Source: Prolixibacteraceae bacterium
Lineage (GTDB): Bacteria; Bacteroidota; Bacteroidia; Bacteroidales; Prolixibacteraceae
Length of the DNA stretch: 35,428 bases
Assembly: GCA_018648265.1 (NCBI GenBank)
Contig: JABGRN010000060.1
Span: 1 to 35,428, forward strand
Direction: 5' to 3'
Shown here one piece after another: positions 1-35,428 of the stretch (position 1 is the stretch's first letter; each line of letters opens with the position of its first letter). The translations under genes were made by a program, and so were the position numbers. The notes under the pieces are model-generated. The model was given only the letters and a program-made list of their open reading frames with translations. It made no database searches and was not told the DNA's origin.

Positions 1-953
1 AACTAAAGAAAAATAAATTTACAAGCGACTTGCCTGTTCATCTTGTTTCAAGGATTGAAGACAATACCCTGGAAGAACTTGAGGAACTAAAAACACCCGC
101 CTCTGAAGAATTTAAAATTTTTTCAAAAAATATTGAAAACAAACTTAACACCGAATTCAACCAGGTTTTAGTAGTTGAAGACGACCCGGCAACTTTAGAA
201 GCAGTCCACATGCTCCTTGAAAATAATAACATAATTATCCACGAAGCAAAAACAAGTCAACAGGCTTATGATTTGATTTCTACCAAAACTTTTGACTGCG
301 TAATCCTCGATTTAAGATTACCCGATTTTTCGGGACAAGATTTATTAAAAAAACTAAATGCTGAAAATATCACAATCCCAAATGTAATTATCCATACAGC
401 AAGGGAACTTTCGAAAGAGGAACTTCGTGAACTAAATAAATATTCCGATTCAATTGTAATAAAAGGGGTCAAGTCTGACGAAAGGTTAATGGACGAAGTA
501 TCGCTGTTTCTACATCAGGTTGCAGATTCATCAAAAACAACACAGCCATCAACCCCAAATGATTTTGACAATAGGGGTTACAAGGGTAAAAAAGTATTAT
601 TGGTTGACGATGACATAAGAAATATCTTTGCCCTTGTCCAGATACTTGAAGAAAAAGAGCTCGAAATTATGGAAGCTGAAAACGGTGAAGTTGCCATAGA
701 AGTTTTAAAAAACAACACCGACATCGACCTTGTAATAATGGATATTATGATGCCGGTAATGGATGGGTACGAAGCGATGAAGATTATCAGGGAAACACCG
801 GGAATTGAAAATATCCCAATAATAACACTCACTGCAAAAGCGATGAGAGAAGATTATCAGAAAGCAATTGACAATGGGGCCAACGATTACATATCGAAAC
901 CAGTTGACGTGGATAAACTGTTCCAATTATTAAAAATTTGGTTATTTAAATAA
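1..953 (+). CDS. Hybrid sensor histidine kinase, C-terminal receiver domains only (5' truncated by window edge)
   Basis: The frame is open back to the first bases of the window, so the start and the sensor and kinase parts lie outside. What remains is the tail of one receiver domain (a LPVHLVS strand followed by a K-T-P segment) and then two complete receivers. The first complete receiver starts near base 165 (VLVVEDD) with its phospho-acceptor Asp at 309-311 in ILDLRLPD and the conserved Lys in IKG near 462. The second starts near base 590 (VLLVDDD) with its Asp at 741-743 in MDIMMPVMDGYE and a final SKP Lys. Three receivers in series at the end of a kinase is a known layout of large Bacteroidota and Proteobacteria hybrid kinases, where they act in a phosphorelay. 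The next kinase gene starts 3 bases after the stop, so the two are very probably co-transcribed. A TTG at 30 could be read as a start, but homology runs through it. Confidence 0.9.
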   Translation, partial: LKKNKFTSDLPVHLVSRIEDNTLEELEELKTPASEEFKIFSKNIENKLNTEFNQVLVVEDDPATLEAVHMLLENNNIIIHEAKTSQQAYDLISTKTFDCVILDLRLPDFSGQDLLKKLNAENITIPNVIIHTARELSKEELRELNKYSDSIVIKGVKSDERLMDEVSLFLHQVADSSKTTQPSTPNDFDNRGYKGKKVLLVDDDIRNIFALVQILEEKELEIMEAENGEVAIEVLKNNTDIDLVIMDIMMPVMDGYEAMKIIRETPGIENIPIITLTAKAMREDYQKAIDNGANDYISKPVDVDKLFQLLKIWLFK

Positions 954-956
954 ATT

Positions 957-2546
957 ATGGATAAACCAAAAGTACTCATCGTTGACGATTTAATAGAAAA
1001 CCTGATTAGCCTGGAGATGATACTCGAGAGCTTTGATATTACTTTGGTAAGGGCAATGTCGGGCATGGAAGCTTTAAGACAAACATTAAATGAAGACTTT
1101 GCTTTAGCAATCCTCGATGTTCAAATGCCGGGAATGGATGGTTACGAAACATTATCGTTAATGCGAAAACGGAAAAGGACAAAATACTTACCGGTGATTT
1201 TTGTATCGGCCATCCACCAAAGTGATTTGCATATTATCAAGGGAATTGAAACAGGGGCAGTTGATTTTATCCCAAAACCAATTATTCCAGAAATATTAAT
1301 CGGGAAAGTAAGAATTTTCTTAGACCTTTATTTTCAAAAACAGAAATTAAACCATCTTCTGAAACAACTTGAAAAAAACAATAAACAACTTGATGTTCAA
1401 CGAATAAAAGCAGAAAATGCCACCCGGACAAAAGCAATGTTCCTGGCAAATATGTCGCACGAAATAAGGACACCATTAAACGGGATAATTGGAATATCAA
1501 AAATACTGGATGAAGAAACAAACTTAAACCAAAGACAAAAGGAGCTTACTGAAATTTTATCGGCTTCGGGCGAAAATTTATTAAATATTGTTAACAATAT
1601 ACTCGATTTTTCTAAAATTGAATCTGGTCAAATACAACTTGAAAATATTGAATTCGAAATTTCGGATGTTATTTTTTCTATTGTAAAATTATTAAAATTT
1701 AATGCTGATAAAAAAGGCCTAGATATAATTGTTGAAATTGACAAAGATATTCCTAAAAAACTTTTTGGCGATCCACTCCGTTTAAACCAGATAATAACCA
1801 ATTTAATTAACAATGCCATTAAATTTACAGAAAAGGGCATTGTAAAAGTATCGGTTGGTATTGTGAAAAAAGATATTCAAAATATTGAGCTGATATTTAA
1901 AATAATTGACACAGGTATTGGTATTTCTGAAAAAGGAAAGAAAAAACTTTTTAAGGATTTTTCTCAAACCGAAAGTTCAACAACACGTAAATACGGAGGT
2001 ACCGGATTAGGGCTTGCCATTTGCAGTCAGCTAACAACTTTAATGAATGGCGAAATTAGTGTGAACAGTATTTTAGGTAAAGGTGCAGAATTCTGGTTTA
2101 AATTAAATTTTGAATATAATATGGAAAAAAAAGAAGAAAATAAGCTCAGGGACCTTGAAATTCCAAAGAACCTGAAAATTTTATATGCCGAAGACAATCC
2201 GATAAATCAAAAGGTAACCTTACTACATCTTAAATTATTAGGTTTTAATTGCGATATTGCCAACCATGGCATTGAAGCTTTTGAAATGTATAAAAAAAAT
2301 AATTACGACTTAATTTTAATGGATATGATAATGCCCGTATTAGACGGAATAGGGGCAAGCCGGAAAATCAGGAATTACGAAGAAATCAATAAAATTACAA
2401 AACCCGTTTATATAGTTGCCGTAACGGCGAATACATATTCTGAAGATAAACAAAAATGTTTAGAGGCCGGGATGAACGATTTTATTAGCAAGCCTTTTAA
2501 CAGGGTTGAACTGAAAATTATTTTACATAATGCCATCCGGGACTAA
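957..2546 (+). CDS. Soluble hybrid histidine kinase, REC-HisKA-HATPase-REC
   Basis: This 529-residue protein has no signal peptide or membrane segment, so it should act in the cytoplasm. Residues about 5-120 form a receiver with acceptor Asp54 (LDVQMPGMDGYE) and a PKP Lys motif. A short coiled linker leads to the HisKA domain with phospho-accepting His168 in NMSHEIRTPLNG. The ATPase domain shows an N box (NLINNAIKFTEKG), a G1 box (DTGIGIS) and a G2 box (GGTGLGLAI). A second receiver fills about residues 403-529 with Asp456 in LMDMIMPVLDG. The N-terminal receiver suggests it takes input from another kinase, most simply the upstream truncated hybrid, instead of sensing a ligand itself. The ATG start lies 3 bases after the upstream stop, and the 3' end overlaps the CheR gene by 17 bases, which supports a single operon and probable translational coupling. 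Confidence 0.93.
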   Translation: MDKPKVLIVDDLIENLISLEMILESFDITLVRAMSGMEALRQTLNEDFALAILDVQMPGMDGYETLSLMRKRKRTKYLPVIFVSAIHQSDLHIIKGIETGAVDFIPKPIIPEILIGKVRIFLDLYFQKQKLNHLLKQLEKNNKQLDVQRIKAENATRTKAMFLANMSHEIRTPLNGIIGISKILDEETNLNQRQKELTEILSASGENLLNIVNNILDFSKIESGQIQLENIEFEISDVIFSIVKLLKFNADKKGLDIIVEIDKDIPKKLFGDPLRLNQIITNLINNAIKFTEKGIVKVSVGIVKKDIQNIELIFKIIDTGIGISEKGKKKLFKDFSQTESSTTRKYGGTGLGLAICSQLTTLMNGEISVNSILGKGAEFWFKLNFEYNMEKKEENKLRDLEIPKNLKILYAEDNPINQKVTLLHLKLLGFNCDIANHGIEAFEMYKKNNYDLILMDMIMPVLDGIGASRKIRNYEEINKITKPVYIVAVTANTYSEDKQKCLEAGMNDFISKPFNRVELKIILHNAIRD

Positions 2547-3414
2547 ACATAAAAATTATGATGATTCATTTTATGACCAGGGAAACAGCGACATCCTGGA
2601 AATTGAATTGAACTTGTTGTTACAGGCAATTAACCTGAAATATGGCTATGATTTTAGAAATTACAGCATAACCCACCTAAAAAGACGGATACTACACCGT
2701 TTAAAAATAAGCGGGTTAAATACAATTTCCGAATTACAAAACAAGGTACTTTGGGATAAAAATTTTTACGGGATTTTTCTTCAGGACCTTTCGATAAATG
2801 TAACTGAAATGTTCCGCGACCCGGAATTTTATTTAATGTTCCGCACAAAAGTAATACCCATTTTATCCACCTACCCGCATATTAAAATTTGGCAGGCAGG
2901 GTGTTCAACCGGCGAAGAAGTTTATTCATTAGCTATTATACTTCAAGAGGAAAACCTGCTAAACCGAACGCAAATTTACGCCACCGACTTTAACAAAAGT
3001 GTTTTAGAAATAGCAAAACATGGCATTTACAATAAAAAAGAGATGGAATTATATTCCAGAAATTATCACGATTCTGGAGGGAAAAGAAATTTAGCAGACT
3101 ATTATACATCAAAATACGGATCGGTTTTGTTTGATAAATCGCTGGCAAAAAATGTGGTTTTTGCCGACCATAATTTAGTGACAGATGGTGTATTTGCAGA
3201 AGTAAACCTGGTATTCTGCCGTAATGTTTTAATTTATTTTGATAAAATATTACAAAATAAAGTGTTGGGCTTATTTTCAAAAAGCCTTGCGAAAAGGGGA
3301 TTTTTGTGTCTTGGAACAAAAGAAAGCCTGGGATTTTCCGACCACGAAAATAATTTCTCCGTAATAGACAAAGAGAATAAAATCTATAAAAAATTGCAAG
3401 TTCAGAATGATTAA
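2530..3414 (+). CDS. cheR: CheR-type protein-glutamate O-methyltransferase
   Basis: The family transfers a methyl group from S-adenosylmethionine to receptor glutamates. The N-terminal alpha-helical CheR_N region occupies roughly residues 20-80. The signature NVTEMFRDP is at residues 90-98, and the SAM-binding motif GCSTGEE is at 124-130, followed by a VYSLAI helix. A later FCRNVLIYF strand is also typical of the family. The length (294 residues) matches a minimal CheR with no TPR extension. The start at 2530 overlaps the kinase gene by 17 bases; a nearby downstream ATG is out of frame and the next in-frame Met is inside the domain, so this start is well determined. No methyl-accepting receptor is visible in the window. 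Together with the neighbouring CheB and hybrid kinases it probably belongs to an alternative signalling cluster, with kinases or an unlinked receptor as targets. Confidence 0.92.
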   Translation: MPSGTKHKNYDDSFYDQGNSDILEIELNLLLQAINLKYGYDFRNYSITHLKRRILHRLKISGLNTISELQNKVLWDKNFYGIFLQDLSINVTEMFRDPEFYLMFRTKVIPILSTYPHIKIWQAGCSTGEEVYSLAIILQEENLLNRTQIYATDFNKSVLEIAKHGIYNKKEMELYSRNYHDSGGKRNLADYYTSKYGSVLFDKSLAKNVVFADHNLVTDGVFAEVNLVFCRNVLIYFDKILQNKVLGLFSKSLAKRGFLCLGTKESLGFSDHENNFSVIDKENKIYKKLQVQND

Positions 3415-3973
3415 AGCTGTTGTCATCGGCGCATCTTATGGTGGTTTGGAAGCTATTGGGAAAATCTTGATCCAACTTCCGCCGAAATTTGACATTCCAA
3501 TAATAATAGTTTTACACATTGGGCACAATACAATAAATTCATATTTAACTTCATTAAATAATAAAAGCGGGTTTACGGTAAAAGAGGCTGAAGAAAAAGA
3601 AATTATCGAAGAAAAGACAGTATATTTTGCACCTCCCAATTACCACCTCCAAGTTGAGGATGAGTTTTCGTTAAGCCTTTCAACTGATGAAAAAGTTAAT
3701 TTTTCGAGGCCGGCAATTGATGTACTTTTCGAAACAGCGGCCTGGACTTTTAAAAACAAACTTATTGGGGTACTTCTAACTGGTTCAAACAGCGATGGCG
3801 CAGAAGGGATAAAAATCATTAAAAAATACGGAGGTAAAACTATCGTACAAAACCCCAAAACAGCCCTGGGAAAAACTATGCCCGATTCAGCGATAAAACT
3901 TTCTGTACCCGGCTTCATTGTTGATCTTGAAGATATTGCAGAAAAAATTTTGGAGTTAACTATGGAAAACTAA
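3407..3973 (+). CDS. cheB: Stand-alone CheB-type methylesterase domain protein
   Basis: The 188-residue protein is the CheB C-terminal catalytic domain alone; the receiver domain of classical CheB is missing. The expected catalytic triad is visible: Ser10 in GASYGG, His37 in VLHIG and Asp130 in GSNSDGAEG, with spacing close to that of the enteric enzyme. The MPDSAI segment near residues 158-163 is also conserved in the family. The predicted reaction is hydrolysis of glutamyl methyl esters or deamidation of glutamine on a signalling partner. It overlaps cheR by 8 bases, which indicates translational coupling. Without a receiver it cannot be switched by phosphorylation in the usual intramolecular way, so control would have to come from expression or from contact with the hybrid kinases; that last step is inference. 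The gene ends 26 bases from the convergent GH20 gene. Confidence 0.92.
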   Translation: MIKAVVIGASYGGLEAIGKILIQLPPKFDIPIIIVLHIGHNTINSYLTSLNNKSGFTVKEAEEKEIIEEKTVYFAPPNYHLQVEDEFSLSLSTDEKVNFSRPAIDVLFETAAWTFKNKLIGVLLTGSNSDGAEGIKIIKKYGGKTIVQNPKTALGKTMPDSAIKLSVPGFIVDLEDIAEKILELTMEN

Positions 3974-3999
3974 AATAGTTTGATCCTGTTTAAACGGTT

Positions 4000-6384
4000 T
4001 TAATCAGCGGTTTTAGGTTTATACGATTCCCTTTTTTTTACTTTACTAATACCTGCAAGTAATATTGCATTACCCGGCGCAGGTTTGGTTTTTGGATTTC
4101 CTGAACCCACGGTTGCCTGATAATCTGTGGTCCCGTGCAAACTCACCTCTTTTATAATTTTACCAAATCTTGGATTTACCCATTCATAGGCAAAAAAAGT
4201 GATCGGATTGTCTTTTTCGTTAGATGAACATTGAATTGGATCGGCCAGGTAACAATATGCATTCTGCGGCGATCCTGTTTTTCCTTCCATTCTGTCAAGG
4301 CTGTTTTCCCCACCCGGATTCCACTCCAAAATATTAACACCATACTGGATTGGGACAATTGCCTTAAATCCATCTTCATAAACAATTTCGTACCAACCTA
4401 ATAAATCTGACGTGTCGAAAAAGTTTGGAATGTTATAATAAGCTTTTTGATTTCCTGCCGGAACTGCACAAGTATGTAAAAATATCAGGCTACTCACATC
4501 TTCTCCAATTGTTATACCCTTGATTTCATTTGGCTGTAGATTCTCTCCAATTCCCACAGATCCAACCGCAATTGCACAGTTTCCGGATACTGCCGACGGG
4601 TTTACAAGATTGAACACCTTCGCCCGGTTATTTATCTCACCCGATTTTATCGTATTTAAATTAACATTGAAAACTTCTGAGTTTGTTGAGAAATTAAAAT
4701 GTCCGGAGATATCAATGGGGACAATGTCGTCCCCATCTTCACTGGGAATATTTACAGCACTTAAATTTGATCGTATTGAAGGCATTAATTCCCCTGCAAT
4801 GGCAGCAACATCTTTTTGATCGACTGTATTTGTTGACCATAATAAATTAGCACTACCCAGAAAATCTATCATCAAATCTTTCCCAAAATTAAACTCATTT
4901 GTTGCAGCCCAGGAAGACGGGGCGCCTCCAACCACATCAATATTCTTTATCCTTTCGTCCCAATTGCTTATGTTTGGTTTGAAATTTCCGTATAACTGTT
5001 TAAATCCGAATTCATTTAATTCCATATCTTTCTCCTCATCAATCCAAAACCAGTTGAAAACCAAAATATCTTTTGGGATTGATTCCTTTACCAAAGCCGG
5101 ACTTAATGCTCCGGGTTTTTGATATTTTACACCGGTAGAAGATATCCCTTCCCGCGGCCCTGCATTGCGAACACTTTCAAGTAAATGATCTCCCCACATA
5201 GCAACTTTAATTCCTTTGCCAGACATGTAATTGTAAATTTTATTGACATCCTGTGCAAACAGTTCAGAATAGTCCTTCCCTTTACAAAGCGGACAAACGT
5301 CCAATGGCATCCTCCATTCGTCATGTCCGATATGAATCATTTTCGGTTGCATCACTTCAATATATTCATCATAAACATCAAACAAAAGATCGTACGATGC
5401 CGGATTGGAAGGACAGTACGTATCGGGCCAATTATCTTCGGGATATTCCGAAAGCTCAGGGTGCCTTGTTAACAAATAATAGACGTGGGTGAGGGAAGGT
5501 ATTTCAGGAATTACCTCAATGAAATTCTCATTTGCCAACTCCACAATATCCTTTATATCATCCTTTTCAATAATAAATCCATCGCCGGCATCATAATGAC
5601 TCGAAGTTTTTCCTTCTCCCCTGATTCCCACAGGCCGGTTGGAACGTGAATACTGTAAATCTTTTGCAAACTCAATCCAACCTGCATTTACCTCGGGATG
5701 ATTGTCAAGCCTCATGCAATTTAATTCGATGATTACTTTGTTGAATTTGTAGAGTGCCATAAAATCCCTTACGAACCTTTTGAAAAAAGCGATATTCTCT
5801 GGTCCGGGCACATATAAACGTATCGCTCTGAATGGCAGATTTGGCCAATCGCGCACCTTAACTCCCTGAATGTTTGTTCCGTTTTCAGCATCAATTAATT
5901 GACGTAATGACTGCAACCCGAAAAATGCTCCGGGATCGTCCCAGCCTGCAACAACTATTTTTTGATTGCTTACATGCAGAACATATCCTTCAGAACCCGG
6001 GTTTTTATCACTCAATTCAAGTTTGTTCTCAGAACAATACTGTTTTATTAAAAGATTGTCAGCAGCACCCAGAACTATTACTTTCCTATCTTCTGGAATA
6101 TCAGTTTGCGATTCAATTTTTACAGCTATTCCATATTTATCGCTTAACTCCCGAACCAGAAAACGTGCGAGAAAAAGATCCTCTTCACTCCGGTTTTGAG
6201 GAACGATTATGGTTACAGATTCATCCAAAACAAAAACATCAGTTGTAAGTTCTATTGTTTGAGGAATTGGAAATATCAATGGTTTTTCTACTGCGATAAT
6301 TGTAAGTGAAAAAACAAAAAGGAAGCAAATAATAGTTGTCAATTTTAAAATTTGTCCGAGTTTAGTTGTTGTTGTTGTTTTCAT
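4000..6384 (-). CDS. Secreted glycoside hydrolase family 20 (beta-N-acetylhexosaminidase-like)
   Basis: The 794-residue protein starts with a basic, then strongly hydrophobic segment to about residue 31, which is a signal peptide. Residues about 35-165 look like the GH20 domain 2 that precedes the catalytic barrel (PIPQTIEL near the start; GAFFGLQSLRQL at the end). The barrel follows, from VRDWPNLPFRAIRLY onward. The catalytic Asp-Glu pair of GH20 is seen as D355-E356 in HIGHDEWR; GH20 uses the substrate N-acetyl group as nucleophile, with the Asp orienting it and the Glu as acid/base. In most family members this motif reads HxGxDE, so the second His is a variation. A CPLC pair just after the motif is unusual for an exported enzyme. 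About 250 C-terminal residues are probably beta-sandwich. Likely role: removing GlcNAc or GalNAc from glycan fragments. It is the last minus-strand gene of the locus, but 342 bases separate it from the next gene upstream. Confidence 0.85.
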   Translation of the reverse strand: MKTTTTTKLGQILKLTTIICFLFVFSLTIIAVEKPLIFPIPQTIELTTDVFVLDESVTIIVPQNRSEEDLFLARFLVRELSDKYGIAVKIESQTDIPEDRKVIVLGAADNLLIKQYCSENKLELSDKNPGSEGYVLHVSNQKIVVAGWDDPGAFFGLQSLRQLIDAENGTNIQGVKVRDWPNLPFRAIRLYVPGPENIAFFKRFVRDFMALYKFNKVIIELNCMRLDNHPEVNAGWIEFAKDLQYSRSNRPVGIRGEGKTSSHYDAGDGFIIEKDDIKDIVELANENFIEVIPEIPSLTHVYYLLTRHPELSEYPEDNWPDTYCPSNPASYDLLFDVYDEYIEVMQPKMIHIGHDEWRMPLDVCPLCKGKDYSELFAQDVNKIYNYMSGKGIKVAMWGDHLLESVRNAGPREGISSTGVKYQKPGALSPALVKESIPKDILVFNWFWIDEEKDMELNEFGFKQLYGNFKPNISNWDERIKNIDVVGGAPSSWAATNEFNFGKDLMIDFLGSANLLWSTNTVDQKDVAAIAGELMPSIRSNLSAVNIPSEDGDDIVPIDISGHFNFSTNSEVFNVNLNTIKSGEINNRAKVFNLVNPSAVSGNCAIAVGSVGIGENLQPNEIKGITIGEDVSSLIFLHTCAVPAGNQKAYYNIPNFFDTSDLLGWYEIVYEDGFKAIVPIQYGVNILEWNPGGENSLDRMEGKTGSPQNAYCYLADPIQCSSNEKDNPITFFAYEWVNPRFGKIIKEVSLHGTTDYQATVGSGNPKTKPAPGNAILLAGISKVKKRESYKPKTAD

Positions 6385-6726
6385 TTGTTTGAAAATTTAT
6401 TAGAAAACATTAGAAAAGACAGAAGTTGGAAATCTGATGTTAGTTATCGTTGGCCAAATCATCCTCAATAGTTCGTCAGTTGATGTAAGGTCGTTTCATT
6501 TTTCGTTATTTTTTTTGAACCACATAGGCACATTAGATCACAGAACTATGTTTTTCTAATGTAAAATGTGGTTTGCAATTCTTTATAGCGACTTGCTTTA
6601 TAATTTAATAGACATAATTCCAGTTCATTTTATCCTTACTTAAGTGTGCGGTTTTTCACTCGATCGATTCATTTTAATGCATGATTTTTTCTTTGTGAAA
6701 CTTCCATTAAATATTTCCGGGTATGG
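6385..6726. other. Intergenic region between GH20 and AlkD-like genes
   Basis: This 342-base gap holds no convincing gene. Its main content is the nested palindrome described at 6518-6573. The part next to the GH20 start (6385-6480) should contain that gene's promoter, but I found no exact match to the Bacteroidota TAnnTTTG box there. Confidence 0.5.
6518..6573. repeat. Nested inverted repeat (AACCACAT / ATGTGGTT)
   Basis: The outer arms AACCACAT (6518-6525) and ATGTGGTT (6566-6573) are perfect complements. Inside them a second pair, ACATTAG (6530-6536) and CTAATGT (6556-6562), is also perfect. The middle is about 19 bases. Elements built on an ACCACAT arm are common between genes in Bacteroidota, so this is probably a decayed copy of a dispersed repeat that could also act as a terminator. 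The family assignment is from memory. Confidence 0.65.
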
Positions 6727-7443
6727 TTAACATCTTGCAGTTTTTCTCTTTTTGCCAACCTTTCCTTTATCAATCGATTTTTCAATATAATCTTTTGCGA
6801 GTGGTACTTTACAAGCAGTTCCTCCCATATTCACATTTACTTTACCAATTTTAAGTGCTACTTCCTGCGTCTTTGCTGTTAATTCTTTAATGTAGGTTCC
6901 AACCGAAATTACAAATCCATTCATGGTGTATCGTACCCTGTTCTGTGAATTATGAATTTCCTTTACAATTGTATCGAGCAATTTATTATAAGCATCAATA
7001 TCTAAATCTTCATCCTGGTGTACTGCTGCGTAGTTTGCTAAAGTTGCCCAACCTGCTGAGATAATCCGTTCTTCACCAGATGCAATCCACTTCAGGCCAA
7101 GTTCAAATCCATATTCCGTTTCAGCTGCAACCCATGGGACAGCAAATTCATTTAAATAATACCAATATGCCTGATCGACCCATTTCTCAAGTTGTTCTTT
7201 AGTAATTTTTTTTTCATCCGCCATTAATCCGGCAAGGTACATTGCATCCGAATTCCCGGTTTCATAAAGTTCCAAAGAGAGTTCGTGGTTCTTCTTTGTC
7301 TTTTTAAGTATTTTCTTGAGATCCGCTACTCTCACTCCAAAAAATGGCTCTCTTGCACCATGTTTTTTTAAAGTGTTTTTTGTGGTTTCATCTCCAAATT
7401 TTTCAAGTTCAATAAGAATTTCTTGTACTGTCATAATATTCAT
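6727..7443 (-). CDS. AlkD-like DNA alkylation repair protein
   Basis: The 238-residue protein is all-helical in character and matches the DNA alkylation repair (AlkD/AlkC, HEAT-like repeat) family. Supporting segments are the N-terminal KKHGAREPFFGVRVADLKKI stretch, the EFAVPWVAAETEYGFELG region and the basic C-terminus ending KKRKTARC, all of which I recognise from Bacteroidota members annotated this way. The family excises positively charged alkylated bases such as 3- or 7-methylpurines without base flipping. There is no signal peptide, so it is cytoplasmic. ATG codons at 7443 and 7434 are both possible starts; I kept the longer one. It sits 78 bases after the beta-helix gene on the same strand, but it has no obvious link to glycan use and may simply be a neighbour. 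Confidence 0.85.
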   Translation of the reverse strand: MNIMTVQEILIELEKFGDETTKNTLKKHGAREPFFGVRVADLKKILKKTKKNHELSLELYETGNSDAMYLAGLMADEKKITKEQLEKWVDQAYWYYLNEFAVPWVAAETEYGFELGLKWIASGEERIISAGWATLANYAAVHQDEDLDIDAYNKLLDTIVKEIHNSQNRVRYTMNGFVISVGTYIKELTAKTQEVALKIGKVNVNMGGTACKVPLAKDYIEKSIDKGKVGKKRKTARC

Positions 7444-7521
7444 TTTTTACAACCAACAAAATCGGTTGATCACACATTTTCGTTTACGATTCTTGTTTAC
7501 CAAACCATCTTCCCAATACGA

Positions 7522-9462
7522 TTAATCGGGAATAAATCCCGAATCCTTTGTAAAAACAATTTTATCTATAATTGCTTTCCCACTTATATTACTAATTAAC
7601 AAAGACCACTGCCCCGGATTTGCTAATATTTTGCCCGACATTTTTACCCATTGAAAATCTTTGGATTTCGATACCGGAATTTCTCCAACAAGTTTATTAT
7701 TAAAATTAACATGAAGAATATTTTTATTCGATGATTGTGATTTTGCCAAAAACCACATTTCATATTCATTGGTTTCTGCCATTCCGATTGAAAATTCCAA
7801 TATAGAACCAAAAGTATTTTTCTTATCTTCATTCAAAGAGATATATTTATTGCCTGCCACACTTTTATCATCTATTTTATCCACTTTTCCGTAGGAGTAC
7901 GAGAAATCTTCAACTTCAATAAAATTATTGGTTTCCTCTTTCAGAAATAACTGTTTTCCTTCTCCTTCGTTTATATACTTTATTGTCACATAGTCTAAAC
8001 CAAATATTTTGCCTTCAGAACATGTAAATGAAAACTGATAAATCCCTTGCTTTTCGAAAACTACTTTTGTTTCCATTTCCCTGGAATTTAATATTTCTAC
8101 CTCACCCGGACCGGATTTCAAATTCCAGGCACTGCTAAAAATTCTCCCGGCGTCATCCCTTATTTTCCCTTTTAAAACTAATTGAGAAACAGGCGACACT
8201 AAAACCATATCTTCACCAGCATCAACAATCAATTGATTTTGCAGAGAAACGCTTTTATTTCCCGCGCCATATTCAACTGCCCCAATGTCGGGAGCAGATC
8301 CAAAAATATATTCCGATGGAATTTCAAGCACGTCAATTCCCTTCACATATTTCGCCACACCTGCATCAATACAAGGACTTTTTTCGTTGGGGGCATAACT
8401 TACATTTTCTAACAATGGATCTATTGAAAAAGTGTTTTCACTCTTTTTAGCAGCCTTGTTTATTTCAATAAAATCATCACCTCCATTCTGATAGAATAAA
8501 TTATTTACGATGGCCGAACTGGCACCAAACAGTTTAAATCCCCCAAGTTCGTTTTCGGCAACAACATTATTAACTGCAACCATATTTTTTCCACCGGTCG
8601 CCCCCATTTTATTTCCAACAAGGGTATTATTATACAGATAAACCAGCTCATCCATTTTTAATGCACCGGTCAGATCTTCCTGAGTCCCGGAACCGTCCAT
8701 ACAACCAAGGCCGACCATACAACCAGTAATTATATTATTATGAATATGAAAAACTTTACCCGTGTATTCATCGTAAGAAATAAGTTGAATACCGGTTTTT
8801 TTGCTTCCAATTATAATATTTTCCCTGATTGTGTAATTAATGTTCTGATTGGGATATGTAAACAATCTTATTTCAATTCCATCGTCGTTACTGTTTATGA
8901 AAGTATTATGTTCTACCAGAATATCTGTTCCATTGTCTTCGTCATTTTTAATAATGTCGATATCAAGCGGATCGTCCCGGTCATTTTCAGCATAATTATA
9001 CGCAACATAACCTCCACCACCCGATTCAAAACTCATTCCATCGAGGTTATCTTTAAATCGATTATGAATAATACTTACTTTGGCTTCAACATCGAGCGTG
9101 TGATTTCCATTGATAATCTTAAGACCGCTAATTTCCACACCATCTGCGTGAATTGAAAAAAGAATTTTATCTTCCGAATCAATTATTGTTTGCTCAATTT
9201 TCGATTCGTCTTTGGTTAACTTCCATTCCGATGAAACGGTGATTGCTTTGTTAATTTCAATTTCGCTTTCGAAATATTCTCCCGGAGCCAGAATTATCCA
9301 GTCACCATTTTGCGCATTTTCAATTGCCTGTGCAATACTTGGAAAATCATTGGGGACTTTTATAATTTTTCGATTTTCCAGTTCCAAAACAGGCTCATCT
9401 GCAATACATTTTATGCTAATAAAAGCAAAACTCATTAAAATAAAAAACAGTGTTTTTTTCAT
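7522..9462 (-). CDS. Secreted right-handed beta-helix protein with PKD-like and carbohydrate-binding-like C-terminus
   Basis: The first 21 residues form a signal peptide (MKKTLFFILMSFAFISIKCIA). From about residue 38 the text IKVPNDFPSIAQAIENAQNG followed by DWIILAPGEY is the classic cap and first coil of parallel beta-helix proteins. Repeated coils with N-rich turns (HNRFKDN, YNYAEND, HNTFINSN, HNNIITG, YNNTLVGN) continue to about residue 400. About residues 415-505 resemble a PKD/Ig-like domain (SGPGEVEI, GIYQFSF). The last 130 residues begin FIEVEDFSYSYG and end DKIVFTKDSGFIPD, as in CBM6/35-type or malectin-like modules. Pectin, alginate or chondroitin lyases and glycan epimerases share this fold, but I see no decisive catalytic motif, so no substrate is assigned. 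The start is 19 bases downstream of the phosphoesterase stop, so it is probably the third gene of a three-gene operon. Confidence 0.82.
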   Translation of the reverse strand: MKKTLFFILMSFAFISIKCIADEPVLELENRKIIKVPNDFPSIAQAIENAQNGDWIILAPGEYFESEIEINKAITVSSEWKLTKDESKIEQTIIDSEDKILFSIHADGVEISGLKIINGNHTLDVEAKVSIIHNRFKDNLDGMSFESGGGGYVAYNYAENDRDDPLDIDIIKNDEDNGTDILVEHNTFINSNDDGIEIRLFTYPNQNINYTIRENIIIGSKKTGIQLISYDEYTGKVFHIHNNIITGCMVGLGCMDGSGTQEDLTGALKMDELVYLYNNTLVGNKMGATGGKNMVAVNNVVAENELGGFKLFGASSAIVNNLFYQNGGDDFIEINKAAKKSENTFSIDPLLENVSYAPNEKSPCIDAGVAKYVKGIDVLEIPSEYIFGSAPDIGAVEYGAGNKSVSLQNQLIVDAGEDMVLVSPVSQLVLKGKIRDDAGRIFSSAWNLKSGPGEVEILNSREMETKVVFEKQGIYQFSFTCSEGKIFGLDYVTIKYINEGEGKQLFLKEETNNFIEVEDFSYSYGKVDKIDDKSVAGNKYISLNEDKKNTFGSILEFSIGMAETNEYEMWFLAKSQSSNKNILHVNFNNKLVGEIPVSKSKDFQWVKMSGKILANPGQWSLLISNISGKAIIDKIVFTKDSGFIPD

Positions 9463-9481
9463 AATCTCTTATTATAAAAAT

Positions 9482-10327
9482 TTATCTTGTAAATGCACTT
9501 GTCTGAATAAATTTAATCTCCTCTACATTCTTTTTAATTTTTACAAATAGAAATCCATCGTTTCCCGGGTTTGTATCGTACTTGGTTGAACCGCCTGAAA
9601 TATAATGTACTCCGTTTATAAGCAAATTCATATAAACATGGTTGTGCCCCTGGAGCACCATTTTCAGGTTATAATCGTTAAATAAATTCAGAACAGCTTC
9701 AGATTTAGCAGAAAGAACCTGAAATTGTGAATTTCGAATTGCTTTGGGATTAATTAACGGGGTATGAATAACAACAACAATCGGCATGGAATTATCCATT
9801 TGAATCAATTCATTTTTCAGCCATTCAATTTGCATAGAATCAACACCGGATGTATAATCCCGTTCTTTTTCGCGAATTTTTATTCCATCGAGAAGAAAAA
9901 ATTTCCAGCCCGATTTTGTAAAAGACTGGTAACGTTTGCCGTAAAGCTTTTCATACATTACATTTCCCCAAAGAGGATGCGATATTTCCATACCACTTTC
10001 GGCAAGAACACCCACAATTTCGTGATTTCCCATGGTATAATAAAGGGGCATTTTAAATTGCTGAAATTTGATGTCCATAAAATCAAACAAAACTTTTGCC
10101 TTTTTTTCGTTTACATTTTTGGCCGTGTAAATCATATCGCCGCCCATAATTGCAAAATCAGGTTTTAGCTTGTTAACCTGTTTTGCAATCCTGTCGAATT
10201 TTTTTTCAACCGGGATGGAATCTGGTTGTAAATGCAAATCGGGTAAAAACACAAATGAAAAATTGTTTTGCCCGGTAAGCAAAGCAATTTGAAATAAAAT
10301 TATAAGAAATAATAAAGTCTTTTTCAT
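9482..10327 (-). CDS. Secreted calcineurin-like metallophosphoesterase
   Basis: A signal peptide covers about residues 1-19. All five metal-binding blocks of the calcineurin-like superfamily are visible in order: D30-x-H32 (PDLH), G-G-D64, G-N101-H102-E, H188 in VIHTP, and G-H228-N-H230 near the C-terminus. These ligate a two-metal centre that hydrolyses phosphomonoesters or diesters. The length (281 residues) fits a single-domain enzyme. The location should be periplasmic or extracellular. It lies between a Tat-exported enolase-superfamily enzyme (27 bases upstream) and the beta-helix protein (19 bases downstream), which suggests one operon. A job in removing phosphate from a glycan or acid-sugar intermediate is possible but is inference. 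Confidence 0.9.
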   Translation of the reverse strand: MKKTLLFLIILFQIALLTGQNNFSFVFLPDLHLQPDSIPVEKKFDRIAKQVNKLKPDFAIMGGDMIYTAKNVNEKKAKVLFDFMDIKFQQFKMPLYYTMGNHEIVGVLAESGMEISHPLWGNVMYEKLYGKRYQSFTKSGWKFFLLDGIKIREKERDYTSGVDSMQIEWLKNELIQMDNSMPIVVVIHTPLINPKAIRNSQFQVLSAKSEAVLNLFNDYNLKMVLQGHNHVYMNLLINGVHYISGGSTKYDTNPGNDGFLFVKIKKNVEEIKFIQTSAFTR

Positions 10328-10354
10328 GAAAATAAATTTTTGTTGATAATATTT

Positions 10355-11743
10355 CTAACTATTAAACAAACCAAGATAATGATCTGATGATTTTAGAATG
10401 CCTCCACTCTTTTCATAAAAATCGTTATCCAAATGATATAAACCATCTTTTGATTTTATCCAAGATCCATTGGGATAAGGACAATAATTTACCAAATTCT
10501 CCCAATTCACGTAGTTCTGATGGCCATTTGATTCAAGTAAGCCCATATCTTTCATTCCGGGAAACGCCGCCAAACGAGCTGCAATATTTTTGTTCCAATC
10601 GATAAGAATTGGGGTGCAGGTCAGATCGGCGAGAAAACATGGCAAACTGTTTTCGTGGGCAACTTTTGCCATTTTCAATGTCATGCTTAAAGTTTTGGCC
10701 GCCGCTTTTAAGGCAACTGCCCGATAACCCATTTCAATCCTTTTTAAAACATCTTCGGCATTATGGGCGCTTTCGTCGGCAGCAATCCTTACTCCCAAAT
10801 CACCCACATAAATATCAGCATCTTCAGGAAAAGGTTCTTCAATAATTGCAATTTGATCTAACATGCCAATTTTTCGGGCGTGATCCAATAGTTTTTGAAG
10901 TGTCTCTTTTTTCTCGTAGCGGCCGTTGGCATCGAAATAATACGGAATTTTACCATTTAAAGTGTGCGGGGTTTCCCGGTGACCAATTAATTTATGGATG
11001 GCTTCGATTCTCGCTTTATCACCTTCGAGCATTTCCTCTTGTGTTCCGGGCCGTCCGATTTTTATTTTCATAAAAAAATACCCCTCGTCAACTGCTTGTG
11101 AAACCTCTTCAAGCGGAATATTATACGCCATTAACGGAACATGCGCAACTTTTTTATGTCGATTCCCAAGAGCCATCCGATATTCTTTCGGCACCATTTC
11201 ATCAAAATTTTTAAAACCATTTTCCTGTGCGTATAACATCCACAAGGCGTTATCAAGTGCTACCATCGAACTCAGGGTAAAAGTCATTCTGAGCTTTTTG
11301 TTATTTGTAAGCGATTGCCCGTATTTATAAACATCATCTAATATTGCATCCTGAAGTTCTATTGGATTGTTAAATGACTGCCCCTTGATCATCTGTAAAG
11401 CATAATCTAGGGATTTAATCAATAACATATTTCCATCAAACTCTGAATTTGCTAAAAATACTTCAAGATCGCTCCATGCAAGACATTGTGTTTGCAATCC
11501 AACATGGCGTAAACCCGAGTTACTTTCGAGTTGTGCAGCTGCAACCCAAAATTCGTTTTGATAAACACCCTTAAATCCAAAAGGACGAACTAGAGGTTCT
11601 CGTTCAAATTTCGAACTGGCCGATTTGATTGTAATTTTTCCGGGATCAACATTACAAGATGATAAAGTGGGTAGCAAACCACCTGAAATGGTTGCTGCAC
11701 TTGCAAAAGCTGAAGTTTTAATAAAATCTCGTCGTGACACCAT
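10355..11743 (-). CDS. Tat-exported enolase-superfamily enzyme (mandelate racemase/muconate lactonizing type)
   Basis: The protein opens with a twin-arginine signal, SRRDFIKTSAF, and a Ser-Ser-Cys30 that could be a lipobox, so it is folded in the cytoplasm and then exported, perhaps as a lipoprotein. The catalytic barrel shows a K226-x-K228 pair (MKIKIG), metal ligands Asp271 (DANGRY), Glu302 (EEPF) and a third acid at Asp323/Glu324 (ADES), and a Lys-rich strand (ALKAAAK, 345-350). This is the pattern of dipeptide-epimerase-like or muconate-lactonizing subgroups, which abstract the alpha proton of a carboxylate substrate. Export of an enolase-superfamily enzyme is uncommon outside Bacteroidota and Planctomycetes-type lineages. 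It leads a three-gene operon with the metallophosphoesterase and beta-helix genes. The true substrate cannot be read from sequence; an acid sugar or a dipeptide is possible. Confidence 0.85.
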   Translation of the reverse strand: MVSRRDFIKTSAFASAATISGGLLPTLSSCNVDPGKITIKSASSKFEREPLVRPFGFKGVYQNEFWVAAAQLESNSGLRHVGLQTQCLAWSDLEVFLANSEFDGNMLLIKSLDYALQMIKGQSFNNPIELQDAILDDVYKYGQSLTNNKKLRMTFTLSSMVALDNALWMLYAQENGFKNFDEMVPKEYRMALGNRHKKVAHVPLMAYNIPLEEVSQAVDEGYFFMKIKIGRPGTQEEMLEGDKARIEAIHKLIGHRETPHTLNGKIPYYFDANGRYEKKETLQKLLDHARKIGMLDQIAIIEEPFPEDADIYVGDLGVRIAADESAHNAEDVLKRIEMGYRAVALKAAAKTLSMTLKMAKVAHENSLPCFLADLTCTPILIDWNKNIAARLAAFPGMKDMGLLESNGHQNYVNWENLVNYCPYPNGSWIKSKDGLYHLDNDFYEKSGGILKSSDHYLGLFNS

Positions 11744-11845
11744 AATAATTGATTTAGGTATTAATATTCGCTGCTTTCAAATATTATTAAATATATCTAT
11801 TTTAGAAAGTTTATCGAGGTTTAATTATTGGGAAATACAAAATAT

Positions 11846-11888
11846 AAAAACTACCGTCACTCGATATTATAAAGATCAGGTAGTTTTT
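11846..11888 (-). terminator. Intrinsic terminator-like hairpin downstream of susCD
   Basis: AAAAACTACC (11846-11855) pairs perfectly over 10 bases with GGTAGTTTTT (11879-11888) around a 23-base loop. On the minus strand the stem is followed by a T-rich run (TTTTTATATTTT), as in a rho-independent terminator. The element is nearly symmetrical, so it could work in both directions. It lies after susD and before the next minus-strand operon. Confidence 0.55.
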
Positions 11889-11982
11889 TATTCTGGTTGG
11901 TTTAAATTGAGTATAGAAGATTTACAAATCCAAATCATCCTATTCTATTCATAAAAATTCAATAACATAATAACTTAACTTT

Positions 11983-12010
11983 ACCTGCCTCCCTTTTACG
12001 AGAGGCAGGT
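11983..12010. repeat. Perfect 9-base hairpin after susD
   Basis: ACCTGCCTC (11983-11991) and GAGGCAGGT (12002-12010) are exact complements separated by 10 bases. It lies 74 bases beyond the susD stop. There is no T-run directly after it on either strand, so it may be an mRNA 3'-end stabiliser or a dispersed palindrome instead of a terminator. Confidence 0.6.
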
Positions 12011-12084
12011 GATGTAACAAACCAAACTATTTAAATCAAAACATAGCTCTAAATAACAATAATCTCACAATAATACACATGGTG

Positions 12085-13758
12085 TTAATATCCTGGATTT
12101 TGCGGGAAATCACCGGTCAAATTAGCATCGATAACATCCTGTGGGATGGGGAAGATAGTATCACGTAAAGTAATCTTCTCTCCTCCGAATTTGTTATGTA
12201 GCTGTGTTCTTTCAAACCATTTATGTGTCCTTAACAGTGTCATCCTGCGCTCTTCTTCGAGGAAGAGTTCCCTGGACCGTTCATCGAGTATAAAGTCGAT
12301 ATCAACCTGAGCCGCTGCAATGGGAATGGCATGCGATCTTGCCCTGATCACATTAATGGTTGTTGCAGCTCCGTCAGCATCACCAAGTTTATATTGTGCT
12401 TCGGCCTTAAGCAGGTAAGTATCAGCCAGTCTTATATAGATCTGGTCAGTCCAGGCATAGTCAGCCTGCACATCCGTTGGGCTGGTTCCATCTCCTTTTC
12501 TTGAATAAGGCCAGTCATTGACTTTATAGTTATCAGCTGTAATATCCTCGTCCCAATTGCACCAAATAGTGTCCCCGTAATTATAACCGGCAGGCAGTTT
12601 ATCAGCCTGTAATTTCCCTGCTCCAGTGTATCCTATATTATTTTCTTCTTCAGTCTGAAGCCTGAAGGAAGTACGTAATATGTAGTTCTGAGCCCTGTCA
12701 TCGGTACTTTCATAGCTGTCAAACCACCATTTTGTCGCGGCAAAATATGATTTACCCCTGCCTCCTCTTGGAACAATATATTGGAGGGGAGCAACACTTT
12801 TACCGTCTGTCCCCACAACTTTAATTTTAGTGTATGTACCTATCATAGAGCGCGCCAGTTGATGACCCTGTTCGTCAATGGGATTGAAAAGCTCGAACTG
12901 GAATACCCAGAGCGCTTCCTTGTTGCCCTGCTCCCTGTTCTGATTCCCTGGCTTGAACATGTCTCCGAAAGCGCTGCCGGTTGGGTCTGCTGCGAGAACG
13001 CCATATCGCTCTGTCATAAGCTCATAGGCTGGATTGCTTATTACCTGGTTGCACCAGTACAGCGCACTGTCAGGTTTGCCTATTGTAAGATACATTTCGG
13101 CGAGAAGTGTCTGGACAGCGCCTTTTGTGATCCGGCCCTGCAAAGAAGCTTCCGTTGGAATATAATTCGCGCCAAATTTATAGTCACTTATAACAGCTTT
13201 TCTTACTTCAGCGATTGGAGTGCGTTCCCAGTCTGTCTTTAATCCCTGAGGCATTTCGAGTACCAGCGGTACATCGCCCCATGAGTAGGCCAGCCGCCTG
13301 TATGCCCATCCCCTTATGGCCCGGGCTTCTGCAACAACTCTGAGCTTATTATTTTCAGGGGTATCTGAACCGCCGCTCCAGTCAACATCCTTATCTGCAT
13401 AGTAAATGATTGTATTGGAAGCGTTAACAATCTCGTACAACCATTGCCAGATCTCCGTTAAATCATCATCTGATGGATTGTTGGATGAGGTCCAGTTCCA
13501 GAAAATATCGCTTCGTCTGGCGTTGCTGGTCATGTTATCAACCCCGTTGAGGGCATTTTCAAGTTTTTCCGATTGCCACCTGCCAAACCTTGCCAAATAG
13601 TAAAGTCCATTCATTGCTGATTCGAATCCATTGTAGTCTTGAAGGATTGTCGGCCCTGACAATATGTTGGGCGGAGTTTCCTCAAGTATATCGTTGGAAC
13701 AGCCTGCCAGCAAAATGATCACCAGCATAACTCTGATAATATTTATATATATCTTCAT
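12085..13758 (-). CDS. susD: SusD/RagB-family outer-membrane glycan-binding lipoprotein
   Basis: The first residues form a lipoprotein signal ending LLAGC, with Cys20 as the lipidation site. The SusD N-terminal pattern follows: ETPPNILSGPT, then DYNGFESAMNGLYYLAR. Further family marks are EARAIRGWAYRRLAYSWGDV and LLAEMYLTIGKPDSALYWCNQVI in the TPR-like core, and ERSRELFLEEERRMTLLRTH near the end, closing with PIPQDVIDAN and FPQNPGY. The length (557 residues) is normal. SusD proteins form the lid of the SusC transporter and bind glycan at the cell surface. It starts 27 bases after susC, so the two are co-transcribed. A hand count of the lines at 12421-12480 and 13021-13080 gives 30 and 31 G+C out of 60, far above nearby genes. 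Confidence 0.96.
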   Translation of the reverse strand: MKIYINIIRVMLVIILLAGCSNDILEETPPNILSGPTILQDYNGFESAMNGLYYLARFGRWQSEKLENALNGVDNMTSNARRSDIFWNWTSSNNPSDDDLTEIWQWLYEIVNASNTIIYYADKDVDWSGGSDTPENNKLRVVAEARAIRGWAYRRLAYSWGDVPLVLEMPQGLKTDWERTPIAEVRKAVISDYKFGANYIPTEASLQGRITKGAVQTLLAEMYLTIGKPDSALYWCNQVISNPAYELMTERYGVLAADPTGSAFGDMFKPGNQNREQGNKEALWVFQFELFNPIDEQGHQLARSMIGTYTKIKVVGTDGKSVAPLQYIVPRGGRGKSYFAATKWWFDSYESTDDRAQNYILRTSFRLQTEEENNIGYTGAGKLQADKLPAGYNYGDTIWCNWDEDITADNYKVNDWPYSRKGDGTSPTDVQADYAWTDQIYIRLADTYLLKAEAQYKLGDADGAATTINVIRARSHAIPIAAAQVDIDFILDERSRELFLEEERRMTLLRTHKWFERTQLHNKFGGEKITLRDTIFPIPQDVIDANLTGDFPQNPGY

Positions 13759-13785
13759 CTTTTTTTATTTTATTGTTATTACATT

Positions 13786-16700
13786 CTAAAAACCAAAATT
13801 GAGGCCGAAAATAAACTCTTTCTGCATCGGAATATTCCTCTGTGCGTCCCGGTCCACTAACTCAGGATCCAATCCGCTCCAATCTGTAAAAGTAAGCAGA
13901 TTACGTCCGGACACATATATTTTCACATTGCTCATACCAATCTTGCTGACGACATTTTTAGGAAGCTGATAGGCGAGAGAAACATCTTTCAGCCTGATAA
14001 AGTCGGTACTTTCATACAGAGTACTGCCGATGCCTGACATCTGATTTGCCATCTTACTGTTCATATACCAGTCGTTACTCGGATTATCCGGTGTCCACCA
14101 GTTCTTTTTTATCGTGTTGTAGCGAAGATCGTCCTGGACACTGTCAGTCATCCTGTCGTTATGAGCAGTTACTCCTTTTACACCATGGAAAAAGAAACTG
14201 AATGAAATGTTGCCGTAGGTCAAAGTGTTTGTCAAACCCCATAATAATGAGGGATCACGCTGTCCTATAACCTGCCGGTCCTTATCATCAAGTTTCCCAT
14301 CATTGTTAATGTCTTTTAATTTGACATAACCAGGCTGTGAACCATAAACAGCAGCTTCAGCTTCTTCTCCAAGCTGCCATATGCCATCCCATACAAAATC
14401 ATAATTCACCTCCACGGGCTGACCTATAAACCACTTGTTGGAAATATCATCAATTTCTTTGCCTGTTACATCATCTATAGTTCCATACAGTGAAGTGATT
14501 TCGTTTTTGTTATAAGAGAAGTTCGCATTTGTTGCCCACTTGAATTTTTCTGTAACAATATTTCTTGAATTTAGCGACACTTCAAAGCCTGTGTTCATGG
14601 TTTCACCAATATTCTGTATGACAGAAGGAATACCCCCGTCTGTGTCTTCAGTTAACCCATGGATTCTAGAAATGCTTCTGTTCAGCAACAGGTCAAACGT
14701 ATTCTTCCTGTACCAATCGATGTTACCGGTAATGCGGGATTCTAACAATCCAAAATCCAATCCGACATTAAATGTCTTGGTGGATTCCCAACCCAGGTCT
14801 GCAACGCCCATGACCATCGGCTTATACCCAACCTGCGCTGTGGTGCCCGACATTATACTGGCAACTGTAAACTTCGGAAGAGAAGCATAAGGACTGATAG
14901 CCTGGTTGCCGTTTAGGCCGTATGAAACTCTTAGTTTTAATACGCTAAACAGATCCTTTGCCGGGAAGAAATTTTCTCTATCTATATTCCAGCCAACTGC
15001 AAACGAAGGGAATATACCCCATTTTGAGTCTTCACCAAAAGCTGAATATCCGTCACGCCTGATGGTAAATGTTGCAAGATACTTGCTTGCGAAGGAATAA
15101 TTTCCACGTAACATCTGCGATAAAAGCACCGATTTCCTATAAGATGTTGAAGGCATAACAATGGCTGCCTGTCCAACTCCATACCATGAGAGAAAATCGT
15201 TCGGAAATTGCTCGGCACTCAGTGAATTACTATTACTGGTGTTAGTCTCATAACTATATAATCCAGTCAGGAAGATCGTATGGTCTCCCAGTGTCCTGTT
15301 GTAATTCATAATATTCTCGATAACCACGTTGCTGCTGAGCGAGTTGCTCGACCTGGACTGTCCCTGTGTCCTGAATCCGTTGTATGTATCCATTCCACCG
15401 TATCGGGCTGCATTAGTAAAACTCGTTCTGACGCCTGTATTCAGCCTGTAGGTCAGTCCTTCTATAAATGGCACATCAACATCAAGATAATTATTCGTGA
15501 GTATCTGGTAAGATTTATTAAGATCGTCATATGCGAGACTGGTCAAAGGGTTGGTTATGGTTATATTTTCAGCAATCGGGTAAAGAAGGTAATTACCATT
15601 ATCATCATAGGGCTTTCCAAGGGGATTGGCAATCATTGCTCCATACCAGCTCACGTCCTCTCCGCTGGCATCGTCGTAGTTAAGCTGAGTTCTTGTTCCT
15701 ATAGCAAGCCAGTCAAACAGTTTGGTTTCAATGTTTAACCTGGTTGTAATTCGCGTGAAATTGTCGCCTTTCGCGACTCCCTTTATATCTGTCAGGCCGG
15801 CGCCTAAATAGAATTTCGTTTTATTATAGCCTCCTGAAACTGAAACATTATGCTCCTGTGACTGACCTTTTCTGATTGCTAGATCCAACCAATCTGTTGA
15901 GACACCTGCGTTATAATTATCAATCTCTGTCTGATAAATATAATCGGGATCTCTCGTATTTTTAAAATCCCAGAACTCTGAACCATTCAGAAGATCATAA
16001 TTCTTGACAACCTGGCTTATGCCATATTTTCCGTCATAGGAAAATGTCGTTTTACCCGACACACCTTCCTTGGTTGTAATAAGGATTACTCCGTTTGAAC
16101 CTCTTGATCCATATATAGCAGCTGCTGAAGCGTCCTTCAGAATTTCGACAGAGCCGATATCTTTAAGGTTGATATCCGACAAGCTACCGCCGTAAGGTAT
16201 ACCATCAACAATTATGAGTGGTGCACTGCTTGCCGAAATGGAGCTTCTTCCCCGTATCATTATCGACTGGTCAGGGTCTGCACCTGCACTGTTTGTCTGG
16301 ATCATCACACCCGGCACAGCACCCTGTATTGCCTGAGTCACATTAAGGTTTGGTACCATTTCTAATCTTTCTTGTGATAGAGAAGCAACGGTTCCTGTAA
16401 TGTCACTTTTCTTTTGTGTACCATAACCCACTACAATAACTTCATCAATTCCCAGTGTCTCTTCCTCCATTACAATGTTAAAGATACTTTGGGTCCCAAT
16501 TTCAACATCCTGAGTTCTCAGGCCCACGAAAGAAAATTGAAGTACCTGAGCAGAAGCCGGGCCTTCAAATTGAAATTTTCCATCCAAATCGGTGACAGCA
16601 CCAGTTGTAGTTCCTTTAACGATTACAGAAACCCCGGGAATAGGTTGGCCATCAGACCCGGAAACTACACCAGTAAAACTTTTTTGGTCCTGAATTAAGG

Positions 16701-17076
16701 TAATAGAATTGTTCTTAACCTTTTCTTTTAAGATAATCTGCCGGTCATCCCGAACTTCGTAATCAACATTTGCGGTCTCGCAAATCGAATTTAATACATC
16801 CTCAAACAGGGTTTCCTCAAAATCGATAGAATACCTCTGTTTCAGATCTAAAATTTCATCCTTGTACAAAAAGATGTAATCGGTTTGATCTTCGATTGTT
16901 TCAATAACTTCCTGAATAGTTGCCTTTTTTAATTGCAACGAAAGTTTTACCTGAGAAAAACTGTTTCCAAAAGTAACGAACACCAGCAATGTTAAGATCA
17001 ATGTTAGTTTCATCTTTCTAATTTGTAATTTCATATTTCCCGATTTAAGGAAATATGGTTCTCGTTTTTTTTTCAT
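13786..17076 (-). CDS. susC: SusC/RagA-family TonB-dependent transporter with STN signalling domain
   Basis: The 1096-residue protein has a signal peptide whose core is LTLILTLLVFVTFG, then an STN domain at about residues 45-118. A carboxypeptidase-regulatory-like domain follows (about 132-205), then the TonB-box region IDEVIVVGYGT at about 210-220. The plug contains the usual IMIRGRSSIS and IYGSRGSNGVILITTK stretches. The rest is the 22-strand barrel, ending in Phe as needed for barrel assembly. The STN domain is what lets such receptors signal to a FecR anti-sigma factor, and fecR is the next gene upstream. In-frame Met codons at residues 15 and 22 are alternative starts closer to the hydrophobic core. 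The barrel part has higher GC than the STN end. Expected job: active import of oligosaccharide across the outer membrane. Confidence 0.97.
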   Translation of the reverse strand: MKKKREPYFLKSGNMKLQIRKMKLTLILTLLVFVTFGNSFSQVKLSLQLKKATIQEVIETIEDQTDYIFLYKDEILDLKQRYSIDFEETLFEDVLNSICETANVDYEVRDDRQIILKEKVKNNSITLIQDQKSFTGVVSGSDGQPIPGVSVIVKGTTTGAVTDLDGKFQFEGPASAQVLQFSFVGLRTQDVEIGTQSIFNIVMEEETLGIDEVIVVGYGTQKKSDITGTVASLSQERLEMVPNLNVTQAIQGAVPGVMIQTNSAGADPDQSIMIRGRSSISASSAPLIIVDGIPYGGSLSDINLKDIGSVEILKDASAAAIYGSRGSNGVILITTKEGVSGKTTFSYDGKYGISQVVKNYDLLNGSEFWDFKNTRDPDYIYQTEIDNYNAGVSTDWLDLAIRKGQSQEHNVSVSGGYNKTKFYLGAGLTDIKGVAKGDNFTRITTRLNIETKLFDWLAIGTRTQLNYDDASGEDVSWYGAMIANPLGKPYDDNGNYLLYPIAENITITNPLTSLAYDDLNKSYQILTNNYLDVDVPFIEGLTYRLNTGVRTSFTNAARYGGMDTYNGFRTQGQSRSSNSLSSNVVIENIMNYNRTLGDHTIFLTGLYSYETNTSNSNSLSAEQFPNDFLSWYGVGQAAIVMPSTSYRKSVLLSQMLRGNYSFASKYLATFTIRRDGYSAFGEDSKWGIFPSFAVGWNIDRENFFPAKDLFSVLKLRVSYGLNGNQAISPYASLPKFTVASIMSGTTAQVGYKPMVMGVADLGWESTKTFNVGLDFGLLESRITGNIDWYRKNTFDLLLNRSISRIHGLTEDTDGGIPSVIQNIGETMNTGFEVSLNSRNIVTEKFKWATNANFSYNKNEITSLYGTIDDVTGKEIDDISNKWFIGQPVEVNYDFVWDGIWQLGEEAEAAVYGSQPGYVKLKDINNDGKLDDKDRQVIGQRDPSLLWGLTNTLTYGNISFSFFFHGVKGVTAHNDRMTDSVQDDLRYNTIKKNWWTPDNPSNDWYMNSKMANQMSGIGSTLYESTDFIRLKDVSLAYQLPKNVVSKIGMSNVKIYVSGRNLLTFTDWSGLDPELVDRDAQRNIPMQKEFIFGLNFGF

Positions 17077-17156
17077 AAATTTGAACTGTTAAATGATACA
17101 TTTCTACATTTATTTAACGCATAAACCGGCGGGTGCGGGAACACTCTCCGGTTTTT

Positions 17157-18347
17157 TTATTGGTTTATTTCATAAATAAATTCTCCTTTTTTAACTATTC
17201 TTACCGAAGCTGCCAAAGCTACGCGGTTAATTATTTCGTCCCTGTTTTCTCCCAACTCAAGTTTCCCTGTAATTCTTATCATCCCCAATAAAGGATCGGC
17301 AAATTGAAAATGAATGTCATAAAACCGCTCCAGCCTTTTTGCCACCCTGCTTAGGTCGGTACTTTCAAATTTATACAAACCGTCTTTCCACAAAGTGTAA
17401 TTATCAGTCTCAACATTCGTTATTTTTATATTACCGCTATTTTTATTAAACGACGCCAATTGATTGGGTTTTAATTCTGTAGTTTCGGTAAATAATCTTG
17501 CATTTTTTTGTTCCAAACTAACTTTTCCTTCAGTCACCACAGTTTCAATAATGTTATCAAAAGGATAAGCGGAAATATTGAATTTAGTTCCCAAAACATT
17601 AATTCTTAAATCTGTAGTTTGAACTATAAAAGGATGATTTTTATCTTGTTCAACCTCAAAAAAAGCTTCCCCAACAAGAAAAACTTCACGATTTTTGTCG
17701 CTAAAAAATTCGGGATAAACCAATCGGCTACCTGCATTGAGGCATACTTTTGTACCATCGGGCAAAAATATTTTCGATGTTCTTCCATAAGGAATAATAA
17801 GCTGGTTTAATTCAGGGGCGCCCTTTTTAATTGTACTTATTGGTTTATGAATATTGTTGTTGATAATCACCTGCCCATCCCCGATATATTCAATAAGTGA
17901 TTTTTTCTCTTCGAGCAAAATATTTTCCCCATCAGGACGGATTAATTTTGCTTCGTTTCCAGAATTAGATTCAGCCAGGTTTTGCAAATCAAACTGAGGA
18001 TTAAAATTGTCTTGCCTGTGAAAAAGTAAAGCTCCAATAGAAAAAAACAAAATGGCCACCGCAGCATACTTCATGAATACTTTAATAAAACCAACTGTTT
18101 TACCCGATTTTTGTTTTTCTGTAATTTGTTGAAGTATTTTTGAAAATAGAAGAATCTTCTCCTCTTCAGAAAAAGTTTTGTTTGTTACCTTTAATTGAAA
18201 AAGGACTTTTCGGGCCAGTTGAATATTATGTTTTTCTTTGGGGTATTCTGTTTTAAATGTTTTCCACCATTCTTCCAATTCGTTGTTAGGCTTGAAAACC
18301 CACTGAATAAATCTTTTATTTTCGAGATATTTACTGATATTTTCCAT
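17157..18347 (-). CDS. FecR-family anti-sigma factor
   Basis: The 396-residue protein has a cytoplasmic N-terminal part of about 85 residues, one membrane helix at about 89-109 (MKYAAVAILFFSIGALLFH) and a periplasmic FecR domain. The FecR domain is recognised by YGRTSKIFLPDGTKVCLNAG, REVFLVGEAFFEVEQD, FIVQT and LGTKFNISAY at about residues 185-265. A C-terminal DUF4974-like secretin/TonB-type fold follows (YDIHFQFAD, ITGKLELGE). Known role: it holds the ECF sigma factor inactive until the STN domain of the loaded SusC contacts its periplasmic side. The 80-base gap to susC and the 275-base gap from the sigma gene, which contains a strong hairpin, suggest that sigma and fecR are not tightly coupled. 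Codon and base composition are AT-rich (17 G+C in 60 at 17461-17520). Confidence 0.94.
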   Translation of the reverse strand: MENISKYLENKRFIQWVFKPNNELEEWWKTFKTEYPKEKHNIQLARKVLFQLKVTNKTFSEEEKILLFSKILQQITEKQKSGKTVGFIKVFMKYAAVAILFFSIGALLFHRQDNFNPQFDLQNLAESNSGNEAKLIRPDGENILLEEKKSLIEYIGDGQVIINNNIHKPISTIKKGAPELNQLIIPYGRTSKIFLPDGTKVCLNAGSRLVYPEFFSDKNREVFLVGEAFFEVEQDKNHPFIVQTTDLRINVLGTKFNISAYPFDNIIETVVTEGKVSLEQKNARLFTETTELKPNQLASFNKNSGNIKITNVETDNYTLWKDGLYKFESTDLSRVAKRLERFYDIHFQFADPLLGMIRITGKLELGENRDEIINRVALAASVRIVKKGEFIYEINQ

Positions 18348-18430
18348 TAAAAATTATTGTCTTACTTTTAAAAGGACTTCAACTTGAACAACATGGACAA
18401 TTTTTATTAACTTTTTTTCTTTTCAAGAAA

Positions 18431-18454
18431 CTGCCCTCAAAACATTGAGGGCAG
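18431..18454 (-). terminator. Strong hairpin between the sigma and fecR genes
   Basis: CTGCCCTCAA (18431-18440) and TTGAGGGCAG (18445-18454) form a perfect 10-base stem with a 4-base loop. Read on the minus strand, the stem is followed by TTTCTTG, a weak T tract. It sits about 170 bases after the sigma stop and 84 bases before the fecR start, so it could end or attenuate the sigma transcript. Confidence 0.55.
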
Positions 18455-18622
18455 ATAACTAAACAAAACTTATGAAAACCGGAATATCAAGCACAATACA
18501 GTAATTTTAGATTCTGAATAAAACATTTCATTTAAATCGTTAAACCAAAAATGAAAAACGGTTTATATAGAAGGACGGATAATAAAAAATATGGACAATT
18601 TTTGGGGATTATTTTTAAAGAA

Positions 18623-19201
18623 TTACATCAACCATAATATAAAAGCCTCATGTCCAAGCAATTCGCGAATTGTTTTCAACGCCCGATAAACCTGTTTCCT
18701 GACCGATTCAATAGAAATATTCAGTATTTCTGCTATTTCATTGTATTCCAACGATTCGTTAAAACGCAGGTAAAGGGCTTCTTTCTGTTTAGGCGGAAGT
18801 TGATTAAGTGCATTGCTGACCCTCCTTTTTACATCCACAGATAGTTCCCGATCAATTATCGTTTTTTCGACACTGTATTCCGGTTCAAATAACAATTCAT
18901 TTGTTTCATCGTGAACCAACTTCCTCAACCTTTTTAATTTTTTTATCAAATTACGTTTTAATGACAGAATCAAATAATACTTGAGGTTTTCAGGATTCGT
19001 TTTATTTTTTTCGCGCTTCAGGTATAAATCCAGGAAAACTTCCTGAATGGCATCTTTAACCAATTCTTTATTCATTGAAAGTTTAGTACCATAGCAATAA
19101 AGTTCATCTACGTGAAGATTATACAAAAAAGCAAAGGCTTCCTTGTCGCCCGATAAAAAACTTTCCCAAACTATCGAAATGTTAGAATCAGCTCGTACCA
19201 T
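18623..19201 (-). CDS. ECF-type RNA polymerase sigma factor
   Basis: The 192-residue protein has both ECF sigma regions. Region 2 covers FLYNLHVDELYCYGTKL to DAIQEVFLDLY at about residues 25-65. Region 4 covers LNQLPPKQKEALYLRFNE through a helix-turn-helix EIAEILNISIESVRKQVYRALK at about residues 132-175. There is no membrane or extra domain. It is the typical Bacteroidota sigma that directs transcription of a susCD operon when its FecR partner releases it. It is the first gene of the minus-strand locus and is divergent from the E1 gene, with 436 bases between. Confidence 0.94.
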   Translation of the reverse strand: MVRADSNISIVWESFLSGDKEAFAFLYNLHVDELYCYGTKLSMNKELVKDAIQEVFLDLYLKREKNKTNPENLKYYLILSLKRNLIKKLKRLRKLVHDETNELLFEPEYSVEKTIIDRELSVDVKRRVSNALNQLPPKQKEALYLRFNESLEYNEIAEILNISIESVRKQVYRALKTIRELLGHEAFILWLM

Positions 19202-19637
19202 TAATTAAACTATAAAACATGGCCTTCTCAGATTAACCAAACAAATAATAATAATGAATGAAACATCTATAAGACAGTTTTTGGAAAAAAAAAGACCCTT
19301 CCACTGGTTAAAGAATATATAGTATTTCTTTCAAAATAAGCATTTAAAGGTATTTCAGGGATTACAATTTTATATACGGCTTTAAAACTAAGCAATTATC
19401 TACAAAATGCAACAGGATAAATTTTTAGTTATCTATATTCCTGTATGTAAATTCAAAATTGCCAGCTATTTTGCCAAAGTATAAATTAATCGATTCAAAA
19501 GGTCAATTTTTTAATGAGAATAAGTCCGTTAATTTCGAAACCCGTCTTAATAAAGCTAAATATAACAAGTTAAACAAAACCTTCTTCCAAATGTTATTTT
19601 ACAAATTAAACACCTAAAAGTCTTAAAATTTCAACTC
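19202..19637. other. Divergent promoter region between the sigma factor and E1 genes
   Basis: These 436 bases are strongly AT-rich and contain no convincing gene. Both flanking genes are transcribed outward, so two promoters should lie here. I found no exact TAnnTTTG box; the closest is TA-TTA-TTTG upstream of the sigma gene with one base too many in the spacer. No strong hairpin was seen. Confidence 0.5.
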
Positions 19638-22055
19638 ATGTTTTTAGAAAAATCAGAATTTACCGCTATCAGCCAAATATCTACAAAAGAAGCTTTAGAA
19701 GATTATCACATAGCCTTTTTAAGTAGGCAACTTAGTATCTTCGGGCGGCGCGAAGTTCACAACGGACGTGCCCATTTTGGCATTTTTGGTGAAGGGAAAG
19801 AGGTGGCTCAGGTTGCCTATGCAAAAACTTTCAAAAAAGGGGATTGGCGCTCGGGATACTACCGCGACCAGACATTTATGCTGGCGCTTGGACTATTGAA
19901 ACCCGAAGAGTTTTTTTCGATGATTTATGGTGACACCAACGAAGAATCGAATCCATCAACGGGAGGAAGAAATTTCAATAACCACTTTAGCACTTCAAAT
20001 ATTAACAAAAAAGGAGAAATTAAAAATCTTTCTGATCAATATAATTCTGCTTCCGATATTTCACCCACTGCCGGGCAAATGCCACGATTACTGGGTTTAG
20101 CTCAAGCCACAAAAATAGTAAGGCAAAAACCTTCGTTAAAAAACCACCTTCAAAATAATGTAAGCGGCAATGAAGTTGCTTTTGGAAGTATTGGCGATGC
20201 AAGTACTTCGGAAGGTATATTTTTCGAAACAATTAACGCAGCAGGTGTAATGCAAGTTCCATTGGCAGTTGCCATTTACGACGATGGTTTTGGGATTAGT
20301 GTTCCAATTGAGTTACAAACCACAAAATCAAGTATATCTGAAGCTCTAAAAGGATTTCAAAAAGAAGAGGGAACAAATGGGATTTCAATATATAAATGCA
20401 AGGGCTGGGATTATCCTGAGCTGGTAAAGGTATTTTCCAAAGGTATCGCTAAATGCAGGACGACTCAAACACCGGCAGTTTTCCATATTAACGAGGTTAC
20501 ACAGCCTCAAGGTCATTCAACATCGGGGTCGCACGAACGTTATAAAACCAAAGATCGTTTGGCTTGGGAAGAAGAATTTGATGGAATTAAGCAAATGAGA
20601 AAATGGCTTTTGGAAAGTGGAATTGCCGATGAAGAGTTGCTAAAGGAACTGGAAAAAGGTGCAAAAAAACTTGCAAAGGAAGCACGAGAAAAAGCCTGGA
20701 AAAACTATTCGAACGGATACTCAAATGAAAAAAATGAACTAAAAGATATTCTTTCAGAAATAGACATTAAAACAAATTTGAATCCTGACCGTCTAGACGA
20801 TTTTGAAAAAATTACACAAAAATCCTTTCCTACCCGACGCTCCTATTTAAGTTTTGCAAAGCAACTATCACTTGAAATTCATTTAAATAAACAAGTTGAA
20901 AATGAAAGAGCTGAATTAAAAGATTGGATTAAACGTTTTGAGGAAAAAACTGCTGGATTTTACAACGGGAAATTACATCGCGAAGGCAAAGATTCAGCAT
21001 TAAATGTAAAACCGGTTCCGGTAAAATATAATGATGAATCGATTGAAGTAAATGGTTCAGAAATCGTCAATAAAAACTTCGATGTTCTTTTTGATAATTA
21101 TCCCAATCTTGTAACCTTTGGTGAAGACACAGGAAAGCTCGGTGATGTAAACCAGGGAATGAAAGGAATGCAGGAAAAATATGGGATTGAACGGGTTTCG
21201 GACACCGGAATTAGGGAAGCAACAATTATCGGACAGGGAATTGGACTGGCTATGCGTGGTTTTCGTCCAATTGCTGAAATTCAATACCTCGATTATGTAA
21301 TTTATGCACAGTCGCAGTTAAGCGACGATTTGGCAAGTTTACAATATCGCACCAAAGGGAAACAGGCTGCACCCGTGATTGTGCGCACGCGAGGACACCA
21401 ATTACAAGGAATGTGGCATGCAGGGTCACCAATGCAAATGTTGCTTGGATCGTTGCGTGGAATGTATTTGTGTGTTCCTAGAAACTTAACTCAGGCAGCC
21501 GGATTTTATAATACACTTTTAGAATCAAACGACCCGGCATTGGTAATTGAACCTTTAAAAGGATACAACCAAAAAGAGAAAATGCCGAAAAATATTGGTG
21601 AATTTAAAGTGCCACTTGGAGTTCCGGAAATAGTAAAAGAAGGCACTGATGTAACAATTGTTACTTATGCATGGAATGTTCATCACGCTGTCAAAACGGG
21701 CAGTTTGCTTCAAAAATTAAAAGGTATTTCTGCCGAAGTAATCGACGTACAAACTTTGTTGCCTTTTGATGTAAACCATGTTATTTTAGAATCCATTAAA
21801 AAAACTAACAAAGTAATTTTTGTTGATGAAGATGTTCCCGGAGGTGCCACTGCTTTCATGATGCAAAAAGTTATGGAAGAACAAAAAGCATTTAATTATT
21901 TAGATACTGCCCCACGAACTCTTTCAGCAAAAGAACACCGGCCAGCCTACGGAATTGATGGTGAATATTTCTCGAAACCCAACGTTGAATTAATTTTTAG
22001 AAATATTTATGAGATGATGCGAGAGGTGGATGAAAACAGATTTCCTGAACTGTAG
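19638..22055 (+). CDS. Fused alpha/beta E1 of a branched-chain-type 2-oxoacid dehydrogenase
   Basis: One 805-residue protein carries both E1 subunits of a thiamine-diphosphate enzyme. The alpha part (about residues 1-345) has the cofactor motif starting G186-D187 (GDASTSEG) and ending in a DDGFGISVPIE segment, and the GHSTSGSHERY loop. A helical linker of about 120 residues follows. The beta part (about 475-805) has FGEDTGKLGDVNQG, RVSDTGIREATIIGQGIGLA, the EIQYLDYVIYAQSQL segment and the C-terminal transketolase-like domain (VIDVQTLLPFD, FVDEDVPGGATAFM). The complex oxidatively decarboxylates 2-oxoacids from branched-chain amino acids, or related substrates, onto lipoyl-E2; E2 and E3 genes are not here. 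Single-gene E1 fusions are frequent in Bacteroidota. The start is ATG at 19638 with no Shine-Dalgarno sequence. Confidence 0.92.
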   Translation: MFLEKSEFTAISQISTKEALEDYHIAFLSRQLSIFGRREVHNGRAHFGIFGEGKEVAQVAYAKTFKKGDWRSGYYRDQTFMLALGLLKPEEFFSMIYGDTNEESNPSTGGRNFNNHFSTSNINKKGEIKNLSDQYNSASDISPTAGQMPRLLGLAQATKIVRQKPSLKNHLQNNVSGNEVAFGSIGDASTSEGIFFETINAAGVMQVPLAVAIYDDGFGISVPIELQTTKSSISEALKGFQKEEGTNGISIYKCKGWDYPELVKVFSKGIAKCRTTQTPAVFHINEVTQPQGHSTSGSHERYKTKDRLAWEEEFDGIKQMRKWLLESGIADEELLKELEKGAKKLAKEAREKAWKNYSNGYSNEKNELKDILSEIDIKTNLNPDRLDDFEKITQKSFPTRRSYLSFAKQLSLEIHLNKQVENERAELKDWIKRFEEKTAGFYNGKLHREGKDSALNVKPVPVKYNDESIEVNGSEIVNKNFDVLFDNYPNLVTFGEDTGKLGDVNQGMKGMQEKYGIERVSDTGIREATIIGQGIGLAMRGFRPIAEIQYLDYVIYAQSQLSDDLASLQYRTKGKQAAPVIVRTRGHQLQGMWHAGSPMQMLLGSLRGMYLCVPRNLTQAAGFYNTLLESNDPALVIEPLKGYNQKEKMPKNIGEFKVPLGVPEIVKEGTDVTIVTYAWNVHHAVKTGSLLQKLKGISAEVIDVQTLLPFDVNHVILESIKKTNKVIFVDEDVPGGATAFMMQKVMEEQKAFNYLDTAPRTLSAKEHRPAYGIDGEYFSKPNVELIFRNIYEMMREVDENRFPEL

Positions 22056-22344
22056 AATTATACAAACCTGATTTGTCTTAAAAATGGCGATTTAGAAATC
22101 ATCACACCCCAAAAAATGTATTCCTTTTTTTTTATGAAAAGAGGAATTGCTTCTTGTCATAACAATAATCCCTGATAAAAAAAATCTGAAAGACAATGCT
22201 AAACCTTTCAAACAAGCAGTTAAACCCCTTAAAATCAGCAGGAAAAGTAAAGGAACAAAGATTCTATATTTAAATTCAAAAAAATTTGTAATTTGTTCTT
22301 CTATAATTTTTGAATTTGTTTGTACCAAAAATCGCAACCTACTA

Positions 22345-25300
22345 ATGAATCAGAAAAAATTTGGTGCTTTTGCCGGGGTTTTTACACCATCTATTTTAAC
22401 CATTTTAGGTGTAATCATGTATTTGAGGTTGGGCTGGGTTGTTGGCCAGGCAGGGTTAATAGCAGCCATTGCAATTATTATTGTTGCGCACGTAATTTCA
22501 ATCACAACCGGACTAAGTATTACAGCCATTTCAACCGATAAAAAAATAAAGGCAGGCGGTTTGTATTATATGCTCTCGCGGAGCTTGGGATTACCAATGG
22601 GAGGTGCAATTGGAATTACACTTTTTGTGGGAACAGCTTTGAGTATTTCGCTGTATTTGGTAGGTTTTACCGAAAGTGTTTTTGCCATTGAAGGGATCCG
22701 TAATTTTCTGGGTCTCGAAGGTAGCATTGATGATATTCGAATAGTTGGCAGTATAATTTTAATTTTTCTGGTAATTCTGGCTTTTATTAGTACTTCGCTT
22801 GCCATAAAAACTCAGTTTATTATTTTGGGTGCTATAGCACTTTCTCTATTTTCGATATTCTTTGGCATTTTTTCGAATGTTGAATTTCAGCCGGCTGATG
22901 TTTCGCGAATAGCAATTGACGGCCATGTTCCTTTCGAAACTATTTTTGCAATATTTTTCCCGGCTGTTACTGGATTTACGGCTGGTGTTGCCATGTCGGG
23001 CGATTTAAGAAATCCTAAAAAATCGATTCCTGTTGGAACGCTGGGGGCCATTTTTATTGGCCTGGTTGTTTACCTGAGTTTGGCATTCGTTTTTGCTTAT
23101 TTTGTCGATCGTGATTTACTTTTAAACGACACAAATTTCCTTACAAAAATTGCCTGGTTTTCGCCACTTGTAATTGCCGGAATTTGGGGTGCAACTTTGT
23201 CGTCAGCTTTGGGTGGTATTTTAGGAGGCCCCAGAATTCTTCAAGCTGTTGCAGCTGACAAAATATTACCACGGATATTTGCCCGAAGGCAGGGTGTAAA
23301 TAACGAACCAAGAAATGCACTAATCTTAACCTTTTTAATTGCAGAAGGAGGAATTTTAATCGGAGAATTAAATGCAATTGCCGAAGTTGTTTCCATGTTT
23401 TATATTTCTGCGTATGGTTTTATAAACCTTTCCTTTGCACTGGAAAAATGGGCAAGCTCCGATTTCCGCCCCTCGTTTAAAGCACCTGGATGGATTGGTA
23501 TAATTGGGTTTGCAGCCAGTTTTATTGTTATGTTTAAAATGAATACCATGGCAATGTTTGCATCCATGGTTATTATTGGATTTATTTACATTGTACTAAA
23601 ACGCAAACAATTTCAACTTGATTTTGGCGATGTATGGCAAAGTGTTTATACAACGCTCATTCGAACTTCACTACATAAAATTGACCAACGGGAACTGGAA
23701 CAACGCAACTGGATGCCCAACATTATTTTGTTTAGCAGTGGTACTAAAAACCGGCAACACTTGCTTGAGTTTGGGAAAAACCTGGTTGGCAAACACGGCT
23801 TTTTGTCGAACTTCGATTTGATAGAGACCAAAGATGAAGAAATTCAGTTCTCGAAACATCAGCAATCGGTTAAAGACGAATTAAGCAAGGAATTTCAGGG
23901 TATATTTTCGAGAAAACAAACGGTTAGTGATATTTACGGCGGAATTGAAACAATTGCCCAAACCTATGGATTTTCGGGTGTTGAACCAAATACCGTAATG
24001 TTGAATTGGGCTAAAAAAGGGCACGACTCAAAACGATTTGTGCACATGTTAAACACCATTTCGAATCTCGATTTGAATATTATTATGATGGATTACGATC
24101 GATCTGTCGGTTTCGGAAAATATGAAACTATTGATATTTGGTGGCGCGGTGGTGGACATAACGGAAATTTTGCACTTTCATTAACAAAATTTCTTTGGGC
24201 GTCGGATCAATGGAGAAATGCAAAACTGCGGCTTTTAATTGTTAACCCCAACAACGATGCACGCGAAAAAATTGAACGCGACACAAACAAAATACTCGAA
24301 AATATTAGAATAAATGCCGAAGTAAAAGTAATAAATAACCAAATTGAAAGACGGACTTTTTACAAAATTATAAGAGACGAATCGATAAATACCGATCTTA
24401 TTATTATGGGAATTCCGATGCTAAAACAAGGGGCAGAGGAAGATTTTGTAAATGACACAACCGAATTATGTAAAGACATTGGAACCGTTCTTTTTCTAAA
24501 GGCTAGCACACAATTCAAGGAGTTGTCGGTTGGTAGTTCATTGTTTAAAAAAGGTGCTCAAAAACAAACTATTGAAATTAGCAATATTCAAAAAGCTGAG
24601 ATTGAAATTCCAAAAATTGAACACACAAAACATAAAAAATTAAACGTTGAGTTGGCTACCCTTGAAACCAACATTAAAAGTTTGTTCAATCAATTAATCG
24701 ACAATCATCAGAAAATAGATTTTCAGGCGAACAGCTTATTACTTTCCGAATTAAACAAAAGAGTTAAAAATTCATTAAACACCTGGAAAACGGAGTTGGA
24801 CGAAAAAACTACTACAAAGTTTGCTACAAATCAGACATCAACAATAGTAACACGTCTCAGAAAATTAATTAACGATGAGTACAAAGATCAGCTGGAAATA
24901 ATTAAAGATCAGAACAATAATTTTATAAATTCATATAAAGAAGAAACCGATTGGATTATTGAAAAGCTCCCTCAAACCGTTGTAATTGTACTTTCTGACG
25001 AGGACATAAAAAAGGGGGAAAAAGAAAATGCAGGTGTCCGATTTTTCAAATTCAAACAAAGAATTATCCGTAAAATAAACAAGAAGGAAATAGAATATTC
25101 AGTTCAGCTAAACCGTTTTGTCAGAAGCAATTTCCTACTTCACCGCTACTCAATACTTTTAAACTATTATTCGGGTTCGGGTTTGTTAATTTATCAGTCG
25201 CATATTTTATTTAAAAAACTGTCGGAAAATATTTTAAAATCGATTGAATTGCTCGACAAACACGCCTATTATAACAAAATCAGCAGCGATGTTATTGAAC

Positions 25301-27471
25301 AAACACAAAAAGAAATAAACGCGTATTTTGAGTTATATAACAATCAGATTAACGAACTGCAACATAGTCTGAAACAAAAAACCCTCGTTGAAATTAGCAC
25401 ACATTTACAACAACTTACCGAATTGCTAAAAACAACAAATCCAAATTGTTTTATTAAGTCGAACAGTGCTGTCCGAAGTATTGAGAAACGTGGATTTAAA
25501 CTTCTGCAGGCTATTCCGGAGCATAATTTAAAAAACTGGTTGTTACTGTCGAACTCGCAGCGATTATCGACACTTTTACAATATTATACAGCACAGTTAA
25601 CTGCAATTTTCTCGAACAATAGAAAAAACTTTGCTGAAAAAGTAAATGATTTACACCGGCAATTATCAGAGAAAATCGCTCAATCTATTGACACGGAAGA
25701 AAACGGCAATCTTCAAACAAATATTGAATTGACTGTTATGGAGATTTCATCTTCAATACGAGAGATTAAGGAGAATACCATAAAACGAATAAATCAAATT
25801 TCGGGAAGATTGCCAAACCACTTGGTTATTATTAACAAAGATTCAGCAAACCGATTTGAAACCCTTCAATTCAAACAAATACAAAGTATTGATATTTCTT
25901 TCTCGCACCTTGTTGATTATATCACACAAAACGAAATAATTGAACCTTTTGGGAATTATATTTCGCAACACATTGAAACGCTTGAACTCGACTTTAAACG
26001 AGCAAATGATGCGCACCGTTTATTAAAATTAAGTTTGAAAAGCGACGTATCGAAAGAGCTAACAAAGACTGAACAAAAGAAACAATTCGAAGTCCAAAAA
26101 GAAAAAACAAACAAAGCACTTGAAACATTACTAACCAATTTTGATATTAACGACAGGCATTTTACGGAAATAATAAATACTGTTTTTGAGAAATTACAAT
26201 ATCAGAATTTCATTGATTTAGCGAGCAATCAAAAACGATACACAAATGCCATTGAATCGAGAAAGCGGTCGAACTATTTTTTCAATAAAATAAAAAGCAC
26301 AAAAACTGCTGTGAAAGAGAAATTAACTTCGCTGGTGTATTTAACAAGTAGTAGCACGCTTGCTGCGCAGGATTATATTCAAGGCGATGCACAAAGTTTA
26401 TTTCAATCGGTAAAAAAAGAGATTGAAAAAATATCTCCCAAAGAACCGGTACTTAATCAACTTCCGTTTTATTACAAACAGTTATTTTTAAATAAACAGC
26501 ATTTTTTAAACGAGTTTTGGGTTAGCAGGGAAACTATCATGAAAAGTTTCCTGAATATACTGGAAGAAAATCAATCCATCTCGAAAAGTGTAATTCTGTT
26601 ACTTGGAGATCGCAATTCAGGGAAATCGTTTTGGTTAAACCAAGCATCTTCAATTGCTCAGCAGCAAACAAATATAATTGTAGTTCAACCAACTTATAAC
26701 CAAACAACCGACGTAAAAAGTTTTAATAATGCGATTCGGAAAGCTACCCGCGGCATGGGAACCATTGAATCTGTTTTTGAAAATCTAAAACCCGGAACTT
26801 GCCTCGCATTCGACGATTTGGAACTTTGGTGGAACCAAAAAGAAAGCGGGAACAAAGTTGTCAGCCATCTTTTAAAATTAATTCAGGCGTATTCAGCGAA
26901 AGTACGGTTTGTACTTTCGGCAAATACAATTAGCTACGAAATTATGAAACGCAGTACCGACCTGAAAAACCTTCAACCTTATATTTTTATTTGCAAACCA
27001 ATGAATGCCAAAGAAATTGGAAAGGCCGTTTTAAAACGCCATTATTCTGGTGGTATTCCGCTGGGAAATATGAATAGAAAAAATGGCAGGATGAGTACCA
27101 TCGACGAAGCAAAATTCTTTTCTAAACTCTTTTTGCTGAGCTTTGGAAACATTGGGTACGCCATGCAATTGTGGTTATCGTCTATCGAAAAAGTTGAAAA
27201 GGATACAATATTTATTAAAAAACAAGAACTTCCCGATTTGCGTTTTTTAGAATCGCTCCCTTCAGAATGGATAATAATTTTAAACCAGTTGATTATTCAC
27301 AAAAGGTTAAAATTCAGGTATTTTGAAAGCGCTGACAACAATTTCATTAAAACAATAAATGAAATGTTACGAAGTACAATTCTTGTTGAATCTGCCAAAG
27401 GTTATGTTTCAATAAATTCATTTATTTACCCATATATTTTAAATTATTTTCAACATAATAAACTGATATAA
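22345..27471 (+). CDS. SLC12-like cation-chloride cotransporter fused to a coiled coil and a C-terminal P-loop ATPase
   Basis: I start the gene at ATG 22345 (MNQKKFGAFAGVF), giving 1708 residues; the frame runs back to a TTG at 22147, but those 66 codons look non-coding. Residues about 8-417 hold twelve membrane helices of the amino acid-polyamine-cation superfamily, with the SLC12-like opening TPSILTILGVIMYLRLGWVVGQ. Residues about 425-725 match the soluble domain of SLC12 transporters (NWMPNIILFSSG, IDIWWRGGGHNGNFALSL). About 600 residues of charged, Leu/Ile/Gln-rich helix without membrane segments follow, consistent with long coiled coils. The end is a P-loop NTPase: Walker A GDRNSGKS at 1421-1428 (bases 26605-26628) and Walker B CLAFDDLELWW with Asp1490-Asp1491. 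Expected activity is electroneutral salt cotransport; control by the ATPase is inference. The MscS-like gene starts 3 bases after the stop. Confidence 0.88.
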   Translation: MNQKKFGAFAGVFTPSILTILGVIMYLRLGWVVGQAGLIAAIAIIIVAHVISITTGLSITAISTDKKIKAGGLYYMLSRSLGLPMGGAIGITLFVGTALSISLYLVGFTESVFAIEGIRNFLGLEGSIDDIRIVGSIILIFLVILAFISTSLAIKTQFIILGAIALSLFSIFFGIFSNVEFQPADVSRIAIDGHVPFETIFAIFFPAVTGFTAGVAMSGDLRNPKKSIPVGTLGAIFIGLVVYLSLAFVFAYFVDRDLLLNDTNFLTKIAWFSPLVIAGIWGATLSSALGGILGGPRILQAVAADKILPRIFARRQGVNNEPRNALILTFLIAEGGILIGELNAIAEVVSMFYISAYGFINLSFALEKWASSDFRPSFKAPGWIGIIGFAASFIVMFKMNTMAMFASMVIIGFIYIVLKRKQFQLDFGDVWQSVYTTLIRTSLHKIDQRELEQRNWMPNIILFSSGTKNRQHLLEFGKNLVGKHGFLSNFDLIETKDEEIQFSKHQQSVKDELSKEFQGIFSRKQTVSDIYGGIETIAQTYGFSGVEPNTVMLNWAKKGHDSKRFVHMLNTISNLDLNIIMMDYDRSVGFGKYETIDIWWRGGGHNGNFALSLTKFLWASDQWRNAKLRLLIVNPNNDAREKIERDTNKILENIRINAEVKVINNQIERRTFYKIIRDESINTDLIIMGIPMLKQGAEEDFVNDTTELCKDIGTVLFLKASTQFKELSVGSSLFKKGAQKQTIEISNIQKAEIEIPKIEHTKHKKLNVELATLETNIKSLFNQLIDNHQKIDFQANSLLLSELNKRVKNSLNTWKTELDEKTTTKFATNQTSTIVTRLRKLINDEYKDQLEIIKDQNNNFINSYKEETDWIIEKLPQTVVIVLSDEDIKKGEKENAGVRFFKFKQRIIRKINKKEIEYSVQLNRFVRSNFLLHRYSILLNYYSGSGLLIYQSHILFKKLSENILKSIELLDKHAYYNKISSDVIEQTQKEINAYFELYNNQINELQHSLKQKTLVEISTHLQQLTELLKTTNPNCFIKSNSAVRSIEKRGFKLLQAIPEHNLKNWLLLSNSQRLSTLLQYYTAQLTAIFSNNRKNFAEKVNDLHRQLSEKIAQSIDTEENGNLQTNIELTVMEISSSIREIKENTIKRINQISGRLPNHLVIINKDSANRFETLQFKQIQSIDISFSHLVDYITQNEIIEPFGNYISQHIETLELDFKRANDAHRLLKLSLKSDVSKELTKTEQKKQFEVQKEKTNKALETLLTNFDINDRHFTEIINTVFEKLQYQNFIDLASNQKRYTNAIESRKRSNYFFNKIKSTKTAVKEKLTSLVYLTSSSTLAAQDYIQGDAQSLFQSVKKEIEKISPKEPVLNQLPFYYKQLFLNKQHFLNEFWVSRETIMKSFLNILEENQSISKSVILLLGDRNSGKSFWLNQASSIAQQQTNIIVVQPTYNQTTDVKSFNNAIRKATRGMGTIESVFENLKPGTCLAFDDLELWWNQKESGNKVVSHLLKLIQAYSAKVRFVLSANTISYEIMKRSTDLKNLQPYIFICKPMNAKEIGKAVLKRHYSGGIPLGNMNRKNGRMSTIDEAKFFSKLFLLSFGNIGYAMQLWLSSIEKVEKDTIFIKKQELPDLRFLESLPSEWIIILNQLIIHKRLKFRYFESADNNFIKTINEMLRSTILVESAKGYVSINSFIYPYILNYFQHNKLI

Positions 27472-27474
27472 TTT

Positions 27475-28197
27475 ATGGAATTATCACCTTCGTTTTTTAA
27501 TATAATCAAATTTGTGCTGCTAATTTTAATAGTTTTGCTTTCACTTAAAACGATTAATTTTTTTGCAAAACGTTTGCTTAAACAACAACAATTCAGATCG
27601 TTCTGGAACAGATATTTTAGTGTATTTGAATTGTTTGTTTGGCTGGTTTTTGGACTGCTTAGTATTGAATTTTTTACGGTAAATAATATAATAATTGCCG
27701 TAATAATTGCCGTGGTTTTTACACTTGTAGTTTTTGTTCTTATCTATTTTTATTTTAAAGAAATATTAGTCAGGATCTTTTTTAAACTTACAACCGACAT
27801 TACAGTTGGCGATGAAGTGAAAAATGAAAATTATGCAGGTAAAATTATACAGATAGAATATAACCAATTAGTACTTGAAAATGCCGATGGAAGTCAGGCT
27901 GGAATTCCTTTCAGCAAAATAATTTTTAACCCACTAATAAAACAATCGCCCTCGCCTCATCTGCATCGTTTCGAAAGTGTATTTACCGTGCCAGTAAGTT
28001 CCGACAGAAACAGTATTCAGCAACAAATAATTTCATTATTGCAATCAGATTTGCGTGTTTCAGGGGCGGTTGAACCAAAAATATCTTTTTCTGAACTAAA
28101 TGAATCAACGTATCAAATAAAAGTAATTGCATTTTTATTTAATCCGGCTGACACCGAACCTTTGAGGGAATCGTTAAAAAAGATATTTACTGACTAA
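27475..28197 (+). CDS. Small MscS-like mechanosensitive channel protein
   Basis: The 240-residue protein has three hydrophobic helices (about residues 9-26, 46-65 and 70-96). The MscS-type beta domain follows, recognised by TDITVGDEVKNENYAGKIIQIEYNQL and NADGSQAGIPFSKI. The C-terminal alpha/beta part (about 160-240) fits the rest of the MscS cytoplasmic cage. It is somewhat shorter than the E. coli type (about 286 residues). The pore helix before TDITVGD is short and lacks the Gly/Ala pattern of classical TM3, so gating could differ. The start lies 3 bases after the stop of the SLC12-like fusion gene, which strongly suggests co-translation. A salt importer or exporter paired with a tension-gated release valve would make sense in osmotic adaptation; this link is inference. 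Confidence 0.82.
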   Translation: MELSPSFFNIIKFVLLILIVLLSLKTINFFAKRLLKQQQFRSFWNRYFSVFELFVWLVFGLLSIEFFTVNNIIIAVIIAVVFTLVVFVLIYFYFKEILVRIFFKLTTDITVGDEVKNENYAGKIIQIEYNQLVLENADGSQAGIPFSKIIFNPLIKQSPSPHLHRFESVFTVPVSSDRNSIQQQIISLLQSDLRVSGAVEPKISFSELNESTYQIKVIAFLFNPADTEPLRESLKKIFTD

Positions 28198-28235
28198 TTT
28201 TCAGAAAACTACCTTTGCGTTGCAACCGTCTTTTT

Positions 28236-28315
28236 CGTCATTGCGAACGAAATGAAGCAATCTCAACAAACACATTTACCGTTATTTTCGGATTGCTTCG
28301 TACCTCGCAATGACG
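28236..28315. repeat. Long imperfect palindrome with CGTCATTGCGA arms
   Basis: The left arm (28236-28262) begins CGTCATTGCGA and ends GAAGCAATC. The right arm (28291-28315) begins GATTGCTTC and ends TCGCAATGACG. The two ends of each arm pair perfectly, with a mismatched middle and a loop of about 28 bases. I recognise this arm sequence as a widespread Bacteroidota intergenic element. It lies 39 bases after the MscS-like gene and may serve as its transcript end. Confidence 0.75.
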
Positions 28316-28329
28316 GATTTTATAAATAG

Positions 28330-28350
28330 ACCCTGAAACGAATTCAGGGT
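28330..28350. repeat. Short hairpin ACCCTGAA / TTCAGGGT
   Basis: ACCCTGAA (28330-28337) and TTCAGGGT (28343-28350) pair perfectly over 8 bases with a 5-base loop. It follows directly on the previous palindrome, and this core is also common in Bacteroidota intergenic repeats. No T-run follows. Confidence 0.7.
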
Positions 28351-28475
28351 AACGCTTTAAATTTTTACCGTATTTAACGTAATTTCGATGTAAGAATGTT
28401 TAGCTAAGTTTATTTCATTAAATTTAACTGAATGGTTATCCAGATGAATGAGGCTTTGCCCCAAACCCCACTGCA

Positions 28476-28499
28476 TTTCTTTTCCTGGATGAAAAGAAA
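28476..28499. repeat. Hairpin TTTCTTTTC / GAAAAGAAA
   Basis: The two 9-base arms (28476-28484 and 28491-28499) are exact complements around the loop CTGGAT. The surrounding segment, from GGCTTTGCCCCAAACCCC at 28452 on, looks like the decayed copy of a larger dispersed sequence. Confidence 0.6.
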
Positions 28500-28655
28500 C
28501 GAAGCAAAGAAAAATCATGTCAAAATTAACCTTGGCGTTTTTTCATAGCAGCTAATTGGCACGATTTACGGAATTTTGACGCGCCCGCAAAAACTAACTT
28601 GTTAATATTCTTATCGTTAATCGTTTCTTTTAGGTCGAACTCATGTTATTTAATT

Positions 28656-28738
28656 GTCGTCATGCTAAACTTGTTTCAGCATCCATCTGTCATTAACTTT
28701 TTATACCCATTTAAATTGGTAAACTCTTGCAATGACGA
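28656..28738. repeat. Nested palindrome with ATGCTAAAC hairpin inside TCGTCAT / ATGACGA arms
   Basis: An inner hairpin spans 28662-28682 (ATGCT and AGCAT at its ends, with one mismatch in the stem). Outer arms TCGTCAT (28657-28663) and ATGACGA (28732-28738) are exact complements. The inner core, with CTTGTTTCAGCAT on its right side, is a familiar dispersed element in Bacteroidota. Confidence 0.65.
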
Positions 28739-28895
28739 TCATTTTTACTTTTCGGAGTACCATCAAATATCAATATTCCAATACTCGAAACAGTTTGAAT
28801 ATTGCGATTTCGGTCATTGTGATTTGTTTGTATTTTGGTGCTTGTTATTTGAGATTTTTATTATTTGCTTTTAATTCAGACTATAAAGACAGACT

Positions 28896-30437
28896 CTATT
28901 TATAATCAGCACCCGTTAAACTAGTTAATACAGATTGTTGCCATTCGTGAAGTTGGCTATTCATTTTATTAACAATATCCGGATGTTCATCCGCCAGATT
29001 GATCTTTTCGCCCGGATCTTTTTCAATGTCGTATAATTCGAAGCCGAGTTCATTTGGAGTTTTTCCTTCAACAACCAATTTGTATTTGTTTTCCATAATT
29101 GTGCGTTCACCACCAAAATCAATTTCGGAAATACTTTCATATTTCAAATTACGAAATGTACGGGTATATTTTCCAGCCATCATTTTAGCCAATGGTGTTG
29201 TGCCTTCCTGACTTTGAAGTACGATATACGGTTCTGATGATTCGTCGAAAACGTTACCCGGCTGAAATTTCCAGAAAAATGCCGGTTCCTCACGAATTTG
29301 ATCAGGATTATTAAAAAAAGGTACCAGGCTAATTCCATCCAGAGGTCGGTTTGAAAGTTCTTGTCCGGTCAACTCAGCCAGTGTTGGCAATAAATCGCTG
29401 GTCACAGAAACACCCTGTGTAACAGTTGGTTTCTTTATTCCAGCCGGCCACTCCATAACACCAGGAACACGAATTCCACCTTCGTATAGCGATCCTTTTT
29501 GTTCTCTCAAAGTCATGCCGGTTCGGGCAGCACTAGCCGGCGTGCCATTGTCGCCGCAATATAAAACCACAGTATTATCCTTCAACTTATTTTTTTTAAG
29601 AAAATCCCGCAAACTGCCAATTTCTCTGTCCATTGCAGTAATTTCAGCATATCGTTCTTGTAAAACATCGCGGAGAGGACGCTCAACACTTTTACCTGTT
29701 TCATTGGAAGTAAGCCTTACTTTTTGCTCGTTTAAACTGTCAGGAAGATTTTCATACAAAGCTAAATCTTCGGGCAATCCACTGTAAGGTTCATGCGGTG
29801 AACCGAACCATACCACAACAAAAAAAGGTTGTTCATTATTTGTGGCTTTCTGAATAAACTGAATCGTTTCGTCTATAACAATCTTTGAACCTTCTCCTTC
29901 TATTATCTCTGGAATTTCACCATTGCGAGACAAAGTAGGGTTTATTTCAAAGAAGTTATCATGCGACAACCATTCATCAAATCCCATTGCACCGGGACTT
30001 GTAGGTGAGTCTTTTTTAACCGGACCAAGATGCCATTTCCCGTAGTGAGCGCAAGCATATCCGGCATTCCCCAAAATGTGAGCAATACTTATTTCTTCGG
30101 GTCTGATTGACCAGTTAGGCGAAAAAGTTCCATAACGATTTGGATGTCGTCCGGTCATAAAACTACCACGCGTTGGAGAACAACTTGGGTGACCGGAATA
30201 AAAACGATCGAAACGCAATCCATTGGCCGCCATTTCATCCAAAACCGGTGTTTTAACAAACGGATGACCATTGTAACCAACTTCATCCCAGCCATGATCA
30301 TCGCCCATTAAAAGGATGATATTAGGTGGAGCCTCAATTGAAGAATCCTGGCTTTTATTTTTTGAATCAGAACAAGAATAAAAAAGTCCAAATGTGATTA
30401 GGACAATTCCTACAGATAAAAATTTTGTTGCGTTCAT
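28896..30437 (-). CDS. Lipoprotein type I sulfatase (CSPTR motif)
   Basis: The signal ends at Cys22 (LFYSC), which predicts a lipoprotein. The alkaline-phosphatase-like fold starts with NIILLMGDDHGWDEVGYNG, where Asp46-Asp47 are calcium ligands. The formylglycine site is C86-S-P-T-R90 in HPSCSPTRGSFMTGRHP, so Cys86 must be oxidised by a maturase that is not in this window. Further family blocks are GYACAHYGKWHLG, the Asp-Asn metal pair in YCGDNGTP, and the KGSLYEGGIRVPGVMEWP segment. The C-terminal subdomain ends YDIEKDPGEKINLADEHPDI. Arylsulfatase- or GalNAc-sulfatase-like S1 subfamilies share this layout; I cannot name the sugar. The start is 11 bases after the stop of the upstream sulfatase gene, so both belong to one operon. 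Confidence 0.93.
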   Translation of the reverse strand: MNATKFLSVGIVLITFGLFYSCSDSKNKSQDSSIEAPPNIILLMGDDHGWDEVGYNGHPFVKTPVLDEMAANGLRFDRFYSGHPSCSPTRGSFMTGRHPNRYGTFSPNWSIRPEEISIAHILGNAGYACAHYGKWHLGPVKKDSPTSPGAMGFDEWLSHDNFFEINPTLSRNGEIPEIIEGEGSKIVIDETIQFIQKATNNEQPFFVVVWFGSPHEPYSGLPEDLALYENLPDSLNEQKVRLTSNETGKSVERPLRDVLQERYAEITAMDREIGSLRDFLKKNKLKDNTVVLYCGDNGTPASAARTGMTLREQKGSLYEGGIRVPGVMEWPAGIKKPTVTQGVSVTSDLLPTLAELTGQELSNRPLDGISLVPFFNNPDQIREEPAFFWKFQPGNVFDESSEPYIVLQSQEGTTPLAKMMAGKYTRTFRNLKYESISEIDFGGERTIMENKYKLVVEGKTPNELGFELYDIEKDPGEKINLADEHPDIVNKMNSQLHEWQQSVLTSLTGADYK

Positions 30438-30448
30438 GATTAATTGCT

Positions 30449-31945
30449 TTAGTTCGTATTTTTTTTGTAATCGACAACTGAATTCCCCAATTCTAAAACG
30501 GGGAGTAATCTTTCCACAATTTCAGGACTTTCGGGCGCAATATTTTTTGCTTCGAAAGGGTCGTTTTTATGATCGTATAATTCAATTGCAGGTTCTTCCT
30601 TCCTGTAATATTTCATTAAACGGTAATCTTCTGTTCGCACAGAATATCCTTTGCGCCAGTAACTGTACGCGGTGTTTCTCCAATTTTCATCATTGTGGTT
30701 TTTCATTAAATCGGTTAAAGGTGAGCCACTTAAATCATGATTTACAGGAGTACCACATAATTCCATGAGAGTTGGATAAATATCGGCAGTACTTACAATT
30801 TTATTTATTGTCTTTCCATTTTCCATTCCAGGTACTTTCATCATAAAAGTACTGTGCAAAGACCGATCGAAAATGGTATGTTTTCCCCAAACCAACTGAT
30901 CGCCCAGATGCCAGCCATGGTCGCCCCAAACCACCACAATTGTATTTTCGGCTAAACCCAATTCATCAAGTTCATTCATTAGTTTACCAACCTGCGCATC
31001 GATAAAACTGACACAGGCAAAATAAGCGTGGCGTGCTTTTCGGGCGTATTCGTCGGAAACCGGAGCATCAAGCGATGCTTTTTCTTCGCCCAGTTTATAC
31101 TGATTAAATTCACCGCTACCATGCAAACTTGCCTTGCTCGAATTTTCCGGAATCCCGGCAAAAGGTGCAACAGGCAATTCAGCCTCGTTATACATATCCC
31201 AATATTTTTTAGGAGCGGTAAATGGCAAATGAGGTTTAAAAAATCCGACTCCCAGGAAAAAGGGCTGACCTTTATCTTTGAGTTCGCTTAACTTTTTAAT
31301 GGCCAGATTTGCCGTTAATCCATCTGGATAACTTTCATCTTCAACATCTGCCATTTCGTAAGGTTTTACATTTTTATCGTGGGTGTGCCGGTTGCTTCCA
31401 TCGGCATAACCAAAAAATGCATTATGTCCGCTCCCCCATTTTTCGTCGTCCATAAGCATTTCATCCCAACTGTGGGGCAGTTCCAAAACATCACTTGGTT
31501 CGTCTAAATAACCATAAACATAACCATCGGGATGATGCGTTATTTTCCCAATTCCAACCGTGTAATATCCATTTCGTTTTAATTGATGAATAAAAGTTTC
31601 GGGCACTTCTGATTCCGGTTGTCTGGCAATTGTATTTGCAGTAATGTCGTTTCTGGTGTGCGCCACAGAAACCGGAAGCTGACCCGTTAACAAACAATGC
31701 CGCGAAGCCCCGCAAGTTGGCACACCAACATAATGACGGGTAAATAAAAATCCCTGACTTGCCAATTTATCAAGGTTTGGCGATTGAATGTGTTCGTTTC
31801 CGTAACAACCTAATTCTATTCGCAAATCGTCAACAGCAATAAAAAGAATGTTGGGTTTTTGAGGTACTTCTTCTTGTTTGGTATCACAGGAAGTCAGCAA
31901 GGCAAATAAGAAGAAAATACTTGTAAGAAATTTAAGTTGGTTCAT
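30449..31945 (-). CDS. Lipoprotein sulfatase, iduronate-2-sulfatase-like (CGASR motif)
   Basis: The signal ends at Cys20 (LLTSC), giving a lipoprotein. The opening PNILFIAVDDLRIELGCYGN, with Asp39-Asp40, the HIQSPNLDKLASQG segment and FLGVGFFKPHLPF later on are typical of the iduronate-2-sulfatase-like (S1_7-type) group. The formylglycine site is C78-G-A-S-R82, so the third position is Ala where most sulfatases have Pro; CxAxR sites are known in this group. Other blocks are YYTVGIGKITHH, VVVWGDHGWHLGDQLVWGKH and the YDHKNDPFEAKNIA end. It is the first gene of the two-gene sulfatase operon. Possible targets are sulfated uronic acid or hexose residues of algal or animal glycans; the sequence alone does not say which. 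Confidence 0.92.
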   Translation of the reverse strand: MNQLKFLTSIFFLFALLTSCDTKQEEVPQKPNILFIAVDDLRIELGCYGNEHIQSPNLDKLASQGFLFTRHYVGVPTCGASRHCLLTGQLPVSVAHTRNDITANTIARQPESEVPETFIHQLKRNGYYTVGIGKITHHPDGYVYGYLDEPSDVLELPHSWDEMLMDDEKWGSGHNAFFGYADGSNRHTHDKNVKPYEMADVEDESYPDGLTANLAIKKLSELKDKGQPFFLGVGFFKPHLPFTAPKKYWDMYNEAELPVAPFAGIPENSSKASLHGSGEFNQYKLGEEKASLDAPVSDEYARKARHAYFACVSFIDAQVGKLMNELDELGLAENTIVVVWGDHGWHLGDQLVWGKHTIFDRSLHSTFMMKVPGMENGKTINKIVSTADIYPTLMELCGTPVNHDLSGSPLTDLMKNHNDENWRNTAYSYWRKGYSVRTEDYRLMKYYRKEEPAIELYDHKNDPFEAKNIAPESPEIVERLLPVLELGNSVVDYKKNTN

Positions 31946-31966
31946 AATAGAAAGGTTTTAGACTTT

Positions 31967-31974
31967 CAAAAATA
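31967..31974 (-). promoter_or_regulatory. Candidate -7 box (TAnnTTTG) upstream of the sulfatase operon
   Basis: On the minus strand the bases read TATTTTTG, an exact match to the Bacteroidota -7 consensus TAnnTTTG. It ends 21 bases before the sulfatase start codon. No clear TTG-type -33 box was seen at the expected distance, so this is weak evidence. Confidence 0.3.
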
Positions 31975-32364
31975 GTAAAGGAATGGATGAAAAGGAACTA
32001 GTTTACTAATTAATTTTTAAGCTTTTATAATTAGCTTGAATAACACGGAAAATTGTAATACTCCCAATTATGGAAGTTTATTAATTTTTACACGTGAAGC
32101 TAAAAATATTTTGATTTTTTTTAAACTGGGTGTTTAAAACTGTTGCTAATTCCGTAGCTTTAGAGTTCAAATTAATAATATGTTTAATTTCCAATTTTCT
32201 ATACTTATAATTCAGAACATAATTTTAAAATGTAAAAACCCATTGGATGACACAATTTTAGATGAAATTTAAAAATATAAACATTAAACACCTTATTAGC
32301 GATGTATATTTATAAAAAAAACAATATAAGACAGAAGTATATTTAATGATAAACTTACAGATAC

Positions 32365-32390
32365 GTTAGCTGCAACCTTGAAATAGAAAC
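32365..32390 (+). repeat. Cassette leader 1: GTTAGCTGCAAC plus shared downstream bases
   Basis: GTTAGCTGC (32365-32373) is the exact reverse complement of GCAGCTAAC (33429-33437) on the other side of the HEPN gene. The following bases, ending in GAAAC at 32390, closely match the leader of the next gene (33614-33639). GTTAGCT resembles the G^TTRRRY core of integron attC sites. The ATG of the gene is 12 bases further on. Confidence 0.55.
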
Positions 32391-32401
32391 CGACTACTAA
32401 T

Positions 32402-33406
32402 ATGAAAGAAAAAAGACCAATTGATATCAAAAGAGAAAGAGGAGGTGGTGCTGATATAGGCACAAAAGAAGACGGGGCAATTATTGAAATGTTTAAACTT
32501 GGAAATAAGCTAATTGTTATAAAAGAAAAGTCCGTTTATGACTTCAATTTTGCTGATGATATTGACCCTGAGCGCAAACACCCTAACTTGCCTTCGAATA
32601 CACAAAAACTGATACTCGACATTGGTACTGAATCTATAATGTTTTCTAGGATTTTTTTAACGGCAAAAAATTTATTTAAATCAGAATTTTTGTCACCTGA
32701 TGTAAATGTGGAAGATGCTCTCAATTTGACACTTGAAGCTATTCAAGAGTTTAAAGTTCTCGAAAATGAGATTAATGAGTATTTGACGCTTGAAAAAATA
32801 GCAATTGAGGAGTATGACGAAAGAAAGAACAAACCTGTCTCGCACGCTGTTCCATCAATACCAAATTTAACAACTCGTTGTAAGACAATTTTTCAAAAAA
32901 TTGACCATATCTCACAAATCCAAATGGACTTAATACGAATGTTCTTCCCAGACTTTAGTAAAAAAAGATATTATTCACATTTACCTGAGTTTATCGAAGA
33001 AAAATTTGGCACTGAAGATACGTTCACTCAATTTGCTCGTGATATTTTATATATGATTGAACTTACAAGAAATATTCGAAACTGTCTAGACCATAGGAGA
33101 ACTGAAATAACAATTCAAGATTTTGAGCTTCAAGTAAGTTCTGACATATTTTCTCCAACAATTGAAATGAGATATAATGGAAGTGAGTTAGAAAGAATAT
33201 CACTATCAGCTTTTCTTGAGAATGTAATGGAAAACATGATTCAAACATTTGAAAATTTCATGCCTTATTTGTGTAGCAAAAACATTAGGAATGACAGCAT
33301 AATGCCAGTTGAAGTATCACTAATACCAGAGAAAAGAAGAAGAAACAAAAATATAAAATATGCCTATTGGTCTCCATTAGGAGACGGTGGATATTTTCAT
33401 CAATAA
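32402..33406 (+). CDS. Uncharacterised protein with a HEPN-type R-x4-H motif
   Basis: I do not recognise the full family. The 334-residue protein has no signal peptide or membrane helix and is predicted mostly helical. The informative part is FARDILYMIELTRNIRNCLD followed by HRR, in which R226-N227 and H231 form the R-x4-H pattern (Arg followed by a polar residue) of HEPN ribonucleases. In HEPN toxins, abortive-infection proteins and CRISPR effectors this Arg and His are catalytic. Motif plus helical context is suggestive but not proof, as some HEPN domains do not cut RNA. The N-terminal 70 residues and the basic C-terminus (EKRRRNKNIKYAYW) are unassigned. No antitoxin-like small gene is next to it. 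It sits alone between short inverted repeats in what looks like a mobile cassette. A role in phage defence or stress response is inference. Confidence 0.8.
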   Translation: MKEKRPIDIKRERGGGADIGTKEDGAIIEMFKLGNKLIVIKEKSVYDFNFADDIDPERKHPNLPSNTQKLILDIGTESIMFSRIFLTAKNLFKSEFLSPDVNVEDALNLTLEAIQEFKVLENEINEYLTLEKIAIEEYDERKNKPVSHAVPSIPNLTTRCKTIFQKIDHISQIQMDLIRMFFPDFSKKRYYSHLPEFIEEKFGTEDTFTQFARDILYMIELTRNIRNCLDHRRTEITIQDFELQVSSDIFSPTIEMRYNGSELERISLSAFLENVMENMIQTFENFMPYLCSKNIRNDSIMPVEVSLIPEKRRRNKNIKYAYWSPLGDGGYFHQ

Positions 33407-33430
33407 TGATAAAATGAGATAAATGGCAGC

Positions 33431-33620
33431 AGCTAACAAAGTGTCATATGTAATGCGGGTTTCAGCTGTTTTTTGTACTGCGGCTCGTTGTTGCAACACC
33501 GCCAATTCGTCTTTGACGATTGACGGAAAACATATAATATTGAATAAACAAATTGGCTCCGTGCGTAATTGAAAGTTTCGTACTTTTAATCCCGCACTAC
33601 ACATACACAAACCGTTATGT
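33431..33620 (+). repeat. attC-like imperfect palindrome between the two cassette genes
   Basis: The left arm (33431-33459) starts AGCTAAC and ends TGTAATGCGGG. The right arm (33591-33620) starts CCCGCACTACACA and ends GTTATGT. The arms pair imperfectly over about 30 bases, with end cores resembling the RYYYAAC and G^TTRRRY boxes of integron attC sites. The middle holds a further hairpin (AATTCGTC / GACGATT near 33505-33523). At about 190 bases it is longer than most known attC sites. It contains no reading frame. Confidence 0.5.
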
Positions 33621-33639
33621 GCAACTTGAAAAAAGAAAC
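33614..33639 (+). repeat. Cassette leader 2: GTTATGTGCAAC plus shared downstream bases
   Basis: TTATGTGC (33615-33622) is the exact reverse complement of GCACATAA (35123-35130), on the far side of the next gene. The leader shares GCAAC, TTGAAA and GAAAC blocks in the same order as leader 1. The start codon follows almost directly at 33642. Confidence 0.55.
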
Positions 33640-33641
33640 AA

Positions 33642-35117
33642 ATGATAAAAGTAGATATTATAAACTTTCTTGACAGACTTAAGGACAAATGGGAGACCAA
33701 AACGGGTTTGCTTCTGCTTGCAATAGTTATAATACCAATATATTTCTTATTATTTGATTATTTTACTGAAACAGAAACAGAGGCTAACTGGTTGATATAC
33801 AGATTGTTGATTCCGTCATGCATACTATTAATAATGACTTGTTATTGGTTTTACAATACTAACCGTTTTTTTTTAAGAACAACTAGTAAAATTACTGCTG
33901 GCATTATTATTATAATAGATAGTGAAAAAGATAAACCTGTTATCTCAAAAATAGTCCGGAAGGTTGTACATCAAATAAATAATTCCAGAGCTTTCTCAAA
34001 TGTTGCGCTAAAAATACTACCTGCCAATTCATTTATCACCATTAAGGAAGTTGAGAGATATCATAGGAATTTCAGCTTTATGTATGATTTGATAATTCAA
34101 GTTTTTATAGAATCTGGTCAATATAATTCAATAGAAAAAATTATTGTTGAAAAACTCTCTGTTACTTTCAGACCAAAGGATCGAAACAAACAAAAGAGAA
34201 TTTTATTTAATACTGTTGACCTTTCAAGAGACATGGACTTGCAAGTTAAATCCAGAGATTGGGAATACAAACTAATAAATAGTGGAGTTGATAATAAAAA
34301 ATATTTTGAAAATATATTACCAATGTTTCTTTACTACATAGGTTTTTATGCAATCTATGTTGACAGGTTTGAGGATGCATTGGAAATAATGACACCAATT
34401 TATAAATCGAAGAATACTATTGTTCCAATTTCAAAAAAAGAAGGAAATAAAATCGAATTAAAACTAAAACCTTTAAATATTGCTGAAGCAAGGTTAGCTA
34501 CAATTCTAGTTGATTTGTTTTTCTATGCGGCAATATTTTCCTATCAAAAATCTGAAACAGAAAAAGCATTAACCTACTTCAAAAGGTTAGAAGAAATAAT
34601 TAAGACACATCCTAAAAAGTTTGATCAATATATCTCAATGGCTAGATATTCATATGAACTAAATAATCTCGATGATGCTATTAAATATAATGAACTAGCT
34701 CAAGAACTAGAGCCAAATAATGAAGCAATATTTTTAAATATTGGATTTTTTTCAATACTTAATGATGATAAAGAAAAATTTTGTCTGAACTATTATCGAA
34801 TTTTTAAAGCTCGAAGTAAAAGTAAACTTAATTGGGTTGATGTTCTTGACTTTCAATTGAAACAACAAGAAAAACTTAAGGATAAAGATCGATATTTTAA
34901 CTTCTCTACCGGATTTATTGACTATGTTTTTCTTAATCCAATGAATACAGATTCATTTCAAGAGATTGTAGATTCTTACAAATCCGATGTAGAATACAAT
35001 TGTATCTATGAACTTGGTAGAAAGATTTTATCGAATAAAATAAATGAGTCAAAGCCAAATATCAAAACCCAGCCAAGAATTAAGAGAAATAAAAAGAAAA
35101 AAAGAAAACGAAAATAA
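33642..35117 (+). CDS. Uncharacterised membrane-anchored protein with TPR-like repeats
   Basis: I do not recognise this 491-residue protein. Two hydrophobic helices lie near the N-terminus (about residues 21-40 and 51-69), with no cleavable signal, so it is probably an inner-membrane protein with a large cytoplasmic part. Residues about 295-385 look like TPR units: KSETEKALTYFKRLEEIIKT, YSYELNNLDDAIKYNELAQE and LEPNNEAIFLNIGFFSI have the usual spacing of small and aromatic residues. The last 20 residues are extremely basic (RIKRNKKKKRKRK). The middle part is unassigned. It lies in the second cassette-like unit, directly after the palindrome, with no relation in sequence to the HEPN gene before it. 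A scaffold or sensor role is only a guess. Confidence 0.8.
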   Translation: MIKVDIINFLDRLKDKWETKTGLLLLAIVIIPIYFLLFDYFTETETEANWLIYRLLIPSCILLIMTCYWFYNTNRFFLRTTSKITAGIIIIIDSEKDKPVISKIVRKVVHQINNSRAFSNVALKILPANSFITIKEVERYHRNFSFMYDLIIQVFIESGQYNSIEKIIVEKLSVTFRPKDRNKQKRILFNTVDLSRDMDLQVKSRDWEYKLINSGVDNKKYFENILPMFLYYIGFYAIYVDRFEDALEIMTPIYKSKNTIVPISKKEGNKIELKLKPLNIAEARLATILVDLFFYAAIFSYQKSETEKALTYFKRLEEIIKTHPKKFDQYISMARYSYELNNLDDAIKYNELAQELEPNNEAIFLNIGFFSILNDDKEKFCLNYYRIFKARSKSKLNWVDVLDFQLKQQEKLKDKDRYFNFSTGFIDYVFLNPMNTDSFQEIVDSYKSDVEYNCIYELGRKILSNKINESKPNIKTQPRIKRNKKKKRKRK

Positions 35118-35122
35118 AAGCT

Positions 35123-35158
35123 GCACATAAAAAATATATTGCATGCCGCGGTTAGTGC
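35123..35158 (+). repeat. Short, degenerate cassette boundary after the TPR-like gene
   Basis: GCACATAA (35123-35130) and GTTAGTGC (35151-35158) stand where the two ends of an attC-like site would be, but only 20 bases separate them and no long arms are present. The sequence after GTTAGTGC (TACATAGTAAAGAAA) resembles the other leaders. This may be a deleted site. Confidence 0.4.
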
Positions 35159-35238
35159 TACATAGTAAAGAAATTAGCATTATCAAAAATACGGAAACCA
35201 AAGAAACTTATTGAATAAAGTGCTGCACGCACCATATT

Positions 35239-35362
35239 CAAACCGTCAGACTGTCTAAAAAGTCTCTTTTAAGGATGATTTATTCAGGCTGTAGTTTATG
35301 TTTTTAATCAAATATTGAAATGTCAGGCAGTTAATTTTAGTTATTAGACAGACTGCCGTTAG
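35239..35362 (+). repeat. Second attC-like palindrome near the window end
   Basis: The left arm CAAACCGTCAGACTGTCTAA (35239-35258) pairs with TTAGACAGACTGCCGTTAG (35344-35362) with one mismatch and one extra base in the inner part and weaker pairing at the outer end. The element is about 120 bases long, inside the usual attC size range, and its right end GTTAGCA fits the attC core fairly well. Confidence 0.5.
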
Positions 35363-35428
35363 CAAACATAATAAAGGATCAGTTTAATTATCGGGTTGGT
35401 GGGATAAAAAGTTTTCTTTTATCTTTCA

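Follow-up and report, generated by a model that had tools for sequence, protein, structure and literature searches.

The window, by which we mean the whole analysed stretch of 35,428 nucleotides, contains a pair of closely spaced genes on its forward strand. Translation of the window DNA confirmed that positions 22345-27471 read as one uninterrupted frame of 1708 residues, and the earlier note on this DNA had correctly described SLC12 domains, a helical stretch and a P-loop ATPase as joined in one chain. Three bases lie between the stop codon of this fused gene and the ATG of a small gene encoding a protein of predicted MscS fold. The genes flanking the pair in the window encode an E1 dehydrogenase and sulfatases. 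The features of the pair are as follows.

22345..23634, + strand: SLC12-type membrane domain, residues 1-430 (Pfam, PDB matches, site residues)
23635..24489, + strand: SLC12 soluble C-terminal domain, residues 431-715 (PDB alignments)
24490..26421, + strand: middle region, residues 716-1359, two related long-helix units with short-strand pairs, as modelled (AlphaFold, hhalign)
26422..27468, + strand: AAA+/STAND-type ATPase domain, residues 1360-1708 (family profile, AlphaFold, Foldseek)
26605..26628, + strand: Walker A GDRNSGKS, residues 1421-1428 (sequence, family alignment)
26803..26832, + strand: Walker B LAFDD then LELWW, residues 1487-1496 (sequence, family alignment)
27037..27042, + strand: Arg-His pair, residues 1565-1566 (family alignment)
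27238..27468, + strand: C-terminal winged-helix-like subdomain, residues ~1632-1708 (model secondary structure, resemblance to ORC/Cdc6/RuvB)
27475..28197, + strand: small MscS-fold protein, 240 residues (sequence, AlphaFold, Foldseek)

The fused gene is not confined to the window. The full-chain search covered 101 genomes and found the whole chain in nine besides the window's own, one of which gave two matches within the same frame; a further genome had it split across two contig ends. These relatives share 28-83% identity with the window protein (24% in one case, over its first part), and the nearest named record belongs to a Draconibacterium MAG (Bacteroidota, Prolixibacteraceae), which is 83% identical. 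A profile of the ATPase domain, A1, was used to search the genome sets of the order and the phylum, and matches were found in 77 of 393 and 75 of 395 genomes, respectively; all searches were made within one phylum (Bacteroidota), in which many of the genomes are drafts. The order search gave 61 rows of at least 255 bits, of which 56 were taken as wide loci and five were left out (G403:C139, G309, G219, G318 and G169:C51, with open frames of 796-1544), 19 rows of 124-167 bits, of which 15 were taken as loci, and 7 weaker rows; from the 77 rows of the phylum search other than the window, 19 were hand-picked for variety. The loci were selected by the ATPase alone, regardless of neighbours. Of 98 loci examined, 94 hold the ATPase gene, and 56 of these 94 have SLC12 domains in the same chain; the counts of carrier-free and antiporter forms given below are not frequencies, because the loci were partly selected by hand.

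As 56 further loci share the domain order, the fusion is not an assembly error, and among the 55 complete SLC12-fused chains including that of the window, 70% identity is exceeded in only four pairs. The earlier note had itself named a sequencing error that joins two genes in one reading frame as a finding that would overturn its claim. That explanation, in which two genes were joined by a sequencing or assembly error, can be set aside with near certainty, and the order is conserved in relatives. The window genome has one copy only of the ATPase and two unfused SLC12 genes. When the SLC12 domains of 55 fused and 22 unfused loci were placed in a tree, the two kinds were separated across a branch with a support of 100/99, in a tree whose root is arbitrary, whose unfused loci all come from the window's own family group and in which L152, L042 and L041 have very long branches. 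This topology supports, without proving, a single origin of the fusion.

The first 715 residues are homologous to the SLC12 cation-chloride cotransporters over both the membrane and the soluble domain, which agrees with the assignment of the earlier note. Residues 12-423 match Pfam AA_permease (E 1.8e-48), and the best solved structures are those of SLC12A7, SLC12A4 and SLC12A2, which are aligned across both domains (E 6e-81 to 2e-77). The membrane domain alone has NKCC1 as its nearest structures (E 2e-70), PDB alignments to KCC chains extend to residues 682-704, and 6vw9, a 'K+/Cl- cotransporter' soluble-domain chain, aligns at residues 527-663 (E 3e-9). Residues 3-670 also match the K-Cl cotransporter model TIGR00930 (E 2.5e-121), and because the score of 406.5 bits misses the curated cut-off of 953.4 bits, the window carrier is regarded as an SLC12 relative outside the TIGR00930 subfamily.

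The residues of the Na+, K+ and Cl- sites of human NKCC1 are defined in PMC7889885, according to which Asn298 and Trp300 contribute backbone carbonyls as ligands. Of these, the window protein keeps the NKCC1-like serines of the Na+ site (S286 and S287) and Y104, P206, T209 and Y357 of the K+/Cl- sites, i.e., the Tyr, Pro and Thr of the K+ site and the Tyr of the second Cl- site, and it differs from NKCC1 at Asn298 (Thr), Trp300 (Leu), Met303 (Ile), Ile501 (Phe) and Leu502 (Thr). Among 57 SLC12-fused forms, S286 is retained in 54, S287 in 52, Y104 in 51, T209 in 53 and Y357 in 55, and the positions of Asn298 and Trp300 are occupied by Thr in 46 and by Leu in 51. The exceptions at these sites are concentrated in diverged members such as L041, L042 and L152, which lack one or both Na+ serines and for which the ion-site argument does not hold; L152 is also without the Walker lysine, and all three retain the gene pair. 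Since the site residues are mostly kept, the window carrier is expected to be Na+-coupled and probably moves K+ and Cl-.

The C-terminal third had been read as a P-loop ATPase, and this assignment stands at the level of the family, the match being weak on the window sequence alone. The window ATPase by itself gives AAA_16 at E 0.0098 and lies below Pfam cut-offs (16.8 bits against 32.6 for AAA_16). AAA_16 was matched by 11 of 11 aligned family members including the window (best E 3.4e-8), together with nSTAND-type matches, and Foldseek on the model found ORC1, Cdc6, RuvB, CED-4, the archaeal STAND ATPase paby2304 and TnsC (E 1e-6 to 4e-4, prob 1.00; 1e-6 to 6e-5 without TnsC, and 1e-6 to 4e-5 for the first four alone). 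Based on the family profile and these Foldseek matches, the C-terminal part is assigned as an AAA+/STAND-type ATPase with a winged-helix-like end, and the model predicts an AAA+/STAND core followed by a C-terminal winged helix, in which the ORC/Cdc6/RuvB matches end as well. The Walker A GDRNSGKS and the DD-type Walker B pointed out earlier were located at residues 1421-1428 and from residue 1487. The Walker A lysine is retained in 56 of 57 SLC12-fused forms, and so is the Arg-His pair, where the remaining row has a gap. The second position of Walker B is Asp in 43 of the 57, Asn in 10, Glu in 2, Ala in 1 and Ser in 1; because these acids vary, some members may hydrolyse ATP slowly or not at all.

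A conserved Walker A and the presence of a Walker B would be expected if the ATPase powered transport directly and made a pump of the secondary carrier. We consider this very improbable, because Walker B is variable, the carrier has its own driving force given that the Na+-coupling site is mostly kept, and AAA+/STAND domains are, to our knowledge, not among the domains that power ion carriers. ATP would then act as a switch and not as an energy source, and a role of the ATPase as a regulatory switch is the reading that we favour, with somewhat better than even confidence. The statement in the earlier note that SLC12 transporters normally lack any ATPase needs some care, in that human KCC1 and NKCC1 bind ATP/ADP, with hydrolysis left open in PMC8280820.

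The AAA_16 and nSTAND-type matches could also point to a system for defence or cell suicide, with ion flux set off by a STAND-like ATPase, and STAND-type NTPases are reported in conflict systems (PMC7159879 and PMC8195603). A PADLOC scan of five proteins gave no match for either window protein, which argues against this explanation, and one CPA2-fused relative (see below) weakly matched mad8 (E 6e-6) and mad3 (E 0.0016). The conservation of the domain order across diverse genomes and the E1 dehydrogenase and sulfatases on the flanks of the window also speak against it, and we hold a defence function to be improbable.

The middle region (residues 716-1359, ~640 residues) did not turn out to be the coiled coil of about 600 residues that the earlier note had expected. 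The AlphaFold model of residues 716-1708, built on an alignment of 55 sequences (mean pLDDT 79.8), shows about ten long helices and two pairs of short strands in this region, and a profile comparison relates one half of it to the other over 106 columns (hhalign 93.5%, E 2e-7; the reversed control gave 6.2%). On the modelled helices and strand pairs, together with the internal repeat, a plain coiled-coil arm was set aside.

The helices and the ATPase are also found without SLC12. ATPase genes of 926-1107 residues that have no carrier adjoin MscS genes of the ordinary kind (three tested, PF00924 E ~1e-22), and antiporter-fused genes of ~1495 residues carry a PF00999 domain in front and have an MscS gene behind. 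PF00999 was found in four of six genes tested (L099, L100, L101 and L108; E 3.7e-21 to 1.8e-15), L098 matches these four PF00999-fused forms by profile (E 8e-77), and the front part of L102 matched neither PF00999 nor the profile of the four. Within PF00999, we take the fused antiporters to belong to CPA2. TrkH and TrkA genes are located near L098 and L102. Three loci have a run of three genes, for an ATPase of 749-808 residues, a small protein of 185-241 residues and an antiporter of PF00999 (E 9e-19 to 2e-22), and at two of these loci the small protein weakly matches MscS (28-30 bits). In the ATPase tree, the carrier-free L167 is nested in the SLC12 group and L102 stands apart from the five CPA2-fused forms.

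Profile comparison leaves no doubt that the ATPase domain of the carrier-free type is related to that of the fused type (hhalign E 2e-39). The middle regions of the SLC12-fused, carrier-free and antiporter-fused forms (55, 20 and 5 sequences, with 7 of the 27 others, L102 and two truncated chains excluded) gave hhalign values of 98.4-99.1% (E 9e-15 to 2e-18, 562-575 columns; reversed controls 0.2-4%). A smaller comparison of 11 against 3 sequences showed no relation (prob 0.5%); the larger one is relied on here, with the caveat that helical regions can inflate such scores. Given the partner gene and the existence of forms with an antiporter or without a carrier, we describe a module rather than a lone fusion, and the reading of the window as a single curiosity was dropped. 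An ATPase-MscS chassis is thus combined with different, interchangeable carriers of the SLC12 and CPA2 types. The earlier note had suggested a new regulatory design for the SLC12 family; a built-in regulatory role does fit best, but it is not specific to SLC12 because the module is also fused to CPA2.

The small partner gene had been overlooked in the earlier note, and it is the strongest clue to function. The window protein has three membrane helices, a beta domain and an alpha/beta domain, and its model (pLDDT 91.4) matches MscS structures in Foldseek (E 2.4e-11, prob 1.00), which predicts an MscS fold. It scores 17.4 bits, under the PF00924 cut-off of 20.2 bits, and the cut-off is passed by 8 of 8 tested small partners from other fused loci (22.3-43.8 bits). 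At 43 of 56 SLC12-fused loci the next gene downstream belongs to the MscS family (of the 13 others, 3 reach the contig end), as it does in 5/5 CPA2-fused loci, in L102 (1/1), in 5/5 truncated loci and in 22 of 27 other ATPase genes, with an upstream position in 2 more; the neighbour profiles behind these counts were built from the first loci found, and detection leans to that family. The gap between fused gene and MscS gene is between -4 and +17 bases in 36 of the 43 loci. Clustering of neighbouring frames at the 56 loci placed an MscS-like gene in 43, the next real family being a longer MscS-like gene in 7, and no other neighbour family was found in more than 7 of 56 loci, antisense frames within the fused gene aside. 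With only three MscS genes above the Pfam cut-off in the window genome, chance is a very poor explanation of the pairing, and since only 1 of 22 unfused SLC12 genes has an MscS neighbour within the flank, the link to MscS follows the ATPase module. It is likely that the carrier, the ATPase and the MscS protein are functional partners.

The distribution of the small MscS type was followed with a model, A7, in 12 genomes, namely ten with room for a neighbour but without one, G130, where the fused gene is at a contig end, and G226, which has an SLC12-type ATPase without carrier. The type was present in 10 of the 12 (178-280 bits), nine times away from the fused gene, and the match in G200 adjoins a second copy of the fused gene; in 8 of the ten genomes with room but no neighbour it is present, at another place or next to a second copy. 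G157 and G262 are without it at the level searched (best 51 and 39 bits). Among 32 genomes of the window genus and family, the small MscS type was found in both fusion-bearing genomes and was absent from 30 of 30 relatives without the fusion (best 73 bits), a status that rests on the full-chain search of 101 genomes. The A7 hits in G009, G012 and G200:C90 are not independent because these are included in the model. As 13 of 56 loci have no adjacent gene and G157 and G262 lack the type, the carrier may also work without an MscS partner.

The winged helix is not accounted for by a pure transport switch and would be compatible with a regulator acting on DNA. In such a sensor-regulator ('transceptor'), the sensing of ions or tension would fall to the carrier and the MscS-like protein, and the ORC/STAND-like ATPase would act through its winged-helix end on DNA or on a cytoplasmic partner and change gene expression. 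The winged-helix-like end, the resemblance to ORC/Cdc6/RuvB and the net charges of +17 in the middle region and +15 in the ATPase region are in keeping with this, and some STAND ATPases, MalT for example, regulate transcription. On the other hand, AAA+ winged helices can mediate protein contacts, the ion-site residues are mostly as in the working NKCC1, which would be needless in a mere receptor, and besides the MscS-like gene no family that could be a target was found next to more than 7 of the 56 loci, where a distant target would escape notice. We therefore judge this reading to be unlikely.

The nucleotide site and the pore helix of the partner differ between the forms with and without a carrier. 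The Walker A lysine is kept in 5/5 CPA2-fused forms, in L102 and in 10 of 27 other ATPases, and in 7 of 23 of the others after removal of the three antiporter-run forms and L167. The pore helix of ordinary MscS neighbours contains a mean of 44% Gly+Ala (6-10 of 16 residues; 23 measured of 24), and that of the small partners 13.5% (0-7 of 16, with 25% aromatic residues; 47 measured of 49), a contrast that is approximate, since the stretches were located by motif, a few of the 47 are off register and the ranges overlap. The 16 residues of the window partner include one Ala, and the antiporter-linked partners have 0-4 Gly/Ala of 16 (0-2 in L100, L101 and L108, which were read by eye). We take the Gly/Ala pattern to define an MscS pore, and this pattern is mostly missing from the small partners measured. 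Because this pattern is missing, the window partner is described as a protein of MscS fold and is not classed as an MscS channel; the change could mean a different pore with conduction retained. Attachment of a carrier thus goes together with a retained nucleotide switch and a mostly lost pore pattern, and the forms without a carrier tend towards the opposite.

These observations bear on an osmotic safety valve, in which the MscS-like protein would be a conducting pore gated by the ATPase and the carrier would refill the ions after release. Such a valve would suit the carrier-free helix-ATPase genes, which pair with MscS of ordinary pore sequence, and the MscS fold predicted for the window partner, but the Gly/Ala pattern is mostly gone from the pore helix in the carrier-linked forms, and the Walker lysine is lost in 17 of the 27 other ATPases. 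A safety valve is in our view a doubtful explanation of the window pair.

We propose instead that the two genes make one membrane complex, in which the fused SLC12 chain would be in physical contact with the MscS-fold partner. The MscS-fold protein, without the usual pore, would report membrane tension, the helical middle region would transmit this signal towards the ATPase, and the C-terminal ATPase would turn the carrier on or off according to nucleotide and tension, possibly for the control of cell volume or turgor. The proposal as a whole, a tension-informed, nucleotide-dependent switch on ion transport, has about an even chance of being right, and for membrane tension as the input our confidence is a little less than even. 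A broader generalisation is offered tentatively, that an MscS-fold tension sensor without a pore and an AAA+/STAND-type ATPase with its helices may form a control unit plugged onto SLC12 and CPA2-type carriers, which would make a new class of tension-regulated carriers in Bacteroidota, with cation-chloride cotransport placed under volume control through direct coupling of proteins.

How cells sense their own volume and inform their salt carriers is an old open question. A carrier, an ATP-dependent switch and a probable tension sensor would here be contained in two genes, one of them encoding a single chain, so the coupling is directly testable in a reconstituted system. That one control unit occurs on two carriers of unrelated families points to a regulatory design that can be transferred, and the MscS fold would be put to a new use in a protein that lacks the usual pore sequence. 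Each part is a known fold; the combination of carrier, helix-ATPase and MscS-fold partner was not found described in the openly licensed papers searched.

The animal SLC12 carriers are controlled by phosphorylation via separate kinases. NKCC1 and KCC share with the window chain the membrane domain, the soluble domain and most ion-site residues, and the window chain differs from them in ~990 extra residues with an AAA+/STAND-type ATPase and in its MscS-fold partner. ORC/Cdc6, RuvB and the STAND proteins CED-4 and paby2304 have in common with it the P-loop core, the C-terminal fold and Walker A and B, whereas the window ATPase shares its chain with an ion carrier and a region of helical repeats. 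MscS resembles the window partner in its three membrane helices and its beta and alpha/beta domains, and the partner is distinguished by its short length (240 aa), its Gly/Ala-poor pore helix and its score under the PF00924 cut-off. TrkH-TrkA and TeaABC-TeaD are alike in that an ion or solute transporter is controlled by a nucleotide-binding part, which in TrkH-TrkA is TrkA. These two systems use other nucleotide-binding folds than an AAA+/STAND-type ATPase, and we know of no MscS-fold partner for either. PMC8280820 describes TeaABC-TeaD as a transporter with a nucleotide-binding regulatory subunit. The CPA2-type (PF00999) antiporters are in relatives attached to the same helix-ATPase module with its MscS partner, whereas the carrier family of the window is SLC12.

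The Walker A lysine is gone in 16 of the 23 carrier-free ATPase forms (among them L045, L046, L047, L096, L156 and L159-L165), where Ala, Ile, Val, Arg, Thr or Asn takes its place, and these forms are still paired with a gene for an ordinary MscS despite this loss. The carrier-free forms without this lysine are possible pseudo-ATPases. Two further ATPase genes were noted:

L167 (genome G226), 3127-6111: 994-residue gene without a carrier, encoding an SLC12-type ATPase (352 bits)
L152 (genome G407), 1941-6848: diverged SLC12-fused member (AA_permease, E 5.6e-11)

The carrier-free state of L167 is probably a secondary loss, because its ATPase is nested inside the SLC12 group of the ATPase tree. 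The small MscS type, to which the window's 240-residue partner belongs, is present elsewhere in the G226 genome, away from this ATPase gene. In L152, most of the ion-site residues are altered and the Walker lysine is changed to Thr, and despite both changes an MscS-like gene still adjoins the fused gene.

Other MscS-like genes were found near SLC12 genes:

L037, 1558-3306: longer MscS-like gene of 582 residues
L050 / L003 (contig C89 of the window's genome, G000), about 6261-9490 in L050: unfused SLC12 gene with an MscS neighbour (PF00924, E 7e-14)

The longer, second MscS-like gene is recurrent near the SLC12-fused gene (7 of the 56 loci, including L037). The unfused gene in L050 is one of two in the window's genome, and its MscS neighbour lies 3' of it; none of the 21 other unfused SLC12 loci examined had an MscS gene within the fetched flank.

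Two other features were noted in the window:

28239-28262: short repeat CATTGCGAACGAAATGAAGCAATC
32402-33406: 334-residue reading frame

The repeat has eight genomic copies with at most three mismatches, against none for the reversed control, and its sequence looks like a dispersed palindromic element. The reading frame had no match in Pfam and NCBIfam up to E 0.1.

The front part of the ATPase fusion at L102 matched no family tested. TrkH and TrkA potassium-uptake genes lie near this fusion and the CPA2-fused ATPase at L098, and the helix-ATPase module may therefore belong to a wider locus for K+ control.
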